Made by a program: the position numbers and the translations under genes. Under the pieces are notes generated by a model that was given only the letters and a program-made list of their open reading frames with translations, was not told the DNA's origin and made no database searches. A DNA stretch of 52,274 nt from assembly GCA_900318345.1 (NCBI GenBank), contig ONKD01000035.1, positions 1 to 52,274 of the forward strand, in the 5' to 3' direction. Positions within the stretch are counted from its first letter, which is position 1. The number at the start of each line of letters is the position of its first letter. The DNA comes from an uncultured Prevotellaceae bacterium. Its GTDB lineage: Bacteria; Bacteroidota; Bacteroidia; Bacteroidales; Muribaculaceae. Shown one piece after another: positions 1 through 52,274 of the stretch.

Positions 1-62
1 GCAAAACACAGAAAATACAGCCGCCTGAAAAATATCGCATTCTCAGGCGGTTGATTTGCAAA

Positions 63-97
63 GAGGGTGAGCCATAACTGAATTATGACACACCCCC
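63..97. repeat. Minimal palindromic copy of the inverted-repeat element
   Basis: Bases 63-79 (GAGGGTGAGCCATAACT) match the left terminal repeat of the full elements at 14 of 17 positions. Bases 81-97 (AATTATGACACACCCCC) match the right terminal repeat nearly perfectly. The two ends abut with one base between them, so this is either an internally deleted copy or a pair of fused ends. It lies about 24 bp past the stop codon of the small membrane protein gene and could form a hairpin at that transcript's end. Confidence 0.6.
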
Positions 98-120
98 TTG
101 GGTGGTGTTATGGAGTGTCT

Positions 121-447
121 TCACATCATGATGCCAGGACAACCCGTATCATCGAACCGCTCTATTGGCGGCAACGGCTCCTTGTCCCAATTGGTGCCTT
201 TGTACTTCCGCTCAATCTCCTCAAGCATTTCACGGCGGTATTCTTCTTCCTCGCGCTCGGCCTTGGCCTTCAGCACCCTCCACCGCTTCGAGAAGATCAC
301 CATCAATTCAGGAGACAGGTAAACGACCATTCCGGCACACAGTAGCCCAAATTCCCAGTTGACCAGCAATCCCGACAACACCAAGACCAGTAAAGCCACG
401 GGAGCCATGATTAATCGGCTAGTAGTGTTATTTGTGTTCAGTTTCAT
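121..447 (-). CDS. Small membrane protein with charged C-terminal helix, unknown function
   Basis: This 108-residue protein is not a family I recognise. It has a short polar N-terminus, two hydrophobic stretches (about residues 14-29 and 31-52) and then a strongly charged, probably coiled-coil segment (about 55-85, rich in K, R and E), so it is probably an inner-membrane protein with a cytoplasmic tail. The start is supported by a strong Shine-Dalgarno sequence (AAAGGAG, about 8 bases before the ATG), which is unusual in this window where most genes lack one. On the same strand just upstream lies the remnant of an HTH regulator (495-686), so the two were probably co-transcribed. The pair sits between two copies of an inverted-repeat element. 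I see no catalytic motif. Confidence 0.6.
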   Translation of the reverse strand: MKLNTNNTTSRLIMAPVALLVLVLSGLLVNWEFGLLCAGMVVYLSPELMVIFSKRWRVLKAKAEREEEEYRREMLEEIERKYKGTNWDKEPLPPIERFDDTGCPGIMM

Positions 448-494
448 CGTTCCGTCTCCTTTCTATCCTTTAGACTCACAAACCCCCGTTTCGT

Positions 495-686
495 TTACTT
501 CAACTCCACCGTCACAGGCTTACCGCAATGAGGACACACCACCGTCGCGCTACCGTCACCCTCATCCCTGAAAAAGTCGCCCACCTCGCAACCGATGATT
601 TCAGCGATATCCTTCAATGTGTTTACTGTTGGATTTCCCGTGATGGCAAGATTAAGGTAAAAAGGGACGGTTCTTGAGAGAGAAAT
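495..686 (-). pseudogene. Truncated XRE-type HTH regulator with CPxC tail
   Basis: Reading the minus strand, an open frame of about 63 codons ends at a TAA at 495-497. It encodes a segment resembling the second half of an XRE/Cro helix-turn-helix domain (SRT..., then NLAITGNPTVNTLKDIAEII and GCEVGDFFRD) followed by a short tail with CPHCGKPV, half of a zinc-ribbon-like knuckle. No start codon is available: the frame runs straight into the terminal repeat of the element at 687-850 and soon meets a stop. The first roughly 25-30 residues of the domain (helices 1-2) are missing and are not found beyond the element. I infer a regulator broken by insertion plus deletion. It probably once controlled or accompanied the membrane protein gene downstream. 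Confidence 0.6.
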
Positions 687-850
687 GAGGCTGTGTCATA
701 ATTGCAATGTCGCTACTAATATCGGCCTACGGCCGAGAAATTAAAACAAATTTTGTATTAAAATTAAAACAATTAAAATTTTTATATTAATTTTTTAAAT
801 AATTTGTTTAAATTTCTCAATGTTTCAAGCGAAAATTATGACACACCCTC
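687..850. mobile_element. MITE-like inverted-repeat element, copy A
   Basis: This 164 bp AT-rich element has 17 bp terminal inverted repeats: GAGGCTGTGTCATAATT at 687-703 and the complement of GAGGGTGTGTCATAATT at 834-850, with one mismatch. It has no coding capacity. It shares internal blocks with the copies near 34.5 kb and 40.0 kb (GAAATTAAAACAAATT near the left, TTTTAAATAATTTGT near the right), and these blocks are themselves roughly complementary, so the whole element can fold as a long hairpin. I see no clear target-site duplication. It adjoins the truncated HTH gene on one side and the 3' end of a BspA-like gene on the other. Confidence 0.7.
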
Positions 851-877
851 CTATATTAACATGATCGAAATTTGCCA

Positions 878-2779
878 TTAATTACTGCCCAGCAGTTTGT
901 CGATGAGGGCTGTCACATCGGCGATTGTGACCTGGGTATCACCATTGAGGTCGGCACAGGCGGTGCAGATCTCGATGCTGTCATCAAGCAGGTAATCGAT
1001 CAAGGTAGTCACATCTTTTATTGTAACTGAGCCGTCGTGGTTGACATCACCTGGCTGGTGAGGATCCTCGCCTGTGTCAATGCCCTCGATGTGCTGGAAG
1101 TTGCACCATACATCTGCGTTCCGGTAGAGGTCCACGCTACGCATGGGCACATAGAGAGTAGCGTTCTGGAAAACCTCATCGGTGAAGTAGGTGCTATTCT
1201 CACCGCTGCACTCAGGCGGTGTGGTGGCCAAACAGGTCACGCTGGTGATACCTGTGATGCTGCCAAAGGCGCTGGGACGGATTTCGGCCATTGTCGAGGG
1301 TAATTCCACCTCGGTGATTGAAGTCGCTTCACGCGCGGCCTGGTTGGCAATGACAGTCACACCCTCGGGCACACGGAGCACGTTATTCTGCCAGCCAGTG
1401 GGCACACCTACTAGGGCGGTCAGTCCTGCTGGCACCTCGCCATCGGCCCGGGTCGGCTTGACTGTGTTGCCGCCGGTGGCATAGAGGCAGCCGTCGTAGG
1501 TGGCGAAATATTCACTGCCCTCGGCCACATTAAATGTCCTCAGCGAGGTGGCTCCCACGCAGGGGTTACCGGTGATGGTGGTCACCGTTGTGGGGACGGT
1601 GAATGAGGTCAGGCTGGTGCAGCGGAAATAGGCATTCATGATGATGGTGAGCAAGCCCTCGGGCAGATAGGCCGTGGTGAGGGGACAGCGGGTAAAGGCC
1701 GTACCGTCAATCTCCTCGAGCATGCCGTTACTGGTGACAGTCGTGAGGTTGGAGCACATGCTGAAGGCCTGGCGGCCAACGTACTTGACATTCTTGAGGT
1801 TGATGCTAGTGAACGGGTTGCTCTGTAGCGCGCAACTGTCGAGCTTAACCATCGTGCTGGGCAGGTTCACACTGGTGAGGTTGCAGCTGCTGAAGCACAT
1901 CAGGCCAATCTCCTCCATACCCTCGGGCAGGGTGAGACTAGTGAGGTTGACACAGTAGAAGAACACGTGGCGTCCCAGCTTTTTCATGCCCTGTGGCAGG
2001 GTGACACTGCTCACCTGGCTGCTGCTGAAGCAACTGTTGCCGATCTCACAATCAGGGTTGGGGATGTTCACACGGGTGAGTTGCGTCTCATAGAAGGCTG
2101 CCATGCCGATGCGCGTGATGCCGGCATGGAAATTCACCGTCTTGAGCGTGGGATTGCCATAGAAAGCACGGTCGCCAATCTCAGTGATTTGATCGGGAAT
2201 GGTGATTGAAGTCAGGTAGGTGGTGCCACTGGAGCTGAACTGTGTGGGCTTGGCTCCTGGAGCGGCGATAATTTTGGTCTTCTCCTTATTGGTGAGCATG
2301 GTGTAGGTGACATTGCCCTGGGTCGAAACCAAGTGGGCAAAATAGGGGTTATCGGCCAGCACGGTCATTCCCCCAAATTTGTTGTTGTCAAATGCAGAAG
2401 CGTTAATTAACCTAAGGGTCGTGGGCATCTTCAACGAGCCCACCTCGGCGTAGGAGAAGGCACCCGCATCAATGAAGATGATGCCCTCGGGCAACTGCAG
2501 GATGGCTTGATCATTGAGTTTGCACTTGTAGAACGCGTTGGCGCCGATACCCACTACTGAATAGGTCACGCCGTCGTAAGTCACAGAACTCTGGAAATCA
2601 GAGGAGAAAAGGTTGCTGTAGCCCGCCCCGTCCTCAGAGTTGCTCTTGGGAATAATCTGCACCCAGTTGTCGGTGCCTTCGATCACTTCATACTTGAATT
2701 TACCTGAAGTGAACTGCAACTGTGCCAGCGAACACATGGCCAGTAAACTGACTGTTAGAAGAGTAAAAAAACGTTTCAT
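878..2779 (-). CDS. Secreted BspA-type leucine-rich repeat protein with C-terminal dockerin-like repeats
   Basis: The 633-residue product starts with a classic signal peptide (MKRFFTLLTVSLLAMCSLAQ). Most of the body is BspA/LRR_5 repeats of the pattern 'IGDRAFYGNPTLKTVNFHAGITRI', about residues 60-530, a fold used for surface binding. Residues about 577-633 contain two calcium-loop repeats of dockerin type (GDVNHDGSVTIKDV and ADLNGDTQVTIADV, each followed by TxLIDxLL). No catalytic domain is seen, so a role in adhesion or substrate binding at the cell surface is inferred. A TAACTTTG box on the minus strand at 2876-2883 is a plausible -7 element, giving a leader of about 90 bases. It shares its architecture with the 579-residue protein at 15943. 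Confidence 0.85.
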   Translation of the reverse strand: MKRFFTLLTVSLLAMCSLAQLQFTSGKFKYEVIEGTDNWVQIIPKSNSEDGAGYSNLFSSDFQSSVTYDGVTYSVVGIGANAFYKCKLNDQAILQLPEGIIFIDAGAFSYAEVGSLKMPTTLRLINASAFDNNKFGGMTVLADNPYFAHLVSTQGNVTYTMLTNKEKTKIIAAPGAKPTQFSSSGTTYLTSITIPDQITEIGDRAFYGNPTLKTVNFHAGITRIGMAAFYETQLTRVNIPNPDCEIGNSCFSSSQVSSVTLPQGMKKLGRHVFFYCVNLTSLTLPEGMEEIGLMCFSSCNLTSVNLPSTMVKLDSCALQSNPFTSINLKNVKYVGRQAFSMCSNLTTVTSNGMLEEIDGTAFTRCPLTTAYLPEGLLTIIMNAYFRCTSLTSFTVPTTVTTITGNPCVGATSLRTFNVAEGSEYFATYDGCLYATGGNTVKPTRADGEVPAGLTALVGVPTGWQNNVLRVPEGVTVIANQAAREATSITEVELPSTMAEIRPSAFGSITGITSVTCLATTPPECSGENSTYFTDEVFQNATLYVPMRSVDLYRNADVWCNFQHIEGIDTGEDPHQPGDVNHDGSVTIKDVTTLIDYLLDDSIEICTACADLNGDTQVTIADVTALIDKLLGSN

Positions 2780-2875
2780 TTGGGTCTCATAAGGTAGGTT
2801 CTATATTATTCTATTCCGAGCCTGATTGAGAGCAGAACCTATTAATCCCCCAGGTAAGGCTCAACTTTACTTACA

Positions 2876-2883
2876 CAAAGTTA
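2876..2883 (-). promoter_or_regulatory. Probable -7 box for the BspA-like gene
   Basis: TAACTTTG on the minus strand matches the Bacteroidetes -7 consensus TAnnTTTG. No good -33 TTTG is seen at the usual spacing. Confidence 0.4.
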
Positions 2884-3064
2884 CACCTTTTAGATAAAAT
2901 AGCACTTTTTCTTCTTGTTTTTAACATAAATTAGTGGAACGATGTGCAACTGTAAGCATCCAGCGGTTCAACCTCACGCTAAATCGCCAAGCCGCTAAGT
3001 TGTTGTTTTTAAATATCATAGTTGAAAAAAACTTGCTCACATTCGGCCAACGGTTTTTTGTTAT

Positions 3065-3072
3065 TATCTTTG
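3065..3072 (+). promoter_or_regulatory. Probable -7 box for the cyclo-ligase/M16 operon
   Basis: TATCTTTG matches TAnnTTTG exactly and lies 27 bases before the chosen ATG at 3099. The -33 region is weak. The box places the transcript start near 3078, which rules out the longer open frame that begins at 2934. Confidence 0.5.
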
Positions 3073-3098
3073 CGGGTGTTTTTATGATGATAAGGAAA

Positions 3099-3665
3099 AT
3101 GACAAAGAAGGAATTGAGGCAACAGATGAAGCAGCTAAAGGGCATGACACCCGAAGCTGTCAAGCATGTCGAGGCCGACATGGTGTTTAACATGATAGAG
3201 AAGATGCCGGCATGGATGCAGGCGCAGCACATCTTGTGCTATTGGTCGTTGCCTGACGAATTGCCCACTCATGAGATGGTGCAACGGTGGCTAGAGGCAG
3301 GAAAGAACATCTATTTACCACGTGTCGTGGGCGACGATCTTGAGATAGTGCCCTATCACGGTGCCCAGAGCCTTGACGACAACAACAAATTTCACATTGG
3401 CGAACCCGTGGGTGATGCTGTGGACCCTTCCTGCCTAGAACTCATTATCGTGCCCGCAGTAGCGCTTGATGCTAAACGCAATCGCTTGGGCCGAGGCAAG
3501 GGCTTCTATGACAGGCTGCTGAGTACGACCAGTTGCCCGACAATTGGGGCCGTATGCGATTTTCAGCTCGTGGACGAGGTGCCAGTCGAGCCCCACGACC
3601 GACCGCTTGACTGTGTTGTCACCAGTGACGGTGTCATTGCCGATGATACAATATTTAGAAGTTAA
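3099..3665 (+). CDS. 5-formyltetrahydrofolate cyclo-ligase
   Basis: This enzyme uses ATP to close 5-formyl-THF to 5,10-methenyl-THF, returning the storage folate to one-carbon metabolism in the cytoplasm. With the start at 3099 the protein has 188 residues, normal for the family, and begins MTKKELRQQMKQL as homologues do. The frame is open back to 2934, but a -7 box at 3065-3072 lies inside that extension, so the longer start is rejected; an ATG at 3084 is possible but less like the family. Diagnostic features are the nucleotide-binding loop GRGKGFYDRLL at about residues 131-141 and the LIIVPAVALD strand before it. The M16 protease gene follows after 11 bases and is probably co-transcribed. 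Confidence 0.9.
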   Translation: MTKKELRQQMKQLKGMTPEAVKHVEADMVFNMIEKMPAWMQAQHILCYWSLPDELPTHEMVQRWLEAGKNIYLPRVVGDDLEIVPYHGAQSLDDNNKFHIGEPVGDAVDPSCLELIIVPAVALDAKRNRLGRGKGFYDRLLSTTSCPTIGAVCDFQLVDEVPVEPHDRPLDCVVTSDGVIADDTIFRS

Positions 3666-3676
3666 AGGTTAGAGAG

Positions 3677-6472
3677 ATGAGGAGAGGTATCGTGCTGTTG
3701 CTTGCTTTACTCGCCATGATGCAGGTTGTGGAAGCACGAGTGAAGGAGTTGCCGGTTGATCCCGAGTTGAGGATTGGACGGCTGGAAAACGGCATGACCT
3801 ATTACATCCGCCACAACGAACAGCCCAAGGGGCGTGCCGATTTCTGGCTTGTACAGGGCACAGGCTCACTCGTCGAGGAGGACGATGAGCGTGGATTGGC
3901 TCACTTCATTGAACACATCGCCTTCCAGGGCACCCGCAATTTTCCCAAAATCGACATGGTCGATATCCTGCAGAATAACGGCGTGTCCTATGGTAGCGAC
4001 ATTAATGCCTCGACAGGATTTGACGACACGCGTTTCCAAATCTCTAACGTTCCCACCGAACGTGCCGCATTACTCGACACGGTCCTGCTCATGCTCAGGG
4101 ATTTATCCTGTGAGCTGAACTTTGACGATCGAGCCATTGAGGAAGAGCGTGGTGTGATCCAAGAAGAATGGCGCATGCATGCCGACCAAACTATGCGCCT
4201 GTATGAAAGCACACTGCCCATCCTGCTCTCAGGCAGCCGCTACGCCTATCGCATCCCCATCGGCGACATGATGGTCGTGCGCCATGTCACAAGAGAACAA
4301 CTGCTATCCTTCTATCACCGCTGGTATAGCCCTAACCGGCAGGCAGTGGTCATCATTGGGGATTTTGACCCTGACGTCATGGAGCAAAAGGTGCGCCAGA
4401 CCATGGCAGCCATCCCGAAGCGCGACACCCCTTCGCTAGACCCCTACCTTGGTCAAGTGAAGGACCATACAGGCATAACCTATGCCATACACACTGACCC
4501 TGAGGCGTCATCAACGATGACCTACCTCATGTTTGAGCACAGCCCCATCCCCCTAGAGCAACGCAACACGGCCATATATCTCAAGCACAACATCATCTCA
4601 TATCTTGTTCAGATCATGCTTAGCGCGCGATTGGATGAGATGACCCGCACAACCGATCCTCCCATCGACTATGTATCGGTTTATGACCGCAAATTCCTTG
4701 TCACCCGCACACGTGACGCGCTCAACATGATCGCATTGACCAAGGAGGGGCGCTCGCTCGAAGCCCTCGACTCACTCATCACCCATGCGGCGCGCGCCAT
4801 GCAACACGGTTTCACTGAAGGCGAACTGCAACGAGCCCGTCGTGACGTCCAAACTGTATATAATGATTATCTCACTGAAGCATCCAACCGCAAAAACAGA
4901 GAATATGTCGAGGAGTACATTGACCACTACATGAACGGAGGCTACATCCCTGGAGTGGTTGCTGAATCCAAGATGCTCATCGACCAATTAGGAAAGATCA
5001 CCCTTGACGAGGTCAATGACTACCTGCGTGAGGTGATCGGCAAGGACAATGTGAGCGTGCTCATCTCGGGTCCCCAAACTTTAGTTGGAGCAAGCCGCTA
5101 CCCCACTTCACGGGACGTGATCTCACATTTTAACCGCATCATGTCAACGCCCCAAGTGCCTTACATCGATCAAGGGGCAAGCGACAAGCTATTGGACCAA
5201 GAGCCAAAGCCAGGAGGCGTCATCAGTGAGAATTACGACCCCGAGACCGGCATCACGACGATGACCCTGCGCAATGGAGCAACCGTGAGGCTGAAACCCA
5301 CGACATTCAAGAATAATGAGGTGCTGTTCAATGCCTTTAGCCTGGGTGGCGAGTGGGCCTATGGTGACACGGCCGACGTTAATGTGCAACTCATGGATCA
5401 AGTCATCGAGAATTGCGCCCTGGGCGGGCACACCATCAACCAGCTCAACAAGATGATGAGCGGTCGTCAACTGGGCATTTCCTTTATCCTCAACGATGCC
5501 AACGAGCAGTTGAGCGGCGGTTGCCAGAGCGACGATTTGGAAACGCTGCTACAACTGTGCTATCTTTATTTTACCGATGTGACGATCGACAGGGAGGCTT
5601 TTCAAGGCGTGAAGACCCGCATCAGTTCACAACTCTCCCAGGCAGCCTATAATCCCAAAATGATTTATAGCGATTCAATTGGCAGCACCATCTATTGCGG
5701 CAATCCCATGTATCGCACCATCCCAGCCGAGAAAGTTGAGAGCCTGGATGCCGACCGAGTGTTGCAACTCTACAGCCAACGCGTCGCCAATGCCGGCGAC
5801 TACACCTTCTCGATAGTGGGAGCGTTTGATCTCGATGAGGTGAGGACGCTCATCAAGCGTTACCTGGCCTCGCTGCCTGACAACGGCGTTCGCGAGACCT
5901 ACGGCAACGGTTATCTGCCACCGATGGCGACTGGCATGGTGGATAACTTCTTTGATGTGCCCATGCGCAATCCCAAGTCATCAATCTATGTGAGCATCAT
6001 GGGCGACAAGCCTTTCAGTTTTGATGACGAGTTCATGATTGGCCTGGTGGGCGAGTCGGTGGGCACGGCACTACTCACCTTCCTCAGGCATGAGAAGCAC
6101 GGCATCTATGACGTAGCTGCCGAGGGCTCACACTCGATCTACCACAACCGCTGGATGATCAACTATGAGTTTGAGACCAGCGTCGAGGACCGCGACAGCA
6201 TGTTGGTCTATGCTGACTATGCCGTTAATGCAGTCTTATACAGCGGAATCAGCGAGGACTTGTTCAACAAGATGAAGGAACGCGTGAGCCGCCAACACGA
6301 GAGCGCACTGCAAACCAACGCCTACTGGATGCACGCCCTGCGTCAACGAGCTTTAGGCATTGATATCATTAGGGGATATGACCACATCTTCCCCACCCTG
6401 ACTTGTGATAAAATCAACAACTACATTGAATCCCTGCGACCCAACACGAGGCTAAGAATAGTCATGAATTAA
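3677..6472 (+). CDS. Secreted M16 (insulinase/pitrilysin) family zinc protease
   Basis: The 931-residue protein has a signal peptide (about residues 1-20) followed by two tandem M16 halves, as in PqqL-type periplasmic proteases. The inverted zinc motif HFIEH is at residues 76-80 (H76, H80 as ligands, E79 as catalytic base). A downstream glutamate-rich helix (IEEERGVIQEEW, about 155-166) should supply the third ligand. The C-terminal half (from about 510) lacks a second HxxEH, as expected for the inactive partner domain that closes the clamshell. It probably degrades peptides in the periplasm. It sits 11 bases behind the cyclo-ligase gene and ends at a bidirectional terminator shared with the convergent FGE-fold gene. 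Confidence 0.88.
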   Translation: MRRGIVLLLALLAMMQVVEARVKELPVDPELRIGRLENGMTYYIRHNEQPKGRADFWLVQGTGSLVEEDDERGLAHFIEHIAFQGTRNFPKIDMVDILQNNGVSYGSDINASTGFDDTRFQISNVPTERAALLDTVLLMLRDLSCELNFDDRAIEEERGVIQEEWRMHADQTMRLYESTLPILLSGSRYAYRIPIGDMMVVRHVTREQLLSFYHRWYSPNRQAVVIIGDFDPDVMEQKVRQTMAAIPKRDTPSLDPYLGQVKDHTGITYAIHTDPEASSTMTYLMFEHSPIPLEQRNTAIYLKHNIISYLVQIMLSARLDEMTRTTDPPIDYVSVYDRKFLVTRTRDALNMIALTKEGRSLEALDSLITHAARAMQHGFTEGELQRARRDVQTVYNDYLTEASNRKNREYVEEYIDHYMNGGYIPGVVAESKMLIDQLGKITLDEVNDYLREVIGKDNVSVLISGPQTLVGASRYPTSRDVISHFNRIMSTPQVPYIDQGASDKLLDQEPKPGGVISENYDPETGITTMTLRNGATVRLKPTTFKNNEVLFNAFSLGGEWAYGDTADVNVQLMDQVIENCALGGHTINQLNKMMSGRQLGISFILNDANEQLSGGCQSDDLETLLQLCYLYFTDVTIDREAFQGVKTRISSQLSQAAYNPKMIYSDSIGSTIYCGNPMYRTIPAEKVESLDADRVLQLYSQRVANAGDYTFSIVGAFDLDEVRTLIKRYLASLPDNGVRETYGNGYLPPMATGMVDNFFDVPMRNPKSSIYVSIMGDKPFSFDDEFMIGLVGESVGTALLTFLRHEKHGIYDVAAEGSHSIYHNRWMINYEFETSVEDRDSMLVYADYAVNAVLYSGISEDLFNKMKERVSRQHESALQTNAYWMHALRQRALGIDIIRGYDHIFPTLTCDKINNYIESLRPNTRLRIVMN

Positions 6473-6508
6473 GGACTTTAAGGTTCTTAAAAGCCCTAAA
6501 GTCCTTAA
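6469..6508. terminator. Bidirectional terminator between M16 protease and FGE-fold gene
   Basis: TTAAGGACTTTA at 6469-6480 and its exact complement TAAAGTCCTTAA at 6497-6508 form a 12 bp stem that overlaps the M16 stop codon. It lies between two convergent genes, so it can serve both. Confidence 0.65.
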
Positions 6509-6532
6509 ATATACTGTTTACTTCTTTTCTGG

Positions 6533-7438
6533 TTACATAGCAAGTCGCAGACCCAGAATGAGGTTTCCGGCATCAGGCTGACTGACGCCACGATAGCTCA
6601 CGCGGCTGTATTTGGGTGTGCCTCCCGTACTGCCACCACGAGTCACACGATAAGGAATGGACCCCTCGGTGCACACGGGATCGGTCTGAGCCTCATCGGG
6701 ATAGGTATTATACCAGTCCTCAACCCACTCATAAACGTTGCCGCTCATGTCATAAAGTCCTAACTCGTTGGGCGCTTTGGTGCCCACGGGCTGGGGCACA
6801 GAATTGGAGTTAGCATTATACCAGCCCACCTCATCCAAATTGTTACTGCCGGAATACTTGTAACCCAGACTCATCACGCCACCACGGGCAGCAAACTCCC
6901 ATTCGGCCTCGGTTGGCAGTCTGAAGGTTCGGCCCGTCATACCATTCAAGCGAGCAATGAACTCTTGACAGTCATTCCACGATACTTGTTCAACTGGACG
7001 ACGCAGGTCGTTAGGATAGCCACTTGTGGGAGAGAAATAGCTGGGATTAGACCCCATGACAGCGACCCATAGGGCCTGAGTCACTTCGGTCTGACCGATG
7101 CTGAAGTTCTGGCTCAGTGTCACCTCCCGAACAGGCAACTCAGAGCTGGTGACATCTGAACCCTGTTCCTCGGTACCACCCATAAGGAAGGTGCCTCCTC
7201 TCACACCCACCATCGTGAATGTAACACCTTGAACGGTGAAGGTTTCATCAATGGGGTCGGGTGGAATCACCGGGCCGCTAGGCCACTCGCCCGTTAACAA
7301 ATAATCAACCAGGCAGGTAACGTCGGCGATGCTAACCTGTCCGTCGTAATTCACATCACCACGCTGATATTCTACCCCGGCTGTGAACGATACCAGCATG
7401 CAGCAAATAAATAATACAGCAAAAGAAATTTTTCTCAT
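6533..7438 (-). CDS. Secreted FGE/SUMF1-fold protein with N-terminal dockerin-like repeat
   Basis: The 301-residue protein has a signal peptide (about 1-20), a single dockerin-like repeat (GDVNYDGQVSIADV, about 27-50), a short Pro-rich linker and then a formylglycine-generating-enzyme-type domain (about 69-301). Family marks are FLMGGTE, the 'IGQTEVTQALW' segment, FRLPTEAEWEFAARGG, and 'GLYDMSGNVYEWVEDWY'. The C-terminal stretch RVTRGGSTGGTPKYSRVSYRG lacks the paired active-site cysteines of true sulfatase-modifying enzymes. It is therefore probably not a formylglycine generator but a binding or otherwise repurposed member of the fold. Placement of the dockerin-like repeat at the N-terminus contrasts with the two BspA-like proteins, where it is C-terminal. 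Confidence 0.83.
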   Translation of the reverse strand: MRKISFAVLFICCMLVSFTAGVEYQRGDVNYDGQVSIADVTCLVDYLLTGEWPSGPVIPPDPIDETFTVQGVTFTMVGVRGGTFLMGGTEEQGSDVTSSELPVREVTLSQNFSIGQTEVTQALWVAVMGSNPSYFSPTSGYPNDLRRPVEQVSWNDCQEFIARLNGMTGRTFRLPTEAEWEFAARGGVMSLGYKYSGSNNLDEVGWYNANSNSVPQPVGTKAPNELGLYDMSGNVYEWVEDWYNTYPDEAQTDPVCTEGSIPYRVTRGGSTGGTPKYSRVSYRGVSQPDAGNLILGLRLAM

Positions 7439-7583
7439 AGTTGTAAGGGATTGAGCAGTTAATAAATTGGATAATGTCTCGCAAATATAGCAATATCATT
7501 TAAAAACCATACAATAATCCCTCAAAATCACACATGTAGATACAAATATCTACTAAGTATGATAGTCAACACGTGATAAGCAC

Positions 7584-8522
7584 TTAAAAAGGCTTGCGGT
7601 ACTTGTTGTTTGGGTCCTCGTCGAGGATGCTCAAGTAGCTCATGAAGCGGGAATAGACGATGTCGCCATTCTTAACGGCTTGTAGAACAGCACAGCCCGG
7701 CTCATGGGTATGGGTACAGTTGTTGAAACGGCAGTCATCGGAAATTCTGAATATTTCAGGGAAATAGTGAGAGACTTGGGCACGCTCAAAGTCGATTGTA
7801 CCAAATGCCTTTACGCCTGGGGTGTCAATGATGGACCCTCCGCTCGGAAGATCTAATAGCTCGCTAAAAGTCGTCGTGTGCATTCCCTTGTGGTGTGCTT
7901 GGCTCACGTCGCCCACCCTTACCTGGGCATCGGGCACAAGCAGGTTGATGATCGATGACTTTCCCACACCACTGTTACCCGAGAGCAACGACATCTTGCC
8001 ACTTAGTCGCTCACGCAGGCTGTCAACGCCCTCACCGGTTTGGGCCGAGAGCACAGTGACAGGATAACCGATGCCCTCATAAAGTGCTTTAAGATCATCA
8101 AGTTGCTGGCGGAGTTCAGGCGAGTCTAGCAGGTCAATCTTGTTGAATGCGAGCATAGCAGGCACCTGATAGGCTTCGGCTGTGGCCAGGAAGCGGTCAA
8201 TGAAGGTCGTACTGGTCTCAGGGTTGATTAATGTGGCGACGAGAACAGCTTGGTCAAGGTTGGCAGCGATAATCTGGAATTCCTTGGATAGATTGCTTGC
8301 ACGGCGGATGATGTAATTGCGCCGTGGCTCGATAGAAGCCACGACTAGGGCATCACCACCCTTATCCTCAACCTGCACGATGTCACCCACAGCAACAGGA
8401 TTGGTGCATCTGAGGCCCTTAAGCCTCAACACGCCACGCATTTTGCAGTTCACCTCCTCATGGCTGTCCTCGAGACGGACGGTGACCCAACTGCCAGTAT
8501 TTTTTATGACTAATCCTTTCAT
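7584..8522 (-). CDS. rsgA: Ribosome small-subunit GTPase RsgA
   Basis: RsgA is a GTPase that checks late assembly of the 30S subunit. The 312-residue protein shows the circularly permuted order of G motifs: NKID (G4, about 127-130), then GNSGVGKSS (G1, 182-190), then DTPG (G3, 233-236). An N-terminal OB-fold domain precedes it, and a zinc knuckle follows with C264, C269, H271 and C277 (Cx4CxHx5C). Length and motifs are complete. It lies 42 bases downstream of the alanine symporter gene on the same strand and may be read from that transcript. Confidence 0.95.
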   Translation of the reverse strand: MKGLVIKNTGSWVTVRLEDSHEEVNCKMRGVLRLKGLRCTNPVAVGDIVQVEDKGGDALVVASIEPRRNYIIRRASNLSKEFQIIAANLDQAVLVATLINPETSTTFIDRFLATAEAYQVPAMLAFNKIDLLDSPELRQQLDDLKALYEGIGYPVTVLSAQTGEGVDSLRERLSGKMSLLSGNSGVGKSSIINLLVPDAQVRVGDVSQAHHKGMHTTTFSELLDLPSGGSIIDTPGVKAFGTIDFERAQVSHYFPEIFRISDDCRFNNCTHTHEPGCAVLQAVKNGDIVYSRFMSYLSILDEDPNNKYRKPF

Positions 8523-8564
8523 TGTCTATTGTTGATTGTGGCTAGGCCATAATATACTTTACTC

Positions 8565-9977
8565 TTAATCCCACGCTTCCAGGTCATCGGCTACTTCGGG
8601 GAGGTCGCTACAGTGGAATACTGGATTCGTTATACCCCGGCGTTTTTGGTCGCGGTAGTTGTTCAGCAATTTGAAAGCATATTTACACAGGAATACCAGG
8701 GCAACCAAATTACATAGCGTGACCAGTGCCATGAAGAGGTCACCAAGGTTCCACACGAACTCGAAACTGGCCACTGCGCCAAGGAAAACAAAGGCGCCGC
8801 CCGAGAGGATGCGGAAGACCGTGAGCACCCACTTCTTATCGGTCAAGAAGCGGATATTGGCCTCGCCATAATAGTAGTTGCCGATGATGCTGCTGAAGGC
8901 AAACAGGAAAAGGGCGATGGCCACAAATACCGTTCCCCAACTGCCCACCTGTGACTCCAATGAGGCTTGGGTGAGTTGGATGCCTTCGAGACCCTCGGTC
9001 GTGTAAAGTCCGCTAACGAGCACCATGAAGGCTGTACAACTGCACACGAGCAACGTGTCGGTAAACACGCCAAGAGCTTGGATGAGGCCCTGCTTAACAG
9101 GATGCGTCACGTCGGCCGTAGCCGCTACATTGGGCGCACTACCCTCGCCCGCCTCGTTACTGAATAGGCCTCGTTTGACACCTACCATAATAGTCATACC
9201 CAAGCCACCGCCAGCCACCTGCTCAAAGCCGAAAGCGTTCTCGACAATCAACCGCAACACATGAGGCACCATGTCGATATTCATGATAACCACAACCAGG
9301 GCAAGGATGAAATAGCCGAAAGCCATGAAAGGCACCAAGACGCTGCTCACATTTGCGATGCGGTGAATACCGCCAAAAGCAATAAACAGGGCAATCGCGG
9401 TGATGATGCAACCCACCACCAACGGATCAAAGCCGAAAGCCTTGTTTAAGGCACCACAAATGGCATTGCTCTGGATGGAATTATAGGAGAGGCCAAAGGT
9501 GAGCGTGATAAGTACCGCAAATAATCCTGCCATCCACTTGTTGTGGAGACCATGCCGGATGTAATAGGCTGGGCCACCGATGAACGAGTCACTTGACGGG
9601 CGCTTGAACAGCTGTGCCAACGTCGCCTCGACAAACGCTGTTGCCGAGCCGAAGAGTGCGATCAGCCACATCCAGAAGATGGCTCCAGGACCACCCACGG
9701 CAATGGCTGTCGCCACGCCAGCCAGGTTGCCCGTACCCACGCGCGTAGCCATCGAAACGGCAAAGGCCTGGAACGAGGAGATATGCTTTTTGTCACTCTT
9801 AGAGGAAGAATCCACGAGTTGGCGGAACATGTCACCAATCATGGTGAATTGTACGAAACGCGTTCGAATCGTGAAATACAATCCACACAAAATCAGGGCG
9901 CCTATCAGCAAATAGGCCCACAAGGCATCGTTAATTGATGTGATCACTGTATTTAGCGCATCAAGGTTGAGCGTCAT
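8565..9977 (-). CDS. Sodium:alanine/glycine symporter, AGCS family
   Basis: The 470-residue polytopic membrane protein has around ten hydrophobic segments. Family marks include the early TRVGTGNLAGVATAIAVGGP segment with GAIFWMWLIALFGSATAFVE, the KRGLFSNEAGEGSAP segment in the middle, and FSSIIGNYYYGE late in the protein. It should import alanine or glycine with Na+. It is transcribed away from the GH2 operon, with a 113-base region between the two start codons. A near-consensus TACCTTTA lies upstream on the minus strand. The exact amino acid cannot be told from sequence. Confidence 0.92.
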   Translation of the reverse strand: MTLNLDALNTVITSINDALWAYLLIGALILCGLYFTIRTRFVQFTMIGDMFRQLVDSSSKSDKKHISSFQAFAVSMATRVGTGNLAGVATAIAVGGPGAIFWMWLIALFGSATAFVEATLAQLFKRPSSDSFIGGPAYYIRHGLHNKWMAGLFAVLITLTFGLSYNSIQSNAICGALNKAFGFDPLVVGCIITAIALFIAFGGIHRIANVSSVLVPFMAFGYFILALVVVIMNIDMVPHVLRLIVENAFGFEQVAGGGLGMTIMVGVKRGLFSNEAGEGSAPNVAATADVTHPVKQGLIQALGVFTDTLLVCSCTAFMVLVSGLYTTEGLEGIQLTQASLESQVGSWGTVFVAIALFLFAFSSIIGNYYYGEANIRFLTDKKWVLTVFRILSGGAFVFLGAVASFEFVWNLGDLFMALVTLCNLVALVFLCKYAFKLLNNYRDQKRRGITNPVFHCSDLPEVADDLEAWD

Positions 9978-10039
9978 GTCAAATGATTTGAAATTTGACC
10001 CTAAAGGTACTGCTTTTTCTTGAAACTAATGGTAAATAG

Positions 10040-10070
10040 TTTGAAATTTGCCCTTTATTGAGTATATTTG
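10040..10070 (+). promoter_or_regulatory. Promoter of the GH2-GH3-BspA operon
   Basis: TTTG at 10040-10043, a 19-base spacer, then TATATTTG at 10063-10070 match the Bacteroidetes sigma promoter (TTTG-N19-TAnnTTTG) exactly. The ATG follows 20 bases later at 10091. Confidence 0.75.
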
Positions 10071-10090
10071 CCGATTAATTGCAAGAAATT

Positions 10091-13000
10091 ATGAAACTGA
10101 ATCAACTCTTTTTTATATTAATGGCAGTATTGGTGTTAGGCGCCACGGCGCAGGTGATGAACCGTCCAATCGGACAATATCCGGGCAAACCGAGTGAGTA
10201 TTATGGGCCAAGCATCGAAGATGGTAAAGGCCGCAGTAATCTGGAATACATGTCCAAATATCATACTGTGTATCAGTCATCATCATGGGACTTCAACCTG
10301 ACCTCTCAACTTTTGACTGACGGCATCATCGACAATCATATGCCTGCTTGGCTTAACGTCACCACGCCCGAGGGACCACTTCCACCTCACAAGCGCGAAG
10401 CTTGTATTGATGGTAACGAGTGGACCAGCAACATCGTGATGGGTGGGAACACTTGGTTGCAATATGACTGGGAGAATATGGCCATCGACATCGATGAGGT
10501 GGAGATGGTGTGCAGCATGGCCTACCGAGAGGAAGCGCCAAAGGGATTCAAAATAAGACTGCTCACGTCCACAGACGGCAAGAAGTGGAAAGTGGCTGAC
10601 GAATGGATGGGCGACGACCTGCCTGGCAAAGCATCGCGCTCGCGCGTCCACAGCGACCCCAACAAGAATTCGGGTGACGACTTGCTGCCCACGCGCAATA
10701 TTGACCACACCTTCCACATCAAGAAAGGTAAGGCGTTTTCACACATGAAACTTGAAATGGTCACCCCAAGCGCTGCACACTGGACCATCACCGAATTGAA
10801 AATGCTCAAGGATGGCAAACGTGCTAAGGGCATATTACCGGCTGAACATTTCGTGAGTGCTTGGCGCAGCTTGGGCAACAGGGATGAATGGGTCACTGTT
10901 GATTTAGGTGCTATCAGTACCGTTCATCAAATCAGCCTTTACTGGATTAATAACCCGTCAAGCGGCTATATCCAGATCAGCGATGACAACAAGAACTGGA
11001 AAAGAGTCACTAATCTTGCCAAGATACTTCCTAAACATAATACCGAAGTTGTTAATGTAGATACCAAGGGACGATATGTACGTATCAACATGATTGAACC
11101 CAACAAAAATGGTCAACCTTTCTGCCTGCGTGAAGTGAAGATTGAAGGTATTGGCGGAACATTGGCCCTCTATCATGAGCCTGGCGGTTGGCAAGACGGC
11201 AAGTGGCTGTTGAATGGCGGTGACTGGCAGCTGTCACGGGCATCACATCCCAATGCCAAGCCTATTGTGGCTACGGTTCCTGCCACGGTATTGTCGAGTT
11301 ATGTCAATGCCGGGGCGCTGCCCGACATGAACCACGATGATAACCTGATGATGTCTTCGGAATCGTTCTTTGATGGGGATTTCATCTATAAGCGGACTTT
11401 TGATTTGCCACAGGAGATGCAGAGCAAGCGCGTTTTCCTCAACTTTGACGGCATCAACTGGAAAGCAGAGGTGACACTCAATGGCACTAACTTAGGCCGA
11501 ATCGAGGGTGCTTTCAAGCGTGGAAAATTTGATATCACACCCTATCTGAAAGACAAAAATAATGAGTTGAAGGTTCTCATTATCGTCAATGCCAATCCTG
11601 GCGGTGTTAAAGTCAAGACCGAAAAGAACACCGACTTCAATGGCGGTATCCTCGGTGCCGATAATCCCACTTTCCATGCCACTATTGGATGGGACTGGAT
11701 TTCGACCATCCGTGGTCGTGACATCGGCATCTGGGATGACGTTTATTTGACTGCAGCCAGCGATGTCACTGTGAGCGATCCTGTTGTGACCACGACTCTG
11801 GCCAAGGGTGACACCCTTGCCACCATGACACCTGCCGTGATGCTCACCAATCATAGTGAACATGCTGTGATGGGTACATTGCATGGCCATATTGGGGACA
11901 TCTGTTTTGAGAAGCAAGTCACCCTTGCCGCTGGACAAGAGATAGAGGAATCATTTAATCCCAATGAGTTCACACAACTCAAGAATCAGCGCATGCGCCT
12001 GTGGTGGCCTAATGGTTATGGCGAACCATACCTCTACGATGCCAGTTTCTCGTTTACGGTTGATGGTGTGCAGAGCGATGTCGTCAACTACAAAGCAGGC
12101 ATCCGTGAAATAAAAACAGTGGATAAAGACACCAAGCTGCGCATCTACATTAACAATAGGCGACTGGTTCCGCTGGGTGGCAACTGGGCCTTCAGTGAGA
12201 ACAATCTGAACTACCGTGGCAGGGAGTTTGATGCTGCTGTGCGCCACCACAAGGAGATGAATTATAATATGATTCGCAACTGGGTGGGTATGACCGGCGA
12301 CAAGGAATTCTATGAGGCTTGTGACCGCTACGGCATCATGGTGTGGCAAGACTTTTGGCTGGCCAACCCTGCCGATGGTCCCGACCCCGATGATGAGGTA
12401 ATGTTTATGGACAATGCCAAGGATTTTGTGCTGAAAATCCGCAATCACCCCTGCATCGGCATCTACTGCGGTCGCAACGAGGGCTATCCTCCCAAGACGA
12501 TTGATAACGGACTGCGCAACGCTGTGGCCACGCTGCATCCAGGGTTGGACTATATCTCCAGTTCAGCTGATGACGGCGTAAGCGGACACGGGCCCTATTG
12601 GGCGATAAGCGCCAAGGAGTATTTTGAGAAACAGACAGGCAAACTGCACACCGAGCGTGGTATGCCCAACGTGATGACCTATGAGGGCTTGAGCCGCACG
12701 CTCGATGCCGACCACATGTGGCCGCAGAACCTGTATTGGGGCCGCCATGACTATACCATGGAGGGCGCGCAGCGCGGAGCCTCGTTCAACCAACTCATTG
12801 CCGACAACTTTGGCGAGCCAACCTCGGCTCAAGAGTTCTGCGAATGGGCACAGTGGATCAATTACGAGGGCTATCGGGCCATGTACGAGAGCGGTAGCAA
12901 GGACCGCATGGGACTGCTCATCTGGATGAGCCATCCCTGCTGGCCCTCGATGGTGTGGCAGACCTATGACTACTACCTCGAGCCCACAGCGGCCTACTAT

Positions 13001-13600
13001 GGCGTGAAGCATGCCTGCGAACCCTTGCATGTGCAATGGAACCCCGTGAGCAATTTTGTTGAGGTTGTCAACCGCTCGGCTGGACGCCAGCAAGGCACAG
13101 TCAAGGCCTGCATTATAGACATGAACGGCAAAACCGTTTGGGAACAAGTGCAAGGTTACGTCTGCGACGAGGACATGACGCTTGACATGATGCAGGTGGA
13201 GGTGCCGCAAGAGATTGCAGGAGCTTATTTCCTGCGTTTAACTTTGATTGATGACAAGGGACAAGTGCGCTCGATGAACGACTATGTCAACTCGACTGTT
13301 GAGAACGACCGCACTTCGCTGCAAGACCTGCGCCAGGCCCAAGTGGCCACTGCAGTAGATGGTAGGACTATTACCTTAACCAATAACGGCCAAGTGCCCG
13401 CTGTGATGATTCGCTTGAACCTCAAGGGTGACGACGGCGAGCAGATTTTGCCTGTTATCTATAGCGACAACTATTTCCACCTGATGCCTGGCGAGAGACG
13501 CACTATTAACATTGAGTGGAAAAACGAAGATACCCGTGGCTGTAAGCCCATTGTAGAAATCACCGGCATGAATGTGTCTAAATCAGCGATTACATTATGA
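10091..13600 (+). CDS. Secreted GH2-family glycosidase with discoidin-like domains (exo-glucosaminidase/mannosidase-like)
   Basis: With the start at 10091 (MKLNQLFFILMAVLVLGATAQ, a signal peptide) the protein has 1169 residues; the open frame begins 12 bases earlier but the MKLN start fits the promoter and signal peptide better. After the signal come two F5/8 type C (discoidin-like) carbohydrate-binding modules (about 30-165 and 245-355), then the GH2 sugar-binding, immunoglobulin-like and TIM-barrel domains. The likely acid/base is E797 in YCGRNEGYPP and the likely nucleophile E855 in LHTERGMPN, an arrangement seen in exo-beta-glucosaminidase and mannosidase-like GH2 enzymes. A C-terminal beta-rich part follows. 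The substrate is uncertain. Its stop overlaps the start of the GH3 gene (ATGA), so the two are translationally coupled. Confidence 0.87.
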   Translation: MKLNQLFFILMAVLVLGATAQVMNRPIGQYPGKPSEYYGPSIEDGKGRSNLEYMSKYHTVYQSSSWDFNLTSQLLTDGIIDNHMPAWLNVTTPEGPLPPHKREACIDGNEWTSNIVMGGNTWLQYDWENMAIDIDEVEMVCSMAYREEAPKGFKIRLLTSTDGKKWKVADEWMGDDLPGKASRSRVHSDPNKNSGDDLLPTRNIDHTFHIKKGKAFSHMKLEMVTPSAAHWTITELKMLKDGKRAKGILPAEHFVSAWRSLGNRDEWVTVDLGAISTVHQISLYWINNPSSGYIQISDDNKNWKRVTNLAKILPKHNTEVVNVDTKGRYVRINMIEPNKNGQPFCLREVKIEGIGGTLALYHEPGGWQDGKWLLNGGDWQLSRASHPNAKPIVATVPATVLSSYVNAGALPDMNHDDNLMMSSESFFDGDFIYKRTFDLPQEMQSKRVFLNFDGINWKAEVTLNGTNLGRIEGAFKRGKFDITPYLKDKNNELKVLIIVNANPGGVKVKTEKNTDFNGGILGADNPTFHATIGWDWISTIRGRDIGIWDDVYLTAASDVTVSDPVVTTTLAKGDTLATMTPAVMLTNHSEHAVMGTLHGHIGDICFEKQVTLAAGQEIEESFNPNEFTQLKNQRMRLWWPNGYGEPYLYDASFSFTVDGVQSDVVNYKAGIREIKTVDKDTKLRIYINNRRLVPLGGNWAFSENNLNYRGREFDAAVRHHKEMNYNMIRNWVGMTGDKEFYEACDRYGIMVWQDFWLANPADGPDPDDEVMFMDNAKDFVLKIRNHPCIGIYCGRNEGYPPKTIDNGLRNAVATLHPGLDYISSSADDGVSGHGPYWAISAKEYFEKQTGKLHTERGMPNVMTYEGLSRTLDADHMWPQNLYWGRHDYTMEGAQRGASFNQLIADNFGEPTSAQEFCEWAQWINYEGYRAMYESGSKDRMGLLIWMSHPCWPSMVWQTYDYYLEPTAAYYGVKHACEPLHVQWNPVSNFVEVVNRSAGRQQGTVKACIIDMNGKTVWEQVQGYVCDEDMTLDMMQVEVPQEIAGAYFLRLTLIDDKGQVRSMNDYVNSTVENDRTSLQDLRQAQVATAVDGRTITLTNNGQVPAVMIRLNLKGDDGEQILPVIYSDNYFHLMPGERRTINIEWKNEDTRGCKPIVEITGMNVSKSAITL

Positions 13601-15918
13601 TGAAGCGACTTCTTATAGCAGGACTATTGCTATTGTCATTGACAATGGCCGCCGCAACTAAATACCCTTATCAGGATGCATCATTGACGATTGACCAGCG
13701 TGTTGAGGATCTGCTCTCACGCATGACGATTGAGGAGAAGGTTGGACAACTCGTGTGTCTCATGGGTTGGGACTCTTACGAGAGGAACGGCAAGAAGGTT
13801 GCCGTGAGCGACAAGTTCCGCCACGAGATTGACAGCCTGCACGTGGGTATGTATTGGGCTGTTTTCCGTGCCGATCCCTGGACTCAAAAGACACTTACTA
13901 ACGGACTCAACCCCGCACTAGCAGCCGAGGCAGCCAATGCTATGCAGCGCTATGCCATAGAGCATTCACGACTGGGGATTCCCATTTTCCTAGCCGAGGA
14001 AGCACCTCACGGCCACATGGCTATCGGAGCAACGGTCTTCCCGACGGGATTGGGTATGGCTGCGACCTGGAATCCGCAACTAATGGAGCAAGCAGGGGCA
14101 GTTATCGGCAAGGAAATCAGGCTGCAAGGCGGGCACATCAGTTATGGACCCGTGTTGGACCTGGCACGTGAGCCCCGTTGGTCGCGTGTAGAGGAAACGA
14201 TGGGAGAAGATCCATACCTAAGCGGTGAAATAGGTGCCGCAATGGTACGAGGGCTTGGAGGTGGCAATTTAAGTCTGCCCTACTCGACCATTGCGACCTT
14301 GAAGCATTTTATCGCCTATGGCACGACCGAAGGCGGTCAGAACGGTGCCCGAAGCATCGTAGGGCCACGAGAACTGAAACAGGTGTTCCTGCCACCCTTT
14401 AAACGGGCCATCGAGGCAGGAGCCATGTCCGTGATGACCTCCTATAACTCGCTGGACGGTGTGCCTTGCACATCCAACAAGGAATTACTCACTAATGTGT
14501 TGCGTGGGGAATGGGGATTTGACCACGGATTTGTCGTCAGTGACCTTTTTAGTATTGACGGCATCAGAGGAACTCACCACACGGCCACATCTTCACAAGA
14601 TGCAGGCAGACAGGCGCTATTAGCTGGTGTTGACGTGGATTTAGGAGGAAACTGTTTCTCAAAACTCGTTGACGCTGTCAAGCAGGGTAAAGTAAGTGAA
14701 GAGGCTATCAACACGGCCGTGAAGCGAGTGCTGAGGTTGAAATTTGAGATGGGCCTTTTTGAAAGACCCTACGTCAATGCCAAAACGGCGCAAAAGGAAG
14801 TCCATAACGAGGCAGCTATTGCCACGGCAAAGCAAACAGCGTTGGAGTCAATCACTATGCTCAAGAACGACGGTATCCTGCCGTTGAACAAAAATGTAAA
14901 AGTGGCTGTTGTCGGGCCCAATGCCGATAACTTCTATAACATGTTGGGCGACTACACTGCTCCTCAGGCCGATGGCAAGGTGGTCACTGTCTACAATGGC
15001 ATCAAGGCGCTGATTGGTGAGGTCAGCTGTGTATATGCCAAGGGGTGCGCTGTGCGTGATACGCAGGACAGCGACATTCCTGCTGCCGTTGCCGCTGCCG
15101 AGAAGGCCGACGTGGTGGTTGCTGTGGTGGGCGGTTCATCGGCGAGGGATTTTAAGACATCCTACGAGGACACGGGTGCAGCCAGCAGCGTGCAGCAGTT
15201 CGTCAGTGACATGGAGTGCGGCGAAGGCTTTGACCGCGCCACACTGGACCTGCTAGGACGCCAGATGGAATTGCTTGATGCCTTGAAGAAAACAGGTAAA
15301 CCACTCGTGGTTGTCTATATCGAGGGGCGCCCGCTCAATAAGAACTGGGCAGACGAGAATGCCAACGCCCTACTCACTGCCTATTATCCAGGAGAGCAAG
15401 GCGGTAATGCCATTGCCGATGTGCTGTTCGGCGACTATAATCCAGCCGGAAGGCTTCCCGTGAGTGTGCCGCGCCATGTGGGACAGTTGCCCGTGTATTA
15501 CAATAAGCCCGTACCTGCCGCACACGACTATGTGGAGATGTCGGCAAAACCGCTGTACCCCTTCGGCTACGGCTTGAGTTACACCTCGTTTGAGTACAGC
15601 GACCTCACGATTACAGGACTTGCTGCCACATTCAAGGTGACGAATACCGGCAAGTGCAAGGGTGACGAGGTCGTTCAGCTCTATCTGAATCAAGGCTTGT
15701 CATCGGTCGTGCAACCAGAGCGACAGTTAAAGGCCTTCAAGCGCATCACGCTCGAGCCTGGCGAGACCCGCACTGTGACACTTCATCTCGATTATGATGA
15801 CCTAGCCATTGTGGATGCCAACATGAAATGGACCGTGGAACCCGGCACTTACCACATTCTTATCGGGTCATCAAGCAACGACATACGCTTGAGAGGGAGA
15901 ATCACCATTCCCGATTAA
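13597..15918 (+). CDS. Secreted GH3 beta-glucosidase-like enzyme
   Basis: The 773-residue protein has a signal peptide (about 1-20), an N-terminal GH3 TIM barrel with catalytic nucleophile D316 in FVVSDLFSI, the KHFIAYG substrate-pocket motif at about 236-242, a second alpha/beta sandwich domain (about 405-620), and a fibronectin type III-like C-terminal domain (about 690-770). This is the BglX-like layout. It cleaves terminal beta-glucosyl or similar residues, probably in the periplasm. Its start overlaps the GH2 stop by four bases and the BspA-like gene follows after 24 bases, so the three form one operon that likely acts on the same glycan. Confidence 0.9.
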   Translation: MMKRLLIAGLLLLSLTMAAATKYPYQDASLTIDQRVEDLLSRMTIEEKVGQLVCLMGWDSYERNGKKVAVSDKFRHEIDSLHVGMYWAVFRADPWTQKTLTNGLNPALAAEAANAMQRYAIEHSRLGIPIFLAEEAPHGHMAIGATVFPTGLGMAATWNPQLMEQAGAVIGKEIRLQGGHISYGPVLDLAREPRWSRVEETMGEDPYLSGEIGAAMVRGLGGGNLSLPYSTIATLKHFIAYGTTEGGQNGARSIVGPRELKQVFLPPFKRAIEAGAMSVMTSYNSLDGVPCTSNKELLTNVLRGEWGFDHGFVVSDLFSIDGIRGTHHTATSSQDAGRQALLAGVDVDLGGNCFSKLVDAVKQGKVSEEAINTAVKRVLRLKFEMGLFERPYVNAKTAQKEVHNEAAIATAKQTALESITMLKNDGILPLNKNVKVAVVGPNADNFYNMLGDYTAPQADGKVVTVYNGIKALIGEVSCVYAKGCAVRDTQDSDIPAAVAAAEKADVVVAVVGGSSARDFKTSYEDTGAASSVQQFVSDMECGEGFDRATLDLLGRQMELLDALKKTGKPLVVVYIEGRPLNKNWADENANALLTAYYPGEQGGNAIADVLFGDYNPAGRLPVSVPRHVGQLPVYYNKPVPAAHDYVEMSAKPLYPFGYGLSYTSFEYSDLTITGLAATFKVTNTGKCKGDEVVQLYLNQGLSSVVQPERQLKAFKRITLEPGETRTVTLHLDYDDLAIVDANMKWTVEPGTYHILIGSSSNDIRLRGRITIPD

Positions 15919-15942
15919 ACACATATCTTCATTAAGGACATC

Positions 15943-17682
15943 ATGAGAAATCCATTGTTCTTTAAATTGCCAATCTTGCTCCTTGCTTTGTTGGCAAACA
16001 TGCAAAATGCCTACACCTATGACTTTGAAGTGGACGGCATCTATTATACCGTCAACCGAACAATGGCAACTGTTACCTACAAGACGACAGATTATAACAC
16101 TTATAGCGGTGATGTAGTCATTCCTGAAAGTGTCAATCACAATGGAGTCACCTATACCGTCACCGCTATTGATGCCGAGGCTTTTAGAAGTAGCTCAGGT
16201 CTGACGAGTGTGGCAATCCCTAGCACGGTGACAGAAATAGGCATGATGGCTTTTTATGAATGTGATCACTTGACGAGAGTGGACATTAGCAGCATTGAGG
16301 CATGGTGTAAAATTTCATTTAATTATCCTGAATGTTATAGCGATGATTATTCCCCACTCTTTTCCAATCCACTTTATTATGCCCGACATCTCTTCTTAAA
16401 CGGTGTCGAAGTCACCGATTTGGTCATTCCCAATACAATTGTGACTTTAAATAATTATGTGTTCTGTAACTGTGAGGGATTGAGCAGCGTGACCATACCG
16501 CAATCGGTCAGAATCATTAACGGAAATGCTTTTATGGATTGTAAACGACTGGCTAACGTCGATATCGCACCATCGGTTACTGTTATCGGTTCTCAGGCAT
16601 TCTATGGGTGTACCGACTTGACCAGCATCACCATTCCACGGTCGGTTAATATCATCGAGAGCGAGGCGTTTAACTCCTGCCCTGGATTAACTGGAATCAT
16701 TGTCGAGAGCGGGAACTCGTACTATGACTCTCGCGACAACTGTAACGCCATCATCAAAACGGCCACCAACACGTTGATTGCCGGATGCCAAAACACAATC
16801 ATCCCCAATACCGTTTCAGCTATCAACGGTGATGCGTTTAAAGGGTGCAACACGTTGAAAAGCATTGATATTCCACATTCTGTCATCTCCATTACTGGCA
16901 ATCCATTCGAGGACTGCAGCTCATTGGCAATCATCACAGTTGCCGAGAACAATCCAGTGTATGACTCTCGCGACAACTGCAATGCAATCATTGAAACGGC
17001 TGCCGACAAACTGATTACCGGATGTCAAAACACGATCATTCCTCACTCAATCACCTCAATTGGTGATCGTGCTTTATACTCTTGCCAGGAATTGAAAAGC
17101 ATCGAGATACCTAATTCAGTCATCTCGATAGGTAAATTTGCATTTGCGGAGTGCTCGGGACTGACCCATGCTATCATACCTAACTCGGTAGAGACGCCAG
17201 TTCAATACTCTGGTGCTGGTTGGTTCATGGGCTGTACAAATTTGTCTCACGTGACGATTGGCAGTTCAATCACACAGATGGGGATCATTTTTCATCGATG
17301 TCCCAATATCACGAGCGTGACTTGCCTAGCCACAACGCCTCCTGTAACAGAAGACACTTGGACCGTTTGGGACTCAGGCTTACCCGAGCAGCCGTCTAAC
17401 TTTGACCTTGAGGTTTACGGACAAGCAACCTTGTTTGTGCCTGTAACTTCACTTGAAGATTACAAAACAGCAAAATACTGGAAACAATTCAGCTTAATCA
17501 GGCCTATAGGCGACACCGATGGAAACGGCTTGTTGGGAATAGCTGATGTGACTGAGTTGGTTGACCTCTTGTTGACTTCACATGGGAATGTAATTTACTC
17601 TGGAGCCTGTGACGTTAACGGTGACGGCCTAGTAAACATCACCGATGTAACTGAACTCATCGACACCCTGTTGACACAATAA
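15943..17682 (+). CDS. Secreted BspA-type leucine-rich repeat protein with C-terminal dockerin-like pair
   Basis: The 579-residue protein begins with a signal peptide ending near residue 25, then LRR_5/BspA repeats (about 50-500; pattern 'VTEIGMMAFYECDHLTRVDI'). The C-terminal segment 523-579 has two dockerin-like calcium loops (GDTDGNGLLGIADV and CDVNGDGLVNITDV), each followed by TELxDxLLT. An internal duplication is visible: 'YDSRDNCNAII' occurs twice about 80 residues apart, with a 20-base exact DNA match at 16722 and 16963. It is the third gene of the GH2-GH3 operon, so it may bind the same glycan or hold the enzymes at a surface; that is inference. Confidence 0.85.
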   Translation: MRNPLFFKLPILLLALLANMQNAYTYDFEVDGIYYTVNRTMATVTYKTTDYNTYSGDVVIPESVNHNGVTYTVTAIDAEAFRSSSGLTSVAIPSTVTEIGMMAFYECDHLTRVDISSIEAWCKISFNYPECYSDDYSPLFSNPLYYARHLFLNGVEVTDLVIPNTIVTLNNYVFCNCEGLSSVTIPQSVRIINGNAFMDCKRLANVDIAPSVTVIGSQAFYGCTDLTSITIPRSVNIIESEAFNSCPGLTGIIVESGNSYYDSRDNCNAIIKTATNTLIAGCQNTIIPNTVSAINGDAFKGCNTLKSIDIPHSVISITGNPFEDCSSLAIITVAENNPVYDSRDNCNAIIETAADKLITGCQNTIIPHSITSIGDRALYSCQELKSIEIPNSVISIGKFAFAECSGLTHAIIPNSVETPVQYSGAGWFMGCTNLSHVTIGSSITQMGIIFHRCPNITSVTCLATTPPVTEDTWTVWDSGLPEQPSNFDLEVYGQATLFVPVTSLEDYKTAKYWKQFSLIRPIGDTDGNGLLGIADVTELVDLLLTSHGNVIYSGACDVNGDGLVNITDVTELIDTLLTQ

Positions 17683-17702
17683 CTCTGAGAATAGACAACA
17701 AT

Positions 17703-17738
17703 ACAAGGCGCCGCGGCTTGGATGCTGTGGCGCCCTGT
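17703..17738. terminator. Hairpin between convergent BspA-like gene and mutB
   Basis: ACAAGGCGCCGCGGC at 17703-17717 pairs with GCTGTGGCGCCCTGT at 17724-17738 over about 15 bp with few mismatches or G-U pairs. A strong GC-rich stem between two convergent genes is best read as a shared terminator. Confidence 0.6.
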
Positions 17739-17777
17739 GTTAAAAAATAATGTATCTCGTTCAGGAAGCGAGGATCA

Positions 17778-19856
17778 TTACTCGTCGAGGAGGATGTGCA
17801 TCACCTCGATAGCACTCTTCATGACGTTGGTGCCAGGGCCAAAGATGGCGGCAACACCTGCCTTGTAGAGGTAGTCATAGTCCTGCATGGGGATCACACC
17901 ACCAGCGGTGACGATGATATCCTCACGGCCAAGCTTCTTGAGCTCAGCAATCACGGCGGGAATGAGGGTCTTGTGACCAGCGGCAAGCGAAGAAACGCCG
18001 AGTACGTTCACGTCGTTCTCGACAGCCTCGCGAGCGCTCTCCTCGGGAGTCTGGAACAAGGGACCCATGTCCACGTCAAAGCCACAATCGGCATAACCGG
18101 TGGCAACAACCTTAGCGCCACGGTCGTGACCGTCCTGACCCATCTTGGCAATCATGATGCGGGGCTGACGGCCTTCCTTCTTGGCAAAGAGGGCGGTCAA
18201 GCGACGAGCCTCTACGATTGCTTTGTAACGTCCAACGACTTCCTCACATGCATCGCTGATTTCACCCAGCGAAGCGCGATCCTTAGCAGCCTCGACAGCG
18301 AGCTCGAGCAGGTTGCCCTTGCCGGTCTTGACACACTCGGTGATGGCGGCGAGGTCGGCTTTCACCTTTGCCTCGTCACGGTTAGCACGCAACTTCTCAA
18401 GACCTTCAACCTGTTCCTTGCGAACCTCGGTGTTGTCGATCTCAAGGATGTCAATGGGAGCCTCTTTCTCGAGGGCATACTTGTTGATACCAACGATGGT
18501 CTGACGGCCACTGTCGATGCGGGCCTGGGTGCGGGCTGCAGCCTCCTCGATACGCATTTTGGGCACGCCGGTCTCGATAGCCTTGGCCATACCACCAAGC
18601 TTCTCAATCTCCTCGATGTGTGCCCATGCCTTCTGCACGAGTTCATCGGTCAGAGCCTCTACATAGTAGGAACCTGCCCACGGGTCAATGACCTTGGTGA
18701 TATAAGTTTCCTGCTGGATGTAGATCTGGGTATTGCGGGCGATACGAGCCGAGAAGTCGGTGGGCAGTGCGATGGCCTCGTCGAGGGCGTTGGTGTGCAG
18801 CGACTGGGTGTGACCCTGTGCAGCAGCCATAGCCTCGATACAGGTGCGGCCCACGTTGTTGAAGGGATCCTGAGCTGTCAGCGACCAACCGGAGGTCTGG
18901 CTGTGGGTACGCAGCGACATTGACTTGGGATTCTCAGCGCCGAAGCTCTTCACGATCTTGGCCCACAACAGACGGCCAGCGCGCATCTTGGCAATCTCGG
19001 TGAAGAAGTTCATCGAGATACCCCAGAAGAACGACAGACGCGGAGCGAAGGCGTCAACCGACAGACCTGCGTTCACACCAGTGCGGATGTAGTCCATACC
19101 ATCGGCCAGGGTGTAAGCCAGCTCGATATCGGCGGTAGCACCTGCTTCCTGCATGTGGTAACCCGAAATGGAGATCGAGTTGAACTTGGGCATATACTTA
19201 GAGGTGTACTCAAAGATGCTGGCGATAATCTGCATCGAGAACTTGGGAGGATAGATGTAGGTATTACGCACCATGAACTCCTTCAAGATATCGTTCTGGA
19301 TGGTACCAGCCATTTCCTCGAGCTTAGCGCCCTGCTCCAGACCTGACACGATGTAGAATGCCATGATGGGCAGCACAGCACCGTTCATGGTCATGGAAAC
19401 TGACATCTTGTTCAAGGGGATACCGTCAAACAGGACCTTCATATCCTCTACAGAGCAGATAGACACACCTGCCTTGCCGACGTCACCGACCACGCGCTGG
19501 TTGTCGGCGTTGTAGCCACGGTGGGTGGGAAGGTCAAATGCTACGGACAGACCTTTCTGACCTGAAGCCAAGTTACGGCGATAGAATGCGTTGGACTCGG
19601 CAGCGGTCGAGAAACCAGCATACTGACGAACGGTCCACGGACGGAACGGATACATCAATGAGTAAGGACCACCCAGGAAGGGAGGAATACCTGCTACAAA
19701 CTCCAGGTGCTCCAGACCCTCGATGTCCTCGTGGGTATAAATCGGCTTAATGTCGATGAGCTCGGCATTCTTCCACACTTCGCCCTTGGGGAGCGGATTG
19801 TGCTTTACATTAAAAGCATCATTTGCAATATCGATATTCTTAAAATTCGGTCTCAT
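17778..19856 (-). CDS. mutB: Methylmalonyl-CoA mutase large subunit (B12-binding)
   Basis: This is the catalytic subunit of the adenosylcobalamin enzyme that interconverts succinyl-CoA and (R)-methylmalonyl-CoA in the succinate-propionate route. The 692-residue protein has the TIM-barrel substrate domain (motifs [20 protein letters not shown] at about 72-91 and [13 protein letters not shown]) and a C-terminal cobalamin domain with DGHDRG at 575-580, where H577 is the lower cobalt ligand, plus [12 protein letters not shown] further on. Its start lies 10 bases past the mutA stop, so the two are one transcript and form the heterodimer. No epimerase or MeaB-type chaperone gene is adjacent in this window. 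Confidence 0.96.
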
Positions 19857-19866
19857 AGTCGTCTCG

Positions 19867-21714
19867 TCATTTTAACAGTTTAGCGTTGAAGGCTTTTAAC
19901 GTAGCAAGCACGTTGGTGCGCACATTGATGAAATTGGTAACGCCCAAGGCCTTGAATTCATCGGTCTCGGGACCGGCGAGCACGAGCTCGGCACGGCCGT
20001 TGAGTTCCTTGACAGCCTCGGGGATGAGGGCGGCATACTCGTCGTCGCTGGAGCAGAGCACAACCACGTCGGCTTTCTTCTCCATAGCGGCGTCAACACC
20101 TTCCTTAACGGTCTTGAAGCCGTTGTTATCGATCAGCTCATAGCCAGCGCAAGCGAAGAAGTTGTCACTGAACTGGGCACGAGCAAGGCGCATGGCCAGA
20201 TTGCCGATGGTTAGCATGAACACCTTGGGAGTGTTGGCTGCGTGTTCAGTAGCAAGACGAATCTCCTCGAACTGCTCAGCCAGACGCTTGGTGTTAAGAC
20301 CAACAGCGCCCTCTTTCTCCTCATGGTTGCAGCCGCAGTGGCAGCAGCAAGCCTCGCGAGCGTCGGCCTTGTCGGCAGCCTTCTCGGTAAAGTTGGGGAA
20401 CTGGTTGGTACCCAGGAGCTGCTCACGACGCTTAGCCACCTTGTCAAAGCGAGCGTTGGCAGTTGCATTCACGGCATTGATGATGTCACCGCTCTCGAGC
20501 GCGGCCTTGAAACCACCCTTGTCCTCGACCTCGAGGAAGAGCTTCCATGCAGTCTCGGCAAGGTTCTTGGTCAGCATCTCCACATAGTAGGAACCGCCGG
20601 CGGGGTCAACGACCTTGTCGAGGTGGCTCTCTTCCTTGAGCAGGATCTGCTGGTTGCGGGCGATGCGCTCGCTGAAGTCGTCGCTCTTCTTGTAGGGAGC
20701 GTCAAACGGGGTGACAACCAGTGAGTCAACACCAGCCAGAGCGGCACTCATGGCCTCGGTCTGGCTACGGAGCAGGTTCACATAGCTGTCATAGATTGTC
20801 ATGTTGAAGCAGCTGGTCTCGGCATTGACATTCATCATGCATGAATAGTCGTTAGCGGGATTGAACTGCTTAACGATGAGGGCCCACAGTTCACGAGCGG
20901 CGCGGAACTTGGCAATCTCCATGAAGTAAACAGTCGAGATACCCATGTTGAACTTGATGCGGTTAGCCACCTCATCGGCGCTGAAACCGGCATCGGTCAA
21001 CATAGCCATCCACTCGGCACCCCATGCCAGAGCGTAACCCAACTCCTGGTTGATGTAGGCACCAGCATTGTTCAGTGCCAATGAGTCAACGGTGAGCACG
21101 CGCAGGTGAGCAACGGGCTTCACGGCATTCATCAGCTCGGTGGCCATGGCAACGATGTCGCCAGGGAAGGGCTCACCGTGCTTAAAGGTGCGCTTGAACG
21201 GGTTGAAATTGATACTACCCACAAAGGTGTCCTCGCAGCCGTTCTTCTTGCAGAGCTCAACAAGTTCGTTAGCATACTTAACCGCGCACTTGGGGCAGCA
21301 CATGATGTTGATTTCACAGGCGGGAAGGGAGATGCCCTTGAAGAGTTCCTCCAAGTCCACATCACCGTTAGGCATGTGGAAGCCGATCGAGTTGATGCCC
21401 TTATTGAGCACCTCGAGCGCTTTGGCATTGGCAGCCTTCACATCATCAACCATGATGTTCTGGCGCACCTTCCAGTCGTTGTTGTAGCGGGTTCCGCGAA
21501 CATAGGGGAACTCACCAGGGAGTGATTTGGTTTGCTTCAGGTCGGCGATGTCAACGCTGCGGTACAGCGGTTGTGCATCAAAACCCTCGTTTGTCCGCCA
21601 AACCATTTTCTTTTGAAAGTCGGCCCCTTTCAGGTCAACTTCGGCCTTGGCACGCCACTCCTCGGGAGTGACAGGCGCGAATTGGTCGAACAGTTTTTTT
21701 CTTGTTTCTGCCAT
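19867..21714 (-). CDS. mutA: Methylmalonyl-CoA mutase small subunit, with a Cys/His-rich linker
   Basis: The 615-residue partner of MutB keeps the barrel fold ([19 protein letters not shown] near residue 70; [13 protein letters not shown] near 380) but its C-terminal B12-like domain lacks DxHxxG, as expected of the structural subunit. The odd part is a cluster between the two domains, C456, C457, C458, H459, C460, C462 and H464 ([15 protein letters not shown]), coded at 20323-20349. It looks able to bind a metal, and I do not know it as a standard MutA feature. The gene is first in the mutA-mutB operon; a TACCTTTG box on the minus strand at 21791-21798 is the likely -7 element. Confidence 0.94.
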
Positions 21715-21790
21715 AAAAAATAAAATATATAGTAACCTTAAAAATTTTGTATAGTCACTGTTGATTGATTATATGTTCAATTCCAATCTG

Positions 21791-21798
21791 CAAAGGTA
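21791..21798 (-). promoter_or_regulatory. Probable -7 box of mutA-mutB
   Basis: TACCTTTG on the minus strand, 77 bases before the mutA ATG. A poor TTTCG lies 22 bases further upstream. I see no cobalamin riboswitch in the short leader. Confidence 0.5.
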
Positions 21799-21944
21799 CT
21801 ACTATTTCCCGAAATAATACCGAAAAAAATACATTATTAATTTTTAAAGCGATTTTTGAAGACATGAAAGCGACTATTTGATGCTTCGCTAAAGCAAAAA
21901 AGCAAATTCCACGTGAAGAAAAGGCAAAAATAAGGAAAAAGTTG

Positions 21945-21952
21945 TATCTTTG
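21945..21952 (+). promoter_or_regulatory. Probable -7 box of the GH18 gene
   Basis: TATCTTTG followed by GGAGG at 21952-21956 and the ATG at 21979. The -33 region shows no TTTG. Confidence 0.45.
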
Positions 21953-21978
21953 GAGGTTAGAAAAAAACTGGCTGAAAA

Positions 21979-22992
21979 ATGACAATAAAACGGATTGTAA
22001 TGATTGCTTGCATGATGATGCTGATGTTGCCCATGCAAGCCGGTAAACACAAGGATGATGGGCCCGTTGTGGCCGCTTATGTCACAGGGTGGAACGCTGA
22101 TATGCCATTGCCTGACTGCTCGGTATTGACGCATATCAACTACGCCTTCGGGAACGTGAACAAGACCTATGATGGGGTCATTATCCAACGCCCAGACCGC
22201 CTACGTCAATTGGTGGAGTTGAAGAAGAACAACAAGATCTATATCGTGCTGAGTATCGGCGGCTGGACGGCTGGCGGATTCAGCGAGATGGCATCGACCG
22301 AGAAGCGGCGCAAAGCGTTTGCAAAGGATTGCAAGCGAATTGTTAAAGACTTCGGGCTCGATGGCATTGACATCGACTGGGAATATCCCAGCAGCAGTGA
22401 AGCCGGCATATCTTCATCGCCTGCCGACATTGACAACTTTACCTTATTGATGAAGGAACTGCGCAAGGCATTGGGCAAGGATTACTTGTTGTCGTGTGCC
22501 ACAATCGCCGATGCCAGATTTGTCGATTTCAAGGCAATCGACCCCTATGTGGACCTGGTGAACATCATGATGTATGACGTGGGCAACCCACCCTATCACC
22601 ACGCTGCGCTCTACCGCAGCGAGATGTCGGGCCGCGTGACGGCCGAGGAAGCGTTTCAGGCACATCTTGACGCAGGAGTGCCGGTGAACAAACTGGTCAT
22701 GGGCGTACCTTTTTACGGCCGTTCAGTTAAGGGCTTTGGCGATAGTTCATTTGGAGCCCTCGTGAAGCGCAACGATGCCACACGCATGTGGGATGATGTT
22801 GCCAAGGCTCCCTATCTGGTCAAGGATGGTGAGATGGTGTGCACCTATGAAGACGCCGAATCTTTGTCCTGGAAATGCAAGTTCATCAAGGAAAAGGGGA
22901 TGCGTGGCGCCATGTACTGGGAGTATCGCTGTGATGACGAGGTCGGGACGCTGCGCAATGCTGTGTGGAACGGCATCATGGGCCAGCCTTAA
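21979..22992 (+). CDS. Secreted GH18 chitinase-like glycosidase
   Basis: The 337-residue protein has a signal peptide (about 1-21) and a single GH18 TIM barrel. The family motif DGIDIDWEYP spans 128-137, with E135 as proton donor and D133 beside it; the earlier SIGGW motif (92-96) and the late MYWEYRCDD segment complete the active site. It should hydrolyse beta-1,4-linked GlcNAc-containing chains by substrate-assisted catalysis, so chitin oligomers, peptidoglycan fragments or host glycans are all possible. No carbohydrate-binding module is attached. It has its own promoter-like box and appears to be a single-gene unit. Confidence 0.9.
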   Translation: MTIKRIVMIACMMMLMLPMQAGKHKDDGPVVAAYVTGWNADMPLPDCSVLTHINYAFGNVNKTYDGVIIQRPDRLRQLVELKKNNKIYIVLSIGGWTAGGFSEMASTEKRRKAFAKDCKRIVKDFGLDGIDIDWEYPSSSEAGISSSPADIDNFTLLMKELRKALGKDYLLSCATIADARFVDFKAIDPYVDLVNIMMYDVGNPPYHHAALYRSEMSGRVTAEEAFQAHLDAGVPVNKLVMGVPFYGRSVKGFGDSSFGALVKRNDATRMWDDVAKAPYLVKDGEMVCTYEDAESLSWKCKFIKEKGMRGAMYWEYRCDDEVGTLRNAVWNGIMGQP

Positions 22993-23096
22993 TGCAGTCA
23001 ATGCGATTACTGGACAAAAGTAGTTTTCATGACATATCACAGGTAATGAATTGATTTTTTTATGCGCGAAGTTGTGAAAATGCGCTTTTTTTTCCT

Positions 23097-23104
23097 TACT
23101 TTTG
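23097..23104 (+). promoter_or_regulatory. Probable -7 box of the ECF S-component gene
   Basis: TACTTTTG fits TAnnTTTG. A TTG at 23072-23074 lies 22 bases upstream, slightly long for a -33 element. Confidence 0.45.
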
Positions 23105-23131
23105 CAGTCTAACTACTAAAATATCATCAAA

Positions 23132-23650
23132 ATGGAAAATAACGCTAGTGCAGTTAGACTGTATTCATTGGGGTGGCGCGAGATGAGCACCTATATGTTC
23201 GCTTTGTTGTTTATTGCTGGTAACATCTTGTTGCCTCAGCTGTGTCACCTGATTCCTCAAGGTGGCCTCATCCTGTTGCCCATCTATTTCTTCACGCTGA
23301 TTGCCGCCTATAAGTTCGGTTTGCGCGTAGGCCTGTTGACGGCAATTCTGTCGCCGCTCATCAACTCAATGCTGTTCGGCATGCCGCCTGTTGCCGCCCT
23401 TCCCATCATCACCATCAAGGGTGTGTTGCTCGCTGGTGCAGCCGCATGGATGGCTAACCGCAGCAAGGGGGCCTCGTTGCTGGCTCTCATCGGTGTCGTG
23501 CTCGGCTATCAGCTTGTGGGCGGTCTCATCGAGTGGGCAATGACAGGAAGTCTTGCTAGCGCCTTGCAGGACTGGAAACTAGGCTGGCCAGGCATGTTAC
23601 TGCAAGCGGTGGGAGGCTGGTTGGTGCTCAACCACCTGTTGCGCAAGTAG
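23132..23650 (+). CDS. ECF-type transporter substrate-binding (S) component-like membrane protein
   Basis: The 172-residue protein is almost wholly hydrophobic with about five or six membrane segments (for example residues 20-38, 45-60, 65-85, 100-112, 115-135 and 150-168). Its size and style match the small S components of energy-coupling factor transporters in Bacteroidetes, which bind a vitamin or metal and share an EcfAAT module coded elsewhere. No EcfA or EcfT gene is adjacent, so the substrate is unknown. The last 58 bases (23593-23650) recur at 24177-24234, beyond the GxxExxY gene, coding the same 18 residues. Confidence 0.65.
   Translation: MENNASAVRLYSLGWREMSTYMFALLFIAGNILLPQLCHLIPQGGLILLPIYFFTLIAAYKFGLRVGLLTAILSPLINSMLFGMPPVAALPIITIKGVLLAGAAAWMANRSKGASLLALIGVVLGYQLVGGLIEWAMTGSLASALQDWKLGWPGMLLQAVGGWLVLNHLLRK
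23593..23650 (+). repeat. 3' end of the ECF gene, copy 1 of a direct repeat
   Basis: These 58 bases code MLLQAVGGWLVLNHLLRK plus stop. They match 24177-24234 at 52 of 58 positions; all six differences are synonymous, including TAG versus TAA. Confidence 0.9.
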
Positions 23651-23670
23651 CTTTTCTCACATATAATTAC

Positions 23671-23689
23671 CGTTAATTTATCATTAATT
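23671..23689 (+). repeat. Left inverted repeat flanking the GxxExxY gene
   Basis: CGTTAATTTATCATTAATT here is the imperfect complement of 24151-24168 (read on the minus strand: CGTTAATTATCATCAATT). The two lie just outside the GxxExxY gene. Confidence 0.55.
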
Positions 23690-23696
23690 TTTAAAC

Positions 23697-24141
23697 ATGA
23701 TAAATCCAAAAGATTATCGAGAAACTGTTTTTAAGATAATCGGAGCGGCTATGACAGTTCACCGAGAATTGAACTGGGGTTTGCTCGAATCGGTATACAA
23801 TGAAGCTCTCCACCTAGAATTACTAGATCTAGGAATAAAACATGAAACAGAAAAGCAATTGCATTGCTACTATAAGCATCATCAATTGGAAAAGTATTTC
23901 CAGATTGATTTATTAGTCGAAGACGATATTATTGTAGAGCTTAAATCTGTAAATAAATTATTGCCGGCACATAGGTCTCAGCTTTTTTAACTATTTGAAG
24001 CTAACTAAGAAACCAATTGGTTTGTTGATTAATTTTGGCCAACCTAGTTTACAAGGTGAAAGGTATGTTTTTTTCAGTGAGAGCAACACGTGTACAGTTC
24101 TAGATAAAAACATGGAACTAGTTTTCCCAGACGATAAATAA
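23697..24141 (+). pseudogene. GxxExxY protein gene (PD-(D/E)XK-like), frameshifted in a T run
   Basis: The first frame gives 97 residues with the signature GLLESVYNEALHLEL (G..E..Y at about residues 28-34) and the nuclease-like core IDLLVEDDIIVELKSV, as in the GxxExxY family (related to PD-(D/E)XK nucleases; function unproven). It stops in a run of six T at 23983-23988. In the next frame the sequence continues exactly as the family does (NYLKLTKKPIGLLINFG, then YVFFSES) to a TAA at 24139-24141, for a total of about 147 residues. One T fewer would restore the gene. It may be a pseudogene, a phase-variable gene or a sequencing error. The segment is visibly AT-richer than its neighbours and lies between inverted repeats and duplicated ECF-gene ends. 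Confidence 0.85.
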
Positions 24142-24150
24142 TTAATGGAT

Positions 24151-24168
24151 AATTGATGATAATTAACG
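24151..24168 (-). repeat. Right inverted repeat flanking the GxxExxY gene
   Basis: Read on the minus strand this is CGTTAATTATCATCAATT, the partner of 23671-23689, differing by one base change and one single-base gap. Confidence 0.55.
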
Positions 24169-24176
24169 TGAAATAA

Positions 24177-24234
24177 CATGTTACTGCAAGCGGTAGGAGG
24201 CTGGTTGGTATTGAACCACCTGCTGCGCAAGTAA
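24177..24234 (+). pseudogene. Second copy of the ECF gene 3' end (18 codons)
   Basis: This is an orphan gene tail coding MLLQAVGGWLVLNHLLRK and TAA. It has no body of its own upstream. It is either the original gene end displaced by the GxxExxY unit, or a second end brought in with it. Confidence 0.85.
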
Positions 24235-24260
24235 ATTCCATCGTTCAATAGACACATTAA

Positions 24261-24302
24261 AACAACACTGCACTGCCATTCTGTTGGCGGTGCAGTGTTG
24301 TT
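24261..24302. terminator. Strong bidirectional terminator
   Basis: AACAACACTGCAC at 24261-24273 pairs exactly with GTGCAGTGTTGTT at 24290-24302, forming a 13 bp stem between the ECF/GxxExxY locus and the convergent rhamnosidase gene. Confidence 0.75.
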
Positions 24303-24327
24303 AATATTGAGAATTAGATGCTGTTTC

Positions 24328-26919
24328 TTAGTTGTTGAGGTTCATCTTGATGGTGTAGCTTCCAGCCTGGTATTCTCTTGACTGCGTTTCACCTGGGAGG
24401 GTAACCGACGCTGTCGCACCCTTGGGGATGGTAAATTTCCAAATCCACTTGTCGCCCTCATATTTCCAGGAACTCTTAATGAGACCTGCAACCGATTGAT
24501 ACTCGGCATCAAGATAGCCCAAACGCTTGTCTGGGATGGGCTTCATGATGATGTGACGGAAACCGGGCTGAGCCGTGTCGGCAGCAATACCTGCTGCAGT
24601 TTCCCAAATCCATTGGCAAACAACACCATAAGCATAGTGGTTGAAACTGTTCATGCCCTGCGGGCCCATGCCTTCTTCAATCATATAGCTGTTCCAGCGT
24701 TCCCAAATGGTCGTGGCACCATTGTCCACCGAATAGAGCCAGCTGGGATTTTTTCGCTGGAAAAGCAGTTCATAGGCGATGTCGCTCATACCGTTCTCGG
24801 TGAGAATCGGCATCAGAATGGAAGTGCCCAAGAAACCCGTCTGCAAGCAATTTCCATGTGCAGCAAAATTTTCACGCAGGCGCTTCAACATGTTGTCTCG
24901 GGCTTGCCCTTGGAACAATTCGTTCTTGAGAGCAAACAAAATCGGCGTCTGCATCGTGTTGAGAATCTCAGCCTTGAACTCACCTTTATCATTGAAAAAG
25001 CGTTTCAGCAGGTAGGCTTTTGCCTCATTGACCATAGTCTCATACTTGGATGCGTCACGGCCAGTGGCTCGAGCCATGTCGCGCATCATAGCGGCATCAA
25101 TCGCCCAGTAGGAAGCACCCAGGTAGCTCCAATAGACACGAGTATCGGACTTAACACCATATTTTCCAAAGGCCTTGCCAGTGCAACTCTCAAGCGGTTC
25201 ATAACTCAGCCAGTCGGCCCACTGATAGTTGCCGTTCTCGGCATTTAGGGCGGTGTGGTCATATTTCGTCTGGTTCACGTGGTCCATGAATTTCTCCATC
25301 GAGGCCCAATGCTGGTCCACAATGTCATTGTCACCGAACTGTTTCCAAACCGTCCAGGGGACTATGATTCCGGCATCGGCCCAGCCCAAACGCATCATGT
25401 CGGTAGACATGGCGCCATATTGTGCCCACGGAGCAACACCAGGATAGGCACCTGTCTCGCTCTGGGTGTCGCGCACATCACGCAACCACTTGCGGAAGAA
25501 GCTGTCAGTGTTGGCAAAGAAGGTTCCCGTCTCGGTGAACACTTGAGTATCGGCCATCCATCCCAGGCGCTCGTTGCGTTGCGGGCAATCGGTGGGCACC
25601 GACAGATAGTTGGAACGCTGTCCCCAAAGCGTATTGGAAATCAGTTTGTTCACCAGTTCGTTGCCCGTAGTGATTTTGCCGATCTCCAAGTCATGGGCAA
25701 TAGAGGTCACCGGAATAGACTTGACACTGTTGATGACCACATCGTCGGTCACTGTGATTGAGATTAGACGATAACCAAAGAACGTGAAATGGGGATACCA
25801 TTCGGCAGGATCCTTGGAATCGGCAAAGGTGTAGTCAATTCTCATGCCTGTTTCGGGAATGCGCAGGTTCTGGCGATGCACACTACCCTCGGGACCATCC
25901 ATGCCGCGGCTCTTCAAGCCATTGCCATCGTTCAGCAATTCAGAGGTAATGCAGGTGAGTTGCGTTCCAGCTTTGGCATTAAACACAAAGGCCGGCACGG
26001 CAGAGCAATTCTGACCGAAGTCGATCACAAGATGCTCACCGGGATGTACAAGCATCGGCTCTCCCCTGGTATATTCCCTGCTGATGACCACTTTGCCATA
26101 GGCCGATGAATCAGCGCCCTCAACATCTTTCCAGATGTAGGCACGGACTGGGGCAAGCGCCAGATCGTGGCGCAGGTAAATCTCAGCGCCGTCAGTCGGG
26201 AGGATTTCTCCCTTGAACTCATCGCTCACGACGGGTCTTGCCAATTCGGGGCTTGTCGGATCAACATCACGTACACGGGCGTCATATTCCTCACCGTCGA
26301 AAATAGCAGCATGTTTTACAGGGCCGGCAATACAAGCTTTCCAATGCTGTGTATCGGTGCCATAGCGTTTCATAGTGCCATCAACGTAGGTCAGCTCCAG
26401 TACACCGCGAAAAGCACACTTCTTGCCAATCATTCCGTCATTGCCGCCAGGCGTGACAATCTTGTCACCCCACCATCCAGGGGTCACCTGTGCCGACAGC
26501 ACGTTCTCGGCACCAGCAGCGGTATTTAATTTGCTCGTTACGTCATAGGTGAATGAACGCTTGGTCTTCATCGGATGGGTGAAACCTGGCTTGAGGACTT
26601 CGTCACCGATGTTCTGACCGTTGACATAGATTTCATACACCCCAAGGCCAGTCGTCATCCACACAGCCTTTGTAACCTGCTGCTCGTTCTTCAACGTGGA
26701 GACGAACCAGTTGGCGCCATCGGCCGCCCTGGTGCCATCCTGTACTTTCCCTGTCACAACAGGGGCGTCGGCAACAGCAATCCATGACGATGAGTTCCAC
26801 GCGTCACCTTCGAGCGTTGGAGCACGTTGCGACATCACATTCTGTTTCGCGGAATTGCAAGCGGTGAGAGTAATGATGCCCGCTATACAGGCTAATTGTA
26901 GCCATTTGAATTTCATCAT
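24328..26919 (-). CDS. GH78 alpha-L-rhamnosidase-like lipoprotein
   Basis: The 863-residue protein has a lipoprotein signal with lipobox LTAC (Cys21), so it is lipid-anchored, probably in the outer membrane or periplasm. Beta-sandwich domains occupy about residues 40-400, and the (alpha/alpha)6 barrel of GH78 starts near 410. The signature DCPQRNERLGWMAD at 444-457 carries the acidic residues implicated in catalysis in this family, and a C-terminal beta domain (about 770-863) closes it. It should release terminal alpha-L-rhamnose from pectin or plant glycosides, though some GH78 relatives act on other sugars. It has no SusC/D neighbours. Confidence 0.88.
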   Translation of the reverse strand: MMKFKWLQLACIAGIITLTACNSAKQNVMSQRAPTLEGDAWNSSSWIAVADAPVVTGKVQDGTRAADGANWFVSTLKNEQQVTKAVWMTTGLGVYEIYVNGQNIGDEVLKPGFTHPMKTKRSFTYDVTSKLNTAAGAENVLSAQVTPGWWGDKIVTPGGNDGMIGKKCAFRGVLELTYVDGTMKRYGTDTQHWKACIAGPVKHAAIFDGEEYDARVRDVDPTSPELARPVVSDEFKGEILPTDGAEIYLRHDLALAPVRAYIWKDVEGADSSAYGKVVISREYTRGEPMLVHPGEHLVIDFGQNCSAVPAFVFNAKAGTQLTCITSELLNDGNGLKSRGMDGPEGSVHRQNLRIPETGMRIDYTFADSKDPAEWYPHFTFFGYRLISITVTDDVVINSVKSIPVTSIAHDLEIGKITTGNELVNKLISNTLWGQRSNYLSVPTDCPQRNERLGWMADTQVFTETGTFFANTDSFFRKWLRDVRDTQSETGAYPGVAPWAQYGAMSTDMMRLGWADAGIIVPWTVWKQFGDNDIVDQHWASMEKFMDHVNQTKYDHTALNAENGNYQWADWLSYEPLESCTGKAFGKYGVKSDTRVYWSYLGASYWAIDAAMMRDMARATGRDASKYETMVNEAKAYLLKRFFNDKGEFKAEILNTMQTPILFALKNELFQGQARDNMLKRLRENFAAHGNCLQTGFLGTSILMPILTENGMSDIAYELLFQRKNPSWLYSVDNGATTIWERWNSYMIEEGMGPQGMNSFNHYAYGVVCQWIWETAAGIAADTAQPGFRHIIMKPIPDKRLGYLDAEYQSVAGLIKSSWKYEGDKWIWKFTIPKGATASVTLPGETQSREYQAGSYTIKMNLNN

Positions 26920-26966
26920 ATCTATTATTTTTGAATTTTGATTATTTACTATGACATCAATTTTAT

Positions 26967-28403
26967 CTATTGTTCTACTATCACTTCAAAAAAAAGAGAT
27001 GTAAAGGCAATAAAAGCGATAAGCAAAGTCAGTGATAAAAAGGAGAGCCATGTTCGTTGATATTTCTTATAAACAAATACTGGGAAGAGACTTAATGCCA
27101 CCGATGCTAACGCATACAGCACAATACAGAATAGTATGAGGATGTTCTGAAACACAGAAGCCCCAGAAGAATTACCGATTGCAAATAACCTAAAAAGATT
27201 TAGCATAGCCACTTTGCTTCCTATTATTACTGAACGAGGTGCCTGCCCCTTGTTCCTTTTATAATATTTTGCCGCATAAGAGAAGCCCTGTATTATCAAA
27301 ATTGCTGACACCGTATCTTTCAGCATTATTAGGAAGCTTTCGATATCATTAGTGGCGATACTTGAGATTATGCCACCAATCAGAAAGGCCAGAAGAACTC
27401 CTACCAATAAGGTAACAAACAGGTGTAATATTGTAGACATCCAGCTCAATCCAAAAAATTGTTTAAAGACAAGAACTAGCAAAAAGCAAACCGCCGGTAT
27501 GTAAACCAATAACATGGCTCCCGTGAGACGATGCAAGAATGAGTTCTCTATATGATTGATCCTATACAACAAGATGAATGGCATCAAGCAAATCAAAAAA
27601 AGAGCCAACACATAGGTCAAGAAAATGTAAGTCTCGACAAAATTGTATTTGTTAACCTTAATGAATGCTATCCAAATGCATATAACGAGTATCGCTCCAA
27701 TGAAAAGCCACTCGTATAGCATATTCTTGGATATCAACCAAACTATCCATGATACAGTATTGATGATGGGTATTACTGAACTGGAAATGCTGATGTTACT
27801 ACTCTCGAATTGTGACTGAATATATGACTTTATTTCCTCCAAATCATTTGCCCCATTAAAGCCTGTAATTTCATATGCCAAGCCTACAGGAGATAAGGCA
27901 TGGGTGCCTGTCAGCCATCCCACAAAGAGCAAAAGCACCACAAGAACAGCCACCAGCTTAAACGGGGGAAAATAAAATTGGCGATGGCCATTCAGGTAGT
28001 CTCGAATCATGTAACCAGGTCGCCAGAACAATTCGCCCAGTGTGCGGAACATCGGTCGATTGCCCATTCCCCAAATGTCCAAAAAGTTAAGTATTATCTG
28101 CTTCCATGTATAATGGGTCCATGTGCCAGCTTGACCGCATTGCGGGCAAATGCGCCCCGAGTAATGATGTCCGCAGTTGATGCAATCGCGCTCATTTTGG
28201 TCAATTGATTTTGGGGTCGGTCTATACTGTTCTAATCGGCGGTTTAAATGCAGATTCCAAGCCTTGCAGTTGCGACTCCACTTGACCACCTTGAAGTGTT
28301 TGAGATTCTTTGGTCTCAAAAAAGCAGAACACTTCTCCTTAAGACAGGTTGTCTTAAGCTTAACGTTCTTGAAGGTGGCTTTGAGTCTTGCGGTCAGTTT
28401 CAT
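26967..28403 (-). CDS. DUF3667-like membrane protein with N-terminal zinc ribbon
   Basis: The 478-residue protein starts with a basic region (1-65) and then a four-cysteine knuckle: C74, C77, C86 and C89 (CINCG...CPQCGQ). After it come the family-like helix 'TWKQIILNFLDIWGMGNRPMFRTLGELFWRPGYMIRDYLNG' region (about 95-135) and about seven membrane segments up to residue 478. This is the layout of DUF3667 proteins of Bacteroidetes, which have no known role. A TATATTTG box on the minus strand at 28408-28415 ends only five bases before the ATG, so the message may be leaderless or the true start may lie further in. The gene is AT-richer than its neighbours. Confidence 0.7.
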   Translation of the reverse strand: MKLTARLKATFKNVKLKTTCLKEKCSAFLRPKNLKHFKVVKWSRNCKAWNLHLNRRLEQYRPTPKSIDQNERDCINCGHHYSGRICPQCGQAGTWTHYTWKQIILNFLDIWGMGNRPMFRTLGELFWRPGYMIRDYLNGHRQFYFPPFKLVAVLVVLLLFVGWLTGTHALSPVGLAYEITGFNGANDLEEIKSYIQSQFESSNISISSSVIPIINTVSWIVWLISKNMLYEWLFIGAILVICIWIAFIKVNKYNFVETYIFLTYVLALFLICLMPFILLYRINHIENSFLHRLTGAMLLVYIPAVCFLLVLVFKQFFGLSWMSTILHLFVTLLVGVLLAFLIGGIISSIATNDIESFLIMLKDTVSAILIIQGFSYAAKYYKRNKGQAPRSVIIGSKVAMLNLFRLFAIGNSSGASVFQNILILFCIVLYALASVALSLFPVFVYKKYQRTWLSFLSLTLLIAFIAFTSLFFEVIVEQ

Positions 28404-28407
28404 GGTG

Positions 28408-28415
28408 CAAATATA
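28408..28415 (-). promoter_or_regulatory. -7 box abutting the DUF3667-like gene start
   Basis: TATATTTG on the minus strand, four bases before the ATG at 28403. If used, transcription would start at or about the first codon. Confidence 0.45.
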
Positions 28416-28517
28416 GAAAAAATCCTGTGCAGATGATTGCCTGTACAGGATATTATTTGACGATGGTGAGTAAAACTTGATTCTAACCCACCCTATCCAA
28501 TAATCATTTTCAGATTA

Positions 28518-29036
28518 TCAGTTGAGTTGGATATCAACAGTCATGTTCTGGGTATAAGATTTGCGCAAAGCGTCCCAGAAGGCTGCTTTAGTCAAGCCAC
28601 GGTTATACCAGTCATCATCATAACGCACGCCATTAATGCCTTTGTTAGTCGATGGAGTGCAGACATAGGTGGTTCCAAAAGAGATGGCATTGTAGCCGAG
28701 CACACTCACCTGGTTGAGTTCATAAGTTTTCTTATTTGTCTCACTTACCAGGCTAAGTATCTTGCCAGAATAGCTCCATGAGTCAAAATACCAATCAGTT
28801 TTGATGCGCAAGTTGCCATTGTCCATGACTGTGATCGTAGCCTTAGCAGCTTCAGTATCATTAAACGCCCAGACTTTCTTATCACTCTTGTCTAACGTGT
28901 TATCGTAAGCCAAGAATAAGGGGGTTGTCAAGTCGGACTTCTCAACTCCGTCCAAATCGAGAATAGGATTATCGCCACATGACGACATGAAGATGCTGAA
29001 AAGCACTGCGACTAATGGGAAAAAATAACGTTTCAT
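28518..29036 (-). CDS. Lipoprotein of unknown function
   Basis: The 172-residue protein has a lipoprotein signal (MKRYFFPLVAVLFSIFMSSCGDN, lipobox cysteine at about residue 20). The mature part is probably beta-rich (alternating segments such as ITVMDNGNLRIKTDWYFDSWSYSGKILSL) and resembles the small secreted lipoproteins common in Bacteroidales; I do not recognise a named family. It starts 35 bases after the nucleotidyltransferase stop and may be the last gene of the galK operon, though no functional link is evident. Confidence 0.7.
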   Translation of the reverse strand: MKRYFFPLVAVLFSIFMSSCGDNPILDLDGVEKSDLTTPLFLAYDNTLDKSDKKVWAFNDTEAAKATITVMDNGNLRIKTDWYFDSWSYSGKILSLVSETNKKTYELNQVSVLGYNAISFGTTYVCTPSTNKGINGVRYDDDWYNRGLTKAAFWDALRKSYTQNMTVDIQLN

Positions 29037-29071
29037 TGTTAGATAATGGTTATTGATTAATAATAAATGTG

Positions 29072-29977
29072 TTAAAACATCTTGTCGGGATAGACACCAG
29101 TGGCGTGCAATTCAGCGAACTTGTCAACTACACCCTGGCGGTCGGCCGCATAGGTCACGCCAAACCACTTGCTCTCGGTGGTGAGGACTTTGACCTGGGC
29201 AGTACCGTCGGTAACCATTTGATTGACAACAGTGGGGATAAAGAACTCAGCCTTGGGCTTGTCGATGCTCTCCTTGAGGAAATCGATAAAGCAACGTTCG
29301 CTGTGCGCAAAGTAGTCGGGGGTGAAGCCCCAGAAGTTCATCGACACGGGAGTCTCGAACGCCAGGTGTTGTACATCGCCGTTCTCGTCGGTGAAAGTGA
29401 TATTGTGGTCAGCGTCATAACCGATGTCGGTACGCTCGACTACGCCAGTGAGCAGACCGTCGCGGGTCTCGCACACGCCACGAGCCACGGTGCCACTCTC
29501 GCTCATGGTGTTGCCCACCTTGAAGCCCACCATGCTGTAATGGCCCTTGCTGTCCTCGGGCAGTGAAGACAATTCGGCAGCCATCACCTCAAAGCTGTTG
29601 CGGCCATAGTAATCATCGGCATTGATGATGGCGAAAGGCTCGTTAATCACGCTCTTACCCATAAGCAAGGCATGGTTAGTACCCCACGGCTTAACGCGCT
29701 CGGCGGGGCAGGTAAAGCCCTCAGGAAGGTCGTTCAAGCCCTGAAAGACCAGTTCAACAGGGATGTGACCCTCGTATTTTGATAAAATCTTCTCACGGAA
29801 GTCGGCCTCAAAGTCCTTGCGAATCACAAAGGCCACCTTGCCAAATCCGCTGTGGATGGCGTCATAGATCGAATAGTCCATGATAGTCTCGCCATGAGGG
29901 CCTAGACCATCAAGCTGTTTTAAACCACCGTAACGGCTACCCATGCCGGCGGCAAGTACAAATAATGTTGGTTTCAT
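29072..29977 (-). CDS. Sugar nucleotidyltransferase-like protein
   Basis: The 301-residue protein opens with the nucleotidyltransferase signature LAAGMGSRYGGLKQLDGLG (about residues 8-26), in which G/R/K residues bind the NTP phosphates, and has the NADDYYG metal-binding acidic motif (about 113-119). It therefore probably transfers an NMP to a sugar phosphate. The exact sugar is unknown. It lies directly downstream of galM in the galK-galM group, an arrangement consistent with UDP-sugar or related metabolism after galactose uptake. Length fits a lean single-domain enzyme with no C-terminal beta-helix. Confidence 0.82.
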   Translation of the reverse strand: MKPTLFVLAAGMGSRYGGLKQLDGLGPHGETIMDYSIYDAIHSGFGKVAFVIRKDFEADFREKILSKYEGHIPVELVFQGLNDLPEGFTCPAERVKPWGTNHALLMGKSVINEPFAIINADDYYGRNSFEVMAAELSSLPEDSKGHYSMVGFKVGNTMSESGTVARGVCETRDGLLTGVVERTDIGYDADHNITFTDENGDVQHLAFETPVSMNFWGFTPDYFAHSERCFIDFLKESIDKPKAEFFIPTVVNQMVTDGTAQVKVLTTESKWFGVTYAADRQGVVDKFAELHATGVYPDKMF

Positions 29978-30020
29978 ATTTAGTTCTTAGTCTATAGTTT
30001 TTAGTCCTTAGTGTTGTTAG

Positions 30021-31076
30021 TTATTCGTTAACCTTGAAATCAAAGATGATGGTGCGGCGGTATTCCTCGTCGGGTCTCAGAACCGGTGACTGGAAATTGT
30101 CGTGATTGGGAGCGTCGGGCATGCCCTGGCACTCAATGGCCACGCCATCATAGTCGTGATACTGCTTGCCGCTCTTGCTCAAGGGGCATCCTTCCAGCCA
30201 GTTGCCGGTATAGACCTGTGCAGCAGGCTGGTCGGTACTAATTTCCACCATGCGGCCCGACTGCTTGTCACACAATACTGCAGCCAGATGCAAGTCGCCA
30301 TCCTCATATCCGTCAACAATCCAGCAGTTGTCATAACCCTTACCATAGTTCAATGCAGGGAAATCCTGCTTGATGTCACGAGCAATCACTTTGGGCTGGG
30401 TGAAGTCCATGGGAGTGCCCTCGACAGTTGCCATCTCTCCAGTGGGAATGAGGTCGGCGTCGGTGACCAGATAACGTGAGCAGTTGAGCTGCAGTACCTG
30501 TTCAAGAGCAGTTCCTTCCCTATCCTCACCTGCCATATTAAAATAGGTGTGGTTGGTGAGGTTCAGGACTGTGGGCACATCGGTCACGGCACCCAACTCA
30601 ATCTTGAGGATGTTGTCGTCGCTCCACGTGTAAGCCACACGCACGTTGAGACATCCGGGATATTTCTCGTCACCATCAGGGCTCTCGAGTGTGAAAACAA
30701 CCGAGTCACCCTGCATCTCACATTCCCAAATCTTGTTCTGGAAACCCACGTTGCCGCCATGCAGGTGGTGTTTATCCTGATGGTTGCAGTTCAGCTGGTA
30801 ATCCTTGCCGTCGAGTGTGAAATGGCCCTTACAGATGCGGTTAGCAAAACGCCCGGGCACCTTGCCGGCACATGGCCCGTCAAAGAAATAGTCATTCAGG
30901 TCTTTGTAACCCAGTACCACGTCGGCGAGCTTGCCGTCACGGTCAGGCACCTTGATTTCCAGGATGCCAGCACCAAGCGATGAAAGCTTGACGCTAGCCC
31001 CACTGGCATTGATGAGTTCGTAGGTGGTGATTTCGCCACGCTCGGTCTCGTGTGTATCGATTCTAATGCTTTTCAT
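30021..31076 (-). CDS. galM: Aldose 1-epimerase (galactose mutarotase)
   Basis: GalM interconverts beta- and alpha-D-galactose, supplying the form that galactokinase uses. The 351-residue protein has GRFANRI (about 75-81), HHLHGG (about 103-108), the catalytic histidine H176 in NLTNHTYFNM, and the catalytic glutamate near residue 315 in GVAIECQGMPDAPN. No signal peptide is seen, so it is cytoplasmic. It begins three bases after the galK stop and is tightly coupled to it. Confidence 0.94.
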   Translation of the reverse strand: MKSIRIDTHETERGEITTYELINASGASVKLSSLGAGILEIKVPDRDGKLADVVLGYKDLNDYFFDGPCAGKVPGRFANRICKGHFTLDGKDYQLNCNHQDKHHLHGGNVGFQNKIWECEMQGDSVVFTLESPDGDEKYPGCLNVRVAYTWSDDNILKIELGAVTDVPTVLNLTNHTYFNMAGEDREGTALEQVLQLNCSRYLVTDADLIPTGEMATVEGTPMDFTQPKVIARDIKQDFPALNYGKGYDNCWIVDGYEDGDLHLAAVLCDKQSGRMVEISTDQPAAQVYTGNWLEGCPLSKSGKQYHDYDGVAIECQGMPDAPNHDNFQSPVLRPDEEYRRTIIFDFKVNE

Positions 31077-31079
31077 TTT

Positions 31080-32216
<1,137 letters not shown>

Positions 32217-32359
32217 TGTAATTAATGTATAGTTAAACAATTATTATTCTTGATGATAACGGTGTCGCGCACCAGGCCTTGAGCGGGAAAAAATCACCGC
32301 ATCAAGAGAGGAATATGCCAGATAGCCAATTCCTTTCAATATGCGCCCTGATGCATGAG

Positions 32360-32851
32360 CTACTTGGAAAAGTAGTTCCGCTGGTCATTGACGATGCGCT
32401 CCACATTCTCGAGGTTAATGTGGCCCTGAATAACAACCAGCAAATCGCTGGTCTGGCTAGCATTGGCGATAACGATCTCGTTAGCATATTGGCCATCTCG
32501 CCTCAGGAGCACCGACTGATGATCATAATTCCGCTGATTGGTGACAAGTTCCTCATAGTAGCGTGACTTGTAAAGATTCTGGATGCGGTTGCGGAACTTA
32601 TCGCGCACGTTAGCATTGCACTTGCTCAAGTCAAGCACCTGCACCGATGTGATGCCGAGGCCGGCTTCGGACAAAGTGGGCGACAGCAGTCGGCCAAGTC
32701 CAAGCAGTCCACTGCCCACGTTGAGATACTGAGCGTGACGGGCGTCACGCAAATCGTTAATGATATCATCGGCATTGCGAGTCATCACACTGCAGGACAT
32801 GACCAGGAGCGACATCAGCAACAACGATAGTGTTCTCATCGTTTTGTTCAT
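32360..32851 (-). CDS. DUF4252-like lipoprotein
   Basis: With the start at 32851 (MNKTMRTLSLLLMSLLVMSC) the protein has 163 residues and a lipobox (VMSC). The longer frame back to 32917 overlaps a TACTTTTG -7 box at 32889-32896 and is rejected. The mature part resembles DUF4252, a Bacteroidetes family of small envelope lipoproteins of unknown role (features: VLDLSKCNANVRDKFRNRI, YEELVTNQ, then DLLVVIQGHINLENVERIV at the end). The family call is from pattern memory and moderately sure. It is a single-gene unit. Confidence 0.7.
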   Translation of the reverse strand: MNKTMRTLSLLLMSLLVMSCSVMTRNADDIINDLRDARHAQYLNVGSGLLGLGRLLSPTLSEAGLGITSVQVLDLSKCNANVRDKFRNRIQNLYKSRYYEELVTNQRNYDHQSVLLRRDGQYANEIVIANASQTSDLLVVIQGHINLENVERIVNDQRNYFSK

Positions 32852-32888
32852 TGGTTTTTCTTTTGTAACAATTAATAATAACCGATGA

Positions 32889-32896
32889 CAAAAGTA
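32889..32896 (-). promoter_or_regulatory. Probable -7 box of the DUF4252-like gene
   Basis: TACTTTTG on the minus strand, 37 bases before the ATG at 32851. Confidence 0.45.
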
Positions 32897-33096
32897 TGAA
32901 AAAATGTGAGACATCACACATTTTCTTTTCTTAAAATTCCCAAAAAGATATGATAATCCATGCTTTTACGACAAAAGTCCACAAAAAGAGGGGTCTATAC
33001 GACAAATCGATGAACAAATAACCCTCATCGGTGGGCGCGTTGCCATACGATGGTTGTTTTTTGCACCAAATTATCGGCGATGTACAAATAATTTAG

Positions 33097-33104
33097 TATT
33101 TTTG
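33097..33104 (+). promoter_or_regulatory. Probable -7 box of pgk
   Basis: TATTTTTG, 55 bases before the pgk ATG, with no clear -33 box. The rest of the 242-base gap before it (32918-33096) shows nothing I can name. Confidence 0.45.
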
Positions 33105-33159
33105 CAGCCTGATTATAAATGAACTATCACATTCACAAATAATTCATAACTTAAAAGAC

Positions 33160-34413
33160 ATGGCTAAAATCAATGATTTTAATTTTGCCGGACATAAGGC
33201 AATCGTGCGCGTCGACTTCAACGTGCCACTGAATGAAAAAGGAGAAATCACCGACGACACCCGCATTCGCGGTGCTGTGCCAACCTTGAAAAAGATTCTT
33301 GCCGATGGTGGCGCGCTCATCATCATGTCACACATGGGCAAGCCCAAAGGTAAAATCAACCATAAACTGTCACTGAGCCAGATTTCCAGTGCTGTGGCTT
33401 CGGCTCTGGAGCGTCCCATCATGTTCGCCCAGGACAGTGCCGATGCCAAGAAGCAAGCCGATGAGCTCAAGCCCGGTGAGGTGCTGTTGCTCGAGAACCT
33501 GCGCTTCCACCCCGAGGAGGAAGGCAAGCCTGTGGGCATCGAGAAAGATGATCCCAACTATGGTGCAGCCAAGAAGGAGATGAAGGCTCGCCAGGAGGAG
33601 TTTGCCAAAACGCTGGCCAGCTATGCCGATGTGTATGTGAACGACGCTTTCGGCACAGCTCACCGTCGCCACGCCTCGACCGCAGTCATTGCCGACTATT
33701 TTGACAACGACCACAAGATGCTGGGCTACCTCATGGAGAAGGAAGTAACCGCTATCGATAATGTGATGAAGAACGCTCAGCATCCCTTCACCGCTATTAT
33801 CGGCGGCAGCAAGGTTTCATCCAAGCTGTCAGTTATCAAGAACCTGCTCGACAAGGTGGATAACCTCATCATCGGCGGTGGCATGGGCTACACCTTCATC
33901 AAGGCCCAGGGTGGTCACATTGGTGACTCGCTGCACGAGGACGAACTGATGCCCGAGGCGCTGAACGTCATTGCAGCTGCCAAGGAGAAAGGCGTTAACC
34001 TGAGCCTCTCGGTTGCCACTGTTGCTGGCGACAGTTTCTCTAACGACGCCAACCGTCAGACGGTGGACATTTACAACATCCCCGATGGTTGGGAAGGCAT
34101 GGATGCCAGCGAGGCTTCGCTTGCCAACTGGAAGAAGATTATCCTCGACAGCAAGACCATCCTGTGGAACGGTCCCGTCGGCGTGTTTGAGTTTGAGAAC
34201 TTTGCTCACGGCACCGGCGAAATCGCCAAGTATGTAGCCGAGGCTACCCAAAATGGCGCCTATTCGCTCGTGGGCGGTGGTGACTCGGTTGCCGCAGTCA
34301 ATAAGTTTGGATTGGCCGACCAGGTGTCCTATGTATCGACCGGTGGCGGTGCCATGCTTGAAGCTATCGAGGGCAAGACCCTGCCCGGTGTAGCTGCCAT
34401 CTTGGGCGAGTAA
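33160..34413 (+). CDS. pgk: Phosphoglycerate kinase
   Basis: Pgk makes ATP from 1,3-bisphosphoglycerate in glycolysis. The 417-residue protein is complete: N-terminal substrate domain with [18 protein letters not shown] (residues 17-34), SHMGKPKG (63-70), the [12 protein letters not shown] segment, and the C-terminal nucleotide domain with [15 protein letters not shown] and the [13 protein letters not shown] loop near residue 372. It is flanked upstream by its own promoter box and downstream by an inverted-repeat element 21 bases past the stop, so it is monocistronic. Confidence 0.97.
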
Positions 34414-34434
34414 AAGAATAATTCTCATTTCCAA

Positions 34435-34597
34435 GAGACTGTATCAAATCTCATCTGCTGGAATTATAACCGCACTGTGGGCAGGAAATTAAAACAAATT
34501 TGGAATTAAAATTTAAATATTAATTTTTAAATAATTTGTATGATTTCCCGTGCAATAGCACGGTCAATTTACCAAGTCATCGTTTTGATACAGTTTC
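34435..34597. mobile_element. MITE-like inverted-repeat element, copy B
   Basis: A 163 bp element with ends GAGACTGTATCAAAT at 34435-34449 and the complement GAAACTGTATCAAAA at 34583-34597. It shares with copy C the blocks CTGCTGGAATTATAACCGC, GGAAATTAAAACAAATT and AATTTGTATGATTTCCC..., the last two roughly complementary so that the element can fold back. A nested hairpin CGTGCaataGCACG sits at 34549-34562. The ends have diverged (TGTATCAAA rather than TGTGTCATAA), hinting at a subfamily. Confidence 0.65.
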
Positions 34598-34604
34598 ATG
34601 AAAG

Positions 34605-34647
34605 CAAGAAGGACAAGAAAGGCAAAACCGGAATCTTGTCCTTCTTG
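34605..34647. repeat. 14 bp perfect inverted repeat upstream of dedA
   Basis: CAAGAAGGACAAGA at 34605-34618 and its exact complement TCTTGTCCTTCTTG at 34634-34647. There is no T run after it, so it is not a standard terminator. It ends 28 bases before the dedA ATG and would sit in its leader or between it and the upstream element. Confidence 0.6.
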
Positions 34648-34675
34648 AGAGAATTGGCATTCCCTAATTAGTATT

Positions 34676-35425
34676 ATGAAGAAAGACACTCTACAACTGG
34701 TGATTATCCTCGTGGTGCTGGCGGCAGCCGCAGTGGCTGTAGTCCTCTATATGCCTCATGACATTGTCACCATTTACAATTGGTACAAGGAGCACTTGAC
34801 CTATGGCACCATCCTGCTGCTGATGGCCATCGAGAGTTCGTTTATCCCCTTCCCCAGCGAGGTGGTCATCCCACCGGCAGCCTATTTTGCTGCGCGCAAC
34901 GGCGACATGAACATCATCATGATTGTGGTCGTTGCCACGCTGGGAGCGCTCATCGGGGCGGTCATCAATTACGTGCTGTCGCTGCTCATCGGACGCCCGG
35001 TGGTGTATGCGTTCGCTAACAGTCGCATCGGCCACATGTGCCTGATTGATGCCGAGAAAGTGCAAAAGGCTGAGACCTACTTTGATCGTCATGGCGCCAT
35101 CTCGACGTTCCTGGGCCGATTGATACCTGCCATCCGTCAGCTCATTTCCATTCCGGCTGGCTTGTCGCGCATGAACTTCGGCACATTCGCGCTGTTCACC
35201 ACGCTGGGCGCCGGCTTGTGGAACGTGGTGCTGGCAGGCCTGGGCTACTGGCTGAGCCTACATTTCCCCGAGCAGGAACTGCTCGAGCAGCTCGAGCACT
35301 ACAACCGCTACCTGTCGTGGGCAGGCTATGCACTGGCCATCTTCATCGTGCTGTTCCTTGCCTATCAAGCCATCAAGAAAAAGCCCGTTACTATCCCTCA
35401 AGAACCTAACAACGATAACAAATAA
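34676..35425 (+). CDS. DedA-family membrane protein
   Basis: The 249-residue inner-membrane protein has the DedA (VTT/SNARE-associated) core: an N-terminal membrane helix (about 7-25), the re-entrant segment with ESSFIPFPSEVVIPPAAYFA (about 53-72), the GALIGAVINYVLSLLIGRPV stretch, and the FLGRLIPAIRQLISIPAGLSRM motif (about 144-165) with the essential-type arginines. DedA proteins are linked to undecaprenyl-phosphate or phospholipid flipping and membrane potential. The rpe gene starts four bases after its stop, so they share an operon. Confidence 0.92.
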   Translation: MKKDTLQLVIILVVLAAAAVAVVLYMPHDIVTIYNWYKEHLTYGTILLLMAIESSFIPFPSEVVIPPAAYFAARNGDMNIIMIVVVATLGALIGAVINYVLSLLIGRPVVYAFANSRIGHMCLIDAEKVQKAETYFDRHGAISTFLGRLIPAIRQLISIPAGLSRMNFGTFALFTTLGAGLWNVVLAGLGYWLSLHFPEQELLEQLEHYNRYLSWAGYALAIFIVLFLAYQAIKKKPVTIPQEPNNDNK

Positions 35426-35429
35426 CGTT

Positions 35430-36074
35430 ATGAAAGTTTCCCCCTCACTCCTATCAGCCGACTTTGGCAACCTGGCCAGAGACATCGACATGATCAATCG
35501 CAGCAGCGCCGACCTGCTCCACCTCGACGTGATGGATGGCGTGTTCGTGCCCAACATCTCCTTTGGATTCCCGGTCATCAAGCACGTGCAACGCCTGTGC
35601 CAAAAGCCGCTCGACGTTCATCTGATGATTGTCGAACCCCAGAAGTTCATTCCCGAGGTAAGAGACTGCGGCGCGCGCATCATGACCGTGCACCAGGAGG
35701 CGTGCATTCACCTCAACCGCGTGGTGCAGCAGATCCATGATGCAGGCATGCTGGCTGGCGTGTCGCTCAATCCCGCGACCCCCGTGGCGATGTTGAAAGA
35801 CATTATCTGTGACGTTGACCTCGTGCTGTTGATGTCGGTCAACCCAGGCTTTGGCGGTCAAAAGTTCATTGTCCAGACGCTGAACAAGGTGCGAGAATTG
35901 CGTCAACTCATCATGCTCTCAGGCTCCAACGCCGAGATTGAGATTGACGGCGGCGTGAACGACGTCACTGGGGCGCAACTCGCTGAGGCCGGAGCCGATA
36001 TCCTCGTTGCCGGCAGCTACGTCTTTGGAGCCGAGGATCCCCTTCAAACGATTGAGGGGTTGAAAAATCTGTGA
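35430..36074 (+). CDS. rpe: Ribulose-phosphate 3-epimerase
   Basis: Rpe interconverts ribulose-5-phosphate and xylulose-5-phosphate in the pentose phosphate pathway, feeding the transketolase coded further on. Start at 35430 (MKVSPSLLSADFGNL) gives 214 residues, normal for the family; the open frame extends upstream into dedA but lacks family sequence there. Metal and catalytic motifs are HLDVMDGVFVPN (about 31-42), VHLMIVEP (about 66-73), the MSVNPGFGGQKF loop (about 136-147) and DGGVN (about 172-176). It is translationally close to dedA and is followed by the tRNA-Ser promoter. Confidence 0.95.
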   Translation: MKVSPSLLSADFGNLARDIDMINRSSADLLHLDVMDGVFVPNISFGFPVIKHVQRLCQKPLDVHLMIVEPQKFIPEVRDCGARIMTVHQEACIHLNRVVQQIHDAGMLAGVSLNPATPVAMLKDIICDVDLVLLMSVNPGFGGQKFIVQTLNKVRELRQLIMLSGSNAEIEIDGGVNDVTGAQLAEAGADILVAGSYVFGAEDPLQTIEGLKNL

Positions 36075-36080
36075 AATAAT

Positions 36081-36111
36081 TTTGTCAGGTGGAAAATTTG
36101 CCCTAACTTTG
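36081..36111 (+). promoter_or_regulatory. Promoter of tRNA-Ser(CGA)
   Basis: TTTG at 36081-36084, a 19-base spacer and TAACTTTG at 36104-36111 match the Bacteroidetes consensus exactly, 34 bases before the tRNA. Confidence 0.75.
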
Positions 36112-36145
36112 CACCCGCTTTTGAGAAATAGTCAAGGGCAAGACT

Positions 36146-36231
36146 GGAAAGGTGCCGGAGTGGTCGATCGGGGCGGTCTCGAAAACCGTTGTACGCTTTG
36201 CGTACCGTGGGTTCGAATCCCTCCCTTTCCG
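36146..36231 (+). tRNA. tRNA-Ser(CGA)
   Basis: The acceptor strand GGAAAGG at 36146 pairs with CCTTTCC at 36224-36230, with G as discriminator. The anticodon stem GCGGT/ACCGT encloses CTCGAAA, so the anticodon is CGA (reads UCG). A long variable arm and GGTTCGAATCC T loop fit class II tRNA-Ser. The 18 bases at its 3' end, CCCTCCCTTTCCGCACAA (36219-36236), are repeated in tandem right after it and again at 37285. Confidence 0.95.
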
Positions 36232-36236
36232 CACAA

Positions 36237-36307
36237 CCCTCCCTTTCCGCACAAGTTGAATGAACGATTAAGATGCGAGTCTTAATCGTTTCATTTATTT
36301 GTACGGG
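36237..36307 (+). repeat. Duplicated tRNA-Ser 3' end plus terminator, copy 1
   Basis: A 71-base unit starting with CCCTCCCTTTCCGCACAA, in tandem with the tRNA's own end, and containing a terminator hairpin (ACGATTAAGA at 36264-36273 with TCTTAATCGT at 36280-36289, then a T-rich tail). It matches 37285-37355 at about 67 of 71 positions. The two copies bracket a segment of nearly 1 kb and look like attachment-site repeats. Confidence 0.85.
36264..36300 (+). terminator. tRNA-Ser terminator
   Basis: A 10 bp perfect stem, ACGATTAAGA with TCTTAATCGT, followed by TTCATTTATTT. Confidence 0.75.
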
Positions 36308-36323
36308 ATTTGAATCGGGAACG

Positions 36324-36902
36324 CTATAAGGTGTCTTGTTTCTCATTAGCTACGAGTTCACGCAGACGCTCGATTGCATCATCTTTTTTACAACCAACAC
36401 CCTTGGCATTTCCTTTCATGGGAATAATCATCATCAACAAGAAAATAAAGCACAGCACAAGGACCGCTATTAATAGCCAGAACAGGACGACTCCGAACCT
36501 CTCGATGTCGGTCTCTGTTAACATGTTGTAAATCACATAGCCGATCAGGAACAGGGCCAGAACGGCAATGAATGGGAGGAATTTGCCTAGTTTGTTTGTG
36601 CATTTGCCTAGTTTGTTTGTGTAGGCATCATACCGACTCAATAATTCCTCTGCATTCTTGGCCTTCATTATATTTTTAGCCATTAAAGAAAACAAAACCT
36701 TATTAAGAGTTATCACCAATAAGATGACAGGCATTAAAACTGATGGAAAGGTATAATCACCCAAGAAATACACATTAACTAAACACAATATACCAAAGAC
36801 GATGCCAGTAACAAAATCATATTTCGCTTTTCGGGCATATTCCGCCTTGATCTTTTCAAAGAGTTCTTCTTTGCTGAAACTCTCAAATTCTACTTGTTTC
36901 AT
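36324..36902 (-). CDS. Four-helix membrane protein of unknown function, cargo of the tRNA-Ser repeat segment
   Basis: The 192-residue protein has a charged N-terminus, two membrane segments (about 30-48 and 53-75), a soluble stretch, two more membrane segments (about 108-128 and 136-162) and a charged tail. I do not recognise the family. The soluble stretch contains an in-frame duplication, TNKLGKC-TNKLGKF, coded by a 20-base exact tandem repeat (36581-36601 and 36602-36622). It is the only gene in the segment bounded by tRNA-Ser 3' repeats, runs opposite to the tRNA, and is AT-richer than neighbours, all suggesting acquisition. Confidence 0.65.
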   Translation of the reverse strand: MKQVEFESFSKEELFEKIKAEYARKAKYDFVTGIVFGILCLVNVYFLGDYTFPSVLMPVILLVITLNKVLFSLMAKNIMKAKNAEELLSRYDAYTNKLGKCTNKLGKFLPFIAVLALFLIGYVIYNMLTETDIERFGVVLFWLLIAVLVLCFIFLLMMIIPMKGNAKGVGCKKDDAIERLRELVANEKQDTL

Positions 36903-37284
36903 AATTCTAACTGATTATTGTTTGCGACAAAGACATGGAACATCATCAGGAGATGCAAGAGATTATTCATAAAAATGGACAATAACTCGACTTTTCATCA
37001 AAAAGTGTCAAAAATTTTTACGTTTTTACTGTTATTATCTGTTCTTTACACTCGATTTCTCTTCTCTTTTGGAGTTATTGGGCAAGACTTTTGTATTAGC
37101 ATTTGGATGGTAACTATAATAACAATCGACCGCGAAATAAAGATTAATTAACTGTCGATAAGTCGCTTAAAAGCAATTGTTCAAGGACAGCATAGAGACA
37201 CTAGCCATGGATTTTCCCTCTTTTACGAAAATGTAAGTTTTTGTGTATCAGATGGGTAATATTTCGTATTTTCAAGTATTTAAT
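36903..37284. other. AT-rich intergenic stretch inside the tRNA-repeat segment
   Basis: Nothing convincing is coded here. A short frame (36918-37151, plus strand) ends in hydrophobic low-complexity sequence and lacks any family likeness. The stretch probably holds the promoter of the four-helix protein and the distal end of the inserted segment. Confidence 0.4.
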
Positions 37285-37355
37285 CCCTCCCTTTCCGCAC
37301 AAGTTGAATGAACGATTAAGATGCAAGTCTTAATCGTTTCATTTTTTTGTGCGAG
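37285..37355 (+). repeat. Duplicated tRNA-Ser 3' end plus terminator, copy 2
   Basis: Begins with the same CCCTCCCTTTCCGCACAA (and three matching bases before it, AAT, as in the tRNA T arm) and includes the same hairpin at 37312-37340. It lacks the rest of a tRNA, so it is the distal attachment-like copy. Confidence 0.85.
37312..37349 (+). terminator. Duplicate of the tRNA-Ser terminator
   Basis: The stem ACGATTAAGA / TCTTAATCGT is conserved, followed by TTCATTTTTTT. No gene reads into it from the left. Confidence 0.6.
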
Positions 37356-37402
37356 GGCTTGAGCTTGCTCAAAGCACTGTTACAAAAAATAGTCAAATAA
37401 TC

Positions 37403-37438
37403 CCGGGGAGCCAAAATCATTTGGTTCCTCGGTTTTTA
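37403..37438 (+). terminator. Orphan terminator-like hairpin
   Basis: CCGGGGAGCCAAA at 37403-37415 pairs with TTTGGTTCCTCGG at 37420-37432 (11 of 13 bp), followed by TTTTT. There is no plus-strand gene ahead of it in the preceding kilobase apart from tRNA-Ser. Confidence 0.5.
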
Positions 37439-37495
37439 TTCACGGCCCGGATCGTGATTCATAATAGAAAGAAACAAAAAATAATTAGCCTCAAA

Positions 37496-37527
37496 TTGTG
37501 ATATACAAGAAAAACTCATTACCTTTG
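37496..37527 (+). promoter_or_regulatory. Promoter of the BACON-like lipoprotein gene
   Basis: TTG at 37496-37498, a 21-base spacer and TACCTTTG at 37520-37527. Confidence 0.55.
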
Positions 37528-37591
37528 CGGGAAGACTACAATTAAATCTTTTTCAGCACGTTTATCAGGTAATTGACAATTCAATTGAGTA

Positions 37592-38014
37592 ATGAAGAAG
37601 GTGACCATATCACTTATTCTTTTTTTGACAGCAATGGCAAGTCTTGTTTCCTGCGGTGATGAGCCCGACGGCAAGTGGGACAAGATGAAGTGGAAAAACC
37701 TTAGCGGGCTAGCCAAAGAGAATGGCACCTATGTTGTTCCTGCCGACGGTGGCACCTATGCTTTTGAGTGCAAGAACTATAGCGCTCCGTGGCTCTCAGG
37801 GATTCTGGCTGACGGCGAGCCCGTCTACTATCCCGGAGGGAAGCAAGATGACTTCCACTCTTTCACAGGCGATTGGTTCAGTGTATTGTGCGACCATGCC
37901 ACAGTTACCGTCACCATCCAGCCACTTGATGAGGCCACCGACAACCGCAGCCTCAATGTGGGGGTAACAGCTGGAGACATCTTTGACTCCATCGACTTTG
38001 TGCAACGAAGATAA
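37592..38014 (+). CDS. Small lipoprotein with a BACON-like beta domain
   Basis: The 140-residue protein has a lipoprotein signal (MKKVTISLILFLTAMASLVSC, lipobox Cys21). The rest looks like a single BACON/Ig-like beta sandwich: VPADGGTYAFECKN near the start, a central W, and the closing DNRSLNVGVTAGDIFDSIDFVQ at the end. BACON-type domains in Bacteroidetes often sit on carbohydrate-active or mucin-binding proteins; here the domain stands alone. Function is unknown. It has its own promoter and no operon partner. Confidence 0.65.
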   Translation: MKKVTISLILFLTAMASLVSCGDEPDGKWDKMKWKNLSGLAKENGTYVVPADGGTYAFECKNYSAPWLSGILADGEPVYYPGGKQDDFHSFTGDWFSVLCDHATVTVTIQPLDEATDNRSLNVGVTAGDIFDSIDFVQRR

Positions 38015-38140
38015 TACCCTCGGGAAACAGAAAGCGGTCGGTCTCAACGTTGTAGCCTCAAATAGAGAGGTTAGAAGTTTTTTTTGTATTGTTATGATAG
38101 AAAAAATCGTATTGACTGAGGTAATATGGGAAAAACTGAG

Positions 38141-38148
38141 TACCTTTG
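38141..38148 (+). promoter_or_regulatory. Probable -7 box of deoD
   Basis: TACCTTTG, 50 bases before the deoD ATG. No TTTG is found at -33. Confidence 0.5.
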
Positions 38149-38198
38149 CCTTCGGCATTAAACATTAAACATTAAACCTAAATTAAAATAGAGATATT

Positions 38199-38909
38199 AT
38201 GGCAGATAAAACACCTACTCCGCACATCGGCGCCAAATATGGCGAGATTGCACCCACAGTGATTATGGCTGGCGACCCCTTGCGCGCCAAGATGATGGCC
38301 GAACGTTATTTGGAAAACCCCGTGCTCTATAACCAGGTGCGCGGCATGCTGGGATACACCGGCCTGTATAAGGGCAAACGCGTGTCGGTCCAGGGCCATG
38401 GCATGGGCATTCCCTCTATCGGCATTTATTCCTATGAGTTATTTAACTTCTATGATGTGAAAACCATCATCCGTGTGGGCTCGGCAGGCTCGATGCACCC
38501 TGACCTGCACATCGGTGACCTGGTGATGGCGATGGGCGCCTGCACCAACAGCGCCTATGCCATGCAGTTCCACCTGCCTGGCATCTACGCCCCGATTGCT
38601 GATTTTGACCTGCTGCGTGCAGCGGCCGAGAAGGCTGAGGAGTTGGGCTATCGTTACAAGGTGGGCAACGTCTATTCGTCAGACACCTTCTATGATGACA
38701 GCCCCGACACCGACCAGTGGCAAAAGATGGGTGTGCTCGCCGTCGAGATGGAGGCTCCCGCTCTGTATATGAACGCAGCCCGCAGTGGCGCCCGTGCCCT
38801 GTGCATGTGCACCATCAGCGACTCGCTGATCACCGGTGAGGTAACCACTGCCGAAGAGCGCCAGAACAACTTCACCCAAATGATGGACGTGGCATTTGGC
38901 ATCATCTAA
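38199..38909 (+). CDS. deoD: Purine nucleoside phosphorylase, DeoD type
   Basis: This enzyme splits purine (deoxy)nucleosides with phosphate to base and (deoxy)ribose-1-phosphate for salvage. The 236-residue length and start [19 protein letters not shown] fit the hexameric E. coli-type family. Key parts are GDPLRAK (phosphate loop, about 26-32), QGHGMGIPS (about 66-74), IRVGSAGSM (about 91-99), the EMEAPALY ribose-binding segment (about 182-189) and the catalytic aspartate in ISDSLITGE (about 206-214). The FabK-like gene follows after 22 bases and is likely co-transcribed. Confidence 0.94.
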
Positions 38910-38931
38910 ATAACAATAAGAGAAAGACATC

Positions 38932-39921
38932 ATGGCAATGCTATCTCGAATCACCGAGCTGTTTGAAATCGACTATCCAGTGATCTCAGGCGGCATGGTG
39001 TGGTGCAGCGGGTGGGAACTCGCTGCCGCAGTGAGTAATGCAGGCGGTTTGGGACTGATTGGTTCCGGCTCAATGACCCCCGAGGTCCTGCGGGAGCACA
39101 TCATCAAGTGCCGTGAGGCGACAGCCTACAACTTTGGTGTGAACGTGCCGCTCATGCGGCCACAAGCCGCCGAACTGATGGAAGTCATTGCCGAGCAGAA
39201 GGTTCCCATCGTGTTCACATCGGCCGGTAGCCCCAAGAAATGGACCAGTTGGCTCCACGAACGCGGCATCAAAGTCGCCCATGTGGTCTCGTCGGCAACA
39301 TTTGCCGCCAAATGCGAAGCCGCTGGCGTTGACGCTGTTGTGGCCGAGGGATTTGAGGCGGGAGGACATAATGGCAAGGAGGAAACGACGACCATGTGCC
39401 TGATTCCTGCCGTGCGCCGCGCCACCAGACTGCCCTTGATTGCTGCGGGCGGCATCGTGACCGGCGACGCCATGCTGGCAGCTGAGGCCATGGGAGCTGA
39501 CGGTGTCCAGCTGGGTACATTATTCGCTTTGACTCAGGAAAGTTCGGCTCATGAGAACTTCAAGCGCCTGTGCCTCAACCTGGACGAGGGCAGTACCATG
39601 CTGCATTTCAGGAAGCTCTCGCCCACCCGTCTGGTGAAAAACAATTTCCAAAATACAGTGCAGGAAGCAGAGAACCGTGGTGCAACCGAAGAAGAACTGC
39701 TCGAGATCATCGGCATCGGCAAAACCCGCACCGGCATCTTTGAAGGCGATGTCGAGAATGGCGAGCTGGAAATCGGTCAAGCCGCCAGCCTGCTCAAGGG
39801 CCAGGATATTGAGACCGTAGATGTGGTGATGAATCGTTTTGTTCGCGAGTATTATAGTGCACGTAAACAGCTCATCAACCAAGCCATGGAGGAGCAAATC
39901 TCAAGAAGAACTTTAATGTGA
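38932..39921 (+). CDS. FabK/nitronate monooxygenase-like flavin oxidoreductase
   Basis: The 329-residue protein has the FMN-binding TIM barrel shared by enoyl-ACP reductase II (FabK) and nitronate monooxygenases: PVISGGMVWCSGWELAAAVSNAGGLG near the N-terminus (about 16-41), the EGFEAGGHNG motif (about 139-148), and the AAGGIVTGDAMLAA...GADGVQLGTLF stretch (about 171-200). The conserved histidine of EAGGH fits both. A FabK role in fatty acid synthesis is reasonable for a bacterium of this type but not proven, since no fab genes are nearby. It lies 22 bases after deoD. An inverted-repeat element begins 6 bases after its stop. Confidence 0.83.
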   Translation: MAMLSRITELFEIDYPVISGGMVWCSGWELAAAVSNAGGLGLIGSGSMTPEVLREHIIKCREATAYNFGVNVPLMRPQAAELMEVIAEQKVPIVFTSAGSPKKWTSWLHERGIKVAHVVSSATFAAKCEAAGVDAVVAEGFEAGGHNGKEETTTMCLIPAVRRATRLPLIAAGGIVTGDAMLAAEAMGADGVQLGTLFALTQESSAHENFKRLCLNLDEGSTMLHFRKLSPTRLVKNNFQNTVQEAENRGATEEELLEIIGIGKTRTGIFEGDVENGELEIGQAASLLKGQDIETVDVVMNRFVREYYSARKQLINQAMEEQISRRTLM

Positions 39922-39927
39922 GAGCAC

Positions 39928-40082
39928 GAGGGTGTGTCATAATTCAACTGCTGGAATATTAACCGCCCTGCAGGCGGGAAATTAAAACAAATTATATAAT
40001 AATTATTTTCTTATAGTAATTTGTATGATTCCCAGTGCGTAAGCTCGGTCAATAAACCAAGTCATAGTTATGACACAGTCTC
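39928..40082. mobile_element. MITE-like inverted-repeat element, copy C
   Basis: A 155 bp element with GAGGGTGTGTCATAATT at 39928-39944 and, at 40066-40082, the complement GAGACTGTGTCATAACT. The interior shares CTGCTGGAAT, GGGAAATTAAAACAAATT and AATTTGTATGATTCCC blocks with copy B. There is no coding capacity. It is inserted between the FabK-like gene stop and the DUF4494 gene and would fold into a long hairpin in any readthrough transcript. Confidence 0.7.
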
Positions 40083-40177
40083 TAGATTAGAGATTAAAGA
40101 TTTCTCTGCTCAAGAACTAGAGTTTAATGTAAGAATATTTTTAAATTATCACTTTAAAATTATAAAATCAAATATCT

Positions 40178-40660
40178 ATGTCACAGTGGTTTGAATGCAA
40201 AGTAAAGTACGATAGATTGGCTGAAAACGGCATGATTAAAACCGTTAGCGAACCTTATTTGGTTGATGCCTTGTCATTTACTGAGGCCGAGGCCCGCATC
40301 ACCGACAAGATGCAGCCCTTTATCTCGGGCGAGTTTAACGTCGATACCGTCAAGCGCGTGAAATTGAGCGATATATTCTATAATGAGGCAGGCGACCGAT
40401 GGTATAAGGTGAAGACCAACTTCATCACCATCGACGAGAAAACCGCCGTTGAGAAACGCACAGCTACCTACCAGATGGTACAAGCCAGCGATTTCAAGGG
40501 TGCCCTCAACTTATTCCTCGAGAACATGAACGACACCATGGCCGATTATGAGATCGCCTCGATTACCGAGACTGCCATCATGGACGTCTTCCCTGCCGAC
40601 CTGAGTGAGACGCGTGCCGACCGCGAGGCTCGCCAGAAAGCACAAAACAAGGAGCAGTAA
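40178..40660 (+). CDS. DUF4494-like protein
   Basis: The 160-residue cytoplasmic protein matches my memory of DUF4494, a Bacteroidetes-only family: MSQWFECKVKYDR start, VSEPYLVDALSFTEAEARI (about 23-41), and the NFITIDEKTAVEKRTATYQMVQA segment. Its function is unknown. It has no membrane segment. yggS starts five bases after its stop, so the two are coupled; the same pairing would suggest a housekeeping role linked to PLP homeostasis, but that is inference. Confidence 0.8.
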   Translation: MSQWFECKVKYDRLAENGMIKTVSEPYLVDALSFTEAEARITDKMQPFISGEFNVDTVKRVKLSDIFYNEAGDRWYKVKTNFITIDEKTAVEKRTATYQMVQASDFKGALNLFLENMNDTMADYEIASITETAIMDVFPADLSETRADREARQKAQNKEQ

Positions 40661-40665
40661 TCGCC

Positions 40666-41337
40666 ATGCCCAGCATCAAAGAAAACCTGCAACAAGTCAC
40701 TGCACAGCTGCCCGAGGGCGTGCAACTGGTCGCTGTGTCAAAGTTTCACCCTGTCGAGGCGCTGCAAGAGGCTTATGATGCCGGCCAACGCCTGTTCGGG
40801 GAGAACCGCGCCCAGGAACTGATTGCCAAGGCACCCCTGCTGCCCAAGGACATCCGTTGGCACTTTATCGGCCACTTGCAGAAGAACAAGGTGCGCGCCA
40901 TCATGCCCTATGTGAGCGTCATCGAGAGCGTGGATAGTGTGCAACTGCTCAAACTGATCGAGAAAGAGGCCGCACGCATCGACCGCACAGTTGACGTGTT
41001 GCTGCAACTGCATGTAGCTCAGGAAGAGACAAAAAGCGGTTTCAGCATCGACGAGGTGATTGATGCAGGCGAGTCAGGCGAATTGACCTGCTATCCCCAC
41101 ATCAACGTGTGTGGCGTTATGGCTATGGCATCGCTCACCGATGACACGGAACAGGTGGCACGGGAATTTGAGCTTGTGCGCCGCACCTATGTGATGTTGA
41201 AAGACGGCCCCTTTGACGAGAGCGAGCATTTCAACCACCTGAGCATGGGCATGAGTGACGATTGGCCCATTGCCGTGAAATATGGCGCGACGCTCGTGCG
41301 CATCGGCACTGCCATTTTCGGCACCCGAGAGTACTGA
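40666..41337 (+). CDS. yggS: YggS/PROSC-family pyridoxal phosphate homeostasis protein
   Basis: A PLP-binding single-domain TIM-barrel protein that buffers PLP and affects amino acid pools. The 223-residue length is standard. The PLP lysine is K26 in LVAVSKFHP; other marks are FGENRAQEL (about 44-52), WHFIGHLQKNK (about 65-75), and the phosphate-binding SMGMSDDWPIAV (about 192-203) with VRIGTAIFG at the end. It lies in an operon with the DUF4494 gene. Confidence 0.93.
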   Translation: MPSIKENLQQVTAQLPEGVQLVAVSKFHPVEALQEAYDAGQRLFGENRAQELIAKAPLLPKDIRWHFIGHLQKNKVRAIMPYVSVIESVDSVQLLKLIEKEAARIDRTVDVLLQLHVAQEETKSGFSIDEVIDAGESGELTCYPHINVCGVMAMASLTDDTEQVAREFELVRRTYVMLKDGPFDESEHFNHLSMGMSDDWPIAVKYGATLVRIGTAIFGTREY

Positions 41338-41385
41338 TTTTTAAGAAAAAACCATCCAAAATGCGGCAATTTGCAAAAATTGTCG

Positions 41386-41393
41386 TATTTTTG
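41386..41393 (+). promoter_or_regulatory. Probable -7 box of the MFS transporter gene
   Basis: TATTTTTG, 43 bases before the ATG. Confidence 0.45.
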
Positions 41394-41436
41394 CCAAAAA
41401 AAATAAAAGAGACATTAATTAATATTTAGAATCACA

Positions 41437-42690
41437 ATGACAAAAGAAAAGAAAAACGGAGCATTGGTGTCAATTATCGCCATGATGTTCCTCTTTGCCA
41501 TGATTGCGTTTGTAACCAACATGGCCGCGCCTTTTGGCACCATCTGGAAAGAGCATTACAGCTGGGCCGGCATGATGGGCAACATGATGAACTTTGCCGC
41601 ATACCTGTTCATGGGTATTCCCGCTGGCATCATGATTACCAAAATCGGTTACAAGAAGACCGCCCTCGTAGCACTTGCATTGGGCTTTATTGGCATGCTG
41701 GTGCAGTACTTATCTAGTCTGATGGACGCAAGCGCCATCAGCACCTATGTGGTTTACCTGCTGGGTGCCTTCATCTGCGGTTTCTGCGTCTGCATCCTCA
41801 ACACCGTTGTAAACCCCATGCTTAACCTGCTTGGTGGCGGTGGCAACCGTGGTAACCAGTTGATTCAGACCGGTGGCTCATTGAACTCACTCGCTGCAAC
41901 CCTGACGCCTATGTTGGCAGGTCTCATGATTGGTGAAATCACCAAGGACACCTCGCTAGTAGCCGTTCAGCCTTTGCTGCTTATCGCTATGGCTATCTTT
42001 GCCGTCTCATTCTGCATCATCTATTTCACCAAATTGCAGGAGCCCGAGACCGAAGCCCAGAATGTAATGGAAGGAGTAAAAGGTGCGTTAAGCTATCGTC
42101 ACCTCGTACTCGGTATTATCGCCATCTTCTTCTATGTGGGTATCGAGATCGGTATCCCTGGACAGCTATTGTTCTACCTGGGCGAACCCGTTGCTAATGG
42201 CGGTGTCTTGGGCAGTATGGCCATTGCAGGCACCATCGCCGGTATTTACTGGCTGCTCATGCTCGTGGGCCGATTCAGCAGTTCACTCATCTCAGGCAAG
42301 GTTTCGCCGCGCTCCCAGCTCATTTGCACATCAGCGCTAGCGATCATCCTGCTGCTTATTGCCATCTTCATGCCCGAAGACATCAAGATGACCCTCAAGG
42401 GTGCTGAAGTTCCCGTTAAGGTTCTGTTCATCATCCTGTGCGGTATCTGCACGTCGGTAATGTGGGGTGTTGTCTTCAACCTCGCTACCGAGGGGCTGGG
42501 CAAATACACCGCTGCCGCTTCCGGTCTGTTCATGACCATGGTTGTCGGTGGTGGCGTGATGCCTCTCATCCAGAACCTCATGGCTGAGAAAATTGGCGAC
42601 ATTCAGAGCTATTGGCTGGTTGTCGCTATGTTGGCTTACATGTTATTCTATGCCCTGATTGGTAGCAAGCCCAGCAAGAAGGCCGAATAA
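41437..42690 (+). CDS. Major facilitator superfamily sugar transporter (FucP/GluP-like)
   Basis: The 417-residue protein has twelve likely membrane segments. Features of the fucose/glucose-galactose:H+ symporter group are the early AAPFGTIWKEHYSW..MNFAAYLFMGIPAGIMITKIGYKK region (about 28-70) and the NTVVNPMLNLLGGGGNRG loop (about 122-139). It should import a hexose or deoxyhexose. The next gene is transketolase, but a terminator lies between them, so the substrate cannot be read from context; galactose or glucose would suit the galK group elsewhere in the window. Confidence 0.85.
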   Translation: MTKEKKNGALVSIIAMMFLFAMIAFVTNMAAPFGTIWKEHYSWAGMMGNMMNFAAYLFMGIPAGIMITKIGYKKTALVALALGFIGMLVQYLSSLMDASAISTYVVYLLGAFICGFCVCILNTVVNPMLNLLGGGGNRGNQLIQTGGSLNSLAATLTPMLAGLMIGEITKDTSLVAVQPLLLIAMAIFAVSFCIIYFTKLQEPETEAQNVMEGVKGALSYRHLVLGIIAIFFYVGIEIGIPGQLLFYLGEPVANGGVLGSMAIAGTIAGIYWLLMLVGRFSSSLISGKVSPRSQLICTSALAIILLLIAIFMPEDIKMTLKGAEVPVKVLFIILCGICTSVMWGVVFNLATEGLGKYTAAASGLFMTMVVGGGVMPLIQNLMAEKIGDIQSYWLVVAMLAYMLFYALIGSKPSKKAE

Positions 42691-42712
42691 CTGAATTATA
42701 CTTTAAAAATTT

Positions 42713-42745
42713 AATGCGGTAGCACTCGTGAGTGTTGCCGCATTT
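42713..42745 (+). terminator. Terminator of the MFS transporter gene
   Basis: AATGCGGTAGCACT at 42713-42726 pairs with AGTGTTGCCGCATT at 42731-42744 (mismatch tolerated), followed by TTGCTTG. Confidence 0.65.
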
Positions 42746-42798
42746 TGCTTGTTAATAATTTTTCAATTAATTATTCGTCCTAGTTTGGAAAAACATCG

Positions 42799-42806
42799 TA
42801 AATTTG
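42799..42806 (+). promoter_or_regulatory. Probable -7 box of the transketolase gene
   Basis: TAAATTTG, 37 bases before the ATG. Confidence 0.45.
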
Positions 42807-42843
42807 TAGTTTGTAAACAAAAGTAAACCAATACGCTATAATT

Positions 42844-44871
42844 ATGATAGATTCCAAGTTGATGACACGCGCGGCAGACAATATCCGCATCCTTGCCGCA
42901 TCGATGGTAGAACAGGCCAAATCGGGCCACCCTGGCGGAGCCATGGGCGGAGCCGATTTTGTCAATGTATTGTTCGCGAAATACTTAGTGACTGACCCCG
43001 ACAATCCATCGTGGTTTGCCCGTGACCGTTTCTTCCTGGATCCTGGCCACATGTCACCCATGCTCTATAGTGTGCTGCATCTTGCAGGCCGCTACACGAC
43101 CGATGACATCAAAGCATTCCGCAGCTGGGGCAGCATTACCCCTGGCCACCCCGAGCTTGACGTTGAGCACGGCGTGGAGAACACATCGGGCCCTCTTGGT
43201 CAGGGTCATGTGATGGCCGTGGGATGCGCTATTGCTGAGCGTTTCATTGCCACACATTACAGCGAAGTGTTTGCCCACAAGACCTACGCCTTTATTAGCG
43301 ACGGCGGTGTGCAGGAAGGCATCTCACAGGAGGCAGCCCGCATAGCCGGCTATCTGGGGCTGAACAACCTCATCATGTTCTATGACAGCAACACGGTGCA
43401 GCTCTCGACCGACTGTGATGCCGTGAGCAACGAGGATACTGCTATGAAGTACCGTGCATGGAACTGGAACGTCATCGAGTGTGATGGCACCAATCCTGTC
43501 GCTATTGCCAATGCCATGGACACGGCACTTGGAGAAAAGGAACGCCCCACCATCATCATCGGCCATACCATCATGGGCCGCGGCGCAGTGACTGCCGAGG
43601 GCGAGAACTTTGAGGGCAAATGCAGTACTCACGGCAACCCGTTGAGCAAATCAGGCGCCGACTACGGCAAGACCATCGAACACCTGGGCGGTAACCCCGA
43701 CAATCCCTGGGTTGTGTTCCCCGAGGTGGCAGAGCTATATGCCCAGCGTGCCAATGAGCAACGCGAAATCGTTGCAGGGCGCAAACGTGAAATTGACGCT
43801 TGGGCACAGCAGAATCCCGAGGCCATGAAGCGTTTGCAGAACTTTATCGACGGTAAGGCTCCCGAAGTGGACTATGCAGCCATTGCCCATAAGCCCGGTA
43901 TCGCTACGCGCGCCGCAAGCGCCAACGTGCTAGCCGCCCTTGCTGAGCAGGTTGAAAACATGATTGTCTCGTCGGCCGATCTAGCCAACAGCGACAAAAC
44001 CGACGGATTCCTCAAGGTGCGTGGTGCATTCAAGACCCACGATTTCAAGGGTGCATTCCTGCACGCTGGCGTCTCAGAACTGGCTATGGCAGCCATTATT
44101 AACGGTATCGCCCTGCACGGTGGCGTGATTGCCGCCTGTGGCACGTTCTTTGTCTTTAGCGATTACATCAAGCCGGCAGCACGCCTATCGGCATTGATGG
44201 AACTCCCCGTGAAGTTCATCTGGACTCACGACGCTTTTCGCGTAGGTGAAGATGGTCCCACCCATGAGCCTGTAGAGCAGGAAGCACAAATCCGCCTCAT
44301 GGAGGAACTGCAAAACCATCATGGCCGCAACAGCATGCTCGTGCTGCGTCCCGCCGATGCCGCCGAGACCTCAGTAGCATGGAAGATGGCGATGGAGAAC
44401 AACCTCACGCCCACAGCGCTCATCCTGTCACGCCAAAACATCGACGACCTGCCCTCGGCAAGCGGCAACCGTTATGCCGACGCATTGGGTGCTGAGCGTG
44501 GTGGCTACATTGTTGTTGCGCAAGACGCTCCCGATGTCACACTCGTGGGTAACGGCTCGGAGGTTGCTACCCTTGTCGCCGCTGCTAACATCATCAAGGA
44601 ACAAGGCATCAAGGCCCAAGTGGTTTCGGTTCCTTCCATCGGTCTGTTTGTTAATCAGGATGCAGAATATCGCGGCAAGGTTATTCCTAAAGATGTGCCC
44701 ACCTTTGGACTCACCTCAGGCCTTCCCAGTACCCTGCGTTGCATCGTTCCCACAGGCACCATATTCGGTTTAGACCACTTTGGAGCATCGGCGCCCTATA
44801 AGGTACTTGACGAAAAATTTGGTTTTACGCCCGAGAATATTGCTAGAGAAATCCAGTGCATGCTAAAATAA
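42844..44871 (+). CDS. tkt: Transketolase
   Basis: Transketolase moves two-carbon units between sugar phosphates using thiamine diphosphate, joining the pentose phosphate pathway to glycolysis. The 675-residue protein is full length: N-terminal ThDP domain with KSGHPGGAMGGADF (27-40), ENTSGPLGQGHVMAVG (about 112-127) and SDGGVQEGISQEA with the metal motif; middle pyrimidine-binding domain with FFVFSDYIKPAARLSALM and the HDAFRVGEDGPTHEPVEQ segment (about 462-479); and the C-terminal domain. With rpe and pgk in the same window it forms core sugar metabolism, though in separate transcripts. Confidence 0.96.
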   Translation: MIDSKLMTRAADNIRILAASMVEQAKSGHPGGAMGGADFVNVLFAKYLVTDPDNPSWFARDRFFLDPGHMSPMLYSVLHLAGRYTTDDIKAFRSWGSITPGHPELDVEHGVENTSGPLGQGHVMAVGCAIAERFIATHYSEVFAHKTYAFISDGGVQEGISQEAARIAGYLGLNNLIMFYDSNTVQLSTDCDAVSNEDTAMKYRAWNWNVIECDGTNPVAIANAMDTALGEKERPTIIIGHTIMGRGAVTAEGENFEGKCSTHGNPLSKSGADYGKTIEHLGGNPDNPWVVFPEVAELYAQRANEQREIVAGRKREIDAWAQQNPEAMKRLQNFIDGKAPEVDYAAIAHKPGIATRAASANVLAALAEQVENMIVSSADLANSDKTDGFLKVRGAFKTHDFKGAFLHAGVSELAMAAIINGIALHGGVIAACGTFFVFSDYIKPAARLSALMELPVKFIWTHDAFRVGEDGPTHEPVEQEAQIRLMEELQNHHGRNSMLVLRPADAAETSVAWKMAMENNLTPTALILSRQNIDDLPSASGNRYADALGAERGGYIVVAQDAPDVTLVGNGSEVATLVAAANIIKEQGIKAQVVSVPSIGLFVNQDAEYRGKVIPKDVPTFGLTSGLPSTLRCIVPTGTIFGLDHFGASAPYKVLDEKFGFTPENIAREIQCMLK

Positions 44872-44916
44872 AGAGCTTTTTTTCTAGATATCTTGGGTTT
44901 TTCCACCGTTTTTTTC

Positions 44917-44945
44917 TTGAATATTGAAATTTTACACTAATTTTG
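44917..44945 (+). promoter_or_regulatory. Promoter of the OmpA-family gene
   Basis: TTG at 44917-44919, an 18-base spacer and TAATTTTG at 44938-44945. The leader before the ATG is about 70 bases. Confidence 0.6.
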
Positions 44946-45022
44946 CACCTTGTAAAGTAAAGTTTCGTTGTCAAAGAGAGAGAAAACATTAAACAAATAA
45001 TAACACTAACAGCAAATTCATT

Positions 45023-46276
45023 ATGAGAAAAATCGCTTTTTTATCTCTACTCTGGATTGCATGTCTGTTTCCGAGCATGACCAGTGCACAAGAGGTGGTT
45101 TATGTTGAGGATCCCTCACAGGGTTACCTGTTTAACCGCATGAGAGACAATTGGTTTATTGATGCTGAAGGTGGTGTGGGTATTATCATGTCACCCTATG
45201 ACGCTCATGCACCCTTTGGCAAGAGAATTGGTGCCAAGGTGAACCTTCACGTCGGCAAATGGTTCTCACCGCTGATTGGTATCCGTTTTGGTGGTGACTT
45301 TGAGCAACTTAGAGGTGCTACCTGGACAGGAAACTACGCAGCGCTTGGTTATCGCAACTGGCCCAGTATGTATGAGGATGGAAAATATGCTCCCACCCAT
45401 TTCAATGACGCTGGTGTAACGGCTGATGTACTGTTCAATGTGTCTAACTGGCTGGTAGGCTACAAGCCTCATCGTTTCTACAATGCTATCTTCTACGTCG
45501 GTATGGACGCTAATTGGGTATATGCCCGTGATGGTGCTCGTCCCGTATCACACGGCCCCTGGAAATATGGCGCTAACGATGACCCTGACCATAGCCGCAA
45601 CTATAGCATACACGCCGGCTTGCTCAACTCATTTGCCATCACCAAGAAGATTGACCTCTTGCTTGACGCACGTTTTGACTTCATGCAGGAGCACACCGAT
45701 GGTGCCGGTATGGGTTACAGAACCTGGAACGAGTACCCCAGCTTGATGGTCGGTATGAGCTACAAGATTGGTAAGAGCGAATGGAATGCTCCCGTCAACG
45801 CAGTATGCCCCGAGTGGAAATACACCGATGCCGAGGGTGATGCCCTGGCCGCTAACCTCAACGACGCTAAGCGCAAGATTGCTGATGTTGAAAGCCAGCT
45901 GCGCAAATGCCTTGAGAAGAAGCCCACTGCATTTAACGAAGCTCCCGCTGCCGATGCACCTCTGGCTACCGTTTACTTCCCCATCAACCGCACCGAGGTT
46001 CTGGGCGTTCAGCGCAACGTGGTCGAGGCTGTTGCCGAGGTCATGAAGAACGAGAGCCGCAACTACATGCTCACTGGTTGGGCTGACAACTACACGGGTA
46101 ACGACGTGATCAACACCCGCCTGCGTAAGGGCCGTGTTGCTACTGTCAAGAATGAGCTCGTGAAGATGGGTGTTGCTGACAGCCGCCTTGAGACTCAAAT
46201 CAATGATGGTGAGCTGACCAACTATGGTCCCAAGTGCGCATCGCTTGACCGCGCCGTGACCATCCACCGCAAGTAA
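45023..46276 (+). CDS. OmpA-family outer membrane protein
   Basis: The 417-residue protein has a signal peptide (about 1-22). Residues about 40-265 form a beta-barrel-like region rich in aromatic, alternating strands (WFIDAEGGVGIIM, VNLHVGKWFSPLIGIRFGGDF, DLLLDARFDFMQ). A short coiled linker (about 275-300, ANLNDAKRKIADVESQLRKCLE) follows, then an OmpA-type peptidoglycan-binding domain (about 310-417) with VYFPINRTEV, LTGWADNYTGND and the RLRKGRVATVKNELVKMGV motif. It should tether the outer membrane to the cell wall. It has its own promoter and a clear terminator. Confidence 0.88.
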   Translation: MRKIAFLSLLWIACLFPSMTSAQEVVYVEDPSQGYLFNRMRDNWFIDAEGGVGIIMSPYDAHAPFGKRIGAKVNLHVGKWFSPLIGIRFGGDFEQLRGATWTGNYAALGYRNWPSMYEDGKYAPTHFNDAGVTADVLFNVSNWLVGYKPHRFYNAIFYVGMDANWVYARDGARPVSHGPWKYGANDDPDHSRNYSIHAGLLNSFAITKKIDLLLDARFDFMQEHTDGAGMGYRTWNEYPSLMVGMSYKIGKSEWNAPVNAVCPEWKYTDAEGDALAANLNDAKRKIADVESQLRKCLEKKPTAFNEAPAADAPLATVYFPINRTEVLGVQRNVVEAVAEVMKNESRNYMLTGWADNYTGNDVINTRLRKGRVATVKNELVKMGVADSRLETQINDGELTNYGPKCASLDRAVTIHRK

Positions 46277-46296
46277 TCAAGATTCCTTTAATTGAT

Positions 46297-46333
46297 AAAA
46301 GATGTCCCGCCTCATGGCAGGACATCTTTTTTT
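46297..46333 (+). terminator. Terminator of the OmpA-family gene
   Basis: AAAGATGTCC at 46298-46307 pairs with GGACATCTTT at 46319-46328 and is followed by a run of T (intrinsic terminator). Confidence 0.85.
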
Positions 46334-46337
46334 GAAT

Positions 46338-46345
46338 TATCTTTG
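46338..46345 (+). promoter_or_regulatory. Probable -7 box of the MATE gene
   Basis: TATCTTTG just after the OmpA terminator, 40 bases before the chosen ATG at 46386. Confidence 0.5.
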
Positions 46346-46385
46346 CACCCAATTAAAAAACAGGCATCAACACATTATCATTATT

Positions 46386-47819
46386 ATGGCCCAACGGTCA
46401 TCGGACAAAAACGAACTGCTTCAACTCATCCGTGAGCACAAGCCATTGTCATTCAAGCAACAACTGTGGCTCACCATTCAGTTGAGTTTACCGGCTATAC
46501 TGGCCAGTGCCTCGGCAATGGTCATGCAGTTCATTGACGCCGCGATGGTTGGACGGTTGGGAGCTGATGACTCGGCATCGGTGGGACTGATGGGTACCAC
46601 ATTCTGGCTGTTTGAGGGAATTGCAAGTTCTTTTGTCGCGGGCTATGCCGTGCAGGTGGCTCATCTGCTGGGAGGCAAACGCGCGGCCGACGCTCGCCAA
46701 GTCGTCAGGCAGTCCCTTGTCGTTTGCTCCTTGTTTGGTTTGGCGCTAGCCCTGCTGGGGGTGGTCATCAGTAAACCGTTACCCGTCTGGCTAGGAGCCG
46801 AACCTCACATCCGTGCCCATGCTACCCTCTATTTTGGCACGTTCATGCTGTTTGTGCCCCTATTGATGATTGACTTTGTGGCAAGCGCGATGCTCAGGTG
46901 TAGCGGTAATATGCGTGTTCCTAGCCTGCTCAATGTGCTGATGTGCCTGCTGGATGTGGTATTTAACTTCTTCCTGATTTTTCCCACACGCACCGTGAGC
47001 TTGTGTGGACACCAGGTCACCATGCCAGGAGCGGGCCTTGGCGTGCTTGGTGCAGCCTTGGGGTCGGCCTGTGCGGGCCTCATTGTCGCCTCACTCATGT
47101 TCTATTATCTCGTGTTCCGCTCCAGCGAGTTACGCCTCACTCTCGATAAAGGTTCTTTCAAACCCACTTGGTTATGTTTTAAGAAGTCGCTCAAGATTTC
47201 TTCACCCATGGCACTGCAACACTCGATGCTATGTGGCGCCTCGATCGTCATCACTGGCATTGTCGCTCCACTGGGAAGCATTGCACTGGCAGCCAACTCA
47301 TTTGGCATCACAGCCGAGAGCCTATGCTACATGCCCGGATATGGCATTGCCGATGCCGCTACCACGCTCATTGGCCAAAGCTTGGGTGCCGGACGCAAAC
47401 GCCTCACCCGCAGTTTTGCGTGGATAGCCGTGCTGTCGGGCATGGTCATTATGGGCGCAATGGCAGTGCTGATGTATGTGTTTGCACCCCAGATGATGGG
47501 TATCATGTCACCTGTTCAGGAAATTGTTGACCTGGGTACCCGCTGCCTGCGCATTGAGGCATGGGCCGAACCTTTATTTGCCGCATCCATCATTAGCTAC
47601 GGTGTGTTTGTTGGTGCGGGCAAAACCCTTGCACCATGCGGCATCAATCTGGTGAGCATGTGGATAGTCAGGTTGGGTCTGTCGGCCATCATGGTCAGGA
47701 GCATGGGATTATATGGTGTGTGGCTCGCCATGGCCATCGAGTTGTGCTTCCGTGGTATTGTTTACCTGTTATACCTGTCATCAAAGCGCTGGCTGAATAC
47801 CCGTGTCACTGCATCATAG
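46386..47819 (+). CDS. MATE-family efflux transporter
   Basis: A Na+- or H+-coupled multidrug or metabolite exporter of the inner membrane. The start at 46386 (MAQRSSDKNELLQL) gives 477 residues; the longer frame from 46302 begins inside the OmpA terminator and ahead of the -7 box, so it is rejected. Two MatE halves of about six helices each are seen: LPAILASASAMVMQFIDAAMVGRLGAD near the start and the matching ALQHSMLCGASIVITGIVAPLGSIALAANSFG in the second half. The cargo cannot be told. Confidence 0.9.
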   Translation: MAQRSSDKNELLQLIREHKPLSFKQQLWLTIQLSLPAILASASAMVMQFIDAAMVGRLGADDSASVGLMGTTFWLFEGIASSFVAGYAVQVAHLLGGKRAADARQVVRQSLVVCSLFGLALALLGVVISKPLPVWLGAEPHIRAHATLYFGTFMLFVPLLMIDFVASAMLRCSGNMRVPSLLNVLMCLLDVVFNFFLIFPTRTVSLCGHQVTMPGAGLGVLGAALGSACAGLIVASLMFYYLVFRSSELRLTLDKGSFKPTWLCFKKSLKISSPMALQHSMLCGASIVITGIVAPLGSIALAANSFGITAESLCYMPGYGIADAATTLIGQSLGAGRKRLTRSFAWIAVLSGMVIMGAMAVLMYVFAPQMMGIMSPVQEIVDLGTRCLRIEAWAEPLFAASIISYGVFVGAGKTLAPCGINLVSMWIVRLGLSAIMVRSMGLYGVWLAMAIELCFRGIVYLLYLSSKRWLNTRVTAS

Positions 47820-47846
47820 CGACCCCCAGGCAGACGAGGAATCTTG

Positions 47847-48749
47847 TCATGAGGACACATTTGTGCGCTTAAATTTCTCGGCGATAATGACGCCCGCCAG
47901 GATGAGCACGCAGCCCACATAAGCAATCGCATTAGTCCGCTCTCCGAACCAGATAGCGGCTGCAATCATCGAGATAATAGGACTCAGATAGAAATAATTG
48001 CTTGCACGCACAGCGCCAATGCGCTTGACCGTGATGCCCCATATGAAATAAGCCGCCATTGAACATATCAGGCCCAGATACAACAGATTGCCCCACACCT
48101 CAGGTTGCTTCAATGTCTCCCACTCCACCTTGCTGTCCTGCAGCGTTAACAGAGGTAAAGCCGACAACACGCCATAGAAAAAGAGCTTGCGCGTGATGAA
48201 CAGGGTTGAATAAGTGCGATTCAGCCGCTTCAAGGCCATCGAGTAGAATGCCCACACCAGTGCTGCCAGCATCGCCAGCAGATCACCTAACACGCTATCG
48301 CCCCACACCATGCCATCTTTCAACGCCAGCATCACCGAGCCGACAAAGGCAATCACCATGCCCAAGCACGACATCCACGTGATGCGCTCGTCGCGGTAAA
48401 ATATGGCGCCCATCAATGCTGTTGTCAGTGGGGCTATGCTCACCAGGACAGCCACGTCACTGATCAATGTGAGTTCCAGCGCGGTGTTCTCGGCAATGAA
48501 ATAAGCCGAGCCACCGGCAACACCGCACACGACAAACAACAGTTCGTCACGCCAACCAGTGTAACGCACCTTGAAACGGCTAACAGCTAGCAAAGCAAAA
48601 TAGGCGATGGTGAAACGCGCCACAAAAATCTGGGTTGGCGACAAGTTGGCGTCAAGCAACACACGGGTGTTGAGAAACGAAATGCCCCACACCAGAATCA
48701 TGGCAAACGCCGCCACATGATACCAAAAGTCGCTCTTTTTCTGTTCCAT
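47847..48749 (-). CDS. EamA-family (DMT) transporter
   Basis: With the start at 48749 (MEQKKSDFWYHV) the protein has 300 residues and about ten membrane helices in two EamA repeats: WGISFLNTRVLLDANLSPTQIFVARF near the N-terminus, and the second repeat beginning near residue 150 (GDLLAMLAALVWAFYSMALKRLN) and ending with a short basic tail. It exports or imports a small metabolite; the substrate is unknown. The 11-residue longer frame is unlikely because a TACCTTTG box on the minus strand lies at 48763-48770, within that extension. It is divergent from tilS with overlapping promoters. Confidence 0.87.
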   Translation of the reverse strand: MEQKKSDFWYHVAAFAMILVWGISFLNTRVLLDANLSPTQIFVARFTIAYFALLAVSRFKVRYTGWRDELLFVVCGVAGGSAYFIAENTALELTLISDVAVLVSIAPLTTALMGAIFYRDERITWMSCLGMVIAFVGSVMLALKDGMVWGDSVLGDLLAMLAALVWAFYSMALKRLNRTYSTLFITRKLFFYGVLSALPLLTLQDSKVEWETLKQPEVWGNLLYLGLICSMAAYFIWGITVKRIGAVRASNYFYLSPIISMIAAAIWFGERTNAIAYVGCVLILAGVIIAEKFKRTNVSS

Positions 48750-48762
48750 GAGATTTAGTCTG

Positions 48763-48770
48763 CAAAGGTA
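48763..48770 (-). promoter_or_regulatory. Probable -7 box of the EamA gene
   Basis: TACCTTTG on the minus strand, 13 bases before the ATG at 48749. It sits back to back with the tilS box at 48793. Confidence 0.5.
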
Positions 48771-48792
48771 TACAAAAATCAATGATTTTGTG

Positions 48793-48800
48793 TATCTTTG
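48793..48800 (+). promoter_or_regulatory. Probable -7 box of tilS
   Basis: TATCTTTG ends nine bases before the ATG at 48810, implying a leader of only a few bases. Confidence 0.5.
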
Positions 48801-48809
48801 CCCATAGAA

Positions 48810-50135
48810 ATGGAAAAAGAGGAATTATTGCAACGGGTCAAAACTGACAATAACGATCAGCTCCGTACCATTGGGGCCATGCCTGTGCTGGTTGCACTGA
48901 GCGGTGGGGCTGACTCGGTGGCCTTGCTACGCATCCTGCTTGACATGGGCTGCCAGTGTCATGCGGCTCACTGCAATTTCAACCTCAGGGGCGAAGAGTC
49001 CAATCGGGATGAGCAATTTGTACGTGGCCTATGCTTGAAACTCCATGTGCCGTTGACCGTCAAGTCGTTCGATGTTCCAGCCTATCAGCTACATCATGGC
49101 GGCTCAGTGGAAATGGCATGCAGGGATCTGAGGTACGCATGGTTTGAGGAAGAGCGACTGGCTCAAGGCTGCGCCCTCATCGCTGTTGCCCACCATGCCG
49201 ATGACCAGATAGAAACCTTCTATCTGAATCTGATGCGAGGGACCGGATTGCGTGGACTCACTGGCATGAAACGGCTGAACGGCAACGTGTGGCGCCCCTT
49301 GCTGGGTGTGATCCGCAACGATTTGCTAGACTACCTCGCAGGCATCGGTCAAAATTTTGTGACCGACAGCACCAATGCACAAAACGACTTCCGTCGCAAC
49401 CGCCTGCGCAACATCGTCCTACCAGTGATGCGGCAGCAGTTCCCACACGCAAGCGAGCGCACACTTGGCACCATGAGCAACCTATCTGATGACCTAGACC
49501 TCATCACAGCTGTGGTCATGCAATTACTGCCCGATGAACGGCACATCGAGCGAGACCTGCTTGCCAGTCATCCACAGGCCTCTACCCTGCTCTATCACCG
49601 CATCCGCCACCTGGGCTTCAACCGCGACCAATGCCGCCAAGCGACTGCCGCACTGAGTGGCAATCACAGCGGAAGGCAATTTCACGCACAGAGTCACGTC
49701 ATGCACATCAACCGCCAGAGCATAGATATTGAGCAAGTACATGAGCAGGAAGATATTGAGATTCCCATTGACTTACAAGGCCATATATCGTCACCCGTCA
49801 ATATTCAGGTTTCCAGCAACAACGCTCCATTCTCACCCAAGATGTGTGACGGGAAGCGCAAAGTCGCTTTTAACACATCCCTGCTCCAATGCCAGCGCAT
49901 TATCCTGCGGCACTGGCGGCGGGGCGACCGCATCAAGCCATTTGGCCTCAAGGGCTCAAAACTCGTTAGCGACGTGTTCGCCGACCTGAAACTCGACCAA
50001 CAGGCCAAACGCGACATCTGGATTATGGAAGCCGATGGAGAAATCCTGTGGATTTTGGGCTATCGAGCAGCAACGCATTACTCAGTTGATAATGAGTCCC
50101 AAGACTACTTATTGCTTACTCTTGATACCCATTAA
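48810..50135 (+). CDS. tilS: tRNA(Ile)-lysidine synthase TilS
   Basis: TilS attaches lysine to C34 of tRNA-Ile(CAU), changing it to read AUA; it is essential in most bacteria. The start at 48810 (MEKEELLQRV) gives 441 residues; an earlier TTG at 48798 lies within the -7 box. The ATP-binding PP-loop SGGADS is at 31-36. Other marks are HCNFNLRGEESNRDEQFV (about 57-74), HHADDQIETFYLNLMRGTGLRGLTGM (about 128-153), and the C-terminal tRNA-binding part with HWRRGDRIKPFGLKGSKLVSDVF. It is the only gene of its unit and precedes the tRNA-Ser/tRNA-Arg pair. Confidence 0.93.
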   Translation: MEKEELLQRVKTDNNDQLRTIGAMPVLVALSGGADSVALLRILLDMGCQCHAAHCNFNLRGEESNRDEQFVRGLCLKLHVPLTVKSFDVPAYQLHHGGSVEMACRDLRYAWFEEERLAQGCALIAVAHHADDQIETFYLNLMRGTGLRGLTGMKRLNGNVWRPLLGVIRNDLLDYLAGIGQNFVTDSTNAQNDFRRNRLRNIVLPVMRQQFPHASERTLGTMSNLSDDLDLITAVVMQLLPDERHIERDLLASHPQASTLLYHRIRHLGFNRDQCRQATAALSGNHSGRQFHAQSHVMHINRQSIDIEQVHEQEDIEIPIDLQGHISSPVNIQVSSNNAPFSPKMCDGKRKVAFNTSLLQCQRIILRHWRRGDRIKPFGLKGSKLVSDVFADLKLDQQAKRDIWIMEADGEILWILGYRAATHYSVDNESQDYLLLTLDTH

Positions 50136-50178
50136 ACCCCATCAGCCGAAAATAATAATCAAAAAATTCGCCGAAAAA

Positions 50179-50210
50179 TTTGCACAAATTGAAAGTTAGC
50201 AGTACCTTTG
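50179..50210 (+). promoter_or_regulatory. Promoter of the tRNA-Ser/tRNA-Arg unit
   Basis: TTTG at 50179-50182, a 20-base spacer and TACCTTTG at 50203-50210, 31 bases before tRNA-Ser. Confidence 0.7.
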
Positions 50211-50241
50211 CACCTCAAAATGGGTGTAATTCCCATTTTCC

Positions 50242-50327
50242 GGAGAGATGGCAGAGTGGTCGAATGCGGCGGTCTTGAAAACCGTTGAGGCTAACTACCT
50301 CCAGGGGTTCGAATCCCTTTCTCTCCG
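50242..50327 (+). tRNA. tRNA-Ser(UGA)
   Basis: The acceptor GGAGAGA pairs with TCTCTCC at 50320-50326. The anticodon stem GCGGT/ACCGT encloses CTTGAAA, so the anticodon is UGA (reads UCA). A long variable arm is present, as in serine tRNAs. Confidence 0.95.
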
Positions 50328-50366
50328 CATTTTTTTGCCCTTTTGTCTAGGCAAAGTAAGCAGGAT

Positions 50367-50440
50367 GGTCCTGTAGCTCAGCTGGATAGAGCAACAGCCT
50401 TCTAAGCTGTGGGTCCCGGGTTCGAATCCCGGCGGGATCA
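50367..50440 (+). tRNA. tRNA-Arg(UCU)
   Basis: The acceptor GGTCCTG pairs with CGGGATC at 50433-50439 (with G-U pairs), discriminator A. The stem ACAGC/GCTGT encloses CTTCTAA, giving anticodon UCU (reads AGA). The T loop GGGTTCGAATCCC is canonical. It lies 39 bases after tRNA-Ser, probably in one transcript, and is a plausible attachment site for the recombinase element downstream. Confidence 0.95.
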
Positions 50441-50452
50441 CGCTTCCAAGTT

Positions 50453-50499
50453 AGGCGCTGATTATCAGCGATTTATCAACGAAAATCAGCGCCTTTTTT
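50453..50499 (+). terminator. Terminator of the tRNA unit
   Basis: AGGCGCTGATT at 50453-50463 pairs with AATCAGCGCCT at 50484-50494 and is followed by TTTTT. A nested ATCAGCG repeat sits in the loop. Confidence 0.75.
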
Positions 50500-50585
50500 C
50501 AATCAAAACAACCATTTTTTAAGCAAAAAAAAACCGCATTTCTGTAGTTTTGCGTACTCTTTTGTACATACTTGGAGCCAAATAA

Positions 50586-50692
50586 GTGCAAGTAGACGTG
50601 CAAGTAATCTTTTGGTTAATGTTCTGAAACAAGGGATTTTACGAAAGAAGGCGACAAGGAAGACGTGCAACTTAGCACTTAAGATGTGCAAG
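50586..50692 (+). repeat. Scattered GTGCAAG repeats upstream of the recombinase
   Basis: GTGCAAGTA occurs at 50586-50594 and 50598-50606, GTGCAA at 50665-50670 (in GACGTGCAA, also seen at 50596-50603), and GTGCAAG at 50686-50692. Such spaced direct repeats between a tRNA and an integrase gene resemble arm-type binding sites of tyrosine recombinases. The rest of 50500-50732 shows nothing coding. Confidence 0.45.
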
Positions 50693-50732
50693 AATTAGTA
50701 CACTAATTTACAAAGTGCGTCATGTTTAAATT

Positions 50733-51968
50733 ATGGCTAACACCAGATTTTTTCTTGACGAACGCTGCTCTAAAGGTCTAAAACCCAGCGTTTTGAAAGT
50801 GGCCATTGCCCACAAAGGCAAGAGTGCCTTGGTTTCGCTTGATGCGAAAATCCTCTCTAATCAATGGGATGGGAAAAAGTCCCGAGTGGTCAACCATCCT
50901 GACCAAATGCTGATGAATGTTTACATTTCCAATGTAAAGCAGCAGATCGACACCATCATCCTTACTCTAGCCAATGAAGGGCGTCTCGGCTCCATGAGTG
51001 CAGCCGAGATCAAGCAAGTCATTGAAAGTCATCTTCATCCCGAGAAACAACAAGCTAAGGAAGATGAAGAGCGCAGGGCCAAATCGTTTGCCGTACGTTT
51101 CATCAAGTGCGCTGAGAGCAAGTCAAAAAGCACCTGTGGCTTGTTCATGCAGACCTACAGGCGGTTACTGGCCTATAAAGGCGAAGAACTTGAAAAGCTT
51201 CGTTTTGAGGACATTACAAAGGACTGGCTCATCGACTTTGACAATTTCATGGCTCGAACTGCACCATCGAGGAACTCTCGTAACATCCACCTGCGTAACA
51301 TCCGCACCGTTTTCAACGATGCCATTGACAATGAAATCACCTCGTTCTACCCTTTCCGTACTTTTACCATTCGTCCAGAAGCCACGCCGAAGCGAAACTT
51401 GAAGGTGGATGAGCTGCGCACGTTATTCACCTATCCCGCTGAAGAACATGCGCTTTACTACATCGACATTTTCAAGCTGATTTTCATGCTGATAGGAATC
51501 AATGTCGTTGATTTGTGTAGACTTAAGGAACTGGTTGATGGCCGTGCAGACTTCAAACGGGCGAAAACCCATCGCCTCTACTCCATCAAGGTTGAACCCG
51601 AAGCAATGGAAATCATTGAGCGACACCATGGTAAGGATTGGCTTATCGATGTCATGGATCACTACAAAGACCACAATGACTTCACTCGACGCATGGACAG
51701 AACCCTGCAGAAGATTGGGCCGGTGAAGCGTGTCGGTCTTGGAGGAAAGAAGATCTACTCTCCCCTATTTCCCAAGCTCACAACGTATTGGGCACGCCAC
51801 ACCTGGGCGACCATTGCCATGAGCATCGACATTCCCAGGGATACAATCTCTCATGCCCTTGGACATGGAACGAACACAGTCACAGACATTTACATTGACT
51901 TTGACCAGAGCAAGGTGGATGAGGCCAATCGAAAAGTTCTCGACTGGGTTCTCTACGGCAAAAGATGA
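50733..51968 (+). CDS. Bacteroidetes-type tyrosine recombinase (integrase)
   Basis: The 411-residue protein has the three-part layout of Bacteroidetes phage-type integrases: an N-terminal arm-binding domain (about 1-90), a SAM-like core-binding domain (about 110-205) and a C-terminal catalytic domain (about 215-411). Visible catalytic residues are R355 in TYWARHTWAT, H378 in ALGHGTNT and the tyrosine Y387 in DIYIDFD. The box that normally holds the first catalytic Arg reads LIGINVVDLCRLKEL, without the usual TGxR. This variant is, as I recall, a common Bacteroidetes subgroup. It lies 292 bases after tRNA-Arg and so may belong to an element that continues to the right. Confidence 0.9.
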   Translation: MANTRFFLDERCSKGLKPSVLKVAIAHKGKSALVSLDAKILSNQWDGKKSRVVNHPDQMLMNVYISNVKQQIDTIILTLANEGRLGSMSAAEIKQVIESHLHPEKQQAKEDEERRAKSFAVRFIKCAESKSKSTCGLFMQTYRRLLAYKGEELEKLRFEDITKDWLIDFDNFMARTAPSRNSRNIHLRNIRTVFNDAIDNEITSFYPFRTFTIRPEATPKRNLKVDELRTLFTYPAEEHALYYIDIFKLIFMLIGINVVDLCRLKELVDGRADFKRAKTHRLYSIKVEPEAMEIIERHHGKDWLIDVMDHYKDHNDFTRRMDRTLQKIGPVKRVGLGGKKIYSPLFPKLTTYWARHTWATIAMSIDIPRDTISHALGHGTNTVTDIYIDFDQSKVDEANRKVLDWVLYGKR

Positions 51969-51983
51969 CTTTGGTAAGTGTTA

Positions 51984-52133
51984 CCAAAATCGTTTCTGAA
52001 TTTGATGCCCGACGTGTTACGCGCCGGGCATTTTTCAGCTAGTTACGGGTGCCTTCTGACACCATAAATGCTACCAAATCCATTTCCAAAATTGTTTCTG
52101 AAATCGGTTCACAAATCGTTTCTGAAATCGGTA
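51984..52133 (+). repeat. Three short direct repeats after the recombinase
   Basis: The unit (C)CAAAATCGTTTCTGAA occurs at about 51985-52001, with close copies at about 52086-52103 and 52111-52127; the last two are both followed by ATCGGT. They may be recombinase sites or a decayed repeat. Confidence 0.5.
52006..52036 (+). terminator. Terminator of the recombinase gene
   Basis: ATGCCCG at 52006-52012 pairs with CGGGCAT at 52025-52031, followed by TTTT. Confidence 0.7.
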
Positions 52134-52150
52134 CCTGGAAATTGATGCCT

Positions 52151-52184
52151 AAAAAACTCCCCTGAGGCCGTAGCCTCAAGGGAG
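52151..52184 (-). terminator. Terminator of the gene entering from the right
   Basis: CTCCCTTGAGGC pairs with GCCTCAGGGGAG (12 bp stem, one mismatch), followed on the minus strand by TTTTTT (52156-52151). Confidence 0.75.
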
Positions 52185-52217
52185 AAAACATCAAAATGGA
52201 CCGAAAACGTTTGACGA

Positions 52218-52274
52218 TTAGTCGCTAGTGATCTTGTAAAAATTGCCTTTTAGGAGGTGGGACATGCCGTCTTC
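52218..52274 (-). CDS. 3' end of a gene running off the right edge
   Basis: On the minus strand the last 18 codons in the window read EDGMSHLLKGNFYKITSD and stop at a TAA (52218-52220). A strong minus-strand terminator follows 34 bases later, which supports a real gene end. There is too little sequence to name the product. Confidence 0.5.
   Translation of the reverse strand, partial: EDGMSHLLKGNFYKITSD

Follow-up and report, generated by a model that had tools for sequence, protein, structure and literature searches.

The 3' end of an S-component-like membrane protein gene (hereafter the S gene) has been exchanged in a bacterial chromosome. The tail now fused to the gene is imported in its 3' part, and the native end lies downstream, beyond an inserted unit made up of a GxxExxY gene between two palindrome arms. 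With a probability of roughly 0.55, we propose that insertion of this unit replaced the gene end, via the repair of a nuclease-provoked break from a foreign donor. The locus belongs to a stretch of 52,274 nucleotides, called here the window. Its features are collected in Table 1.

The S gene is present in 77 of the 101 genomes of the genus, and its downstream neighbours differ between species. A first-pass annotation had named it an ECF S-component gene. The product matches that family weakly (PF12822, 23.1 bits against a cut-off of 30.7), and none of the NCBIfam models matched it; we therefore retain only the term “S-component-like.” In the genome collection used, which may omit the record of the window itself, the closest record found was a Muribaculaceae metagenome assembly with 96% identity of the S protein (L210).

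Table 1. Features of the S-gene end and of the inserted unit (window coordinates).
Feature	Position	Strand	Remarks
S-component-like membrane protein gene, 172 aa	23132..23650	+	Target gene, now with imported tail; ORF, weak PF12822 match
Tail A, copy in use	23593..23650	+	Imported from about 23612-23626 on; first 18 bases look native
Left palindrome arm	23654..23690	+	Matches dispersed palindrome model from other loci and other genome sites
GxxExxY gene, first and larger piece, 97 aa	23697..23990	+	PF13366 94.2 bits, TIGR04256 100 bits
GxxExxY gene, C-terminal piece, other frame	23977..24141	+	PF13366 20.7 bits, slightly short of the cut-off (22)
Right palindrome arm	24139..24173	+	Matches dispersed palindrome model from other loci and other genome sites
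Tail B, displaced native gene end	24177..24234	+	Native downstream DNA directly after

As the first-pass annotation had noticed, the last 58 bases of the S gene recur 584 bases further on (start to start), with 52 of the 58 bases identical. Both copies, tail A and tail B, encode MLLQAVGGWLVLNHLLRK followed by a stop codon, and the codon comparison bears out that all six differences are silent (tail A/tail B: GTG/GTA twice, CTC/TTG with two bases changed, TTG/CTG, and the stop codons TAG/TAA). When six substitutions were drawn at random in the tail stretch, all of them were silent in about 0.0001 of 20,000 trials. The match between the tails scores 89, against a best score of 26 in 500 mononucleotide shuffles of the downstream 2 kb and of 27 among the 46 other 2-kb stretches of the window, and is therefore far above chance. 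The longest exact word common to the two tails is 18 bases long, and their first 18 bases are identical.

The native tail is identified by comparison with G058, the closest relative found. When the window was compared with the G058 contig by BLAST, two blocks aligned at the locus (window 18143-23649 and 24177-27095), and in G058 they overlap by exactly the 57-base tail. G058 is a clean empty site with a single tail. Over the right 28 bases, tail B is identical to G058 and tail A differs from it at five positions. Hence, tail B is the native end, and the tail fused to the gene is imported in its 3' part. The TTG codon is common only to tail B and G058; the other 25 of the 27 genomes compared have CTC, CTG, CTT, ATC, or ATT. 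The check suggested with the first-pass annotation thus finds the downstream tail matching the empty site as the gene's own end. The 3' part of tail A comes from outside the pair formed by the window genome (G000) and G058. Its donor was not found among the 27 genomes, the nearest sequences (G026 and G137) differing at three of the 28 bases each, and this missing donor counts against replacement of the gene end.

In the left 30 bases, a single position distinguishes tail A from tail B, and there G058 has the base of tail A. This pattern places the start of the import between 23612 and 23626, with about 18-32 native bases on both sides. The import does not span the whole repeat, the first 18 bases of each tail having a native appearance. 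In addition, the left parts of the two tails have states in common that are missing from G058, so that a short duplication of native sequence is also needed; these shared states count against gene-end replacement. The earlier proposal that the unit arrived with a replacement end thus stands for the 3' part of tail A, foreign next to a native tail B, and probably does not extend to its first 18 bases. G000 and G058 diverge to much the same extent along the region, with 47-58 matches per 60 bases in the S gene and upstream and 54-59 downstream, and therefore no wider transferred stretch is seen. Co-conversion in the body of the S gene was looked for and not seen, and the tail sequence gave no match on a plasmid or phage.

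Other differences between the window and G058 lie further along. Positions 27096-27945, in the middle of a gene at 26967-28403, do not align to G058 and flanking DNA aligns on both sides, as if this stretch had been exchanged or were evolving fast. At 32988-33056 (L310-L312), G058 has about 770 extra bases that the window is devoid of, and an ORF in this extra stretch looks, by eye, like a fragment of a phage tail tape-measure gene.

The insert measures 527 bases. Three bases separate the stop codon of the S gene from the left arm, which is followed by the GxxExxY gene, the right arm, and tail B. The insert contains the GxxExxY gene and antisense ORFs; in profile searches of the sense-strand ORFs, only GxxExxY was recognised and neither an integrase nor a recombinase was seen, in agreement with the first-pass annotation. 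The latter had spoken of a GxxExxY gene. The window copy is not intact: the family match is split over two frames with a stop inside, and the first piece is above both curated cut-offs (22 bits for PF13366 and 35 bits for TIGR04256). The broken frame counts against gene-end replacement. By Pfam's name, PDDEXK_3, the family belongs to the PD-(D/E)XK superfamily. Conserved E, D, and ExK residues, which we take to be catalytic, are present in the first piece, one of nine aligned family members being devoid of the lysine. Cutting of the target by the GxxExxY nuclease may drive mobility. No solved structure was related to GxxExxY by sequence up to an E value of 1, and viral contigs yielded one distant relative. 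A tandem duplication of tail plus hairpin was considered for the window and rejected, since native DNA directly follows tail B and there is no second hairpin.

Displacement of this gene end has occurred in other species. Among 27 genomes of the genus having an S gene at least 84% identical (that of the window included), a displaced tail is found in three, G000, G055, and G041, and its start falls at one and the same codon in each of them, give or take about two bases. In 80 named-record loci, the best tail scores were 60 for G055 and 44 for G041, the next being 28. The G041 score is below the 99th percentile (45.8) and the maximum (52) of a null that includes pairings with the two displaced tails, and the G041 case rests on the match of its native tail to the sister genome G123, not on the score.

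G055 carries in the same gene end a sister of the window GxxExxY gene (tree distance 0.12, the next copy being at 0.45). This copy is apparently frame-broken near its start, which counts against gene-end replacement. Beyond it lie three decayed tails with gene-less hairpins between them, suggesting repeated rounds of insertion; two of the units are 88% alike over 111 nt and may instead have arisen by tandem duplication. G000 and G055 are not sisters in the S-gene tree. Their units are 76% identical over the unit and their S genes 80%, a similar divergence, so that no recent transfer between the two is seen; this absence too counts against gene-end replacement. In G041 (L222, 4519-5308), a foreign S-gene tail is followed by a 165-aa ORF, part of a convergent gene, and then the native tail. 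The insert holds no GxxExxY gene, no close donor was found for it among the fetched loci, and it looks like foreign chromosomal DNA. Displacement without GxxExxY is the main difficulty for gene-end replacement. One possibility is that a nuclease acting from another place made the break in G041; the other is that something else makes the tail a hotspot.

Together, the two arms of the window unit make up a 66-68-nt palindrome that is dispersed in the same genome, with the GxxExxY gene in its loop. As an internal control, an 801-base query from the window was searched against its own genome, and the 16 matches found elsewhere all begin within one or the other arm region. The palindrome pattern gave 34 matches vs. 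five for a reversed control, and palindromes are present in the 20 fetched loci, which had been picked by earlier matches. The two other GxxExxY genes of G000 lie between the arms of two further dispersed families, which have 12 and 24 matches in the genome including the query itself. One of these genes follows a peptidase gene, before miaA (L012, contig C65), and the other lies between aroQ and a methyltransferase gene (L013, contig C49).

Flanking by palindromic repeats, absent from the first-pass annotation, is the general feature of GxxExxY genes. In the genus, inverted arms beyond all 60 dinucleotide shuffles were found at 121 of 129 GxxExxY loci, as compared with 4 of 247 control boxes shifted by 900 bases (5 of 247 with 20 shuffles). 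A sample of the phylum gave 47 of 69 loci vs. 1 of 137 control boxes. Direct repeats are less frequent, with 34 of 129 loci vs. 15 of 247 controls in the genus (32 of 247 with 20 shuffles) and 28 of 69 vs. 4 of 137 in the phylum sample. When flanks were cross-paired between loci, 21 of 132 loci exceeded the 99th percentile for direct repeats and 21 of 132 for inverted ones, under a null that is inflated because loci share repeat families. The genus set comprised 129 loci fetched automatically or as the best of a longer list, to which L012, L013, and the window were added (132), and three loci with short flanks were dropped; the phylum set was the best 70 of a longer list, minus one. Neither set was sampled at random, and loci that are related and share a site were counted singly.

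Solo hairpins often have direct repeats on either side, and these direct repeats are mosaics pieced together from other non-coding repeats. At L290, L293, L303, L304, and L308, the palindromes occur in arrays, with spacers repeated along and mixed with other repeat families. In distant Bacteroidota (L344-L373), the arms around GxxExxY often belong to the CCACAGAGG / CACGGAGA type and have a periodicity of about 9-11 bases. For a CACAGAGG-type motif, the matches listed in an open-literature search concerned only other subjects.

Duplication of a coding tail was also considered as a general GxxExxY rule and was rejected, on 121 same-strand and 99 convergent comparisons in the genus and 53 loci of the phylum sample. 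In the genus, where 121 loci have an upstream ORF on the same strand, the window ranks first with a score of 89; the two loci after it reach 43 and 42, and in both the stop codon falls within a non-coding repeat. G055 falls outside this count, a longer frame having been taken as its upstream gene, and its case is seen by direct comparison. None of the 53 phylum loci exceeds the null. The search suggested with the first-pass annotation, for GxxExxY genes flanked by duplicated 3' ends of other genes, thus reveals no general rule, and this rarity counts against gene-end replacement. At the aroQ site, no insertion signature could be read among the 16 nearest loci (own included), occupancy being judged from gap size and visible start: the gap from aroQ to the next gene measures 498-592 bases in 13 loci, 138 in one, and 19 in another, and in one the next gene was not found. 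At this site (L314-L327), the arms vary in sequence from species to species, and in several the repeat includes the aroQ stop codon.

Several other origins of the locus can be imagined. Foreign DNA may have recombined at a hotspot in the S-gene end with GxxExxY as a passenger, as the G041 insert and the varying downstream neighbours of the S gene would suggest. However, sister GxxExxY units accompany two of the three displaced tails, in non-sister species, and the common right junction asks for a site-specific break; we find such passive recombination rather unlikely. Transposition by a Y1 (REP-type) or other enzyme would account for the locus if it had duplicated about 57 bases of target, both tails being native and the one in use later converted or drifted. 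This agrees with the identity of the first 18 bases, with the arrays of same-family palindromes and repeated spacers, and with the Y1 transposase genes, two of which are in this genome and which occur in 92 of the 101 genomes of the genus. Yet five of the six differences lie in the tail under selection, at places where tail B equals G058, and neutral decay would have altered B; a long target duplication is therefore improbable.

The unit might also be old: the common ancestor would have had it and most species would since have lost it, G058 through recombination of one tail with the other. Divergence between the units of G000 and G055 is indeed about the same as that between their S genes, but 24 of the 27 genomes have no displaced tail, and the coding sequence of tail B is kept, unlike the decayed tails of G055. 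This makes vertical descent very improbable. Hardly any weight can be given to an assembly artefact joining the S-gene ends of two strains in a metagenome-assembled genome. Records of the clade are largely metagenome assemblies, and the window genome (3.17 Mb) is in 82 contigs and 90.56% complete, but the tails have an exact word of only 18 bases in common, and a related GxxExxY unit is also inserted in this gene end in a second genome, G055.

Break repair from a foreign donor is favoured because the anatomy of the locus equals that of mitochondrial mobile ORFs and because GxxExxY has the PD-(D/E)XK residues. According to this model, the palindrome-bounded GxxExxY unit would enter the 3' coding end of the S gene together with a foreign version of that end. 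The GxxExxY nuclease or a relative would cut near CATG at codon 155, and incoming DNA of another species would serve as the template for repair of the break. On the left, joining would take place by homology inside the tail, and on the right where the native tail begins. The outcome would be a host gene having a foreign tail and encoding an unchanged protein, the native tail being pushed 584 bases downstream with barely any drift. The role of GxxExxY as the cutter and the repair route are inferred.

More tentatively, GxxExxY could be the active part of widespread palindrome-bounded selfish elements that spread by nuclease-provoked repair at gene ends, gene-less palindromes being their non-autonomous offspring; we consider this possible, if doubtful. 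The same caution applies to the idea that each GxxExxY gene would sit in the loop of its own dispersed palindrome family and that the 3' end of the target would be replaceable. If true, a large set of intergenic repeats of Bacteroidota gains a candidate mover. If the GxxExxY nuclease is part of palindromic elements, the S-gene locus offers a concrete target sequence for testing it. In the accessible parts of the open literature, the name GxxExxY is rare and used in passing, and these mentions contain nothing on mobility or repeats. The accession PF13366 is also seldom named. The literature searched, to which this statement is confined, gave no description of GxxExxY inside palindromes or in bacterial gene-end replacement and no mention of TIGR04256. 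Matches on REP-like repeats in Bacteroidetes and on free-standing homing endonucleases concern other systems, as far as their available text goes.

The locus resembles several known systems. REP/RAYT systems consist of dispersed intergenic palindromes, some in arrays, with the gene of a DNA-cutting type of protein between palindrome arms. The window family has the same organisation, dispersed and partly arrayed palindromes with a DNA-cutting type of gene between arms, except that this gene is GxxExxY and not a Y1 transposase. Integrative elements of the tRNA, guaA, and prfC types restore the 3' end of their target and leave the old end downstream. The first-pass annotation had drawn this parallel, and it holds inasmuch as the window insert supplies a new 3' end, the old one being left downstream. 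It breaks down for the tyrosine- or serine-recombinase integrase gene such elements carry, no integrase being seen in the window insert, and the G041 insert looks like foreign chromosomal DNA. The closest anatomy is that of the endonuclease mobile ORFs (mORFs) of fungal mitochondria, found, for example, in atp6, atp9, cox2, and nad3 of Glomus and in atp6 of Allomyces. In these, according to the available part of the report, a foreign 3' end is fused to the host gene and the native end, downstream, is closest to a relative devoid of the insert (PMC3630166). The window likewise has an endonuclease-like gene, a fused foreign 3' end, and a native end downstream that is nearest to the empty-site relative. 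In contrast, it is a bacterial chromosome, with palindrome arms and a tail of 58 bases, and its nuclease-like gene is a GxxExxY of the PD-(D/E)XK type instead of LAGLIDADG or GIY-YIG. The two ends of Glomus atp6 are stated to be 91% identical in protein (PMC3630166), whereas the window tails encode the same residues. If our reading is true, gene-end replacement, described for fungal mitochondria, extends to bacterial chromosomes.
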